From Pontederia crassipes (lineage: Eukaryota; Streptophyta; Magnoliopsida; Commelinales; Pontederiaceae): DNA of 64,000 nt. Below, piece after piece: positions 1 to 64,000 of the stretch. Each line of letters opens with the position of its first letter. The stretch's first letter is position 1. A program made the position numbers and the translations under genes. The stretch is from positions 45,783,696-45,847,695 of the forward strand of contig CM060188.1 of assembly GCA_030549335.1 (NCBI GenBank), written 5' to 3'. The notes under the pieces are model-generated. The model was not told where the DNA came from and did no database searches. It worked only from the letters and a program-made list of their open reading frames with translations.

Positions 1-170
1 AAAAGATTGTTGTTTTCTATCTCCCTGACCACCAATAAAAGTTGCTAAAGGGCATACCGGCTAAACGTAAAGCGATGAATGCTCATGATCGACCAGGCGA
101 TCAATTCGCTTAACAAAAATACATGTGATCTCTACTCGATCTTCATGCATGTGATTATTATTACTACTAT

Positions 171-230
171 CACTATAAGAAGATTAAAATTTTTCGATGG
201 ATAATTTTCGATAAATTTTACGACCAATAG
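171..230 (+). mobile_element. Possible 5' terminus of a CACTA-like transposon
   Basis: The sequence begins CACTATAAGAA and continues into TTTTTCGATGGATAATTTTCG. The latter is nearly repeated at about 1733-1756 and resembles the start of the larger CACTA-like element at 42976. The first 11 bases match the inverted 3' terminus at 3257-3267 (CACTATTAGAA when reversed) at 10 of 11 positions. The flanking trinucleotides (TAT at 168-170, TGC at 3268-3270) do not match, so this may be a separate remnant rather than the partner of the 3' end at 3267. Confidence 0.4.
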
Positions 231-1124
231 CAATCAGTCCAAAATAAATCGAATGTAACTATTATGAGGTTTGAAGATCTTCATGCATGAGGTTTTGAAG
301 GCTCTTTTACATGCTCCTTAGATGAATGTCACTATTTCAACCCAAAACAAATTGAAGATGCATTATGCACTTTGGACGATTGACCACTCTCTTATATTGT
401 TTGCAAAATTCTGATTGGTCAAAATAGATGTTGGATTATCTAAACGTTGTAACTTCGATTGGTTACATTTTCTTGACCGGCTCGTCGACCAATTGAGCCA
501 CTATGGTTTTCGATTAATATGTAGCTCGATCATCGGGTCTTTAGATCGATTGCACTTTTTTTATTTTCTTTCAAATATCATTCAACCAGTCAACTAGACC
601 AATTAAGATTTCTCAGCAACCCGCTGTTCAATGAGGTCGCCCTAAACTATTTTTCAGGTTACTTTTTGCACGATTATCATTCATTGAAAAGCTAACAAAA
701 TTATTTACAAATTTTATATTCAATAAAGCTAACAAAATTATTTACAACTTTTATATTCAATATCACACCAAATTTAAATGTAAAAAATTCAAATATTTTC
801 TTGAAGTTTATTACATAAAATAATTTATTTCAATTAGCCTTATCCGGCTTTAATTATATAACTTAAATTATTTGATGTTTGTATCATCAATAGTTCATAA
901 AAGAATTTGTTCAAACTATGGTGGCTTTGCGTGGGAGAAGTTCCTAGTACAAGTTAGATATTAAAATTAATCTCACTTTTAGGGGTAATCTTGAGACTAC
1001 GTCGCGTAATGCATCTAGAATTTTTTGCACCACATTAATCTCTTGAAGATGCTTCAACTAAAAATTTGTCTTCACTATGTTTGCTAAAGAAATCTTCTAG
1101 AGTCCTTACATAACAACTTCCGAC
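231..1124. other. AT-rich DNA without a recognised gene
   Basis: No convincing coding region is visible. A 37-bp unit beginning GCTAACAAAATTATTTACAA is duplicated in tandem at about 691-764. Confidence 0.6.
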
Positions 1125-1571
1125 TAGGGGTATTCACCGAGTCGACCCGACCCGGTCAACTAGGAAATCCGACCCGACCCGACTAAGAGGTTCGGGTTGA
1201 AAAATTCTAACCCGAGTTGACCCGATCCGACTCGATGATTTGATTTTTTTTAAAAAAAATAATTTTATCGTTAATTAGATAGTTTTATATTATTTAAAAG
1301 TAAAAAGGTATGAAATAAACTATTTTATATGTAGAATTTAGTAGAAAAATATACAAATATTTAAAACAATATTTTTGGTGTTTAAAAATGCTTTATTTTA
1401 TATTTAAAAATAAAAATTAAATACTTTTTACATTAAAAATAAATGAAAAATTTACAAAAAAAATGTGATCAGGTAACCCGACCACCCAACCCGACCCGAC
1501 CTGACCAAGCTGATCTGATTGGGTCAGATTTGTTCATGAGTCGGATCAAACCCGACCTGTGAGCGCCCCTA
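1125..1571. mobile_element. hAT-like MITE with pyrimidine-purine skewed ends
   Basis: The left end reads TAGGGGTATTCACC and the right end, reversed, reads TAGGGGCGCTCAC, giving short terminal inverted repeats. Inside each end is a run of ACCCGACCCGACC-type repeats, around an AT-rich centre. This layout is typical of small non-autonomous hAT-like elements in plants. The 8 bases outside each end (CTTCCGAC and CTTCTTAG) agree at 5 positions, so an 8-bp target duplication is possible but decayed. Confidence 0.55.
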
Positions 1572-1726
1572 CTTCTTAGACTTCGTAGATGAGATTAGCA
1601 TAGTTAATTGATAGTCGTAGTTGATGGACAAATGGAAATTATTAACCAACTGATAGTTTTAGTTAATTGATCATTATGACTAATGAATAATAGATAAATT
1701 GATAATCATTAAATGGGTTGACATTG

Positions 1727-3267
1727 ACCTATAATTTTCCGATGGATAATTTTCGACGGTTCTAAATCCGTCGTAATTTATGACGGATTTTTTTACTGTT
1801 CCACTTCCGACGAATTTTTCGACGGTTATGACCGTCAGAAATAATTTATATTATTATTTAATTGTTTGACGATTAGGAACGTCGATATTTTTGACGGATA
1901 TCCATCTGTCGCAATTTCCGACGACTTTTTCGACGGTTATGACCGTCGGAAATAAAAAAATTAAATTATGTATTTTTTATATTATTATTAAATTTTTTCG
2001 ACGGATTTTCTGACGGTCATGACTGTCGGAAATAAAAAAATTTATTATATAATTTATTATATTATTATTTAATTTTTTGACGATTAGGAACGTCGATATT
2101 TCCGACGGATATCCATCCGTCGCAAAATCCGCCATAATTTCCGAAGGTCGTAACCGTCGGTAAATGTATAATAATATCATATAAAGAGTATTTTATTAAT
2201 ATAACTAGCGACGGTCTAAACCGTCGCAATTACCGACTGTTTTGACCGTCGGTAACTGTTACCAACGGTTCAAACCGTCGCTAAAATAAAAAATAAATAT
2301 TATATATAACTAAATATATTTTCGATGATCACAACCGTCGATAATTATAAAAATATTTAATATTTATATTTTCGACGGTAGAAATCATCGGTAATTAAAA
2401 TTTCGTTATCCCATTTTTTTCCCTTTTCCCGCTTTCTTTCCACTTTTTCCCTTTATATATATTCCTCCTCCCTCTTCTCTCTCTCCCTCCTCCCTCCACT
2501 CCTCTCTCTCTCTCCCTCCTCTCCTCTCTCTCTCCCGGCCGCGAGCACCCTCTCCCGCACGTCGGACGCCGGCGACCCTCTCCCGCGCCGGCGTATCTCT
2601 CTCTCCCGCTCCGCGCCGGCATCTCACTCTCTCTCTCTGTTGTCGGCCGGATCCGGCCGTGGCCGTTCGGATCCGGCCCCCAGCGGCCGATCGGCCGACC
2701 GGATCCGGCCTCCAGCGGCCGGATCGGCCGCTAGGCGGGCTGATTCCGGCCTTCAGCGCCCGGATCCGAACGCCAGGCGGCCGGATCCGGCCGCTAATTT
2801 TTTTATATTTAAAAAATTATTTGCGACGGTTGCGACCATCAAAAGATCGACGGTTGCGACGCCCGTCCAAAGTTTCGACAATTGCGACCGTCGAAAAGTT
2901 GCGACGGCTCGAACCGCCGGCCTTTTTCGACGGTTGCAACCGTCGGAAATATCGACGGTTCGGACCGCCGGCCTTTTCCGGCAGTTGCAACCGTCGAAAA
3001 TATCGACGGTTCGAACCGCCGGAAACTTTTTCGGCGGTTGCAACCGTCGAAAAATTTCGACGGGTCGAACCGCCGGGGACTGTTCCGATGGCCAGAACCG
3101 TTGATATTTTCGACGAATTTTTTCAACCGTCGCAAACGGATTTGCGACGAGCGTTTTTTCGACGGATCGATTCCGACTGAAAAACTGTCGGTAATTGCGT
3201 TACCGACGGTTTTCGGGCTGATTACCGACGGTCCGGACCGTCGGTAATCCGCGTTTTTCTAATAGTG
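1727..3267 (+). mobile_element. Non-autonomous CACTA-like element with subterminal repeat arrays
   Basis: Two arrays of short direct and inverted GACGGT/ACCGTC motifs (about 1735-2400 and 2820-3250) flank a CT-rich and GC-rich core (2400-2800) with no transposase. The 3' end is TTTTTCTAATAGTG, a TAGTG terminus as in En/Spm-CACTA elements. Dense subterminal repeats are the known binding sites for the element's own DNA-binding protein in that superfamily. The 5' end is eroded: it lies near 1727, or at 171 if later insertions split it. ORFs crossing the repeats in several frames are artefacts of the repeat structure. The element ends about 755 bp upstream of the start codon of the next gene. Confidence 0.65.
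3220..3249. repeat. Perfect 30-bp palindrome in the CACTA 3' subterminal region
   Basis: The half-site GATTACCGACGGTCC is followed directly by its exact reverse complement. It is the most perfect of the many GACGGT inverted motifs in this region and lies 18 bp inside the TAGTG end. Confidence 0.9.
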
Positions 3268-3684
3268 TGCAAGGTTTTATGATTGGTTTTATAATTTGTT
3301 TGATTGATTTTTATCGATAAAATACCAATTCACCTCCTTCCAACTTTTTGGTGTCTTGAGATCTACCAGGAATATGCCTTAACTCCAAGGAGAAGGAGAA
3401 GGGTACACAAACAGAAACAATGGATATATTGTGCCTGCCTACTAAGTTGTTGCATGCATAAAGAATCCAGAATTAACAATGGATATATCTCTACACCTCA
3501 ACATGTTAATCAGTGCTCCTAACTAGGTTATCTTGTAGGGTTTTCATTATAATACTTTTGATTGATTTGAAATTTTTAATTGATTATAATTTGCAGAATT
3601 TGTGGTGTTACTATATACCAGAAACTAACAGTAGTAAGAATAATAAAATATAATGACGATGATGATTTATAATAAATTAAATAT

Positions 3685-3853
3685 ATTATATAATAATTCG
3701 CACATTGCAATATATAGTGATAGCAGCAGTCCATGTTTTCAAAATTATCTGCAACGTAAGGGATGATTGTAAATATGCCCGTTGGAAAGATTACAACTCT
3801 TGTTTTGAAATAAAGCCCTCGATCTCATCATCTAATTACGCTCCCTTCTCTTC

Positions 3854-3897
<44 letters not shown>
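3685..3897 (+). promoter_or_regulatory. Putative core promoter and CT-repeat leader of the gene at 4022
   Basis: An AT-rich TATA-like stretch (ATTATATAATA, about 3685-3695) is followed about 160 bp later by an uninterrupted CT microsatellite (about 3858-3896). CT runs in the 5' leader are common in plant genes. The exact transcription start is not visible. Confidence 0.35.
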
Positions 3898-3899
<2 letters not shown>

Positions 3900-4021
3900 C
3901 TCATCGCGCGCGCGGGCTCTTTTTCCCCAGTTTCGTGCTTTCTTCGTCCTTCTTCTTGTTCGTAGATCCGGCTCCTGGTGGTGCTGCTGCTGCATTGATC
4001 GTCTTGGTCTTCTTCTTCGTC

Positions 4022-4600
4022 ATGGAAATTTGCAGCAGTCTCATGGCCGATCGCCTGCGACGAGAACTGAAACGATGTCGCCAAGAAGCGCCTGATGATC
4101 TCCTCCGTTGCGAACAAGATCGAGAATCTTACCACGGCGACGACATTGCCGAGGCATTTTCCCGATTAATGATGCCTGCCATCAAGAAGCGCCGAAGAGA
4201 TCAAGAACGCGACCCGGTACTACCAGGTTGTCTTCCGGTGCCTCATAAATATAATTCTTGGTCTGTTGCTACTGCAGGGTCAACACCTCCTCCTCCTCCT
4301 CCTCCTCCTCCTCTTGATTCCGTGGATCACGGAGGCAGCAGCCACAAAAAGCTGCAACAGGAGCGAGGCAACGTCGTTGAGTGGCCGGCGTACGTCCTGG
4401 AGTTCTTGGAGGTATGGGACGCAGCAATCGCAGCTAGCGAAGCGGAGGAGAAGGCCAAGAATGCCGCCAGCTGCTGCACAGTTGCTGCTGCTCAAGCCGC
4501 CGACGGGGACTTCATGGATCTTGACACCGTCGGCTCAGACGAGGAGGAGGAGGACATGGACGCTGCACTAGAAGCTGCGTACCGAGCGCTGGGCTTGTGA
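4022..4600 (+). CDS. Unrecognised small protein with basic motif, proline tract and acidic tail
   Basis: A single-exon ORF of 192 codons runs from the ATG at 4022 to a TGA at 4598-4600. I do not recognise the family. Visible parts are an Arg/Lys-rich N-terminus (residues 8-20), a basic cluster KKRRR at 55-59 that could be a nuclear localisation signal, a run of nine prolines near residue 92 encoded by a (CCT)n microsatellite, a hydrophobic/aromatic patch (VVEWPAYVLEFLEVW), and an acidic stretch DEEEEEDMD just before the C-terminus. There is no signal peptide or membrane segment. The GC-rich composition contrasts with the AT-rich flanks and supports a real gene. An in-frame second ATG at 4043 is an alternative start. 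The reading frame is open upstream of 4022 but has no better start. A nuclear regulatory role is a guess from composition only. Confidence 0.55.
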   Translation: MEICSSLMADRLRRELKRCRQEAPDDLLRCEQDRESYHGDDIAEAFSRLMMPAIKKRRRDQERDPVLPGCLPVPHKYNSWSVATAGSTPPPPPPPPPLDSVDHGGSSHKKLQQERGNVVEWPAYVLEFLEVWDAAIAASEAEEKAKNAASCCTVAAAQAADGDFMDLDTVGSDEEEEDMDAALEAAYRALGL

Positions 4601-5805
4601 GCCACGTGCATGCGTGCAATGGCCGCGTTGTAGTTGTTGTATCATGTTCATATATATATACTTAATTAATATTCTTGTTCAGAGTTATATCATGTTTTAT
4701 TAATTGAGTGAGTATTAATCTGTAACAGCCATTTTGTAAACTTTGTGTTTCAGGTTTCACTATATATTTTATAAGCTACATTACATTCTATTATGGATAC
4801 TGTTGACCCTTCACCACAATTGTGTATATACATACGTTTTAACTTTTAACTACACAATAAATAGTTTATTAGGATTGACACACCAAATTATTGAGAAATA
4901 ACTGTACAAAGGGAATTCATCTTTAATCAATCTCATACAAAAATTATATGTTTCCTCACACCATGAACACAAATATGTAAGACATGAATTTAGATGGTCA
5001 TTAGATGCAACCACCATGTACCTGTTTGCTTCATTAATTGATAACTAATGCTATATGATTTTTTTTTATGTAAGAGAAAAATGTGCAGTCAATAAGAACA
5101 GATTTTATCAAGAAATCGATAAGCGAAGTAAATTTGACAAAGAACAGATTTTATATAAGAAATTAATACGTTCTAAGATTTCTGAGATTAATCCCTGACA
5201 GTCAATAACATCAATAATCAGATCAAAAGAAGCATATATTGAACCCCTTCACTGATTTTAACCATCGGCTTCAACGTTCTTCTATAACTCCATTTTAACC
5301 ATCCTGTCGTCATCTTTTTATATCTTCTATATTCTAAATCCCCAATCCTTCAATTCCAAATGGTCAAAGATTAATCCTCTATATCTTGAAGGTTCGAATT
5401 CCAAATCACTTCTATATATAGTGACAACCTTTAATTTTATTTCAGATTAGTAATTGGGACGAATTCCCTTGGTTGAAGATTCAAGCTTCTTCTCGCTCAG
5501 TATTATTGATCACAATAGCCATCTTTCACTGGCTAGTGAAATCAAGGCTCGTTCATGAAAATGAGTTTGGGATGAAGGGAAAACAACTGTCCATTATAAT
5601 TGTAAAGTTTAAGAACTTATGTTGACAAAGATATGGAGTGGTAATCAGTCAAATTCAGTTCTGATCTGAAAACAAAATTGAGGTGCACATAAGAGAAGAT
5701 AAAATATTAGGAAAAAAGTCAAAAAAAATATTTGATCAAATCAACTTATAATGCACCAGGAAAAAAATAAGTTAGATCACACAACCTTTTATGGTTGATC
5801 AATGA
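4601..5805. other. AT-rich 3' flank and intergenic DNA
   Basis: An AATAAA-type signal occurs at about 4855, after the gene ending at 4600. Otherwise no gene, TIR or LTR structure was recognised. Confidence 0.5.
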
Positions 5806-5814
5806 TATATATAT

Positions 5815-6769
5815 GGGATTAATGGAGGTGTAACACCCATTGGGTGAAACTTGGTGCCACGTCTATATTTCAGCGTCAGATCTAATGGACTGCTCAGATC
5901 AGATTTGTTGCGTGGCTCTTCTTCTCATACTCTCGATCCAACCGCCACCTCGAGCACCGGTATCCTCCCCGACCTCAGAGCGCCGGCGTCACCCCCCCCC
6001 CACCCTTATTCCTACGATTTTCGGCACCCCTATTCCTCTTTGCGATCGGCGTCGACGCCCTCGACCCCTATAATAGCCAGAGCCCCTGACCCCTGTGAGG
6101 GCGAGCGCTCCGACGATCGGCGCCCCCGACCCTAGCGACCTACCCTCTCTTCTCCTCTGTGATCACATTTCCCCTATCATCTTCCCCTCCGTCAGCAGGC
6201 AGCCCCATCTTCCCTGCCCACCGCGAGCGCCTGCCTGTAGGCCCATCTTCCCCACCCTTAGGAGTGCTGGCCAGCAAGCCCATCTTCCCCGCCCTTGCGA
6301 GCGTCGTTCGGCGACCCCAAAAGGTCCCCGACCCACGTGTGGGCTCGGATCAATGACGACGAGGTTAGATTGACGATGCACGTGCTCGACATCGATCTGA
6401 ATTGACGGCGAGGAGCGGAGGCGGCAATCAGAGGAGTACTGAAGAGAGAGCAGGAGGGAGAAGAGAGGGTCAAGGGCGGCGCTCGCAGGGCTCGACGATG
6501 GCACTCGACTCGTGGGTGGCGGGATTTATGCTAGGAGGCGACGATAGAAGGAGAGAGAAGAGAGAGCGTGAGGGAGAATAGAGGGTCGAGGGCATTGCCG
6601 GTGGACGCCGGATGGGGAGGCCATAGTGGCGAGGTGATCTCCGGATGGGGAGTTTGCAGTGTCGCTGGTGGTCACCAAGGATTAGTTGTGCAGGGGATAG
6701 GATAGAGCAATGGTGGGCTATGAAGGAGGGCTGGCGACCATCCCTAAAGGTGTTACACCTCTATTAATA
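5815..6769. mobile_element. Mutator-like TIR element, family member 1
   Basis: The left end is GGGATTAATGGAGGTGTAAC and the right end is its near inverse (GGTGTTACACCTCTATTAA), around a GC-rich 0.9-kb core. The same ends, including the adjacent GGGTGAAAC..TGGTG, occur in the element at 11746-12496. The target seems to be (TA)n: TATATATAT lies immediately outside the left end, and TA repeats follow the right end, whose last CCC is lost. ORFs that begin MGETWC in both copies are read from the terminal repeat, not from a conserved protein. The core may include captured host sequence, but no recognisable domain was found. Confidence 0.7.
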
Positions 6770-6780
6770 TATATATATAT

Positions 6781-8240
6781 AAGATTTCTAATCATCCCAG
6801 TCAAATACGGCTTATTTAACTGGAGAATCTAACCATTAAGAAGGAAAATGGAATGAAATATGGAGTGAATCTTGAAATTAATTAAAACAATATCTTTATC
6901 ACATGCGATAACAATTAGTCCCAACTATTAAAAAGCCAAACTTTTTAATGAATATATTTTTAATAACAAAGAAGTAAAATAAGACTCTAATATACCAAAC
7001 AAATGGTGCACACATTATATACAAGCAACAATTAAATCACTTTTATTAGTTGTTTACATTTTTTTTCTTTTTATTTTACATGCTTGCAATCATCATTGCA
7101 TATAGTAAAATACATGCACATTCGTTCATCTTATTTATTCCTCATCATCCTAATATTGTTCTTTTTTTTGTAACCAGCCGTTCTATTTAGGAAACGATGT
7201 CGACTGTTCAACTCGTATGACGCTACTGAGCGCATTGATTGGCTCGTCATCGAATTTAACTAATTTAATAAAATCATCTCGAATCACATACCTAATAGTA
7301 ATAAATAAGAATTTCAATAATTTTTTTCACTAACTTAAAATTTTGCTTAAGCGAGAAAGAGACGTTTATCACTGCAACTTAACTTTTGTTGGTATTGTTG
7401 GTTTTCTCCGCCGCTCAACTCTAATCCTACGTCGTCCATGAGACCGCCGCTTGACTTGTGGAGCCCCTTAATTCTTATCCTTTCTTAAATTGAATTGTCC
7501 TTAATTTTTACATTACTTCGTCTTGTTGAAAACTATAATATAATATTGCTGATAGTTTAAATTGTACTATATTATAATAATTGTTTAATATAATGTTGAA
7601 ATAGGAATGCGCCACTGTTTTAGTTTATTTGTCTACTAGAACTTCATGTTGATTAAGTTTTACAAGGAAACAAGGAATATTTTTCTTCTTTGTCTGATAC
7701 CTTGTTATGAACAAATTGATCATGAACTAATATAAGTGATTTAAATTTCTATATGAATTGCTGATTGCGGAAGCCATGATGGATTAAAAACAACTTAAGC
7801 AACAGTAAGAAATTAAAGCAATCAATTGTGTAGTGAACATTCGATACAATTCTCATATAATGGTATTGGCGCAAAGAAGATTAGTTGAATCATGATTGGT
7901 AATAGATTGAATAATTTGACTACTTTCTTAATTGAACATTGCAAATAGAAGAAGGCATAATTTTTATCCTTTTTTTATATAGATGTATGGATGCAAGATA
8001 GGTTAAAAATATTATTCTTTTTATTAAATAATTAAGTTTAGAAAATAGCATCATTAGTAATAAATATAAGTGTATTTGCCTATTTTTCATTCATTTGTAT
8101 GTCCAATCATCAACAACAGGAAAATGAACAAATGTAAAAGTGGCAAAAAAAGTATAAGAAAATAATAAGTAAAAAAGTTTTATTATTGATCGACCTTTCT
8201 TGGACCACACTCCCCATCATGTGGTGGATACAATGCACCC
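6781..8240. other. AT-rich intergenic DNA with one dispersed repeat
   Basis: A segment at about 7185-7300 (ACGATGTCGACTGTTCAA.., GCTACTGAGCGCATTGATTG) resembles segments at about 57560-57680 and 57975-58095. No gene was seen. Confidence 0.45.
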
Positions 8241-8299
8241 TTTTTCGGTTTGAGCATTCATGGCTTTTGGAGGATGGCTATGGACAATTAGTGGAGGAA

Positions 8300-10740
8300 T
8301 AGTGGCATAGAGTGACACCCTCGGATGAAGCATTCAGGACACTAGCGACCCGCTTGTCCAACTTGCATTCCTTCCTCTGTCAACATTGTCGATAGATTAG
8401 GGAGGATTGGACACATCGCAGGATGGATGCCCTGTGGATGACTGCTCGGATAGACCGCATCGAGGACTCCTGTCATCTCACAAGCTCATATATGGATGAG
8501 CGCAGACGCGCACAGGAGATCATCCAGATGGAGGACAGGATAGTGGAAACCCAATGGAGGCAGCGGACCTAGCAGACCTAACTTCAGGAGGAAGATGCCA
8601 ACGCTAGGCTTTTTCATCTATATGCTAACTCTCGACGGAGGGCTAATAGGATCGAGCATATCGTGATGCAGGATCAACGGATCACTGACCATTAGTGTAT
8701 CGGGACGTCCATCACTTCATACTTTCGTGCCTCATCTCGGCGGTGGTCCTCTAGAGAAATCTCATGACTTATCGACGCACTATCATCGTTGTCAGTGCAG
8801 GCGATCACAGAGGATGAGATCACTGAGGCTCTTCAGGACCTCAATGGTGAGGCAATCCATGAATTTCCAGTCTTCTTTTATAGGGAGTTTTGCCAACTGG
8901 TGTGAGACGATATTTTGGCGGTGATCCGAGAGTTCACTGATGGAATCGGGGTTTGAGTGCCTCAACCAATTCCTGCTACTCCCACTTATAAAGCGCACTC
9001 CAGCGGAGCGAGTTGAGAACTTTCGACCGATCGCCCTATCCAATATCATCTACCTCTTGGTGGCTAGGGTTTTGACGAATTAGCTTCGAGAAGCGCTCCC
9101 ATTATTGATAGATCTCACACTATCAGCTTTCATTCAAGGCCGTCGCTGTAGAGATCATTGCCTAGTGGCGAAGGACTAGCTGTCAAGACTTCTTATGGAA
9201 GGTCGATCTTCCAAAGCCTATGATACAATGTTATGGTCCTTCTTATGGCATGCCCTGGAGATTAGAAACTTCCCAACGACTTGAATAGTTTGGATGAAAA
9301 GGTGCATCACCTCCCCTTCCTCCTCGGTCCTATCAACGGGGTGAGGCCATTGGAGTGGGTGCAGCCACATAGGGGAGTTCGACAGTGCTTCCCCTGGACC
9401 CCATGTTGTTTATCTTAGGAGTTGACGCTCTCTCTAGATGCATCCGGGCCTCCTGCGATGCGGGCCTCTTCAGTGACTTCGTGAAGAGTCTCATCCTCCT
9501 CCTATAGTACATGGACGATACAATTTTCTTCATCTAGGGCTCGGAGCAAGAGGCTCATCGCGTTGCGATTCTCGTAGAACTATTCGGTGCGATGATTGGC
9601 CTTCAAATTAACCATGACAAGTCATCCTTCATCCCTTTTGGCATGATTCATGAGGAGGCAGCTCGATGTGTGTCTCAGCTTCACACTCCAATCAGTTCCC
9701 TTCTGATCACCTACTTGGGTCTTTCGCTCTCGGACCGCCACATCACCTCTAAAGGGTGGACCCCGATCATTGAGCGTATGGAGCACAGACTTCATGGCTG
9801 GAGTTCATGACTACTATCACATGGGGCCCAACTCATTTTGTTATGATTAGTGATCTCGGTGATCTCGACATATTACATGTCAGTCCTGCCACTATCGACT
9901 CAAGTACTCAAACGCTTAAACTCAATCGAGAGTAGTTTCTTTGGCAGGGACGAGGCCTTGATCATCGTGGAGTGGTCGATTCAAGCTATACGGCCCACCT
10001 TTTAGGGATGCTTGGGGTTCACGATCTTCGGTGTGCCAACTGGACTCTCCTAGTCAGATGGTTTAGGCAAATTATGAGGTTGGAGGACAGTCTTTGGCGC
10101 ATAATTTTCTACACCTACTATGGGTGAGATCTGTTCTGAAAGTCGATGACCATCTTATCTCACAAAGTCTCATCCTTTTGGCGGGGAGCAGTAGCTATAG
10201 CCCCGCACCCTCATAGTTCCTTCCCTTAGCTCGAGAGAGGACTTCTCTTTCTGGTTGCACACCTAATCCTTTGGGGACTCGCTTGCAGAGCAGTCCCTCG
10301 CCTTTGAGCCCTGATGATGTGCTCCGATGCCACAGTAGTAGAGACATGGATAGAGGAGGGAGGGCCGGGATCTAGTGCTTGGTCTCTTGTTTTCATATCA
10401 TACCTATTTGATCGGCACTTTTATAGAGTTTTTGACCCTCCATTAGCGGCAGGCAAACCTACACCCGGACTGTTCTAGGATGGATGGATGGGTTTAGCTA
10501 TTGGAGTCTTTCTCAACATGTAGCCTCTACATCCGCTTTCGCCCCACCACCACACTATTGGAGGATTTGAGGACCGACTTCAGACTCAACTGGCGCACTC
10601 AAATACCATTGAAAGGTCTTTATTTGACTTTTACGGTGCGGTTGGCTTCGTACCAAGAGTTACAGAGTGCGATGGGCGCTACATAGTGACACATCATGCG
10701 TACTGTATGGCAAGCGAGACAAAGTCTCCACAAACGAAAT
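8300..10740 (+). pseudogene. Decayed LINE (non-LTR retrotransposon), reverse transcriptase region
   Basis: Conceptual translation in shifting frames gives the plant LINE order. First comes the pre-RT block (WRQRT..EEDANARLFHLYANSRRRANRIEHIV). Next are RT fingers (DRPIALSNIIYLLVARVLTN) and LSAFIQGRR. The catalytic motif appears as YMDD at 9508-9519, where the usual plant LINE form is YADD. Then come GLQINHDKSSFIPFG and TYLGLSLSDRHITSKGWTPIIERM, from the RT thumb/connection. Many in-frame stops and frameshifts show it is dead. The endonuclease domain is not visible, which fits 5' truncation. The end near 10700-10740 is approximate, and no poly(A) tail was recognised. Confidence 0.8.
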
Positions 10741-11736
10741 CTACACCAATGAAGGTGTAAAAAAAATCAAGTCTCTAAGTTATAAAATCTACATTTAATA
10801 ATGATGTAAGGAAAACCTTTAAAAAATAAAGCCTACGTCAATAATGGTGTCAGAAATACCAAGTCTCTATGAGATAATGTTATGGCCTCATTATGCAACT
10901 CTGATGAATCATGGCTCTAATACTAGTTGTTAAGAAATCAACTACGAGATAATGCACACCCATATCAATTGTCAAGAAAATAATTAACAAGCAAATAAAT
11001 AGAAGAATCACAAGAAACACACAAAAAAACTTAGGTAGTTGAAATCTCTTAATGTTCACAACGTTTTAAGATTTCACTATTTTTCATATGTCAAAACCAC
11101 AACATTTATTTCTCTCTTCCCCCTAATATAGTACATAACAATAATCAAATATGGAGCTATGCCAACGAAAACATAATTATTACATATCTATCCAAATATC
11201 ATCATAATTCTATATCAACAATATGAGATAATTATAATTTTCATCAATTTCTCCATTATGATTATAAGAAAAATTAGCAATTCTATCGTGATTGTTCGTA
11301 CCATAACTAATGACTAACTAAATCAAACTCCACATAATTAGGTAGCACAAATATACTAAAGAACCATAACAAAAGATAACAAAGGATCGACCCATTAAAT
11401 TTACAAATTTATTGATTTCTAGATTCAACCCAAAAGACAAAAATTTCTTGATTATTAGATCTCACCTCAAAGCCAAGAAAATTTATACAAGAACATAAAG
11501 ACATAAATGACAAAAAGTTTATTTATTTATTGTCGTCTCGATATTTGAGAGTCGTCGAAGGATCAAAGCTCAAGGGTGACATAGGAGATGTTTGGCTAAG
11601 CAAAATAATTTATAAATTTTCTCCCTATTTGGTAATAGAAAAAGAGAGTTGATAAACACTTATTTGTCTGCTTATAAGTCAGAAAAAAATAAACTAGAGA
11701 CTCAACTTATTTTGTAGAAGAAAAAAAGTTGATGAA
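10741..11736. other. AT-rich intergenic DNA
   Basis: No gene was recognised. A stretch near 10740-10930 has short repeated phrases (AAATCTACA, AAGTCTC) but no clear unit. Confidence 0.45.
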
Positions 11737-11745
11737 ATTAAGTAA

Positions 11746-12496
11746 GGGATTAATGGAGGTGTAACCCCTCTTAGGTGAAACATGGTGTAACGCTCTAATA
11801 TGAGCCGTCCATTTTAGATCAACAATTCAGGTTGTTTCTTCTCTCTCTCTCTACTCTCACTCTTTTCGATCTCTTTGCGCCAGCCGCGAACGGTGGTCGA
11901 CAATGGCAGGATGCCGACAGACGACGATGGGCGGCAACAGGACAACGACTGATGGCTCTCGATAGATCTGCAGGGATAGAGACGACTCTCGAGCAGAGAG
12001 GAGGAGAAAGAGGGGATGATGGGGGGAGAGAGAGAGGATGCATGGGGGCGGGGAAGGGTGCGACGAAGACGATTGGAGAGGAGGATGAGGCGAGCGGCAT
12101 CAGGCGAGAGATCGGCAATGACGGCGGCAAGCAGGGGGTACTGCTCATTGATCCGGATCGTCGGGGCGGCAATTGAGTTTGTAAGGATGGACGCCGCAAG
12201 CAGGAGTGCCGACGCTCGTAGGCATGGTCGGGGCTGCTGACCAGCGCTCGATTTGGTCGAGCACGATGGGGTGCGGCAGCAACGGCGAAGCTGGGGTGTG
12301 GCAGCAACGGCGAAGCTTGGGAGTGGCTGCGGCGAACTCGGGGGCAGTGGGGGCGACACCGACGCTCGTTGGGGAGGAGGGGTGCATTAGGGCATTTGGC
12401 AGATATTTGATTTGAACCGTTGAGCATATCCAAGGGTCTAGATTAAGAGTGTTACACCATGTTTCACCCAAAAGAAGTTACACCTCCATTAATCCC
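11746..12496. mobile_element. Mutator-like TIR element with perfect 9-bp target duplication, member 2
   Basis: The 751-bp element starts GGGATTAATGGAGGTGTAAC and ends with its inverse. The inverted repeats extend about 55 bp through GGTGAAACATGGTGTAACGCTCT. It is flanked by identical 9-bp duplications, ATTAAGTAA, at 11737-11745 and 12497-12505. A 9-bp duplication with long TIRs is the signature of the Mutator superfamily. The GC-rich core holds overlapping ORFs on both strands with low-complexity Ala/Pro/Arg translations. No transposase is present, so it is non-autonomous and possibly carries captured sequence. Confidence 0.85.
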
Positions 12497-12505
12497 ATTA
12501 AGTAA

Positions 12506-13100
12506 TAATTGCACTATTTTACCCTTACAACATGCATAAACCTTTCTTCACATATTTTTTTTATTATAATAGTAAGAATTTTTATTATTTGGGTAAAATA
12601 ATAACTTATAAATTTCCATTATTATTAGCTACTTATTTTTAAAATCAATTCACTCTTTTAGATTACTTGTTGACATCAATTTATCAATAATAAGCCAATT
12701 TTTCCAAATAGTAAAAATTCAAATTTAGTCATCATCTTGACTAATACAACATCGTCCCGGGGACGTCTGCCATGAGTGGAGTCCTCAGTGTGCCCCCATA
12801 ACTCGAACTGCATACACTACATACGTTAAGTTAATTACCATTTGACCAAAAAAAAAAAGATTCATATTTTTGTAAACGTGTCTTGCATATAACACAACTT
12901 GAACTGGATCAATCATCCAATAGATTTTGGTGGGCAATCCACGTGATCCAATCAGAATTCAGAAATAAAAACAATGACAAAAAAGAAAGATTCAAAGTTT
13001 AGTTACCAAGTGGTTCTCTCGATCTATCTTCCTATACATACATAGATACTGATCACGCCGCCAATTGTAATTTTACAGCACTGTTTTCTTACTTTTCTAA
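12506..13100. other. 3' flank of the HHP gene, no other gene seen
   Basis: AT-rich DNA that includes the 3' untranslated side of the minus-strand gene ending at 13101. Confidence 0.4.
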
Positions 13101-14670
13101 TTAGCTGCAGCCTTCGCTGCTCCTCCACTGGAGGTACACCAATCCGGCGAGGTAGTGCGTGTACGCCCCGGCGATCACCAGGACGTGGAACAGCTGGTGG
13201 CTGTGCCCGACGAGATCGAACCTCCCCGGCATCCACGCCTCCGGGACCCTCGTCGCGTAGACCGCCACGCCGAGGCCGTAGAAGGCCCCCATCAGCAGCT
13301 CGTACCCCGTCGAGACGATGGCCTCCGGCCGGTCGCCGTACGCGATCACTTTGTGCATTATGGGCACCACCCCGGACACGGCCATGCAGAAGAAGAGGCC
13401 GGCCCTCGCCGGCCGGAACTCCGGCGTCTGGAAGACCGGCACCAGCGACACGGCGACCGCCGCGGCCCCGAAGGCCGTGATGAAGCCCATGTACAGGTCG
13501 CGGTACCAGGGTTCGCACATGAAGGAGTAGTAGACCAGGGGGCAGAAGGACGTCACGATGAGCGCCGTGATGCCGGCGTAGTCCAACCGCAGCATCACGT
13601 ACGCCGTCGTCGCCGAGTGGCAGGAGACCAGGTGGCAGACGCTGCTCGTCAGGAGGCAGAACATGGAGCCGCACAGGAAAGCGAAGAACGGCCAGCGAGC
13701 CACCGACGCCAGCGCCGGCTTCTTCTCCACCACCACCGCCGCCGGATCCATCACCAGGTTGGACGTCGCGTCCTTCTCCTCCGCCCCATTCTGCTGCTGA
13801 ACAGAGTTAATCGAAGAACATGAATTTGCTACATGTCATTATCTGTCTGCAAATTAATTTACAGCGCGGAGACAAAATTTGCAGCATTAAACTGACAGGA
13901 TCAACTCCAGTAAATTTGGACTGGACCAGACTGGCAGACAATAAATTCACCTGCAGAACACATGGGGGTGACAGGTTGCCGCGCTGTGACAAGAAGATGT
14001 CCGGTAAACAGCTCATGAGAACGTCACCTAATTGCAAATCCGATGACGATGGCACTGGTGGCGAGATGTACTGCTCCTCCTCCAACTCGTTTGCAACATC
14101 TGCATCTGATCCAGAAAAGGTGATCAGAGGAACGGCCGCTTCGGATCTGGTTAGGTTCTTCGGCATCCATGGCGCCGCAGCAGGGATCGCATTGGCCGAG
14201 GCAGCGCCGGCAGCGTCCCTCGGCATCACCATTGCAGTGAGCACAGTCAGAGAGAGGAAGATGAGAAATCCGATCAGGTGCCTGCAGAAATCAAATCAAT
14301 TTTGCTTGCATTCCAATTTAGATGCAGGGAGGACTACTGAATTTGATGAATGCTATGTTGCAACTCACGTCCAGACGTTGAGGGTCTCGTTGTGGATTGA
14401 GAAGATGCTGAGGAGGGTCTCCTTCATCGGCCACTCGCAGCGGTAGTGGCGGAAGATGAACTCATTGTCCTTCAAGTACTCCGGCAGAGCGTCGAACTCG
14501 ACCAGCTCGCACTTTTTCTCGACATTCTCCCCGCCGTCCTTCTTCTCGTCATTGCCCGTTCTCTCCTGCCCCGCAGTGCCGCCGCCGACGGGGCTTTGGA
14601 CAAAGCTGCATGTGGCCAGCTCAAAGGTGACAGATCCTGCAGCGGCGCCTGCAGGATCCTGGAAGCACAT
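13101..14670 (-). CDS. HHP: Heptahelical transmembrane protein (PAQR/adiponectin-receptor-like), three exons
   Basis: Exons are 14670-14369, 14281-13951 and 13796-13101, joined by GT-AG introns (donors GTGAGTTG and GTGAATTT, acceptors CTGCAG and TTCAG), giving 442 residues. The N-terminal part has the family signature LPEYLKDNEFIFRHYR followed by SIFSIHNETLNVWTHLIGF, where TM1 begins. The last exon encodes the remaining membrane helices. It includes an SxxxH motif in TM2 (S262, H266), [13 protein letters not shown], and the C-terminal HxxxH (H411, H415) in [16 protein letters not shown]. In animal adiponectin receptors the equivalent histidines bind zinc. Plant HHPs are membrane proteins linked to hormone, sugar and stress responses, and their biochemical activity is unsettled. 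The start at 14670 gives an N-terminus matching its paralog in scale. An upstream in-frame start at 14739 would cross a likely acceptor near 14716, so a leader intron is possible. The second intron is absent from the paralog at 24507. Confidence 0.88.
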
Positions 14671-14939
14671 TCTTAATGCCTTTTTTTTAATTTGCTGTCC
14701 GTCTGTGTTTGCCTGCAGAATTAGCAAGTGGCCGGTCAAGCGTAAATCTAATCAAGCAAGACGTCCATGAATTCAGATGAAGAGAGTTTAATGTGAGAAG
14801 AACTCGAGAGATGACAATTCTATTGATAAATGATCTCTCAAGGATCGTATAACAAGATCTAACAAGAAACATGCATCCTTAACCAAAACACTTACCGAAT
14901 TTTATTTTCTTGTTAGCAGTGAAGACAATAAGGCTTGAG

Positions 14940-15160
14940 CCTCTTCTGCTCTCTCTCTCCCCCTCCCTCCCTCTCTCTCTCCCCTCCCTGACAGATGGTA
15001 TTGGGGCCGGATGTGAGAAATGAGAGAGAAAGAGAGCGGGTGTTTACAAATTACAATAATAGTGTAGGGGGAATCCTTCAACTATATATTCTGACGAGTG
15101 CTGCACATGAGATCGGAAGATTCTCACGTTAAATGGCACTCTTATTGGTTTATATATACA
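14940..15160 (-). promoter_or_regulatory. Putative promoter and leader of the minus-strand HHP gene
   Basis: On the minus strand a TATATAAA motif (15156-15149) precedes a GA-rich tract (the complement of a CT/CCCT tract at about 14946-15000), which would lie in the 5' leader. A polypyrimidine-CTGCAG acceptor-like site near 14716 suggests a leader intron. Confidence 0.4.
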
Positions 15161-18100
15161 CAAACATGATGATGATGATGTAGATCAACGGCGTATATTA
15201 CATGATAGTTGGTCTTGGATTTTTTAAGGGACATGGTCTTGGTTTGGAGTTGAGGAGATACGCCAAAGGAAGCAGTCAATCCACACAAGAACCAAATTAA
15301 AATCATGCAGGTCGCAGCAGCTCATAAGGTTGACATTTTGTATATATTTAAAATTAAAATCGAATTTAGTAGCATAAAAATACATGTATATGATGAAGTT
15401 TTATATTTAACTAGACAGCACTACAATAATTTCATTAAGATTTTAAAAAATAATTTCAAATAAAGACCATCCAGATTATAAATTATGTATGTCAATGATC
15501 TATAGAACTCAAATACACATTACACACATAAAATTGGTTTTATTTTGATAGTAAAAATATTCCATCATACAAGATTTTTTTTTCATAAGAGGAGTTGTCC
15601 TTGATAAAAGCTTTATTTTTCATTTTGTAGTTGGATATAGCAAGTTTTCTTCTTCTTTTCTTGTTAGAAAAATATGTGCATGGCGACATTATAGGGGTTG
15701 GCTTAATTCCAGTAGTTGAGCATTTGTTGTGATTTGAACTGCTTATTCTCTAATTAATAATTTGCAGTCTGTGAATTAATTATTCGATCTACCTTGAGAT
15801 GAACACCACATCATATCTATAATTAAAGAAAACATTATTTTATAGTAGTTAATTTTTTTCTTAATTATAATAATTAATCACTGTCCAATGTTATTAGCAT
15901 TCGACTAATTTGATGTTCGAACGAAAACGATATGAATAAATTTTAATCATAATGATGTCTCTAATTCGGGGTTGTGCAACCAGCTTAATAATTAATCTTA
16001 TTGAACATGTGAATTGAAACTCATTCCACTTACATGAATCATATTGTAGCCATAATCAAATTAAGACACGCAAAAGCGTATGAACCACTCATATGGGCAC
16101 ATCAACCACTAAGTGAACAACCCCTCTCTCCCCCTCTCCCTCTCTCTCTCTAAATATATATATAATATCAACTTTTCATCTTAACTATTTATTACTCAGC
16201 TTCAGCTTCAGCTTAATTACTTAGTGTGTTTGATCAAATTAAATGGATTGGTCTGTTGGCTAATCAAATCTCGAAATAAAAAAAAGGAAACGTTTTATTC
16301 TCTTTGGTGTCCAAAACTCAATTGAATAAGTCAGATGTGCATGGATAAACTTCTAATTAGCCGTTTGTGATACGGCTTGTAAACTAAGTAATTACCTTTT
16401 GTTCGATATCTTCCGTTTAGACATTGAATCAAACTTCAACTTGAACTCGTTAATGATACATATATATGTAGATATCTTCGATTAATCAAGAATGACGTCA
16501 AGTTCCTGTGGCTTGATTCCAGAAAATTGCTACTTATTAAACATTACTTTAAGTTATAGCGTAAATACTAATGTCACATAAAATAATGTTTAAATATCAA
16601 ATAAAAATTCTAGTTGAAAAGTTTGATAAATATTTCTGTTTACCCTGATTTGGATTGTCATTGGAATGGATAGAAAAAGATCACGATTTGATAAGTTTTA
16701 AAGTCACAAACCGAGCGTTAGAATACATCTCATCATAGAATTGAACATTCTATGTTGTCAATGTCGACGGTTCAATCTGTGATGTCGTGTATTTGAGAAT
16801 AACAAATGAGATTTTCAAAAAAAAAATATTCTACATTCTAAAAAATTTCAAAGATATTATTTAAATGAGAAAGAACAGTTTATCGCTCCACCCGATCCAA
16901 TTGATTATAAAATGAGATTTTAGAAAGGTCAAATTTTACAAGAGTGAAGGGACAAAAAAAAAAAGAACAAAGACAAATTAGACTAATTAATTAATGATTG
17001 GCTCAGCACGGCATAGACAAGCTATAGAATCAAAGTCAAGCAGTTATGAGATGTAAAAGAGATATAATAGAGGCAGCAATTAGTGACTGGGAACTCATAA
17101 CGTAACGTGTTGAATGGAGTGGGGAAGCATGCAAAATAACTTTCGGCGCAATGAGAATAAAAGAGTACTTTTCTAAAATCTTTTGCAAGTTTATTAAATT
17201 AGATGGACTAAACAAATTTGAATTAATAATTTCTTGATTCTGCTTTCTTAAAATAGTTGATCTATGTATTCTAATAACTTAACTAGATAAGAAATATATC
17301 ATCTTTACAATTTATACTAATAATAATCTTAATAGAAGTCAGAAATTACAGTCTGAAGTGGTCGATATTATATGTAATATTTGCAACGTATATAACCTGA
17401 TAAAAGAAAAAAAAAGAAAGATATATACTTTTTTCTTTTAAACAAGAAAGTTGATGGGTCAAACTATAAACCCTAATAACTTATTTGACCTCTTACATTA
17501 CATACATCGTGCAAGTTACGGTCGACGGTGTGAGTCCGTCGATTTGACTGCTATTTTTCTATCCCTAATTAATTTGTCAACGCCATATATGGCAACGACA
17601 TATATATAATATTAGTTAAAATCTCTAGGGTTCATCTTCCAACTTTTGTTGGCACTAATTACGCTCCTAACAATGTGGCACAGTTAATTCTAACTAACAA
17701 ACATTTATACGTATGTGCGCATAACAAATTAATGATCTTTAAAACTCTTAATGAGCTGCTTTTTTCAGGCGGCATTACCAAATATAATTACATTGACGTT
17801 AATTTGATTCATTGACATTTTCACTCGTCAATGAAAATGAATGCATAATGCGATAGATAAAATGAAATAACAACTAAAATATGGTGACATGAATAATGTT
17901 GTAGAAGTCTTAGTCACTATTTGAAAATTTTAGTATGTTATATAATTAGCGAATATCGATTCGACTAGAGGATAAAATTATGATTATAGAACAATATTTA
18001 TATATTGACGATAGTGATTTATTTATCAATTTAATAAAAACATATTTAGTAAATATAGAAGTTAAATTAAATGTATAATTTTAAAATATGATTTGCATGC

Positions 18101-19500
18101 ATTTGATATTCGTGATAATTAATTTATGCTATTTTATTTCAAATAATAAAAAATTTAAATCTTATTTTACCATAAAATTCTTAATTATTTTAAATAAAAA
18201 CTTAAAATAAATGTAAAGATGTAAAATTTTAAAATAAAAGATAATTCATGGTGATTAAATTTTGGATTGAGTCTTAAGTACCAATAAAAAACTAACATTT
18301 TGGCATATAGGAATTATATGTAGATAATTACAAATATTTTTTCTAAATTATGTATATCATAAAATATACTTAAATTTATGTTGGTTAGCGGTAATTAAAG
18401 ATAAAGTGATCATCCTAGTTATAAAATTATAGCATATTTTCATAATTTTATTTGATCATCCATAATACCTAGATTAAGTAAGATTTAAATCAAGATCATG
18501 ATATTTAGATATGAAATATATGAATTTTGATAATTTAAATTACTTGGAAATAGCATTGTGTCTTAGAATAACCTATTCTACATTTGGAAGGATTTTCTTT
18601 ATATGTTATCATTGCATCTATCACTAATGAAATAAAATAACACAAAATATCATTTATTATTTACTATTCATATTGTTCAAGTATTATACAAATAATATAA
18701 AATTTCATTTAGATAATTCAATTATGATAAGGAGAATCATTAAAGGATAATTATCATCAACCATTAATGAATATTTGCTTATTAGATGTGATCTAAAGAA
18801 GGTGCACTAGCCAACATTCCTGTCCAAAGTCTGGTGGTTCGTTGTTTGTGCACATGTGTTATTATCTAGGTGTAATTTTTTCTATTTTATTATTTTTATT
18901 TTATTGTCTATCGAGCAATTTTATGATGAACCCCATGTGTTTAGATTAATATCTTTTAAGACATTGTTAATTCAAGGGAAATTATTTGAAACCCATTTTA
19001 TTTGTTTTAATATTTTCTGATCAATTATTTAATTATGCTTAGTGTTTTTAATTTAGTTAATTATATTTTTGAGTTAAGTAATTATAATTTGTGGAGTATT
19101 TAATTTCAAAATTCTTTATTTAATTAAATTATTTGATTTATTGTGAATTATTAATTAACATAAATTTAATAACTAGTATATGGAGAATCAAATTTGTGTG
19201 GTTTCTTAATTTATACCAGTTTTGTGGAGTGATTAACAGTTTAGAGAATCCAAATTAATGTATCCTAATACTGATCTGATACTAGTTTGTAGAGACTTTA
19301 TTTCATATTAAATTAAGATAATTTAATCTATTTGATTAGGTTGAGGAGATGTCAATTCATGGAGACCACAATTTAATCTTGTTAGATTAATAATCTAGGG
19401 AGGCTCTACTCTATCTTTAAAGATTAAATTTATCTTTTATAGTTGAAATATTTATCTTGATTTATTTTCAACCTAAATTGGATTTGCCCCTTCCTCCTCT
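15161..19500. other. Long AT-rich intergenic DNA
   Basis: No gene, LTR or TIR pair was recognised over about 4.3 kb. Poly-A and poly-T runs and short TA microsatellites are frequent. This is half of the spacer between the two divergent HHP paralogs. Confidence 0.5.
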
Positions 19501-21330
19501 CACCTTAACTTCTAGTTGGGTTTGCCCCTTCCAACACGGGATGATGATAAAGCTACACAAATTCTTTGGGATGTGTTTTCTCAACCCCGATCTCTCTTTA
19601 TTGGCAAAGTGAAGTAATATTCTATTGAGCCGAGGATGATAAATGTTCCAAAATCATGAACTTACAAGAGAGAAAGGTCAGCCAATGAGATCAAGGATTG
19701 CCTCTAAAATGTTTGAAGTACATGATTTCTTCACATTATGAGGGAGGACAAAATGTTAGTTTCACATTATTATACCTATATAGTGTATCCTATCATGTTA
19801 CCATTGCTTAAACAATTCAAGGATTGTTTTGTAGAACTAATTCGTATTTGGAATGAAAAGGTTTAATTGTTTTGGCACCTTTGACGAAAGGGAGTTTGGA
19901 GGAATGCATGAACAAGGTTTGAACTCCTCCAAAGTATTCAAACCTTAACAAACTTACCTTATAGCAATGAACGAACAACGTTGGTATAAATTCCAAAATA
20001 TGTTGGCATATATCCGTTGGTAATCTCCAATGGACAAAAAATTCTTTAGCTACACTCATGCTAATAAAAGTCTATATAAAAAAATTGACAATTGACTGAG
20101 AACTTGTTCTTTGACAACAGATAATTATCATGTTATGGACACATGTGAGTCATCTCCATTATCTATTGGCTATTTGATCCTTGGAAAAATGATGACTTCG
20201 GGTATTTATAGTTGTGAAATGCTGATAATCATTGTCAATTCAGTCAAATCGGATGACTATGTTTAAACTCCATTTGAGATAAATTCTATCATCAGCTCCG
20301 ATTAAGAATGTTCATAAGTTGGATAAAGTCTTCATGTTGCACCTCTCAACAAATTAATTTGTGACATGTCAACTTCAACATCAACTAATTCATGATAAGA
20401 CTTCATGATAAGACTTCAATTATCTCATTTTGCATCTTTATCAATTTAGGATTATGATTAAATCCAATCAGCTGATACATGTGATACCTTACATTTGATA
20501 AGAATATCATGGTGTTATCGAATTATGATCACATTGGTGATAAGAGTATAATTGTGACAATTACAATGAATTCAGCACCTTGTATTCACCATTAACTTGC
20601 CAATTTCAAATTCCATCCTTATCTACGATATAATTCGAAACTCCAACTCGTGTTGCACCTTATAGTGAAGCAAAAATTTTCCATGATTTCACTCATTATA
20701 ATCCACCTTCGAATTGCTTCTTGATAAGAATCCAAAACGGTTTGTGATAATTGATGAAACATGCAATCCACCAAAAAGTTGCACCTAACTCCCAACTCAG
20801 TTACACTCCTTTTGTTGATAAGTTTTCTCGATTGTTATGGCCTCTAATTGATAAATTACTTCCAACAAATATATCCCATAATTGGTACTTTGTGTGGATT
20901 TAAGGTGCAAAACATCCAGGGAATCCAAAAATTGGACCTTGCAGTTAAGGATAACCGAACTTTAATAAAATATAGCTTGATTATCGTGTGCCTTGAATTT
21001 TATTCCTTGCCCTGACTCACTCCTTTGCTTTTTCATTCATGTCACTCGCTCAACGTCTTCATTCATGGCTCAATTTTATTCCAATCGCACCTTGATTAAT
21101 CACCTTCTTATTTGACATGCTTGATTCTCTCACAATTTATTCTTTTTCTACAAAATAATTAAAAGAATTAAGTTAATCAGCTCATAATTATAATATTTCA
21201 AGGATTAGTAGAAAAAAATTAATAAATGTGGAATTATGACTAAAAATGACCTAAAATAATGCATATTATAATTAAATTACAAAAGAATCAACTAAAATAA
21301 TAATATAAAATATGTTATATTTTAATTATA
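19500..21330. other. Low-complexity DNA, possibly LTR-retrotransposon debris
   Basis: A short reading near 19660-19730 (GQPMRSRIASKMFEVHDFF) loosely resembles the GPMTRSRAKK-type segment of plant gypsy polyproteins, followed by non-coding sequence. The likeness is too weak for a gene call. Confidence 0.25.
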
Positions 21331-21339
21331 TGCTTCAGC

Positions 21340-21868
21340 ATCATCTAATTTGTATAATCTCGTAGCGCATATGAAACAGGTTTATTACAAACCATTAAAG
21401 ATAGCTCCTCCCACAAAAGTTTTAACCTATTGTAATATTCTCCAACTGTCATCGCCCTTGATTAATGGAATAGATTTCACTTTGCAACATATATATAGAT
21501 TTTAGTTCCATATGTTCATTGAAATTTCTCTTTAAGATCTAACCAAATAACTCGAGTTTCTTGATTATAGGCAGCATGATCCATTCACAAAATAGTTCTT
21601 ATTCTCAGCAAGAAGCGAGTTAAGAAAGAATTGCTCTAATAAGAGTAATTAGTAGAATCAATCGCGTATGGGGAGTTAAGATCAATCTTGGAGAATATGA
21701 AGGATTAAAAAAAGGACTACTTATATCGATGGAATTTGTGAAAGAACCAGTCACTGAAGACGAAGGTGATGAAAACCAAGAATCAACCAGAAAACATCAG
21801 CGAGGATTAGAGAACTGTACTAGATGAATCCATGTGTTCTTCAATCTCTTTGCCGTTTACAATTCTGG
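21340..21868 (-). pseudogene. Decayed copia-type gag fragment
   Basis: Reading the minus strand in shifting frames gives the order seen in plant copia gag (UBN2/retrotran_gag): VIWLDLKEKF near 21535, QSEIYSI and a small loop, then GEYYNRLKLLWEELSLMVCN near 21420. Stops and frameshifts are frequent. A primer-binding-like site lies just upstream on the same strand, supporting the orientation. Confidence 0.65.
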
Positions 21869-21875
21869 ATTTCAA

Positions 21876-21888
21876 GGCTCTCATACCA
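21876..21888 (-). promoter_or_regulatory. Primer-binding site-like sequence of a copia element
   Basis: On the minus strand it reads TGGTATGAGAGCC. This differs at one base from the usual plant copia site complementary to initiator tRNA-Met (TGGTATCAGAGCC). It lies immediately upstream of the gag fragment, as expected. Confidence 0.55.
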
Positions 21889-21899
21889 TGTCGATATGC

Positions 21900-22520
21900 A
21901 AGCAAAGCATACATAACATCGAACTTTGAAAAAGATGATCATCCAAGAATTAAACTTAATTTTTTGGTCAATCAAGCAAAAGTTTGGTAAAACCAACTAT
22001 AAATAGAGGCTTGCTTTATATACCATTTTATAGGAGAAAAGTGTCAATGTATCAACATTACAGTATCATCGTTATAAAGTGACAGTTAAAACTATCATGA
22101 CTCGTGAAGCTTCTTGTACGAAGCCGACGGCGGTTCAATTGTAATGGACAAAAAATGAACACTAATAAAGTACTATTTGTGAACTTTATACCATGATAAT
22201 ATAAGAATATGTAAGGCATAGATAAAATTTTGATTAATTAGCTATAATGAAAATCATCATTTGGCATATGTGATGCCTGACTTAGGTGATTGAGTTGATC
22301 CCATTATATTTTGTGCGCTAACTAACAAACACATTGTTGGCACTATGTGCACTATACCATTGCATATTATACAGTTTACTACAATGTCATGTCCACCATA
22401 TTCCTCGATCTCCTCATAAGGTGGCCATGGTATGTATCCCTCCCCCCATTTCATTGTTTTCTCTCAATCTCTTAAAAACTTTCAATTAACCCTAAATGCC
22501 TAAAGTTTTTATTTTTAATT
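21900..22520. other. AT-rich DNA; may include the remains of the copia 5' LTR
   Basis: The position upstream of the primer-binding site on the minus strand is where an LTR should lie. No clear LTR boundary was found. Confidence 0.3.
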
Positions 22521-22525
22521 AATTA

Positions 22526-23274
22526 GGGTAGCATTAATGCCACTCCATAATCCTTAATGTCACTCCTATTTTACCCATTTTGCCCTTACCTTTTTACACT
22601 ATAAAACAATCTTATATTTATAATATTGGAAGGCCAAAATTCTATTGTTTCTTTTTCGAACGAGAGGATTATTATTTTATAATAGTTAACATAAAAAATA
22701 TTTTATAATATTAGAAGACCAATTGTCTTCTTCAATAATAATTATTGTAAATAATCAGCATCAAAAGCCTTTAATGTTGTAGTTTTCACTTTTTAAAACT
22801 ATTGTTCTATTACAGTGTCCATATTTTATCCAATTTATTTAATATTTAATATTTAATATTTATTTTTAAGTTTTTACTTGTGTATGATATATATAAAATA
22901 TTGGTTACCTTTTTTAGTTTGTTAATCAAAACATAATTCTAAGCTATTTTACTCTTACTTTTTTAATTATTGCTATATCCTTCAAGTTTTAAAACTATTT
23001 AAGGTCATGTGCTTCTTGAATTTGAGAAAATATTTAAAACATGTTAGATTTAGTGATAATCACAAACTCATCAAATAATAATTTATTTTAAAATAATTAA
23101 TTCAATAATAAGAAATTAAAAAATATTGACGTAGAATATTAAAAGTCATTTGTTTGTTATATTTTCTTTCACATATATTAAAGCTGAGCTAATATTTTTC
23201 AATAGTAGAATAATAAGGATATGATGGGTAAGAAGGAGTGGCATTAAGATTTGTGGAGTGACATTAAAGACACC
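22526..23274. mobile_element. AT-rich TIR element (MITE-like), about 0.75 kb
   Basis: The left end reads GGTAGCATTAATGCCACTCC then TTAATGTCACTCC. The right end, reversed, reads GGTGTCTTTAATGTCACTCC then TTAATGCCACTCC and ACCCAT. Each terminal repeat of about 60 bp thus holds two direct TTAATGyCACTCC blocks. The core is very AT-rich without ORFs. Both flanks contain TTTTAATTA (left within 22513-22524, right 23276-23284), which may reflect a target duplication, but the edges are not exact. Confidence 0.65.
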
Positions 23275-23284
23275 ATTTTAATTA

Positions 23285-24380
23285 TGCAATTACATATTTA
23301 TCCTTATTTATTCAATTAAAAAAACAAATTGGGGCTTTAAAAAATATGATATCACGGCGGGTTCCATTGGATTTCATGTTTATTTTAATTTTAATAAATA
23401 AAATAAAAATGAATTTGGATAAAAATGAAAATAAAGGTGGTTCTATTGTCAACGGAATGACAATAATATTTTTTAGAATGACAATCGTTACACCGAAAAT
23501 TAATATATAAAAGTATATGGAAAGTTGATGAGATTGACCAAGATTATTATATTTTAGAGAGTAAAGTAAAAGTATGTTATCATTTAGAAGAGAACAATAG
23601 AATTAACCTAATTTGATTATATAAACTCAAGATAAGCAATAGAGATGAATGGTCGTCTTTTTTTTTTTTGTTTCAATCAAGGTTAATGATCCGTTACGTT
23701 AAGGTCTACTAGTGCCGGAGCAATCCAGCATTCAAAACACGTGCGAAATAAATGTATAAAGGCTAGTGAAATTAGGAGCTCTGAGAATTAAACCCCAAAG
23801 TACTAAAAACTATAAAATTACTATTTTGAAAAGATTCTTTTAATCCACAAACACGAGTTTTTTTGCATAAATATTAAATTTAACATCGATGTTCAAAATT
23901 ATATTAAACAAATCAAAATTATACCAAATAAACTAGAAACATGGTTGCGTCTTGTTTTTGGAAGAGCAAAACACGAAAATTAGAGAAATGGAATTTTGTC
24001 TATATTTTTCTAATATAAATATTATTATCTGGAATATTAACTATTAGTATATTTTTTTCGTTATTTATTCAATTAAACCTAGTAATTAATTATTACTTCA
24101 CTTCCATATTTTTTTATCATTAATACTAATGAGATGCCATGTTGATTATAGAATCGACAAATTCATTTTTCCACCACTATATATTATTTATAAAGTCAAC
24201 AACAGGGTCAATGTGTTTATATTATACGTATGCAACGAAAAAAAACGTTTATTTCGATAAGTGTGTTTAAAATACACTGTGAATTAGCAACGTGAAGCTT
24301 CCTATCCATCAGTTTGACTACTTGTGACATGGAACTAACTAAGACCAATAGTTTGCATGCATTTTGCACGTTGAAATCTC
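23285..24380. other. AT-rich intergenic DNA upstream of the plus-strand HHP gene
   Basis: No gene was recognised. Confidence 0.45.
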
Positions 24381-24390
24381 TCAGTTCATC

Positions 24391-24506
24391 ACTATAAAAG
24401 CAGCCCACGCCTCCCCGTTTCTTTACCATACAATCCCAACGTATTCGCTCATCGATCCATCCACTGCATCGTTATTAGATTAATTATTCCCCTTCCAGGC
24501 GCGATC
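24391..24506 (+). promoter_or_regulatory. Core promoter and leader of the plus-strand HHP gene
   Basis: A good TATA box (ACTATAAAAG, 24391-24400) stands 107 bp before the ATG at 24507, so transcription probably starts near 24425-24430. Confidence 0.6.
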
Positions 24507-25854
24507 ATGGTGCTCGCCAGCCTTTTCGCCGCGCCTGCGCTCGAGCCGTCGCCGGAGAAGGCGGCCGCCTTCGGCGCCGCTGCCGACGCACCCGAAGTGC
24601 AGTTTCTTATCAGCCCCTTGACGGATGATATTATGAACACGAACAGCGGAAGAAAGATCAATGGAAGAAATTGTAATTGTCGCCATGAAGAAGAAATAGA
24701 AGAAAAGTGCAGTGGCGGCAAGCTGCGGCTGGTGGACTACTACTCCTTGCCGGAGTTCTTGAAGCACAACGAGTTCATCGTCAACTACTACCGATCTGAG
24801 TGGTCGTTGAAGGACTCGTTCCTCAGCGCCTTCTCCATCCACAACGAGACCATCAACGTCTGGACGTACGTAATAAATTTAATTAGTTGCATGCATGCAT
24901 ATTGCTACTGCTCGCATTAATCGTTCACATGGTTGCTTAATCGTGTCTATATATATTGACCCATTACATTCACAACTCAGGCACTTGATCGGATTCTTCA
25001 TCTTCCTCACTCTTACCGCCTACGCCGTGACGATGGTTCCGATGGATTCCGGCGCGACACCACCCCAGGCGCCACTGCGCCATCTGCCCGAGCTGATGAA
25101 TTATTCTTCCTCTGCCATGTCCTATTACGAAGGCCGTGAGACAGACGCTTTGGCTTCGTTGTCGGCGCAGGCGAACCTGAGTAGCACTGCTGCTACTACT
25201 GAGGCCGGGCCGGAACCAGACACGGCGCCGCCGCAACTGTCGACGCAGGCCGCAGCCAGCAGGTGGCCCTTCTACACCTATCTCTGCGGCGCCATGTTTT
25301 GCCTGCTAATGAGCAGCGCGTGCCATCTCCTCTCATGCCACTCCGAGCGCACATGCTACGTCATGCTCCGCCTGGACTACGCCGGCATCACCGCCCTCAT
25401 CGTCACCTCCTTCTACCCCCTCGTCTACTACTCCTTCGCGTGCGATCCTTTCTACCGGGTCCTCTACCTCAGCTTCATCAGCGCCTTCGGCGCCGCCGCG
25501 GTGCTGGTCTCCCTCGTCCCGGCGTTCGAGACGCCGGAGCTCCGCGTGGCGAGGGCGGCGCTGTTCGCGTGCATGGCCCTGTCGGGGCTGGTGCCCATAG
25601 TGCACAAGACGATGCTGTTCGGGGACCGGCCGGAGGCGGTCCTGACCACCGGGTACGAGGTAGTGATGGGAGCCTTCTACGCCCTGGGCGCGGTGGTGTA
25701 CGCGGCGAGGGTGCCGGAGCGGTGGATGCCCGGAAAGTTCGACCTCGCCGGACACAGTCACCAGCTGTTCCACGTCTTGGTCATCGCCGGGGCGTACGCC
25801 CACTACCTGGCTGCTCTGGTGTACCTCCGGTGGAGAGACGTCGAAGGATGCTAA
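24507..25854 (+). CDS. HHP: Heptahelical transmembrane protein (PAQR/adiponectin-receptor-like), two exons
   Basis: Exon 1 is 24507-24865 and exon 2 is 24981-25854, joined by a 115-bp GT-AG intron (donor GTACGTAA, acceptor AACTCAG), giving 410 residues. The N-terminal cytosolic part ends in the signature [19 protein letters not shown] and [11 protein letters not shown]. The intron interrupts the Thr codon (phase 2) exactly as in the paralog at 13101. HLIGF opens TM1. A low-conservation loop of about 100 residues follows, then TM2 with SxxxH (S231, H235), [13 protein letters not shown], and the C-terminal HxxxH (H380, H384) in [16 protein letters not shown]. The His positions match the zinc site of adiponectin receptors. 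The C-terminal half is highly similar to the minus-strand gene, while the N-terminus and loop have diverged. The two genes are transcribed away from each other. The role in hormone or stress signalling is known for the family and not shown here. Confidence 0.9.
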
Positions 25855-27423
25855 GTTCATTGAACTAAAGTGGACGGACGCATGGAACCTGACGCAAGCT
25901 GCTCGAGATCATTTTTTTTGAAAAAAAAAATCTATTGACTGATTTAAAGTGTAATTAGATTTTAACGTGAATTAGATTGCAACGATGAGATTATTACGAG
26001 TTGGCGTCCGCGTGACGTCGTCGTCATGGACCCACGGTGCTGTGAGCAAATCTCCATGGCGGCCGCGTTCATAGAAGTTACGAGTTGAGACTGCTTGGAT
26101 ACGCACAATATTGGTGGACCATGGACAGAAGCAGCCTTTGACTTTGACTTTGATTTTTCTTTTTATTTTCTTCTGTGTTTTCTTTTTCCAAGGAATTTGA
26201 GATGTCCTCATCATCGTTCTTCGTACGCAATGATTGAATAGTGGCTGCGGTCAACGTTGAACATTTTGACCAATTTTTTATTTATATATATAAAATGTTG
26301 CTGCAATTATTTAAAAGTTTCAATTTCAACACAGATAAAAATTCAGCAAATCGACTAAGTTTGATTTAATAAGCAGTATTTTTTTTAATGCAACTCTAAT
26401 GACTTACAAATAATCTGAAGTTTTAATTTGTAAGTAATCGGTATTGCTTGTGAAAATCTTATTTTTAACTTTTATTTTTTATCCTTACTAATCTTAAACA
26501 AATAAAATATTAAATAATATAAAAAGTTATATGGCGATAACAATAAAAAATATTACTACTACTATTATTATGACAATTAAAAATGTAATTAATTCAAATC
26601 ATTATTTTATTATTGTTATTCAAAATAATATAATAATATTATTATTTTTAATAATGCATATATTTAGCATAACCATTTTTATTTAAAATTTTATAACAAT
26701 ATTTATATAATTTATTAATTTCATGAATTTTTATTTAAGTTTTTTCTTTAAATTATATAAAATCTAACTTGACATTTGTGATAAAAAGTATTTTATAAAA
26801 CTTGTATTTATCTACTAATATTTTATTATATGTAAACAATTTTATTTGAATTTCTAGAAAATTTATTTGCACATAGCAAATAAGATCATGGCCGATAATT
26901 TAATAAGAAGTAATATTTAAGTCATGTTATGTTTATTGTTAGTAATGTGGAAATGCAATACAATAAACATCCCCTAATGACTTTCAAAGTAAAGAGAAAA
27001 AAAGGGAAGGAAGTTCAGCAAATCCCAGGATGAAGAGTCCAGTTGTGTGGCTAACATCATATTTTCCAACAGTTTTTAAATTTTTCTTAATTTATAATAA
27101 GGCATTTCAAATTTCAAAATTTTCAATATTGAGTTTAATGTGTTAAACAAACTCTATTTGATATTGTCTCAAATCATTTTTAATTATGCATCCAGTGATC
27201 ACAATCAAATCTAATAATTTAGAGAAAAAATAGCTTTTAAGTTAGATCTTATTGGTGAATGTTTTGATTGACATATTTTATAGATTACTTAGTTTACTTT
27301 ATCAGTATATATTATATAAATAAAAATAACATGTTACTTGTTCTTATAAGACAAGTTTTAATTGAACATCAGGGGATCAAGTTGTCCTCACAAATAAATA
27401 TATTAGTTTGAATATCTTTTTCC
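25855..27423. other. 3' flank and AT-rich intergenic DNA
   Basis: A GC-richer patch (25985-26090) follows the gene end. The rest is AT-rich with TAT/ATA runs. No gene was recognised. Confidence 0.45.
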
Positions 27424-27618
<195 letters not shown>

Positions 27619-28660
27619 GCAGTTCAAAATCACAGTTCAAACCTTCATCACATGTTGGATGTGGGTGCCATTAACAGGACAACCAAGAAGTCATAAGCGG
27701 GCTGCGTAAGGGGCCGCCCAGAAATGCTTCAGTTATTGGAATGGTGATGGGCCTTATGGGCGATTTAGGCCCAGCATTTGGACTGTTAGCATGCAGAACG
27801 TAACAACATGACAGGCCCATATGCTTGCCAGTGCATGTTTACATATTTGTGGGCGAACAAAATGCCACTTTAAATATTATCATATTTACCTTTCGAATCT
27901 AAATTTGGTGAGCATTGAAATTTTGTTCAACTAATATATTAATGTGATTTATTTGCCATTAACATATGATGTAGCTTTAACAATAAACAATAAGAACTTT
28001 CATGCTTTCCCTTTTTTATAGTATAGATTACAATAGACGTTATTTTATTTTTTTTAGATATTAATAATTATATGACCTCTTTATTTTCAATATAATATGA
28101 TCAATTGTAATTCAATTTAAGATTTACACAAATGTCTTGTCTTTTTTTATTAATTAAATAATCAAATCATATTAGTCACAATTGACTAGCTAAAGGAGAA
28201 CTAGAAATCCTTTTTTAGTGGATTCACAATTTAGTATCAATTAATTAGGCAAAACAAATTCTCCTTAAAATTGAATCAATTTAATTTCCTTTCATGTATT
28301 TGCTTTAAAAAAATTACGACATGAAAATGATTTTCTAATTTAATATTATTTTCTTGTATCTAACATTGGTTGGAAGAGTGATATTTTTCTTAAATTTCTT
28401 AAATATTAACATAATTAGTTTTAAAAAGTGTTCTATAGTCAATTTAATGATTTATTGTAAAAAATTTAACAAGAAAAAGGCATTATTGTAATGTAGAATA
28501 GTATACATAAAATTGTCATTGTGACTGTATTTATTTGTAGAACAAATGGCAGAACTTTTTTTTGTTCTGTTAAAACACTTCATGTAATGGCAACTTTCAT
28601 GTGATATCTGGAGAACATATTTTTTTTTACTTTGTGATTTGTCTTTTCAGCTGTCACGTT
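27619..28660. other. Intergenic DNA with a cluster of GGCCCA-type motifs
   Basis: The segment 27690-27830 is less AT-rich and contains TGGGCC, AGGCCCA (twice) and GGGCCG-like motifs. Such site-II-like motifs occur in plant promoters, but no gene follows on either strand. Confidence 0.35.
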
Positions 28661-28669
28661 GGAACCTTT

Positions 28670-29240
28670 TTTTCTTCTTTTTTCAACTCTCTAATTGGTT
28701 CCTTTTTTATTATTATGTAATGTAAGTATATATTATTTAATTATTTATTAATACATTATTAGTCAGTTTATAAAACTAATTATTAAATGTTATTAATTAA
28801 ATATATAAAATATTTAATTCTAATAATTAAGAAATATTTTATTAATTAAAATGCTTAGTTAATTTTATAAAAAATTATATTATATTTGGATCTTAAGATT
28901 TACATAAATTATAATATTAATAATATTTAAAAGATTTTATAATATAAAATATTTATGTAAATTATAATATAATATTAATAATATAAAATATTTTATGTAA
29001 ATTATAATATTATAACATATTTTTATTCAGTATAATTTTATACCTCATAAAATAATAAATTATATTTTTTGTTCTTACTTTTTTATCCAACACCCATTAA
29101 AATTTATATATCAAATTAATTTTTAAATCCTCGTTATTATATTTTTTCATCTAAACACTAAATCAAACTTTTCTATCTAATCGCTTAATTTTTTAGAATT
29201 AATTTTTTCTCAAAATTCTCATACCAAAACAATCTATAAA
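28670..29240 (+). repeat. AT-rich direct repeat, copy 1
   Basis: This 0.57-kb segment recurs at about 29505-30060. Shared blocks include CTCATAAAATAATAAATTAT, then TTCTTACTTTTTT..AACACyCA, AAAATTTAT..ATCAAATyAA, and a terminal TTTTTCATCTAAACAC..-type segment. Divergence is considerable. Confidence 0.5.
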
Positions 29241-29504
29241 AATAAAAATGCCACATCATTCATGTGTATCTTCGTATATAGTAATCATTTATTAAATTAG
29301 CATACATAATATAATACACAACCTAAAATTTTAGGTATCAAGGAAAAATATATTAAACAAAGATGATAGTAAAGCCCCTGGTTGGTTCTAATTTGGGCCA
29401 GAACTTGGCCCAAGTTTTAAAACTTGAGTCAAACGGTCAACGTGATGGGAAGTTCAAAAGTTTTCGTCACGTGATCAAAATTCTCGCCGGAAGCTAGAAC
29501 TTTC

Positions 29505-30060
29505 TTTTTTTTTTGTTTCGATTATTCATTATATTTCAATTAGTAAAATATTATTATTTACTAGTTAATGTTATTATTCATTAAACTATTTTAATACTAT
29601 CTTAAATATTTAAATTAAATATTTTATTTATTAATATATTATCATTTAGTTTATAAAATAATAACTTTAACATAATATAAATATTTTTGTAAATTATAAT
29701 ATTAATGACATATTAAAATAATACATTATAGTAATATAATTTTTTGTAAACAATAAATTATAATATTCACATAAATATTTTCATAAATTATAAATTATAA
29801 CATAGATATAAATTATTATGTTAATTAAATAAATATATAATATTTTAATTTATTATAATTTTATACTTCATAAAATAATAAATTATATCTTTAATTCTTA
29901 CTTTTTTTTTGAACACTCACTAAAATTTATCTATCAAATCAACTTTTCAAACTCGCATCATTGCACTTTTTATCCAAACACCACACCTAAACTTTTCTAA
30001 CAAATCAATTAGTTTTCGAGAACTTACGAAAATTTAAAATTTCCAATCCGAACGTAGGCA
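29505..30060 (+). repeat. AT-rich direct repeat, copy 2
   Basis: Partner of the copy at 28670-29240, in the same order and orientation, separated by about 270 bp. The pair could be LTR-like ends of a small element (TRIM-like) or a local duplication. Confidence 0.5.
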
Positions 30061-30948
30061 AAAGAAAATGGATGAATTAATTATGTATAGAAATTATATA
30101 CTATAATATTTAAGCATAGGGTAGGGTACTATAGGACGGTTACGCGATATCGAGTTCAAATCCTAATTTTAACAATTTTGCAAGCCTTTTTAGTTTATCA
30201 TAATTAAGATCGTGTAGAATATTTGAACATGATTTAAAAAACTTTAAACATGTAGATCCAACGTATCAAAATTATCTAAATAATATGTATAATCTAGTAG
30301 ATGCACTTCGTGTGTATTCTTATTGCTCTGAATTCATAAACAAAAAAAAAAAACGAAAGAAAAATTAGAGGTTGAATTCATTTTACATACATTTTAATTA
30401 GTTTTTCATTATTTGTTCTTCCTCCTCCATCTTCACTGCTTTGATATATATCCTTCCTTGTTCTCAATCTCTAGGTCGAGGAAAAGAAAAAAAAATAGAA
30501 TATGTGAGTTTTTATATGTTTTTATTACCATATATTTGAATTAAATATTAATAATACATTTATTATTAATTTGGGGCATTGCAACTTATATTATACATAA
30601 TAGTTCTCTAGGCCAAAGAAATTTGCCAACTGGATCTACAGCTATAAGAATTAATCTTCCGTTGACTTCTCAAATCAGATCATTTGGTTAACAAATTCGA
30701 GCAAGATCAATGAATTATAAGGTAATTGGTGTAAAAATTAATTGTTATACCATCTCTCTCCATCTATCTCAATTCTCAAGTTCCCATCTCATTTCTCTCT
30801 CATGGCCTAATAATTTAAGATGCAGATCTTGCTGCTCCATGTCTGTGTCTGCCAAAGTTTACGGTCAACCATATCGTCTGATTCAATTGCAGAGCAGACT
30901 CATGATCTGATAGTAGCTAGTTTGGTGCGGGATTCACTGCTCGAAACC

Positions 30949-30985
<37 letters not shown>

Positions 30986-31499
30986 AAAGTGGATTGAGCC
31001 ATCCAAGACGAGATGAGATGCATTATGTGAACATTGAAATTAATCAGGACTCTACATTAATTTGTGAATTTATATCTAACAATGGCTGGAATTCCAATAT
31101 TCTATATTAGTATTTTGGAGCCTCTCTCGTTACTGAAATTTCGAAATTGTATTTTCCTGCATGCGACAACGATGACACCGATTACCCATGGATTTGGATC
31201 TCTAATACTGACCACATGACTAAAACAAAATCTATCTATAATTTCCTAAAGTGCAGGGTCTTGTCAGAGCCATAAGCTGCGTTTGGGACATCTATTTAGA
31301 AAAGCAATTGTGGAAAAAAAACTCTTGTAGTCCAAAAGAGGGGTGATCCATATGTGATAAAAAGCAAAAAAATGGTTGTGACACGGAGAAAATTTTGGCA
31401 AAAAGGAAGAATAATATTTTTACCAAATGTCCGATGAAAAAAGTAAGTCATCTTTTTGAAAAGCAAATTTTCCACAGCAAGTTTCCCATAATATGAATG

Positions 31500-31500
<1 letters not shown>
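30061..31500. other. AT-rich intergenic DNA with a (GA)n tract
   Basis: A GA microsatellite lies at about 30955-30981. A short tRNA-B-box-like phrase (GAGTTCAAATCCT, about 30149-30161) is present without a tRNA fold. No gene was recognised. Confidence 0.4.

Positions 31501-31530
<30 letters not shown>
31501..31530. repeat. (C)30 homopolymer
   Basis: Thirty consecutive cytosines. Homopolymers of this length are rare in plant nuclear DNA and prone to sequencing error, so the exact length is uncertain. Confidence 0.9.
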
Positions 31531-31559
31531 TTGAAATTAGATTTAAAATCTCTAAGTTC

Positions 31560-32361
31560 CCTCGGAGCCACAAGCGTTTCCCTACTCTACTCTCCACTAT
31601 ATTCTAAGATTCAATTCTACAATCAACCCTCTTATGTCTTTTGTGTGGTTAGAATAAGAAATTGTCGATCACCTCTTCTTTCAATGTTCTTTTGCTGCTC
31701 AACTTTGTGCTTTACTTCAGTCTCACCTCAAATTTAATTTTGAATTTTCTAACTCTTGGCCTACCGACTCTTGGCTTAGGGAGAATAACTCCTTAGACTC
31801 TAATTCAAAGTTGAAATTGAATTCTTTTATACGCTTCCTGTCTTTAGGGAATGTCGAGAATGATGTTGAGAATGATTCCTTCTTTAACTCTAGGAGGGAA
31901 ACCATTGGGGGTTGTTTGGAAAAAACCTATTTGTCTTAGTGAATATGATAGAACTAATATGTCTGAGGCACCTTGCCTCCGAATATCACTTGTTGGTCCG
32001 GTGGGTGAACACCCTCTAGGTTGGATTAAGTTGAATTTAAATGATTCTCTTAATGGGAGCAATGGTGGGGAGGTGCAGGCTTTCTATTAAGATATTTTGA
32101 TGGTTCTGCACTCTCAAGCGCGCAAGCAACAGCTACTATCCTGAAAGTTGAAGCACGAGACTCCTTTTGTGGCATCTAGATTGCATTTAGCTTGGTTTCT
32201 CAACGACAAAGATGGAAACAGACTTGGAGGCCTTAGCGAGAACAATATTCCATGTCCATGAAAAATCAAGGCTTATGTTAGAGACATTAACTTCTACTTA
32301 TCCTTTTTTGCAAATTTGTCGCTTAAGCATATTTATAGGGAGACCAGTCGGACATTCAATC
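31560..32361 (+). pseudogene. Decayed LINE 3' region: RT zinc-binding and RNase H domains
   Basis: Translation in shifting frames gives the zf-RVT-like segment VDHLFFQCSFAAQLCALLQS (about 31665-31725). Further on comes the start of a plant LINE RNase H domain (PLGWIKLNLNDSLNGSNGGE, about 32012-32071), then RDSFVASR-like and WFLND fragments. Several stops and frameshifts are present. The sequence stops abruptly at 32361, where an LTR begins, so the LTR probably inserted into it. Confidence 0.65.
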
Positions 32362-33551
32362 TGGAGTATCCCAAAGGGCATCAAAAGGGGGGTGAATTGG
32401 TGTTTAAAACAAAAGTATCGATTTCTCATAAATCATCGCGGAAACTTAAAATCAATTCAACAATTTTTAAATCAACATAAATCAAATCGCATCACATGCA
32501 TCATAATATGAGAAGGTGAGGGAGAGAAAAATCAAACACAAATGAACACGATGGTTGTTGACGAGATTCGGCCATACTTTGACCTATGTTTTCGCTCTGA
32601 CTTTTCGACCTCGAGACCATCGGAGATTTCATTAGAACTCTTCCTTTGTTCCAAATAGGACAAAGAAGAAAAGCCCTTTACACTACCATCTTTTCTCCAT
32701 TTTGAGAGGTAAGGCACACCTCTCATTTAATAAAACTCATCTTTTCTCTCGCCTAAGAGGTAAGATCTTGAATCTCTTTTACCCAGGAGCTCTCTCAGTT
32801 TTTTGAACAATATGTTTCTCTCTTTTACAATGCTATGCTCACAAGAAGAGAAGAGAGAAATAAAAGAATTTTAAAATAAAAACTTTAAGGAAAAGTCTTT
32901 TTTTGATAACTTAAAATTTTTCTTCAATGAGTGGATGTATGCCTTTGCTTCTCACTTTATCATTCCTTTTATAGGTTTTAGCATGTGAAAAATTCATTTA
33001 AAATTTATTTCATAATTTTCTCATTCAAAACTAGTCGTTACTTTTCATTCCAGTCGAGGACTAGTCGACCACATTAATGGACCGATCGACCGATCTATAT
33101 GATCATTGTGCAATTTCTTCAACTTCTACGCTTGATCGATCGACTGGACTATCAATCGATCAGTCGACCGGTATTATCTCAGCTTCAATTGGGGTAGACT
33201 CAGTTTTGATCGGACGATCGACATCTCCATTCGGTCGACCGGTATTGTCTCGACATGCCTTCTTTGCTTCGACCGACAGATTGACCAATCTACACTATTT
33301 TAAATATAACTTTTTACACAGTTATCCAAATTAGATAATCTTATATTCTATGGATAGCTTATAGGATTTTCTACAACTTTAATATTCATCATTAATCCAT
33401 AATCTTATAAGGTCATAGTCAATTATTTAATCAAAGTGTAGTGCATAAAGTTATCCATTTTTTTTAAACTTTTTCAACATTTAACTTTAATCTTTCGATG
33501 TTTATATCATCAAAATATAATTTTATATATCATTAAAATTTTGCTCTAACA
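32362..33551 (-). mobile_element. LTR of the same family as the solo LTR at 40643, opposite orientation
   Basis: On the minus strand it runs from TGTTAGAGCAAAATTTTAAT (33551 downward) to GGGATACTCCA (32362), with TG..CA ends. It matches the solo LTR throughout: GTTATCCAT/CTTTAAAG-type block near the 5' side, GACCGGTCGAC clusters, a TATAAAAG box, GAGAGGTAAGGCA, and CACCAATTCACCCC near the 3' end. The outside pentamers (CAATC, TGATT) do not match, so either the edges are off or the duplication has decayed. It is inverted relative to the other copy, so the two are independent insertions. Confidence 0.7.
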
Positions 33552-36550
33552 TGATTATCTTACTAATCTTAGTCATATGACATTTTGAAAGTGCATTAAG
33601 TTGGACAAGAACAATACTAAATATCATAAGTGACATTTTGGCATGATATAGCCCTTCTTCAAAATCTGTGTTATAAATATATACACCGCGAAGTAAATTA
33701 GGTCGTGAATTTTTTGGCTTACTTGAACCGATGCTTAAATTCAGACTTTTTTAAAAAGAAATTCATCTCAATATTATTTATCGGGATAACTCTCCCCTTA
33801 TAGCTAATTTTCTACATAGTATTTAAAAAACTAATTATGAGGCTAACTTTATTTGGTGATGGATGATGCATTATTAATTTTCTTGAAGGTTTTGTTTCTT
33901 GTGAAGCCGGCCGGCCACTAAAATATAAATTGAGTAGCTGGAACAGGACGATTAATAATTGCAGGAAGATTTCATGTACGTAGATTATGAGAGCATGTTC
34001 GTACGTATGTACAAATGCCCGCATGTATGCTCTTGATAAATTAATTACTTAATAGGATAATCGTCTTAAAAAAAGGTAATACGTACAATAGCACTAAGCT
34101 TAAATTGTTTCTTAACTAATTTGTGTTACTAATCAATGTATATAAGAACCCTACGTACTATCTATATATTATAAACAATAAAAAGTAGTACATATAACAT
34201 ATATATACATCTAATTAATTATATTTTCTTCCACGTGGATGGATTAATGCATGCGGATTTGAATACCCCAACTTGATCCGGTAGTGCTCTGCCCCAAACG
34301 GACAATTAATTGACTATTGAAACATAGTATTGTGTATTGACTGAAGTTAATATTCATTTTCTAAAACTTTTATACATTTTATATATAAATATAAAAATAT
34401 ATTTTTTCTATAAAATATATCATTTAACACCTTTCATTTTTTTCTTTATCTTTTATTTTTTTAAATCTCAATTTAGCATAAATATCGTTTGTGTGTACTA
34501 CAATAGACATTCATATATACCTATTGATTACTTTATGTAAAATACATATCAATTTCATTGTTTCATGATAGATAATAGTTTTCTCAATTTTAATTATACA
34601 GTTATATTTATTATCTCCTTACCTAGAAATTGTCTTCAAGCGCAATTTTTCCTGCCTCTTTTTTTATATTTAGTTATCACTAAAAAGTTACTTTACTTTT
34701 AATTCTTTCATTAAAAGTCACATTTGTATGTACATTATTATGCATTTACACTACTCGTCAGCCCAGTTAATAGTTCAATATTCCCTTAATTTTTTTGTAA
34801 TTAGTGGTGGCGTGAAAGAAGAATTTAACGAAAAATAATTTCCACTATGAAAATGTATTTCATGGTTTTTTTCTTCAACTATTGAAACTTAAAACTTAAA
34901 ACACCATATTGTTTTGGTTTTGAACAGCTTATATGGGTTATAATATTTTATACTATCTTTACATTTAAAAATATATATTTTACCTTTACTAAAATATTTT
35001 TAAAGTCTTTCACATTCAATTATGTGAACTGTTTTGTTGACTTTCACATTTATGATCATTGGATGAAAAGGCACAAATCCCACCCTTTCATTCGTATTTA
35101 ATTCCACTCTCTCCCTTATTTTCCTCCCATTTGCCCTTCTCCCTTGATGGCTCTTGCTCCTCATTGTTGTGGAGTGATTTATAAGTGGGATAAGAGGGGG
35201 ATGTGTTTGGAGGGAAGAGGAAGAAAGAAGAACCATTATAAGTGAGGAAACCACCAAAGCGATAAAAAACTGACGAAAAGATTTAAATAACGGAACATTC
35301 ATCATTGAACATGTTTTTTTCTGAAAGTAGAGACATGATTATGACTCATTTTGATTTCTTTTAAGTTGATTTGTGACTGATGTTAATGATTCATAATGAT
35401 GGTTAAGATGGAAGATGAAATTAGGCTTTAATTATTATGCTTTGACTTAGTTTCTTGCATAGAAGTTTTATTTATGATGCTCAGCTATTATGGATGTCTC
35501 ATGACATAATTTACTTAAGTTGCTATAATTAGTCGATAGATGATTTATGATTTTGAAGTGAATGGTTTGCATGACACTTATTAGAATTCCTATGTATATA
35601 TGAAGCCTTGATTTTAGACCTCAAGTCATTTATAAGTTCATGATGAACTTGCTATAATTAGGATGAAATCATATGGATTATTATTTTTATTAAATTTACA
35701 GACAAGAAATGTGGAATGGAGTCATTTATGCATTTGTAGATTGTTAAAATAATATGATGAGATGGATTATGTTAGAATGTCCATCGATTATGATTTATAT
35801 GTTATGACTTATGCTTCAATGGATTTGAATTTGAAAATCTAGGGACTACAATTAATGACTTGCGCCTCTATTGAACTTTCGGAGGATTGGAAGAATTTCA
35901 ATCGTCTAAAAGTCCTGACCGAGAGTAGCTAATTGTCATATCAATCATCCATGGCTTTGTAAACCGAATATAAGATACTTGAATCGATCGACAAAAATGA
36001 TATGATTATAAGATGTTGAAACAACCCTTTCAGACCGAGTGAAGAAACTTTTGAAACATACTCTCACACCATTGGGTATCATACTTTCGCTCTCTAGAGT
36101 GGACGATCGAAAGTCGAACCATAAAAAACATCCAACCGAACGTACATCTAAAAGTCGCACAAGAAAGATGCATATGTACATTTTATGAATCCAAATCGAA
36201 TAGATCCTTTCATGTCCGACCTAGTCTCCTCCAATGAATTGTACTATTGAATGGAGTTGTCCTCCTTAATCCCATATTAATTCATTTGATTATGAAGGAT
36301 GAACCTTAGTCATATGAATCATTAAACTTTCAAAGTGACTCTTGATCATCTTAATTATTTATATCATTGATTGGATGATATAATATGGACCTTCGGACCG
36401 TATGAAATTAACTGACATTCATGTGGATTCTTGATCTTCTTATTGACATATATTATTTATTGGAGCCACCCTTGCTCCTTCATAACTTGATTGGGCCTTT
36501 GTGGTCCAAAGATAGAATTAGCGTTAAAAAAAGATAAAAAAATATAAGGG
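33552..36550. other. AT-rich intergenic DNA
   Basis: No gene was recognised. The part at 35300-36500 has the look of decayed LTR-retrotransposon non-coding sequence (long, ORF-free, moderate GC with GACCGAGAG..-type phrases), but no boundaries were found. Confidence 0.4.
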
Positions 36551-36833
36551 TTATTTCCTCTGACCACTTCTAAACTATCGTGATTTATCACATCTAACCT
36601 CAAACTACGAACTTCATTTTTTGGGTACCTAAACTATGCGATTTTTCTAGTTTGTCCTTTCGCCCAATTCTATCGACTTCTCCATTATTTTTTATTTTTT
36701 GCATTTATGAAAAGTCTATTATACCCCTATGTTAGTCCACTTTTACATACAAAAATATAATAATGAATATAAAAATAAAAAAAACCCTCCGGGAAAGAGA
36801 GAGAGAAAGAGGGGGTGTAGAAAATATCAAATC

Positions 36834-36903
36834 TTTGATGATTCCATCATACATGATTGAGTTGCGAAAAATTCTGGATAGATATCCTACATCTGAACTG
36901 AAT
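36834..36903 (+). pseudogene. ycf2: Plastid ycf2 fragment 1 (nuclear copy)
   Basis: The plus-strand reading contains [20 protein letters not shown], a highly conserved stretch of plastid Ycf2. The match stops after ELN, where plastid Ycf2 would continue with a SFWLK-type sequence and here unrelated sequence follows. It lies inside a nuclear fold-back element, so it is a non-functional insertion of plastid DNA. Confidence 0.82.
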
Positions 36904-36961
36904 TTTTTTTATTCTACCAGATATGTCTTTTTCATTCCGTCGAAGAGAACGATTTCTTCCT

Positions 36962-36988
36962 GGGTCGATGCTTGAGCGGTTAATGGGG
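36962..36988 (+). pseudogene. trnY: Plastid trnY-GUA 5' half-like fragment
   Basis: GGGTCGATGCTTGAGCGGTT followed by AATGGGG matches the acceptor/D-arm part of plastid tRNA-Tyr(GUA) with at most one or two differences. The anticodon arm and 3' half are missing. It is joined at a run of Gs to the second ycf2 fragment. Confidence 0.6.
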
Positions 36989-37085
36989 GGAAAACCATTT
37001 TCGCTCCGCTTATCCCTATCCCCTTCTAGGGGTATTTTAGTGATAGGTTCTATAGGACCTGGATGATCCTATTTGGTCAAATACA
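36985..37085 (+). pseudogene. ycf2: Plastid ycf2 fragment 2, Walker A region (nuclear copy)
   Basis: The reading [20 protein letters not shown] followed by SIGPG-stop-SYLVKY corresponds to the P-loop region of plastid Ycf2, normally GSIGTGRS. Two changes are visible: Thr to Pro, and an Arg codon CGA changed to a TGA stop. The latter is a C-to-T change at a CpG, as expected for methylated, non-functional nuclear plastid DNA. In plastid Ycf2 this region lies a few hundred residues downstream of fragment 1, so the intervening gene has been lost. Confidence 0.85.
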
Positions 37086-37364
37086 ACGACGAAGGGAGGC
37101 GGCGACCCCCCCCCCCCGCCCTTTTCTTATTTTTTTTATTATTTTTATATTTATTATTATATTTTTTATGTAAAAATGGACTAACGCAGGGGTATAATGG
37201 ACTTTTCACAAATACAAAAAATGAAAAATAACGGAGAAGTCGACGGAATTAGACGGAAGGACCAAACTAGAAAAATCGCGATAGTTTAGGTATCCAAAAA
37301 ATGAAGTTCATAATTTGGGGTTAGATATGATAAATCACGATAGTTTAGGGGTGGTCAGAGATAA

Positions 37365-40300
37365 TCTATGAGTTATCTTTGTCTATACCTATTATTCGGT
37401 GAGAACTAAAAATAATACGGTTAATGTAGGAGTAGATAATGTAACTGAAGATAAAATAGTGAAACTATGCGGCCTGATAAAATATTGTGAACCATTGTTC
37501 ATGTTATATGGAGTTGCTCCACCCTAAATAACAAAAAGGATTCCACCATAAGTATGATGCATCCTTCCCTATATAAGGCACTTGTCATATCATTGATCCC
37601 CCCAACCTATAGCATAAACTGTATTGTTTTCACAAGGCACATTCTTAAAAATGAAGTGCTCTTTAAATTAATAAGAAGAATATGATTATGTTATTGATAT
37701 GACAATATTGATGATATAGAATTATAGATGGAGGAATTTTGTTTGTAATATTATGGAAATGATGCTAAACATGGAGGAAATTAAGGTTCCTAATTGTTAT
37801 AGCACATGATATTAAATGGTCCTCCCAAATAAGAGAGATATAGTTATTTAATGAAAAGAAAGATGTGACCTATGACCTCATGAATTATAATCCTTTACCT
37901 TATAATGATGTCCAAGGTGCATTTACCATGCTTTTATATGATCCATGACATGTTATGTTACATTTTTATTATTTATGAAATTTCTTACTACTAATTATGC
38001 CTTTCATATATATATATATATGTGTGTGTGTATGTATGTATGGAGATCAAATGCCACTGATTAAAGACTACTAATTAATTGAACAATGATATAAAAAAGG
38101 AACACTGATCCATTGATTCTAATTATCAAAACATAGAGTGATCATGATTGTTATCATCAAAATGATAATGACTTATGGTACATCGACCTTATTGATATCT
38201 ATATATGTCATGGATCATGATTTCATTGACCATAATAGTCTATCATTTTCCATTTTGTTTCTACCAATGTATTTGACTAAGTGTTATGATTGAAACTCTT
38301 ATCAAGTTAAATCATTATCATATCCTATGATAAAAAAAATGTCGAGAGATGAGTTGACTTATGATGATTTGATACATACAAAATCAAACATATTATTAGC
38401 CTTGTATTTAATATTAATTTGATTCATTTTTGTATAGCATGCATTGTTTTATTGGCTTGTTTTCTTTAACTTTATAAATGAAATCTACCCAATTTTTGTG
38501 TTTTATTGACTAGAAAGCAAGAGAATAGAACTACGAAATCACCCAAAAAATGATACTTAAATCGAAGTAAAAAAAAAAATTTAATAAAAGCTGACAAGGC
38601 TGGAAATCGACCATAATAAGTCATGAAAGACTTATAATGGCCCATGACAAATTGGCCAATAAGATTGTGAAAAATAGTAGTTTTGCATTAGAACGCCCGT
38701 TGCAACCATCAGGAGCCGTGACAAGGCTCTAACGGGCCATGAAATCCATATTTTTCACTCGTTATGGTTGTTACATGGCATGTTCACGATCCATTACTCG
38801 TAAGTTACACCCCAAAGACATGTAATGGATTGTTACCATTGCATTATGACTGTTACAACCACAAGTATGAAGAAATTGTGCCTCCAACATAATGTAGCGG
38901 GTCATTATATTGAGGTTATGGTCCTTACAATGAAAATTATGGCTCATTTTTTCCAAATCATGAACATCACAGAGGAGTTGCGAACGCGACACTAGCTGTA
39001 ACAATCAAAAAAAAAGAGAACCAAATTAACTCAAATTGACCAGCCTTAGAGATAAACTTTATCTCTAATATGAGATACAAACTGAATCAGGGGGCAACAA
39101 TAACAGAAAAATTAGACTTGAGATAAAACAATGAGTTTATCTTTAATAAGTTATAAGGATCAAATATTAAGGGATTTGGATCTCCAAGATTAAAGGAAGA
39201 ATCAGAGAAATTAAGACCGGCTCTTTCTCTCTGATCTCCTCTCTTCTTTCTCCCTCTCGGCCTGGATCTTGTATAGGCACTGAAGGAAGGAATTTCTCTC
39301 GCTGGGCAAGGGTAGATGATGTTCTTTTCTCCCTAATCTGATTCCATACACCTCCTCACGTCTCCTTCATCCAGATTGTTGCAAGCGGAGATTGACTAAA
39401 GGAGGGAGCGCAGAAAGAGAACAAGGGACGCGACCAATAGATTTTCGTTGGATCGAAGTAAAGATCAAGCATGATTAGAGGTGGGTGAATTGAAATCACC
39501 TTGCATAAATTGGATAGATCATATTCTCTGATTATGAACGAACCATGTTAAGTGAATGAAGGATTATAGAAGTCTCACAAAAGGAAATTGGATTGCTTTG
39601 CTTGATTTGAAAATTGTTTGATTGATTTCTTCTAGGAAAATTTATTGTTATTGCATTGATTTGCCTTGATGATTGTTAGGATTCAAAAATTAGTCTAGGA
39701 TGAAATTTTGTTAATGATTCAAGTGAAAATCGGTCTGGAATTTGCCACCATCACGGTGTGCCACCTTCCTGGCACGCCCGTGCCATAGCCGTCACGATCG
39801 TGTCGCCCATCTGGCATGCCTGTGCCTTCGCCCGACCAAACGCAAGTAAAAGATCGGTCGACCGAGCTTCCATGCCGTCCCATGGGCACGCCCATGCCAT
39901 AACCTGATTCTCAGCCCTTAGAACCGGTCGACCGACCCCTTTAAATAGGTCGACCTCCCTCACACTCCATCACGTTTGTGCCTTCTTAAGATATGAATTC
40001 TTTTACTAATTTACTCTTCCATTTATCTTTTTGCCTCCATTGTATCAAGAACAAAGAATAACAAGATTCTAAAGTGATTAATAAGTTAAGATGGAAGATG
40101 AATAATGGGTTGCCAGTCCAAGCTAAGTGCCTCAAAATAAGGGTCGCTCCCTTGGTCATGGTTTGATCACCCATTAACCCTCACAATACTGTATCATTTG
40201 CTCAGCATATCCCAAAAATCTAAAGACACATAAAGTCACATGATTTCTAAGCAAGAACTAAGATTAAGAAGTATGGATAAGTAAAGCAAGCATGTTTCAA

Positions 40301-40637
40301 GTATGGGTAAGTAAAGCAAGCATGTTTTAAGTATGGATAAGTAAAGCGAGCATGAATTCCAAATCAAATTATTATCAGCACTTATGTCATGATTATCAAG
40401 CATGTTCTTTATTCCTAGTTTATCAAGTATCACATGATTTTACTGATTATCGATGTCTACTCATCTTTCATATCATGACTTATGATGATTTCATGCTCCC
40501 CCTTCTGTGCAAGATAAGTGCATCATTTTATTGCTGATTTTTCTATTTAAGTTATGTATTGTATACTTATGTGATTTTTCACTACGCTGTAAAGCTTATG
40601 GGAGGATCTCGTCCCTTATGTTTGATTTCCACAAGGT
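37365..40637. other. Repetitive non-coding DNA, no gene recognised
   Basis: AT-rich to 38500. From 38580 to 39010, phrases such as GCCATGA, GTTACAACC and CATGACA recur irregularly on both strands. From 39740 to 39960 CpG-rich GGCACGCCCGTGCC-like inverted phrases and GGTCGACC motifs occur. This is probably LTR-retrotransposon debris. Confidence 0.4.
40271..40358. repeat. Tandem repeat, unit about 39 bp, about 2.3 copies
   Basis: The phrase AAGTATGGATAAGTAAAGCA plus AGCATGTTT recurs three times with few changes. Confidence 0.8.
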
Positions 40638-40642
40638 CATGT

Positions 40643-41800
40643 TGTTGGGTCAAAGTTAATGACATATAAAATTATGATGAAACAAACCTCGAAAGATTAA
40701 AGTTGAAATGTTGAAAAAGTTTAAAGAAAAATGGATAACTTTATGCACTACACTTTGATTGAATAATTAACTATGATCTTATTAGAATTTGGATTAATCA
40801 TAAATATCAAAATTGTAGAGAATTCTGTTAGCTTTCCATGGAATAAAAAACCATATTATTTGAATAACTGTGCTAAAAGTTATGCTTAAAATAGTGCATG
40901 GCGATCGAACTGTCGGATGGACCGGTCCAGAATATCGATTGACCGGTCCAGAACACAGGTCGACCGGTCAGTACAAAAAATACCCAATTTCAACTAGCAG
41001 AATGTCGAGACATTATCGGTCAGTGCAAAATTCACCAACGGTCACATTTTTCATAAAAGAAAGTGTATCGGTCGACCGGTCCATATGTGCAGTCGATCAG
41101 CCTCCGAGTCAAATGAACAGTAACGGTCAAATTTGAAGGAGAAAATTGTTGAATGATTTTTAGACGACTTTCTCACTTGCAAAAGCTTATAAAAGGAGTG
41201 CCAAAGTTAGAAGGAAGTGCACTCATCCAAGCATTGAAGAAAAACTTCAAGTTATCAAAGAGAGATCATTTCTTGAAACTTTCATTTTATAGCTTTCTCT
41301 TATTTCTCTCTTCTCTTCTTATGAGCATAGAACTGTAAAAGAGAGAAATACTTTTGTTAAAAAAAATTGAGAGAGCTCCTGTGTAAAAGAAGTTCAAAAT
41401 CTTATTTCTTGAGCGAGAGAAATATATTAGCTTCCTAGGATGAGAGGTTGCCTTACCTCTCGAAGCGGAGAAAAGACAGTGGTGTAAAGGGCTTTCTTTC
41501 TTGTCCCATTTGGAACAAAGAAGGGATTAGTGAAATCTCTGATGATCTCGAGGTCGAGAAGTCAGAGCGGGGACGTAGGCCAAGGTGTGGCTGAACCTCG
41601 TCAACAACCACCGTGTCTTTGCGTTTGATTTTCTCTCTCTCCCTGTTCATATTATGCTTATGATCTGAATTGCTTTATTTTAAAAGGTTTTAAAGAATCG
41701 GTTTTGTGCTTCCGCGACGATTTTCATAAATTCGGTATTTTCGGATTAACACCAATTCACCCCACCCCCACCCCCTCTTAGTGTCCTTTGGGATCCTACA
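40643..41800 (+). mobile_element. Solo LTR with perfect 5-bp target duplication
   Basis: The 1158-bp unit starts TGTTGGGTCAAAG and ends GGATCCTACA (TG..CA). It is flanked by CATGT at 40638-40642 and CATGT at 41801-41805. No internal retrotransposon coding sequence adjoins either side, so it is a solo LTR left by recombination. A TATAAAAG box at 41188-41195 sets the plus orientation. Clusters of GGTCGACCGGTC-like palindromes lie at 40905-41100. Another copy, inverted, lies at 32362-33551. Confidence 0.88.
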
Positions 41801-41805
41801 CATGT

Positions 41806-42975
41806 CAGTGATGGTGTGTGTAGGTGTGTTGCTACAAAACTCTGAAGACAAGAAAGCACATGAACTACATTATCTATTTAGTTATTATTTTCCTTCCATA
41901 TTTATGAACTTATGATGTAAACCTTATAATATTTATTTAGAGATGATGTAGCCATCTAGACTTTCGTAGTTAATATCATTCTTCTTATTTTTATTCTTTT
42001 TTCTGTTGATATGTCTTGGTTTTTTACTGAGACTTGGTCAACAAGATGATCAAAGTCATAGCGTTTGTAGCGTTCTAGGTTGGTCTTCGTCACGTGGCGT
42101 GGGTCGATTTGGAGGTGTTACATCAGCCATCACAAGTCTTTCTTGTACATCATGGCCATGAAGGCCTTATTGTCTTAAGTTATTTACTTTGACTTGAAAT
42201 CATCTCAAGGTATGACCGTTACGGAGGTCATCATGACCCGTGACTTGCCCAGCATAACGAATGAGTCATTACCACAACCTCACGGTCCATGATTTTCCAT
42301 GCCGAATTCAATTCAAACACTGTGTGAGCGATGACTAACTATTCACATGGCGTGACAAAGGTCAATTATGACTAGAAACATATTTTAGGAAAATTATCAA
42401 TGCACAAGGACTTCTACTCATACCATGTCTCATAAATCAATTTGAAATATTTTATGAAAGAAAATTTGAAGTTTGACAAGGTCAAAATTCTAGATTCAAT
42501 TCATATATGATTTTTTCATATTTTAGATGAAAAAGATTTTCATTTATTCTCTAACTCGAGCCTTATATAAATATGTTTGCAAAAATTTAAAGGATTCGTT
42601 GAGAAGATTCCTGCGAGATTGACTCTAGGTGAGAATCAAACATCAATTCATTGGTGATTTTTTAGAGTACTATCCACTCTAGCCAATGTTGGGATGATCT
42701 CATGATTAATTGATACATCTTCTATAATTTGGATCCTTTAGTTTCATTTCAATTTAAGATATTTGTAATAGTCTCAATTATTAAGGAAAATTGTTAGAAC
42801 ATCTTTTGTTATCGATTAAAGTTTACTTTTCTTTCAAATATGCATGTTGTTATTATTGCTTTTCAAAATATTAATTGTCTTCTCTAGATAGATATTATCC
42901 TAGTAGGAATAGTTACTTTTGATTGTATGATTTTTGTAAAATTGATTATTAACTTTTAAGTCGAAGCATTGCATT
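41806..42975. other. Non-coding DNA, no gene recognised
   Basis: A stretch at 42110-42330 shares the GTCATGA/CACGGTCCATGA style of the 38.6-39.0 kb repeats, suggesting the solo LTR landed in older retrotransposon debris. Confidence 0.35.
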
Positions 42976-44079
42976 CACTACAAAAAAAATGGTATTTTTC
43001 GATGGACAAAATCCTCGAAAAATCGAAAAAAACCATAAAAAATAGAGATTTTCGACGAATTTATCGACGGAAATGATCGGTCGAAAAAAGTGGCATCGCA
43101 AATAGTTTTCGAAAATTTGAAAAATAAAAAAATTGCCCATAGCCAGCGGCCGATCTGGCCGACTGCAGCGGATCTGGCCGGTAGCGGCTGATCGATCCTC
43201 CTGGCGACGATCGAGCCGCCTGGCGGCCGATCTGGCTACAGCCGGCCGAATCAGGTCGCCTGGCGACCGATCTGGCCTCAGCCGGCCGAATCAGGACGTC
43301 TGAGGGCCGATCGTGCCGCCTAGCGGCCGATCGAGCCGCCTAGCGCCGATCGAGCCGCCTAGCGCTGATCTGGCCGCAGCGGGCCGAATCAGGCCACCTG
43401 GTGGCCGATCTAGCCGACAGCGGCCGATCTGATCGGCAGTGATCGGATCAAACTGCTTGGCAGTCTAATCGAGCCGTCCGACGGCCGAATTAGGCCACCT
43501 GGCGGCCTGATCGAGCCGTCCGGCAGCCGAATCAGGCCGTCTGGCGACCGATCGAGCCGTCCGGCGGCCGATTTGGCCGACTGCGGTTGGATCGAGCCGC
43601 TCGACGGCCGATCTGGCCGACTGCGGCCGATCTAGTCAGCTGTGGCCGGATCAGGCTGCTTGGCAGCTCGATCGGCCGAAGACGGCTCGATCAGTCGCGA
43701 GAGGGAGAGAGAAAGAGATAGGGGGATTGTCGGCCATAGGCGAGAGAGAGAGAGAGGGGTGGTTAGTGGCTGGCGGCCAGTGGCCAGCGGTCGGCGGCCG
43801 GGAGAGGGGTTGCCGGGGGGTCGTCCTTCCATCGTCGTTTAACACTGCTAGGTGACAGGCCGAAGGATCAAGTGCAGAAGTGAAACACGAGCCTAACACC
43901 CTTCTTTCCTGTGCAAGCAGTGCAGAGAGAGATCACCCCATGAGGCTCGGCACCCTTCTTCGTCGTGTGAGTAGAGTAGAGAGAGATCGCCCTAGGTTCG
44001 ACGTCCTTTTTTGTCCTGCAAGCAGAGCACACAACGCACCCTAGATGTGAGCGGAGCATAGAGGTATCACTGCAATGAA

Positions 44080-44205
44080 TCGTGACATATGGCACTATTT
44101 GGCTGAAGCGAACCATGCATCTTACTATCGATTCAACTATTCACAATGCTATCCATCGAAGCACACTGGCTCATATATGCAATGTTCGTAGGGTGCACCC
44201 TAATA
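44080..44205 (+). repeat. Direct repeat, copy 1, followed by (TA)n
   Basis: The segment (GGCTGAAGCGAACCATGCAT, CACAATGCTATCCATCGAAG, TGCAATGTT) recurs at about 44770-44900 in the same orientation. A palindrome AGGGTGCACCCT and a CA/TA microsatellite (44206-44258) follow. Confidence 0.6.
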
Positions 44206-44220
44206 TTCCTCACACACACA

Positions 44221-44261
<41 letters not shown>

Positions 44262-44769
44262 ACACACGCACTCAACACCTCTTCTTTGACCTGTGCCCCT
44301 TCCCCTCTTCTCAATCATCTTAATCGCTCTACAAGTGCTATCACGATCTTCTCTTTGATGCTCTAGAGTGAGAGTTATTTTTCCTTGTTCAATGTAGGCA
44401 AACAATATAAATGGGATCCACTTTCCCCTTTCCTTTCCCCCCTTGCATCGATCGACTTCCACGCTCTCCTAGAAGTGCCACTGCCCTCTACTATCGAGAA
44501 GTGAGAGATTGTGTGCGAGATCTTGTGTCCACCTTCTTCATTCCACTACAAGCACTAGACACACCAGTAGGAGAGTATTCTCACCTTTCTCTCTCTCCCT
44601 CTGTTGCTCATGCTCCTCCATCTCATTGCCAGGCTCGCTCCAATTTCTCCATGCATCTCACTGCAAGTGCCAAGTCCCTTTGGTCACCATCCACACATCT
44701 ACGTCGTTGCCATCAACTTCATCGTTGTTGTAGGCATTTTTAAGAATAGAGCAAAAACTGATATACTGC

Positions 44770-44898
44770 AGTGGACCATGACTTGAGATGATCATTTAGT
44801 TGAAGTGAACCACTCATCTTGCAACGGGTTCAAACGCTCACAATCCTATCCGTCGACGCACACAAGCGCGGATCCGACAATTTTGATGCAATGTTTGC

Positions 44899-44900
<2 letters not shown>
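44770..44900 (+). repeat. Direct repeat, copy 2, followed by (TA)n(TG)n
   Basis: Partner of 44080-44205: AGTTGAAGTGAACCACTCAT, CACAATCCTATCCGTCGACG, TGCAATGTT, then a TA/TG/TATG microsatellite to 44975 that abuts the Mutator-like element's left end. Confidence 0.6.
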
Positions 44901-44960
<60 letters not shown>

Positions 44961-44975
44961 ATATGTATATATATG

Positions 44976-45476
44976 AGGTATATTAGGCACATATTTGTGT
45001 ATGCACCCTACAATCCCAACATCTCGACCGTTTGAACTGGATGTGTGGATGTGATTTAATGATTTCAACAGGCGTGGTTCAATGCATGGATTCAATCCCT
45101 CTATGAGCAGTTCTAGTGGATATACTGATTCATTGGAAAGGACCTTAGGGCATATCTTGATAATAAAAAAATAAGATCGGAACCAGTCCCTTCCCAACCC
45201 CCAGTGCTGCTTCTATCTCTGCTTGGCAGATCTCAATCAACAAAGAAAGCAGGTGTCTCGTGATGTTGAAGAAACCCCTTGTGCCACTGCTTCCCAGCCC
45301 CTTGTCATGCATTGCTACTTCTTTCCCTATAGTTGCTTCTGGTAGATCCAATATGTTGCCAGCCGCATTATAAACCTGTGATGTTGAAGAAGGTTCTTTA
45401 TTTTTTTTACTATAGATATCTCCATTGATACTGCCAGATTTATTTCTTTTTTGCTTGGCCCCTAAGTTTTCTTCTC
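44976..45476 (+). repeat. Left terminal inverted repeat of the Mutator-like element
   Basis: Begins AGGTATATTA. It aligns in reverse complement with 50090-50644, the inner limit being set by TTGCTTGGCCCC at about 45451-45462. Confidence 0.8.
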
Positions 45477-46005
45477 AAAACATATTACAAGTATTTTCTA
45501 GGGCACATTTTCTCGTTCTTTTTATCCTTTCTATGTTCCCTCCATATTACCTCCCTCTTTATCATGATCTAGAAGCTATGTGAAAACTTCTTTATTTGCA
45601 TATGCTAGCAGATTATTAGCATACGAATTTGAAAGCATTGCTAGATCTAAATTTCGAAGCCCGTTGGATCTCCACAACAAGCAAGAGGGCTGCTAGTAAT
45701 CTCCTAATTGTGCTACTTTCTTTTGTGACTATAGGCGTAAGTAGAACATATTTACTTGTTATCAAGGGACTAAGGAAATATAAGACTAGGTATTATTTCT
45801 ATATAAGACTACGTATTGTTTCTTGTCATAGCTATATCATCATTGCTAATCTCCTAATCGTGCTACTTGATTTTGCTACTTGTTGTGTTTCTTTTTTTAA
45901 AACATGAGAACTGCTTTAGGGAAATGAAACACATGACTAGGTAGTAACATATAAATTATAAGGCATGTGAGCTGATATTAACTTATAGTTTCTAATATAA
46001 TTATC

Positions 46006-46408
46006 ATGTCCAAGATTAACTCGACAACCATACCTCTATGCAATTGTCAAGAAGAAGCGGTAATCAAGACATCATGGATCGAAGATAATCTGGGTCGAAG
46101 GTTTTATAGTTGTCATAATTATGAAGTAAGCATTTCAGTCTATGCACATTATATCTTATTTGTTTTTTTACAGTTATGCCTAATTATTTTTCACTATATA
46201 TTGTTTATCTTTTTAGCGCAATAGCAGTTGTCAATATTTTGAATGGTTGGATCCGGATGTTGACTCTCAAAACATAATGGTTATTAATGGCTTGCTGAGC
46301 AAGATGAAACACGAGAATGGGAGGAGAAAATTTGAAGCTATTCTTGAAAATGAAAGAACCATATTTGAAGCTATTATGAAGACGAAAGAAGACAATTTGA
46401 AGTTATGA
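46006..46408 (+). CDS. GRF-type zinc-finger ORF inside the Mutator-like element, two exons
   Basis: Exon 1 is 46006-46125 and exon 2 is 46217-46408, joined by a 91-bp intron (donor GAA|GTAAGC, acceptor TTTTTAG). This gives 103 residues without a stop or frameshift. Residues 12-50 match the GRF zinc finger: CNC near the start, TSWIEDNLGRRFYSC in the middle, then CQYFEWLD, so the Cx1C...C...C ligand pattern and the GRxFysC core are present. The C-terminal half is charged and probably helical, with repeated KFEAILENE/TIFEAIMKTK units. GRF fingers bind single-stranded nucleic acid in DNA repair proteins such as APE2 and NEIL3. Its role here is unknown. It lies just inside the left TIR and points toward the transposase, as mudrB does toward mudrA in MuDR. 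The reading depends on the intron: without splicing the finger is broken. Confidence 0.7.
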
Positions 46409-46792
46409 AGATGAAAAGAAAAGATTTGAGGCTATTCTTGAGGTTGAAAGAAGATGTAGATTGTATAGGAACATCACCATATGCTTGTTGGTAGTATTAC
46501 TATTATACATTTGAAAATAAATATCAGACATTGTACATGTATTTTTCTGCATGTGTAACAAAAATTAAGCATTCGTACCACCTGGAATGTGTTGAAATTA
46601 ATTAAGTTGCCATTTTGCAAATTGTTGACTACTTATTAACATTTCTATACAAGTCACATTTTGGTTTTCAACACCATGCCTTTGTTTAAGGATTCTTAAC
46701 TTCTTAATTTCTTAGTCTCCACCTCTCTTCATAATTGGGTCATTATTGTGACATGCATGATGTCATCTCCAACATGTAAACTTTGATAGATG

Positions 46793-46940
46793 TTGCAATA
46801 ACTCGAACATAATCAAATAAATGACAATAGCACCAATAGTTGCAATAGCTCGAATATAATCAAATAAGTGACAATAGCACCAACAACTGCAATAACTCCA
46901 ACATAATCAAATAAATGACAATAACACCAACTACTGCAAT
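46793..46940. repeat. Tandem repeat, 47-bp unit, about 3.1 copies
   Basis: The unit TTGCAATAACTCGAACATAA plus TCAAATAAATGACAATAGCA recurs at 46793, 46840 and 46887 with few changes. Confidence 0.9.
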
Positions 46941-47067
46941 TTAATGACTTCAAAAGGCGTTCTTTAGTGCAAAGTTGGCAGCTAGTCTACAATTACAATT
47001 GCTACTAGTCTACATGTACAAAGTTAGCAACAACAATTGCAACTTTGATACTCATCTACAAGTGCGT

Positions 47068-47192
47068 CTACATGAAAAAAGCTTCAATTTTGCTGCATGT
47101 CTACAAGAAAAAAGTTCCAATTTTGCTACTCATCTACATGAAAAAAGTTTCAATTTGTTGTTTGTCTACATGAAAAAAAACTTCAATTTCTG
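47068..47192. repeat. Tandem repeat, about 31-36 bp unit, four copies
   Basis: The unit GTCTACATGAAAAAAGCTTC plus AATTTTGCT recurs four times with variable length. It lies between the GRF ORF and the transposase tail. Confidence 0.8.
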
Positions 47193-47574
47193 AGCAATCT
47201 GATGCATGAGGAGACTGGATGAAAAAACTTTCTAGTCTATCACTTGATGAAATGTCAGTCATTTCATCAGTTGAAAAATAAGAGCATGAAAAAAATAAGT
47301 ATAAATTGGACAACAAACTCCATTCACATAAGCTATGAAGGCAATTTCACTCACATTCGTCCTCCTCCTCATTTTCCTTTCGTTCACCTGCATCGTCTTC
47401 ATCATACTCCTCCGTATAGCGATAAATGTTTTTAACTTTTCCTTTTATCTTCTTCTCTTCATCCTTTGCCTTACATTACCGATGAGACATTGAACCATTA
47501 GTTTAGATTTAACATAAGTCATAAAATAAGATAAAAGTTAAGCATACAACATAAGGAAAAAATGAAATACGATC

Positions 47575-49815
47575 ACATAGGCATTGCCTTAGCTACTTGA
47601 CAAGTAGACTTATAGTGACCAGTTTTGCCATATCCTCTTCTTAACCTCTGTTTGTGACATGGAAATTTCAATATCAGCTTTAATTCTTTGTATTCTTTTA
47701 GGTCTTCCTTTCGACTTCACACAAGTTGGATCGTTTACAATGACCTCTAATTCCTGAGAATTTAGATTTAAAGCCATTGGTGCAGTCACTAATTCACATG
47801 TACCCACAACTTTAAAAACTTCAAACTTTTCAAGAACCTCATTAAGAATAGACATTCCAAAATCTAGAAGAATATCAAAACGCAAACCAAAATTGTTAAC
47901 CCTCCATATATTCCTTCGTCAAGTCCACTTTCTTAGATTAGTCATGTCCTATTCATTTATGGAGATACTTGCATCGTTGTGAACTAGGCGGGCCTTTAAA
48001 TATCAAGCGTCAATCGTCCATCGGTGAAGAATATATTGTTCAGGTAAGTTTGTTATCCCTTTCTTATTGAGAATATGTAAGATATGGACACAAAGTACTC
48101 CTTGTTCAACCTTCTTACATGAACAAGTTGTTGAAACTTTTTCAAGTTTGCTAAATTTCACAAAGTTTTCTTGGTTGTCAATCTCCATTGAGTACACAGT
48201 TTACAACTTGACAAGAAGCTTTCATTTTTTTTTTGTGCTGAAAATCATTGATAGCTTTGAACGCTTTTTGGAATACGAAAAATATCCTTTATGTATAAAC
48301 CATTCCTGCATGGGCTTCTAACAATTTTTTTAATGTAAGGCAAGGGTGGATTTGAGATTTTTGAAATCTTCACATTTTTCTACTTTGCGACGATAATGAA
48401 GGGCTTTATCATATTGCACCACAAACTCTATTAAAGAGGTGTGAGAATTTACAAAACCATAAAAAAAAGAATTAGTCCTTTTAGATCTTTGTGAAGATGA
48501 CATGCCTGCAAAGAAAATATCACTAAAATAAATGGAAATCCAAAACTGTCGCTTATGAAACATATTTTCTGCCTAGTGATCATTTGGTATGGCATAAGCC
48601 TGTTTCAATTCTGCCCATTTTTTTTGCATTCTTTAATGGTAGATGATTCATATATCAATTTCTTAAAGTCCTTCATGAAGTTACCATGTAAAGATAGTTT
48701 GCATGTGTTAATCAACACAATTTTTTAAGATATGCCAAAATCTCTGCCTAGTATTTGGAAAAACATTACGAATAACATTTCCCATGACAATATCTTGATT
48801 TGTAATAATACATATTAGTTCCTTACCTCTCATACATTCTAACCAAATCTCGAATAGCCAAATAAATGTATCTTTCGTCTCATTAGCAAGCAGAGTACAT
48901 CCAAATATAATAAATTTTTTGTAGTGATTAACTCCCGCAAAAGGTGCGAATGGCATGCAAAACTTATTAGTTCTATATGTGGTGTCAAAAACCACAACGT
49001 CTTCAAACGTGGAGTAATTGTTTCATCCATTGTCATTTCGAAACAAAAGCTGACATCGTCAACTTTCTTTTGCTTGAAATAAGCAATCACACTCTTGCAT
49101 TTTTTAACAATGTTATTCTGTCTTTTTGCATTCAAATGGTTTATGTAGTCCTGCATTGTAACTTATGGAACAACTAAAAAATTAAGAACTTTGGCAATAT
49201 TAAAAGGATGCATCCCTACTCCATGAAGTTGTGTAATAAGATTTCTAGATGTATCACATAGATTAATAGGTGATCGTATTCATCCAACCTTCAAAAGAGT
49301 GGCTAACAAATGGTTATGTTCTTCGTGAAACCTTTTCACGGCCCACTTTTTTCTTGTGTTTCACAAATAAATAAGTGTGCTTCACAGCCAATCCTTACTT
49401 CCCTCCTCTGTTTCACATCCTTTCAATCATTTCGATTAAGATCCTTATGAGCTTCCTTGGAGCAAACAAATATTCTACTAGAAAACTTCCTTTTTGCATT
49501 TCCTGCATTTGCCTTTAGGAAAATAGACTTTCGTATGGAAAAACCGATGGTTCTAGCATATAAATTATAAAATTTGTATGAATCTTCATCTGATTCAAAT
49601 ATCATTCCAATGAATGATCTAACATCAACACCATGTTGTTCTTGGTAAAATCTACTCTATCTTGTATTGTATTATTACTGACATCTTCAATATCATGAGT
49701 TAGATTAGTTTCATCTTGGTGGCATCCTGTATCATTGCTCATGTCTGATGATAGTGAGAAAAAAAAATCAGACTGCAATATTAAATAGTTAGGAAAAAAC
49801 AAAGAAAGGAAATAC
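47575..49815 (-). pseudogene. Decayed FAR1/MULE transposase
   Basis: The minus strand, in shifting frames, shows the full FAR1-type order. An acidic N-terminal region is followed by the FAR1 DNA-binding domain (IGMIFESDEDSYKFYNLYAR, GFSIRKS, FVCSKE; 49630-49430). The MULE catalytic domain follows (VFDTTYRTNKFCMPFAPFAG, LFGYSRFG/WLFEIWLECM, NQDIVMGNVIRNVFPNTRQR; 48995-48715), with its first Asp in FDTTY and second in NQD. Next is the SWIM zinc finger CSCKKVEQGVLCVH (48140-48080). A tail GRPKRIQRIK and a CCHC-like GKTGHYKSTCQ (about 47620) end it. At least three frameshifts and several stops (for example after LNRND near 49423) make it non-functional. FAR1 domestication gave the FHY3/FAR1 light-signalling factors, but the long TIRs show this is a transposon copy. 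Confidence 0.85.
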
Positions 49816-50089
49816 AATCAACGGCTATGACATAATAACATGCATAAATAATGGGCTCACACATTCAACTTATTATGAAATAACAAACCTATCTTTCGAA
49901 GGAAAAAGATATACTACAACATCAAAAGAAACATAATAAACTACAATATCGAAAGAAACATAATAAGTATCAGCCAACAGTGCAACATTAAACCAACATA
50001 AGTTTTATGTCCACTTTGTTCTAACATATGCAGAGATCTATTGCAAAAAAAAATAGAGAAACAAATGAAAAGAAACAAGAGACAAGAGG

Positions 50090-50644
50090 AGATTACTTGG
50101 GGCCAAGCAAAAAAACTGGATGGAAGAGAGTTCTAACAGCACCAATGTAGAAGTCACACCAAGCGCTCGACTGGCAGCACCAATGGAAAAGTCAGCTCTC
50201 GACTCACAGTAGAGAGAAAGAGGAATTAGAATGCAAAGGGGGGTGGGAGGAAGGGATGGACGACGTACCTTTTATTTTCTAGCACCACCCAATGGATGCA
50301 ACAATAGGGAAAGAAGCAACAACACAGGACAAGGGACTGGAAGCAGCAGCATAGGGGGTTTCTTCAACGTCACGAGACACTAGGGTTTCTTCAAGCATAG
50401 AGAAAGAAGCAGGGGGCTGGGAGGGGGCTGTTCCCGATCTATTCACCTGCTTTCTTTGTTGATCGATATCTGCCAGGCATAGAGAGAGAAGCAGGGGAAG
50501 GGTTGGTTCCTGATCTTTTTTTTTATCAAGATCTGCCCTAAGGTCCTTTCCAATGAATCGCTCACAGAGGGATTGAAATCCACACGTCCAGATCGAACGG
50601 TCGAAATGCTGGGATTGCAGGGTGCATACACAAATAATATACCT
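50090..50644 (-). repeat. Right terminal inverted repeat of the Mutator-like element
   Basis: Reverse complement partner of 44976-45476. It is slightly longer because of internal insertions, including a local duplication of CTGCTTCTyTCTCTATGC. Confidence 0.8.
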
Positions 50645-50655
50645 ATATATATATG

Positions 50656-52430
50656 TGTGTGTATGTGTTTATAATAAAGTTGTAACAATCACAACTTTCA
50701 TAAAAAATTTAAAACTTGAATTTTGTTGACGTCAGCCAAAATAGGTAACCGTTCCACAGAACAGGTGCCGAAAATCGCAACTGACATGAAAATAGTTGAT
50801 CGCTCCACCGATAGATCGAAACTCATATCAAGTGCCCGGTGGCTAAATGACAGAATTTGAAATGAAGATCAATTATATTTTTTTTACTATAATGGTCCGA
50901 ATTTGGAGTAACTCTCCTTACCTACGATCTTAGGGAGTTATGGACGAGATCCCCCACACCCTACCCCTTTTTGAATTCTCTCCTACCCATTTTCTCTGCT
51001 CTCTCTCATTCTATCTCTCCACCATTTTTCTGGTGCTTCTCTTCCTTTTGGTCTTGACCAGAGGGCTTAGAGGAGACATTTGCAAGTGCAATTCACAAGG
51101 AGAACTAGGGAGGAAGGAGGAGAAGAGGTTAGGGTCGACCAAGTGCAAGAAGAATCAAATAAAATGACAAAAAGATGTGTTTTGGGGATTAGGTCATGGG
51201 TAGATTTTATGAGGGATTTGCATGTTTTAAGGACTGTGTTAGGCTTATGATCCATGCTAGTGTGAGTAGTAATCATGCCTTATTATTTTTTGGAGATATA
51301 TGATATGATTTCTCTAATTTGTTGTTATGGTCGAATGATGTAGGTTAGATCATATGACATGTTCTACTTAAAGGTTGATAGGAGTATTTATATATGTTTT
51401 AGGTAGTGAATGTTTTAGGTAGTGAGAAGATGGATTCCTGTAAAAGACCATGATATGGCATATGAAATTAAGCTTATTGTGATGCATGAATACAGTAGGA
51501 TTTTTTAATCGATTTTGATACCATCGTGCATGACGAAAATGATATGATTGTGACAAGATTTGTCCTATGAATCATGTTATTTGTTAGGAATAAGTTTGCA
51601 TATGTTTATATTTATGTTTTGGATGAATAATTGGAAACATAATGACATAAGGTTCTATTAATGGTTAATTGAGCCTCGGATCAGATGTTCAATTCTTCTC
51701 GATTGAAGATAGCGACACTCAAATCAAATGAGTGATCCATGAATTGAACGCTCAGTCTAAAATGTCGAGACGTAAACATGATCAAATAGTTGACTAGGAT
51801 GCCTTTACGGTCGACCGAGAATTATGGACTCGGAAAAGGTTTCATGCCCTAGATAGATCGAATGATTGCTCAAAATTTTGGATGCTTGAAACTCTCGGCC
51901 GAGAGTTTGCAGTTTTGCCCAAGGGATATTAACGATTCGACTATCGCGCATTTGATCCGTACTCGACCCCCGGAAAGACCGATCGATGAACCCAAACATA
52001 GTAGACAATCATTGAAGTCATGACAGACCAGACACCCATCCCTACCCAACGATGATCGAAGAATCCTGATGAAATGGGTGTCCACTCCACCTAGCGAACG
52101 ATCGACAAATCATGACAAAATGGATGACCGCTCGAATTAGCGGGCATTTGATTCATGGACAAAGGATGAATATGGCTTTAATTAACAATTATGATTTAAT
52201 TAGTTTCTGTCCATCTGATTGTCGTTACTGATCCCTCATAAACATATGACTCTTTAATGCTTTGATTGATCCATATGATCAAAAGATAAGTTGATAGTTA
52301 AGAAGATAAAAGATAAAAATCTAAATTTATCACTTGCCTACATAAATGAAAGGTTATCGGTCTTGTGTGAGACATCTCCAGTGGAGATTATAAACCTTGT
52401 GTGAGACACTCCACGTTCTTTAAGGATGCT
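50656..52430. other. Interior of the CACTA-like element, no gene recognised
   Basis: Low-complexity and moderately AT-rich DNA. Short ORFs (for example 50940-51167) have no recognisable domain. A GGTCGACCGAGA / CTCGGCCGAGAG-rich stretch lies at 51800-52140. Confidence 0.4.
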
Positions 52431-53029
52431 ATCAGCCTTATGTACGAGATTTGGCTGCCGCGGCGAGCAGATTAGTCCGCCGCCGCGGCCGGATCTAGCC
52501 GCCGCGGTGGCCAAATCGAACCGCGCGTGGCGGCTTGATTTGGTGGCCACGGCGGGCGGATCAGTCCACCGTGGTCGGATCTGGCCTCTGCCGCAATAGA
52601 TCAGTCCGCCGCGGTGGGCGGATCAGTCCGCCACGGCCGGATCAAACCGTCGCGGCCGGATCGAACCGCCGCAGTCGGATCTGGCCGCCGCGGCGGGCGC
52701 ATTGAGAGAGGGCGGAGGGCGGAGGCAAATAATGAGGCAGCAACCTACGGCCGGGGAGCCTACCTGCACCGGAGACGGAGGATGCGGCGGCTGGTCGAGC
52801 TGTTGGCGGTGGCGGGACGCAATGCGGGCGGCGGCGGGATGCAATGCGGGCGGCGGCGGGACCTAATGCGGGCGGTGGACGGTCTCCCTCACAGCAGCCG
52901 GCTGCCGATGGTCCAGGTGGCCGACGTTTGGCCATGCACGGACGTTCTTGAGAGGTCGCCGGCATATAGGATTTTGTCGCTCGCGTAAAAAAGAAAGAGA
53001 GCGAAACCGAAATAGAGACCGTGGGGTCG

Positions 53030-53684
53030 AGTATTCATATAATCGATTTCCGACGGTTCCATTTCCGACGGTTGGAACCGTCGGAAAGATGATAAATATA
53101 ATAAAATATTAATTCAAACGCAGACGGTCAAACCCGTTGGACGAACCGTTGAAACATAACCGTCGCAACTATATAACAATTGAAAGAGAATTATATAATT
53201 TATAAATATTCTCTATCGACGGTCCAAACCGTCGAAAAAAATTTAAAAAACTATGATCAGTTAACATTTCGACGGTTCCGACCGTCGAAATATCGACGAT
53301 TCCGTGGAACGTCGTAACTTTCGACGGCCGAAACCATCGAAAATAATAACGGATTAACGTTAAGATATTTTGACGGCTAAGACCGCGTGAACTTTCGACG
53401 GATACGTGAACCGTTGAAACTTTCGACGGTCTGAACTGTCGAAAGACAAGCATCTTCGTTGGCCACCCGGTTTTCGCATTTTCGATGGTTATGATCATCA
53501 GTTTTTCGACGAAAATTTTTGACGAATTTGTAACCGTCGTAAGTTCAGACGGCTAGAACCTCGAAAAGTTATCCGACGATAATTTCGATGGATAAGTTTA
53601 TCCGCCGAAAAAGTCATCCGTATTGCCGACGGATTCACGCCCGTCACAAAAAAATCGTCGGAAATCGGCGATTTTCTTCTAGTG
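53030..53684 (+). repeat. CACTA 3' subterminal repeat array and TAGTG terminus
   Basis: Around twenty TTTCGACGG / CCGTCGAAA motifs occur as direct and inverted copies, many forming short hairpins (for example TTTCGACGGTCTGAAC..GTCGAAAG). They end at TTCTTCTAGTG (53674-53684). The array is 585 bp from the CYCD start codon. Confidence 0.75.
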
Positions 53685-54268
53685 GTAGCTACACGCTCGT
53701 GTATTTATATGATACCCCTAAAAATAGAAAACTCTTCCAAACTAAAGAATGTAAAGAATGAATAATGAAAATAGAAGGATTATGTCCTTCTATTAAAAAA
53801 GTTCTGGATGATTATCGACTTGCTAGTTATCCTTCAATTAAAAGAATCTTGACAAAAAAGAAATATTCTACACCTTAATTTAGCTTTATATAGTTATTTT
53901 GTTCTCCTATTATCATTATATATATTGTTCCCAATTGACATTGGTACGAAAGTTCAAGTTCAGATCCTTTAATTAACCATTATGAATATACTACCCAACA
54001 ATTATTTATTTCATTGTTTTTTTTTCCATAATCAATATCTTTTAGCCATTTACTACTCTCCTATATATTATCAAATCGGCGACACACTCAGACAATCATC
54101 TCCCCTTACACTTACACGGTTACACCTTTCCTTTCTCTCTGAAACCAGCCGTCAAAAAGTCCTCGCACACTACTAAACTCTTCCTCCTCCTCCTCCTCCT
54201 CCTCCTCCGACGTCGATGCCCAAACCCCCGTTTCCCCCAACCGGAAAACGGCCGCTCTCTTGCCTCTC
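53685..54268 (+). promoter_or_regulatory. Promoter and leader of the D-type cyclin gene
   Basis: About 580 bp separate the transposon terminus from the start codon. A TATA-like CTATATATTA at 54061-54070 suggests transcription from about 54095. The leader carries a (CTC)n run at about 54181-54207. No E2F-type TTTSSCGC site was recognised. Confidence 0.5.
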
Positions 54269-56062
54269 ATGGCACTCTCGCCGGAACTCCTCTCCGCCTC
54301 CTCCAACCTCTTCTGCGCCGAGGACCTCGACGACCACGCCTCCGGGGACCAGGACACCGGCGCCGATGGGCATGCCTGGGTCGACGAATGGGTTCCGCCG
54401 TCCGCCGCAGGCGACGCCGATGGCCGTCCATTGGCCACCATGCTCGCGTCCGAGTCCGACCACGTCCCCGGCCCGGACTACGTTTGCCGTCTCCACTCCC
54501 AGGCGCTCGATGCCACCGCCCGCCACGACGCCATCAATTGGATTCTTAAGGCGAGTGGAATTTTTTTTATTTGTGCTCCGTTCCTGATGGTGAGACCTCT
54601 GTTTTTGCGTTATGAGTCATTCCGTGAGTTGATCAGGTGAACGAGTTCTACCGATTTGGGCCGGCGACGGCGTACCTTGCCGTCAACTATCTCGACCGTT
54701 TCCTCTCCTGCCACTCCCTTCCGGTGAGCTCGTCGTGCTGCGCATCAAACAGCGACGTAAACAAAAATGGTTCATTTTTTTTCTTCTTCATTTTCTGGCG
54801 ATCAACATTTGCTTTTGCCTTTGCGTGCCGCAGAACGACGGGAGGTGGCCGATGCAGCTGCTATCGGTAGCGTGCGTGTCCGTGGCGGCAAAGATGGAGG
54901 AGACGCACGTCCCCCTGTTGCTGAACCTGCAGATCCTCGACCCGCGCTTCGTGTTCGAGCCTCGAACCGTCTGTCGCATGGAGCTCCTCCTCATGCTCGC
55001 GCTCCGCTGGCGGATGCGCTCCGTCACCCCCTTCGACTTCCTGCCCCACCTCGCCGGCGCCCTCTTCTCCGCCTGCGGAATTTCCTCCGGAGCTCTCCTT
55101 GCCAGCGCCTCCCGTCTCATCCTCAGCACACACAGAGGTGGCAACATCCTTACTGGATGGTCGACTGCTTTATTGCATTGCCCCGATTTAACAACTCAAT
55201 TTATATCTATTAAACGTTCGATCTTTCAACATGACAGTGGTGGACTTCTTGGGGTACCGGCCGTCGGCGATCGCCGCTGCCGCCGTGCTCTGCGCGGCCG
55301 ACGAGATCAGCGTCGTCCAACCCAGCGACAGCGGCGACCTTTTCAGCTGCTGCCACGATTGGGTCAATAAGGTAATTTAAGGCGCCCTTAGATATCTCGG
55401 GGCTGTGGTTGCCGGAGGTGAACTAACTCACCCCGATAAGCAATTTTGAGGAAATAAAACTAAAAACAAAGAGACAAAGAGGGATGACCCGGTGGTGGTA
55501 GCTAAAAGTGCGTGAAGGTGACGGCACCGCAGAATGGCCAGACGTTTTTTTTTTTTACTTTATAGCGGTCAATTCGGACGGTAAATATTTTTTACCAAGT
55601 GGCCGATAGCCGCGAGATCGAGACGTGCCTTCTCTCTTTTCTACCCCATCAATTTATTTTATCTAGAAAAATAAATTTACATAAATAATATTTTGACTTA
55701 CTCCGAGGCATCTGCAGGAGGCGGTGAGTCGGTGTCGCCAGCTCATGGATCAGTACCTCATGGACACGTGTCCTTCAGCCGCGGCGAGACGATCGAAGCC
55801 GCCGACTGCCCTTCCCAGTCCACCGCCGGCGAACGCCCCGCCGAGCCCCGTCGGCGTCCTGGACGCCGCCGCCTGCGCCAGTTGTGACTCCTCTGCCTTC
55901 CGGTGGCCTTTGGAAGAGGCATCCGAGCCCGAGCCGCCGCGCCCGGCGAAGCGCCGCCGCCTCGGCCAGCGACGTTGTGTACAGATGGTAAAAGAGGAGG
56001 ATGATGATATTGCTACCACCGCTGGTACTGCTACTGCCACTGCCGTGGATGATAAATATTAA
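54269..56062 (+). CDS. CYCD1: D-type cyclin, CYCD1-like, five exons
   Basis: Exons are 54269-54550, 54637-54723, 54834-55137, 55238-55371 and 55718-56062, giving 383 residues. D-cyclins activate CDKA at G1/S and bind the retinoblastoma-related protein. The LxCxE site is LFCAE at residues 14-18. The cyclin box begins around VPGPDYVCRLHSQ. It includes the conserved LDATARHDAINWILKVNEFY, LAVNYLDRFLS, WPMQLLSVACVSVAAKMEE, PRTVCRMELLLMLALRWRMR and SVTPFDF, then the C-terminal fold STHRVVDFLGYRPSAIAAAA. These motifs fit the CYCD1 group best. The C-terminus has a basic KRRR (347-350) as a possible nuclear signal and no obvious PEST core beyond Pro/Ser-rich segments. Intron 1 starts AAG|GCGAGT, a GC-AG intron, because the conserved WILK|V junction demands this boundary. 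The other introns are GT-AG. The ATG chosen is the first in frame. Confidence 0.9.
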
Positions 56063-56369
56063 ATATCTTATTATTGTCCGCTTATTATATCATATATATT
56101 ATTTTTAATTAATATATCTCTTACAATATATCTGTTTTTTGTTATCAATTAAGTCATCTTTTATTTTAATCCTTGGCATCATGTTTTCTTCGCTATGTTG
56201 CCAACTTTGTTTGGGCAACTGATTAAATATCGATGAGAAGCACTTTAATAAATTATTGCTATTAGTATTATTAAATTAAATGAATGTTTTTATTTTTTAT
56301 TTATCGGGGATGTGGACTTGGTGGGAACAATGTGAAAAAAAAAAGGATTGGCGCGCAACATATTTGTGT
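56063..56369. other. 3' flank of the cyclin gene
   Basis: AT-rich, with AATTAAT runs; no gene. Confidence 0.5.
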
Positions 56370-56870
56370 TTCCTAATTCCCGGTAGGCACCCTGACCCAC
56401 ACGGTTAAGTCCAATGAAAGTACGACACGTGGTCCCATAGGGGAGCCGGGCACGCCTCCTCTGTCGATTCACGCGCGCGTTGGGACCCACGTGGACTTCG
56501 GCGACGCCACGTGCCTCCCGTTTTCTGACGCGGGTGTCACCACTTTTCTTTTTTTTTATTTGTGCTCTCTGGGGCCGTTAGATGTCGTCGGGAATCGTAA
56601 ATGATCACATCATCCTGGCCGTTCGATCGTGTCACTATTGCTGGTGCCAGGTCCCGAGTCGTACAAAACCGACAGCTAAGAAAGGAAATATCTAGACCGT
56701 CCGCTTAAGGAATCAAACGGCTGTTGATCCGGCTGGCCATGCGAGCTTGCGAGCTGGCGTGGCGGGAAATAACAGCTTCGTCCTACCGGACCGCTACTGC
56801 TCACCCACGTAACGGCGTACGCATGCGCATTGTTCCAGAAAGAGCCATCGGTTCCCGCTAGAATTTCGAA
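56370..56870. promoter_or_regulatory. GC-rich patch with three G-boxes and TCP-type sites
   Basis: CACGTG occurs at 56426-56431, 56488-56493 and 56508-56513. GTGGTCCC (56429-56436) and GGACCCAC (56483-56490) fit TCP binding consensus forms and overlap two of the G-boxes. The patch is CpG-rich in otherwise AT-rich DNA and has no supported ORF or neighbouring gene start. Confidence 0.45.
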
Positions 56871-58653
<1,783 letters not shown>

Positions 58654-58845
58654 TTGACGGCTGGGTGGTGTGTGTGCCAAAAAATTTGAGATAGTTTTAT
58701 ATGGAGCTCCTTCCTTTCAAAGGAACTTTACAATTTATACGTTTCAAAGGTTTAAAATTGATTGTTGAGGACTTTCTTTAGATTTAATTAATTTCCTATG
58801 ATGAAAGGTTGAAAATTAAACGTGGCAGGTTTTAAAAAAATTTGG

Positions 58846-59340
58846 AAGAAAAATTACATCGAATGTCCTTTATCTTTTAACTCATTACACCGAATACCCT
58901 TTTCACAGTCGATCGCTCATTTTTCGATCGCATAGCTGACGCGGCATTTTCTCTCCTCTCCACATAAGTATCCCCCCTCTTTTTCTCCGTAGCATTTTTT
59001 ATTTTTTATTTTTTATTTTATTTGTTAATGTTATCACGTCAGTAAATATCCTCCTTTTTTTTATGACGTGTGCCCCTTCCTTCTCTCAGTGGTATTTTTA
59101 TTTTTAAATTTTTATTTTTATTTACTAATATTATCACGTTAGTAAATATTTATGTGGAGAAAAGAGAAGAAGCCACATTAGTGCCACATCAGTTATGCGA
59201 CCGAAAAATGAGTGATCAGAGGTGAAAAAGACATCTAGTGCATTGAGTTAAAAATAGATGGCAGTGTTGTTACAAAGTAAAGTTAGAGGGTAATACTAAG
59301 CAAACGATTAAAGTTAAAAAATATTTAACGTAATTTATTC
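58846..59340. mobile_element. Fold-back/MITE-like element, about 0.5 kb
   Basis: The left arm (about 58846-59040) and right arm (about 59130-59340) are imperfect inverted repeats. Matching blocks include GATCGCTCATTTTTCGATCG (left) against the reverse of CGACCGAAAAATGAGTGATC (right). Others are TCTCCACATAA, TTATCACGTCAGTAAATAT and TCTTTTAACTCA. Outer edges are approximate and no target duplication was recognised. Confidence 0.6.
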
Positions 59341-61140
59341 TTCTCAACCATCATTAATTGATTAATGTTTAACAAAAAATGTGAATAATAAGTAAAAAAA
59401 GTTTGTAAACTTATATTTTTCAACGTATTTGTTTGGTAACCAAGTTACACCATGAATTCTATTTGTTTAATTTATGTTTTATTTTTTGACAAGGATGAAT
59501 GGACCTCAATTAGACCCATTAATGGGCTGTTGAATGGGTCTACTGGATTATATGTTGCCTGCCGTGCACTTTTTCTTTCTTTTATTCTTTCTTTTCTTTT
59601 ATTTTTGTCGATAATATTTCACGGCAGGTTTTTTTTTTCTTGTTTTGTGGATCTACCCTTTATCAAAGGAAGATAAAAAAAACCATATGAAAATGAGCCC
59701 AATCAAAAAGCAAATTCTTAGAAGGGATCAAGTATGCAATAGGAGAACTTGTAAGAAACAAGATAAAACACAAGTCTCATCCTCACAGAACTCAAGTAAG
59801 TATGCAATATCATCAAGCGTTTAGTAGAACAAAAAATTAGTATCATCATGGTGAAATTCTATAATTTTATAGGATAAGAAAAGAGGAATGCACTTTCATC
59901 AATTGAAATTGAATCACAAGTTCAAGCACATATTCAAATTGGAAATTGAATCAGTTATACGACCATGTAAGTTCTTTATAACATTGGCATTGTTTTTCTT
60001 TTTTCAAAAAATGCTAGAGGTGCATACAAGTCTTGTTCCAACAAGTTACTTACAATTGCCAATGGTCACAAGAAAGATGAGATCAACAAAAATATAGATG
60101 CCATCCAATACCAGAACACTTCAATGAAGTAAAATTGCAAGTGTAATTTTATGTCGTATGTTCGGATAGGTTTCTCCAGTTTACTAATTTTTTATGCTAT
60201 GGGTATGAAAATGAATTTGAAGAGATAAGTTTTATATATAAAAAGAGATGAGAGAAATAGATTTGCACATGATGATTAATAGCGAATTTATCGATCCATA
60301 AAGTGGACTCTTTGTGTGTTAATTTTATCCATTGAAGTCATCCAATGTGTTAGAAATTTTTGTTGCATTTTATTTATTCACATTGATTAAACCGTTTAAG
60401 AGTAAACACAAATGCCTTGCCTAAGAAGGAACTCAAATTATATTTGCTCCATTTTATCTTGAGTAGCAAATAGTATCCATTTTATCTAAGAGTAATTCAT
60501 CTTTTATTTGTGGGTACTTTTTACTAGTTTTTTCATTGTCAAGATTCTGAAGGTGGTAACATTTATATGAATCTTATCGTCTCATTGTTAAGTTTCAACA
60601 TCATGAAATGCATTGTTGAAGCTAATTCTTTGTTTATGCACACAATATTTCATAATTATAAATTATGCCTATTTATTAAAACTTATGTTCCTTGCTAATT
60701 CTTTGTTTATGCCATATTAGAAAAAGATCTGTCACAGACGTGCTCTACAAATGTCATTTCTGCATAATCATACATTTAATTAACATATTAAGTTAATTTG
60801 GATGTTCATTTAGTGATATTTGTATATAGTAATTAATATTTCAATTAGTGCATAATAATTACTTAATTATCGATAAACTTTATAAAGTAATTACATATGG
60901 TTATTAGGAATAAATTACAAAATTTATAAATATTATAATATATATTTAAATAAGATTAAGTAAGTGTAATTAGAATTAAAATACTTAGTTATGATAAAAA
61001 AATATGATTGGTCATCATTTAAGTTCCAAATAGTTGAAGCAGACAGGTGAACAGGGATATTTTTCTAAACCGCCTTATGTCATCAGAAAATTCTGCAAAA
61101 AATATGTAAACCACTTAACATTATCTATTCACCTTAGAAA
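59341..61140. other. AT-rich intergenic DNA
   Basis: No gene, LTR or TIR pair was recognised. Confidence 0.45.
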
Positions 61141-63508
61141 TATTATAGAGGAAGAACTAGAGCGAAACGACCTGGAAAAATCAGGAACATAAATTGTTTA
61201 AGGTGAGTTTTTTATCCGAAAATTATTCTTCTAATTGAGAGGGTATTTTCTTGATGATTACTGAACCATAAATTATGAAATTTTGTATGGTTAATTCATT
61301 TTGACGTTAACTTTACATGGCCTATGGAATCACCAAAAAAGAAGTTTTATAGAGGAAGTTATGAACTTATCTTCATGAATCACTCATCCTGTCATGAGTT
61401 TAATGCATGTTCAATTTGTAAATTAGGGCACGATTGGAATAGAGTGAATTAGGGTTTGAAATTTGGACATGCTTAAGTAGACATTCAAAGGGTTCGGTAA
61501 GAAGTGGAATCATCTTATTTGGACATGTATCTTGGGAGAAATGAATTTTTTATTTCATAGTGATTCTTCTATCAAAATCCAGAACATGGACAGACGATGA
61601 CCCGAATTAACTATTTTTGTTTTAAAGCTATACAGCGAGTTAAATTCTCTAATTTTTATGACAAAATACTAAGAAAGTTTAGTTTTCAGCAAAATTACTA
61701 ACTAGTTAAATAGACAAGTACGAAGAAAACATATAAATTAATCTTTCAGTGACACAGTCTGCCATGACACAAATCCTATGTCAGATTGCCTTAGATGTTA
61801 TGACTTACCCACTTGAAATTTGATAATGATATTTGGGAGTTGGAAACCTTAGTATGACTAGTTTCTAAGTAATACATAATCACAAGATTTGCCCATGTGA
61901 TTAAGAAGTTATGAATTATTAATTGACAGACACTCGGTCTGAATCTTGAGACAACACTTAGTTAAACTAAGAGGAATTAAGAAGTTTCAATTGTGAAATA
62001 ACGTATGAACATAAATACCTGAAGTTAAAAATTGATATTAGAGAGGATTATATGCATTTCAGGGTGCATAAGCATTCATGCATCATGAGCATGCATTGCA
62101 TATTACTTTGTTGTAATTGGGAAGTAAAAAGACATTATTACTTGTAGGAAATCATCAAGGTACAAGTGAAAGGGAGAAAATCTAATAAACCTCCTTGAAA
62201 GGATAAGGTATCAAGTGAGTGGGTAAATCTACAACAAAGCAAAATGATATATGTTACTTATTTTATTTATGATATTATTTCAAGTAAATATTATTATTAG
62301 TATTGTTATTGAAACATACCTTAAGTTAAGAAAGATATTTATGACATGTTTCAAAGATTTCATATGAGATGGAATATCCTTTTACATCAAAATATTTTAG
62401 GAGAACAATGCTTGTGAACTTAAAATAAGTTTACTTGATATTGATATATGACGGTGATATCTTATTTTGCTATTATAAAACTCTATGTGTACATTGACCA
62501 TATTGAATGAAAAATGTCTTTGAGACCGCATTCGATATACATGAAGTTTTTAGGATATATACCAAGTGTCTTTGTCCTTTGGGGGCTGCTCTGTGTGCAC
62601 GTATTGGTTCATGATATGCTCTACGTATCCTAAATGAAGGGATACGTATTGATTCATAATTTTCTCTGTGTATCCGAGACTCTTGATTGTGAAATTCTGC
62701 TTAATTGTATGACACACAATCATGGAGGGATATGTATTGACTCATAATTTGCTCTGCATATTTTTTTTATTATGAAGCTATGCTTAACTGTATGACACAT
62801 GATCATTGAGGGATACGTATTGACTCATGATGAGTATGTGCAATAACACATGTGTGAAGTTTAATTATGAAAATGATGATATCTTGAACTACTTTTACGT
62901 ATGTGAAAGTTCATATCATTTGACAATTTATGCTAATATGTTATGCTTTAACTATCTTCTCGTATGAAAAATATGGTTATTTAAATATTATATGCACTCG
63001 TATTATTCTTCTATGTTGTATTTTTATTTCACTCACTGAACAAATAATTGTTGTTCACAGTATCCATTTTAAATTTTCTAGATACTCATAAATTCTCGAA
63101 TTGAGTCGACTCGAAGCTTATTTTTCTGCATATATAAGAGGTCAAGCCGCTGGAGCACTTTTATTTCTCCCTTCACTTTTATTTTTTGGAGTTGTATGTA
63201 ATAGATAATCATAGATATTATAATTAAGTTTGAGAAGAACTTTTTGTAAAGTTGTATATAATTTGATCCTGTGGGGTGTTAGATATGAAATGGTATGTGA
63301 AACAATAATGATACTATGTGAATGTGATGTCTTATAATTTTTATTTAAACTTTGATGAATATATATATGCATCTTTTGTATGTATTGATAAATAACACAA
63401 AAAAAGTAAGGGAGAGAGGTTTTATCGATTTTATATTTAGAATTACTAAATATAATTAAGGGATGCAATAATTGAAATTATAATTTAGTCACGGAGTTGG
63501 GTGTGACA
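61141..63508 (+). mobile_element. Possible decayed gypsy-type LTR
   Basis: A long ORF-free segment starts near GAAACGACCTGG and ends GAGTTGGGTGTGACA (63493-63507), an end style seen in plant gypsy LTRs. A TATATAAGAG box lies at about 63131-63140 within it. No target duplication or internal domain was found, so this is a low-confidence call. Confidence 0.25.
62598..62840. repeat. Tandem repeat, unit about 85-88 bp, nearly three copies
   Basis: GGATACGTATTGATTCATAA and the later TTAATTGTATGACACAyrAT recur at about 62640, 62728 and 62812, with a partial copy (ACGTATTGGTTCATGATATG) at 62599. Confidence 0.75.
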
Positions 63509-64000
63509 TAATCAGTAAAGGAACACCAAGAAATATACAAATCAATTGTGTTGTGTTCTATCATGAAAACGAAAGATAAAATTCAAAAGAGAGAAAAAAA
63601 TGTAGAAAAATCTCCATCGAATCCTGTTAATGTTTGATTAGAAGTAGTCCGATGAGTCAGGGTTCCTTTTTTGGCCATCGACATTATTAAAAAAACATAA
63701 CCCACGAGATGCTCCCACGAAGGGGTTATCTAAATCCTAATGACACACAGAACTCACAAAAACATAACCCATCACTTGTAATCCAAGACTGTTTGGCAAA
63801 AATGAGAGGAATAAGACATTGCTCTCGACGTAATTCCTAATCCAAATGAGGGCCTTGTCTAGAATAATATATATTTATTCTCACTTTATTTTTATGATGA
63901 GAACAGTGATGTTTTTGGATGGGATAAGAACAAATTTATACGCTTCTCTTTTTTTTGCAATAATTAATGTGAAGTCCATATGTTTACAAAATTGATGTTT
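63509..64000. other. AT-rich DNA to the window edge
   Basis: No gene was recognised. Confidence 0.5.

Follow-up and report, generated by a model that had tools for sequence, protein, structure and literature searches.

A convergent GRF zinc-ribbon gene accompanies the FAR1-type transposase of a Mutator-like element lineage in Pontederia crassipes

In a 64,000-nucleotide stretch of the Pontederia crassipes genome (the window) we found a Mutator-like element (MULE) of 5.67 kb (44977-50643) that sits within a TA microsatellite and carries two genes, both broken, for a transposase and for a GRF zinc-ribbon protein. Because the host genome shows the same convergent pair at about 100 places, the pairing is no accident and the GRF gene is apparently a real, undescribed working part of the element. 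We read it as the authentic second gene of a MULE lineage that targets TA microsatellites. On balance, we favour the view that the feature is a dead two-gene Mutator-like transposon whose GRF protein would have helped transposition as mudrB does in MuDR.

Structure of the element in the window

The outer ends were located at about 44977 and 50643, at most one base from where an earlier reading of the sequence alone (the sequence-only reading) had placed them. Inverted arms were also claimed there, with a length of about 0.5 kb. The arms are present, but they measure about 0.35 kb (44977-45340 and 50643-50295), with matching blocks of 72-95% identity; the terminal inverted repeats (TIRs) of the sister copies L009, L010 and L011 are 0.41-0.50 kb long. 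The element and its flanks comprise the following features.

44899..44976, no strand: (TA)n/(TG)n microsatellite, left flank and presumed target of the insertion, called from the sequence and from the TA microsatellite at six of the eight copies inspected for flanks
44977..45340, plus strand: left TIR, from the inverted arms, its end set by reference to the sister copies L009 and L011
46006..46125, plus strand: GRF gene exon 1, with the N-terminal half of the zinc ribbon; the spliced product matches Pfam PF06839
46126..46216, plus strand: GRF gene intron, GT-AG, phase 0, with a GT donor position common to 22 of 26 rows
46217..46408, plus strand: GRF gene exon 2, cut short by a premature stop, with the second zinc-ribbon half and a coiled-coil-like start
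46401..46514, plus strand: displaced GRF gene end in another frame, coiled-coil-like part and hydrophobic tail, corresponding to the C-terminal end that is intact in L015 and L030
47573-47716, minus strand: zinc-knuckle-like transposase end, assigned by eye
47582..49696, minus strand: broken FAR1-MULE-SWIM transposase, by Pfam and homology, with frame changes
48711..49022, minus strand: MULE catalytic domain (Pfam PF10551, 1.2e-26)
50295..50643, minus strand: right TIR, from the inverted arms, its outer part found again at other genomic ends
50644..50665, no strand: TA/TG microsatellite, right flank, from the sequence

Insertion into (TA)n hides the target site duplication of 8-11 bp expected of a MULE, which is therefore unreadable.

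The FAR1-MULE-SWIM transposase proposed from the sequence was recovered on the minus strand with all three Pfam domains, FAR1 scoring 28.4 bits (cut-off 28.1) and SWIM 21.8 bits (cut-off 19.6). It is broken, since the homology from 49696 to 47582 runs through five or more changes of frame. Two better preserved copies elsewhere in the genome, L074 and L075, match the MULE DDE domain PF10551 at 1.9e-32 and 5.9e-30 and FAR1 at 3.6e-20 and 1.2e-23; their SWIM matches (15.4 and 17.3 bits) stay under the Pfam cut-off of 19.6, as do the CCHC matches in the transposases. With FAR1 at the N-terminus and SWIM or CCHC at the C-terminus, the lineage is Jittery-like by domain layout.

The second gene lies on the plus strand, inside the far arm and opposite the transposase, as a spliced GRF zinc-finger ORF, just as the earlier reading had it; its intron is GT-AG and phase 0. 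Its spliced product matches Zn_ribbon_GRF (PF06839) at 2.2e-11. Bit scores in the copies examined were 44.1, 41.5 and 32.6 against a cut-off of 25.9, and GRF is the only domain of this gene above a Pfam cut-off. In the window the gene is broken, its coiled-coil-like and hydrophobic C-terminal end being shifted to another frame. Intact proteins have 109-148 aa. They begin with the GRF zinc ribbon, in most cases continue with a coiled-coil-like part rich in Arg and Glu, and end in a hydrophobic, transmembrane-like helix. The phase-0 intron that splits the ribbon is conserved among copies, and the gene begins just inside the TIR opposite the transposase, on the other strand and convergent with it as in MuDR. 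NEIL3 chains were matched at 1.9e-6 and 2.9e-7, the rRNA methyltransferase ZCCHC4 and an AP lyase weakly (0.016 and 0.11).

The convergent pair across the host genome

This one host genome (1.13 Gb) was searched for the transposase and the GRF gene. Each search scored 150 of 1,965-2,578 first-look candidates, chance ones included, and the gene counts are lower bounds. Three merged searches listed 347 GRF genes, and related transposases were listed at 275 places. At least 96 of these 275 places had a listed GRF gene within 8 kb. Among the listed matches, 96 of 98 pairs (at 95 places) were convergent with the GRF gene downstream, about 2.9 kb apart, and 88 of the 96 were spaced by 2-4 kb. Both families are repetitive, as the number of first-look candidates suggests, and abundant GRF genes could come to lie near MULEs by accident or nested insertion. 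However, only about 1.3 places were expected by chance against the 96 found among those listed, four coordinate shifts gave 0-3, and all but two of the 98 pairs have the same strand order and side. We consider chance neighbourhood refuted, with a negligible probability.

The same picture was obtained from the GRF side. Loci L014-L043 comprise 23 distinct GRF genes, of which we examined 22, omitting C13:25799681. An opposite-strand transposase was found within 1.5 kb at 17 of these, all of them convergent, and at one more at 3 kb, which gives a transposase beside 18 of 22. Together with the at least 347 listed GRF genes, this rules out a captured single-copy host gene. A Pack-MULE, with its fragment of a host gene and no transposase of its own, does not describe these elements either, as a transposase converges with the GRF gene at 95 places or more. 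Nor does the single ORF of the Jittery-like subgroup, given a convergent GRF gene at no fewer than 95 of the 275 places.

The outer part of the right TIR was found at 21 ends in the genome, including the two of the window element. These were assigned by eye to 14 loci and matched, also by eye, to the gene listings. In this gene-independent census the transposase was present at 12 of 14 loci and the GRF gene at 11 of the 12; at the twelfth (C3) it had been lost by deletion. Two lone TIR ends had no listed gene within 20 kb. The sequence-only reading had suggested collecting copies by their TIRs, and both ORFs were indeed convergent at 11 of the 12 transposase-bearing loci. Of the two outcomes it had named against itself, a lack of the GRF ORF in other copies does not hold as a rule, and the ORF does not match one single-copy host gene, which supports its inference that GRF may be an accessory of this lineage.

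The TIRs bound the genes in the window element and in other genomic copies, the GRF gene lying inside the inverted arms of the window element, L009, L010, L011, L074, L075 and L077. It occurs in several subfamilies with differing TIRs. We also inspected six long-ORF transposase copies chosen regardless of GRF (six of the seven longest open frames; C2:39317666 was not taken). L075 combines an uninterrupted 755-aa transposase frame with an intact GRF gene. In L074, whose transposase frame is the longest of all, the GRF frame stays open across the zinc ribbon, but the hydrophobic tail is out of frame. In L076 and L078 no GRF gene was seen over about 4.3 kb of downstream sequence. Since L076 shows good TIRs and is flanked by TA microsatellite, neither insertion nor TA targeting strictly requires the GRF gene, and we dropped the GRF protein as the cause of TA targeting.

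Coding constraint and co-inheritance

The dN/dS test that had been proposed for the GRF ORF gave a median of 0.25 between subfamilies (213 non-independent pairs; L020 and a second reading of L012 were left out, and L047, L075 and L077 are partly misaligned toward the 3′ end). The two closest pairs had values of 0.73 and 1.28. Pooled over seven of the eight listed close pairs (L039/L033 was skipped), divergence was 0.061 in the intron, 0.059 at codon positions 1+2 and 0.074 at position 3. Such almost neutral divergence of the closest copies is what dead copies should show.

GRF distances followed those of the transposase, measured over 2.3 kb around the catalytic domain (Mantel r 0.695, 8/10000 permutations, 14 pairs; the pairs C9 and C2b, both distant, were omitted, C13c was added, and the C7 and C2 distances are inflated in part). 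An earlier run limited to the 104-aa catalytic domain gave less agreement (r 0.53, 124/10000, 15 pairs), and without three distant pairs it fell to r 0.25 (1812/10000).

These data bear on whether an ancestral element took up a host GRF gene in Pack-MULE style, the copies carrying it since as a passenger without a role. MULEs frequently capture genes, and an Oryza TNR12/MuDR Pack-MULE with a GRF-domain gene is interpreted in this way in PMC3503983. Copies without GRF (L076, L078, the C3 deletion) and the near-neutral divergence of the closest copies would fit as well. A passenger, however, ought to lack coding constraint, and the median of 0.25 between subfamilies, the co-inheritance with the transposase, the single order in 96 of 98 listed pairs, the spacing of 2-4 kb in 88 of the 96 convergent ones, the presence in subfamilies with differing TIRs and the intact pair of L075 all speak against it. 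We therefore judge passenger capture quite unlikely.

A putative helper of transposition

What we observed is the pairing with its order and spacing, the position of the GRF gene within the arms in several subfamilies, its co-inheritance with the transposase and its coding constraint. Beyond this, the GRF gene is probably a helper of transposition, by analogy with mudrB. Gene 1 encodes the FAR1-MULE-SWIM DDE transposase. The GRF ribbon may bind single-stranded or forked DNA arising from excision, integration or gap repair, or else element RNA. The coiled coil would make the protein oligomeric, and the hydrophobic tail would anchor it in a membrane, for which the nuclear envelope/ER is the most plausible site. 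The GRF protein could thus serve a step beyond the transposase alone, as mudrB may in MuDR. Against this helper role stand L076 and L078 without GRF, the out-of-frame GRF tail of L074 and the near-neutral close copies. A membrane tail is unexpected in a nuclear transposition factor, and AutoMuTAnT and Jittery are described with one ORF (PMC4486113).

An anti-silencing or anti-host factor, comparable to vanC in the Hiun element of Arabidopsis, would instead counter silencing and take no part in cut-and-paste chemistry. The vanC gene is found in another MULE (PMC6446971), the GRF ribbon might bind RNA, as the weak ZCCHC4 match could hint, and an ER-facing anchor would fit an RNA-level role. By this analogy such a function is conceivable, if unlikely. 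Broader than the helper role, and less likely than not, is the idea that an entire lineage of FAR1-type MULEs in plants works as a two-protein machine. In it a tail-anchored GRF ribbon would keep the single-stranded intermediates of transposition or repair at a membrane, presumably that of the nuclear envelope.

Comparison with known systems

In MuDR, mudrA and mudrB converge from the two TIRs. To our knowledge, the biochemistry of mudrB is unknown and mudrB has not been described as a GRF protein. According to PMC9168764 and PMC6446971, maize MuDR carries the transposase mudrA and a second gene, mudrB, in opposite directions, and mudrB is reported to be needed for new insertions. The present elements share this arrangement of a transposase and an opposed second gene. 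By description they differ in the second gene, whose product here is a GRF zinc ribbon ending in a hydrophobic tail, and in the FAR1 type of the transposase. APE2 is a repair protein with a GRF zinc finger, and we know of no GRF repair enzyme with a coiled coil and hydrophobic tail. NEIL3 has the same zinc-ribbon family, and its GRF binds single strands (PMC9266487). In NEIL3 and APE2, however, GRF is a domain of repair enzymes, whereas here it forms a small protein with a coiled-coil-like part and hydrophobic tail.

The Jittery group (group 36) shares the FAR1 N-terminus and SWIM or CCHC C-terminus, and Table 1 of PMC6446971 gives one ORF for its plant sub-group. AutoMuTAnT of Medicago likewise lies in TA microsatellites and has a Jittery-like transposase, with a single ORF (PMC4486113). 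By description, both differ from our lineage with its regular second GRF gene. The Ac-mMITEs of pineapple are also Mutator-type and inserted in (TA)n, but they are described as non-coding; their autonomous partner was sought and not found (PMC8449440). Many Abermu MULEs of grasses resemble the window element in an additional antisense ORF (ORFR), which is reported to lack similarity to MURB; PMC9168764 places them nearer MuDR, and GRF is absent from its main text. Other MULEs have added genes, sometimes in reverse orientation, for ULP1 proteases, vanB/vanC or PMD, and ULP is also found in Jittery-like families of grapevine and melon (PMC2528002 and PMC6446971); in these the added gene belongs to a different protein family.

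Implications

In the openly available literature searched (titles and the beginnings of abstracts) we found no report of a GRF gene belonging to a MULE. By published descriptions, FAR1-type MULEs need only their transposase, and here a FAR1-type lineage has a regular second gene. Since nucleic-acid partners of the GRF zinc ribbon are known from repair proteins, and the ribbon is joined here to a membrane-type helix, the role of a second MULE gene becomes testable. The lineage is also a candidate for the type of autonomous partner on which TA-microsatellite MITEs, among them those of pineapple, would depend. Some of the small GRF-type genes in plant mapping papers may be transposon genes that should be masked in annotation. 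If the two-protein machine is real, transposon rather than host genes would account for much of the large, so far unexplained family of small GRF-type proteins in plants.

An element with a transposase gene and a convergent GRF gene

The sequence-only reading placed a Mutator-like element at 44976–50644, and such an element is present there, with outer ends at about 44977 and 50643 as judged by comparison with sister copies. Its inverted arms were found as well; they measure 364 and 349 bp, or about 0.35 kb, rather than the proposed 0.5 kb or so; their matching blocks are 72–95% identical, and the terminal inverted repeats (TIRs) of sister copies measure 0.41–0.50 kb. The element is surrounded by TA/TG microsatellite. 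The proposed FAR1-type transposase is present on the minus strand, with Pfam matches to FAR1, MULE (1.2e-26) and SWIM. Its homology runs from 49696 to 47582 with at least five frame changes, and the window transposase is therefore dead. The convergent GRF zinc-finger gene was likewise recovered on the plus strand (Pfam Zn_ribbon_GRF, 2.2e-11). It is broken too, its C-terminal part being shifted into another frame:

46006–46125, plus strand, exon 1 of the GRF gene
following exon 1, plus strand, GT-AG intron in phase 0
from 46217, plus strand, exon 2
46401–46514, plus strand, coiled-coil-like and hydrophobic end of the gene, in the other frame

About 0.7 kb to the left of the element, at 44190–44260, a second (TA)n tract adjoins a short palindrome with GTGCACCCTA, similar to the element end GTATGCACCCT; this is possibly the end of another element inserted in a microsatellite. 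Elsewhere in the window lie two HlyIII (haemolysin-III-related) genes of the same family, about 11 kb apart (13101–13835, minus strand; 24883–25854, plus strand).

The two genes are paired at many places in the genome

Two TIR pieces were searched against the 43 contigs (1.13 Gb) of the host assembly; the inner one (171 bases) gave 10 matches and the outer one (87 bases) 21. The 21 ends represent 14 loci, seven of them with both ends, 4.3–6.0 kb apart. Twelve of the 14 loci contain a transposase, and this collection of copies, a check suggested in the sequence-only reading, showed both genes in convergent order at 11 of the 12. At the sole transposase-bearing locus without a GRF gene (C3:25249389–25254477, fetched in part), the alignment to its relatives skips from the TIR to just beyond their GRF gene, indicating that the gene was deleted there. 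Each of the remaining two loci consists of a single end, and neither gene is listed within 20 kb of it.

Starting from the GRF side, we found transposase sequence near 17 of 22 GRF genes (1.5 kb flank on each side), always on the opposite strand and convergent; one more, on contig C21, has a transposase about 3 kb away. Four had no transposase in reach. One of these, at C15:18711499, is an intronless copy in which the exon junction is closed within one long open frame. Upstream of the GRF part, this frame resembles by eye a Ty3-type retroelement protease, and Pfam found the GRF domain alone in it; it may have arisen by retroposition or capture of a GRF gene.

From the transposase side, two queries, one from the window copy and one from a distant copy (L075), listed 275 distinct places, and three GRF queries (window, L075 and a further copy, L074) listed 347 merged genes. 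A GRF gene is listed within 8 kb of at least 96 of the 275 places, a lower bound because each search scored only 150 of its candidates. The GRF gene lies downstream on the opposite strand in 96 of 98 pairs (95 places), at a median distance of 2934 bp and at 2–4 kb in 88 of the 96. Chance alone would give about 1.3 paired places, and 0–3 remained when the GRF coordinates were displaced by 50–200 kb in four shifts. For each transposase query, the 10 best matches (with the query counted) include 8 and 7 paired places, respectively; the paired fraction tends to drop with distance from the query, as is to be expected with only 150 candidates scored per search. The two exceptional pairs are a GRF gene upstream of an already paired element (C4) and one on the same strand (C5).

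At C8:42399434–42412465, four GRF genes stand in tandem on one strand, about 4.22 kb apart, and the related transposase place at C8:42415128, on the other strand, pairs with two of them. Part of an element has apparently been multiplied in tandem here. At C6:71434628–71437128, four GRF exon-1 matches with open frames of 143–162 aa form a small tandem array on one strand, about 797 bp apart; this array may have lost its mobility.

Copies with long transposase frames

From the seven copies whose transposase frames stay open longest, six were chosen irrespective of GRF. In three of them (L074, L075 and L077), a convergent GRF gene is enclosed by the copy's own, differing inverted arms, so that this arrangement is not confined to closely related copies. 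In L079, GRF exon 2 is visible at the border of the fetched sequence, and no GRF gene was seen within about 4.3 kb in L076 or L078. L075 combines an uninterrupted 755-aa transposase frame with an intact GRF gene. In L074 the transposase frame is 758 aa long and the GRF frame is open through the zinc ribbon, with the hydrophobic end in another frame.

TA flanks were present in six of eight copies inspected (the window copy, L009, L010, L011, L074 and L076). Thus, the element group inserts into TA repeats with or without a GRF gene (L076), a habit shared with MuTAnT as described in the available text of PMC4486113.

The GRF gene is constrained and inherited with the transposase

The dN/dS ratio of the GRF gene, also suggested earlier as a check, had a median of 0.25 over 213 non-independent pairs of copies 8–40% diverged. 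Twelve non-overlapping pairs showed 222 differences at the first, 178 at the second and 279 at the third codon position. Divergence is almost neutral between the closest pairs, as is usual for dead copies descended from a constrained lineage. GRF distances correlated with transposase distances over 2.3 kb around the catalytic domain (14 pairs; Mantel r 0.695, 8/10000 permutations), and the two trees have their main groups in common; congruence was weaker with the 104-aa catalytic domain alone. The two genes of the element are convergent and inherited together, and coding constraint acts on the second.

Features and possible role of the GRF protein

Intact GRF proteins have 109–148 aa. Cys 14, 36 and 45 (numbered as in copy L015) and the GRF signature R-R-F are invariant in all eight aligned sequences, and Cys 12 is present in seven. 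The intron interrupts the ribbon at the same position, its GT donor being kept in 22 of 26 aligned rows. Where long, the middle of the protein is an Arg/Glu-rich repeat that looks coiled-coil-like by eye. In eight of eight sequences, hydrophobicity averaged over 15 residues is highest at the C-terminus (mean 2.2–3.4, Kyte-Doolittle), a set that includes the displaced tail of the window copy and exon 2 of L079 and leaves out L074. Among solved structures, the GRF repeats of NEIL3 come closest (1.9e-6).

The transposase would probably perform cutting and joining, and the GRF protein, anchored via its tail, may bind single strands or forks exposed at excision, integration or gap repair. Such a role would resemble that of mudrB, the second gene of maize MuDR, which is thought to serve integration. 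The main rival explanation is that the GRF protein might act as an anti-silencing factor, as for vanC of the Arabidopsis Hiun element; that the GRF gene is a mere passenger is less probable.

Relation to known elements

L076 (C13:46405200–46412200), a relative of 4.65 kb with TA flanks, has TIRs and a long open frame for the transposase, and no GRF gene was detected in it, a layout close to the published single-ORF one; the available part of PMC6446971 lists one ORF for the plant sub-group of Jittery. In Oryza, the GRF gene carried by a TNR12/MuDR element was interpreted as a capture (PMC3503983, available text). The paper searches turned up no description of GRF as a regular gene of MULEs. 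Second genes of MULEs are described in the accessible portions of PMC6446971, PMC2528002 and PMC9168764, namely mudrB, vanB/vanC, mutB, ULP1, PMD and Abermu ORFR.
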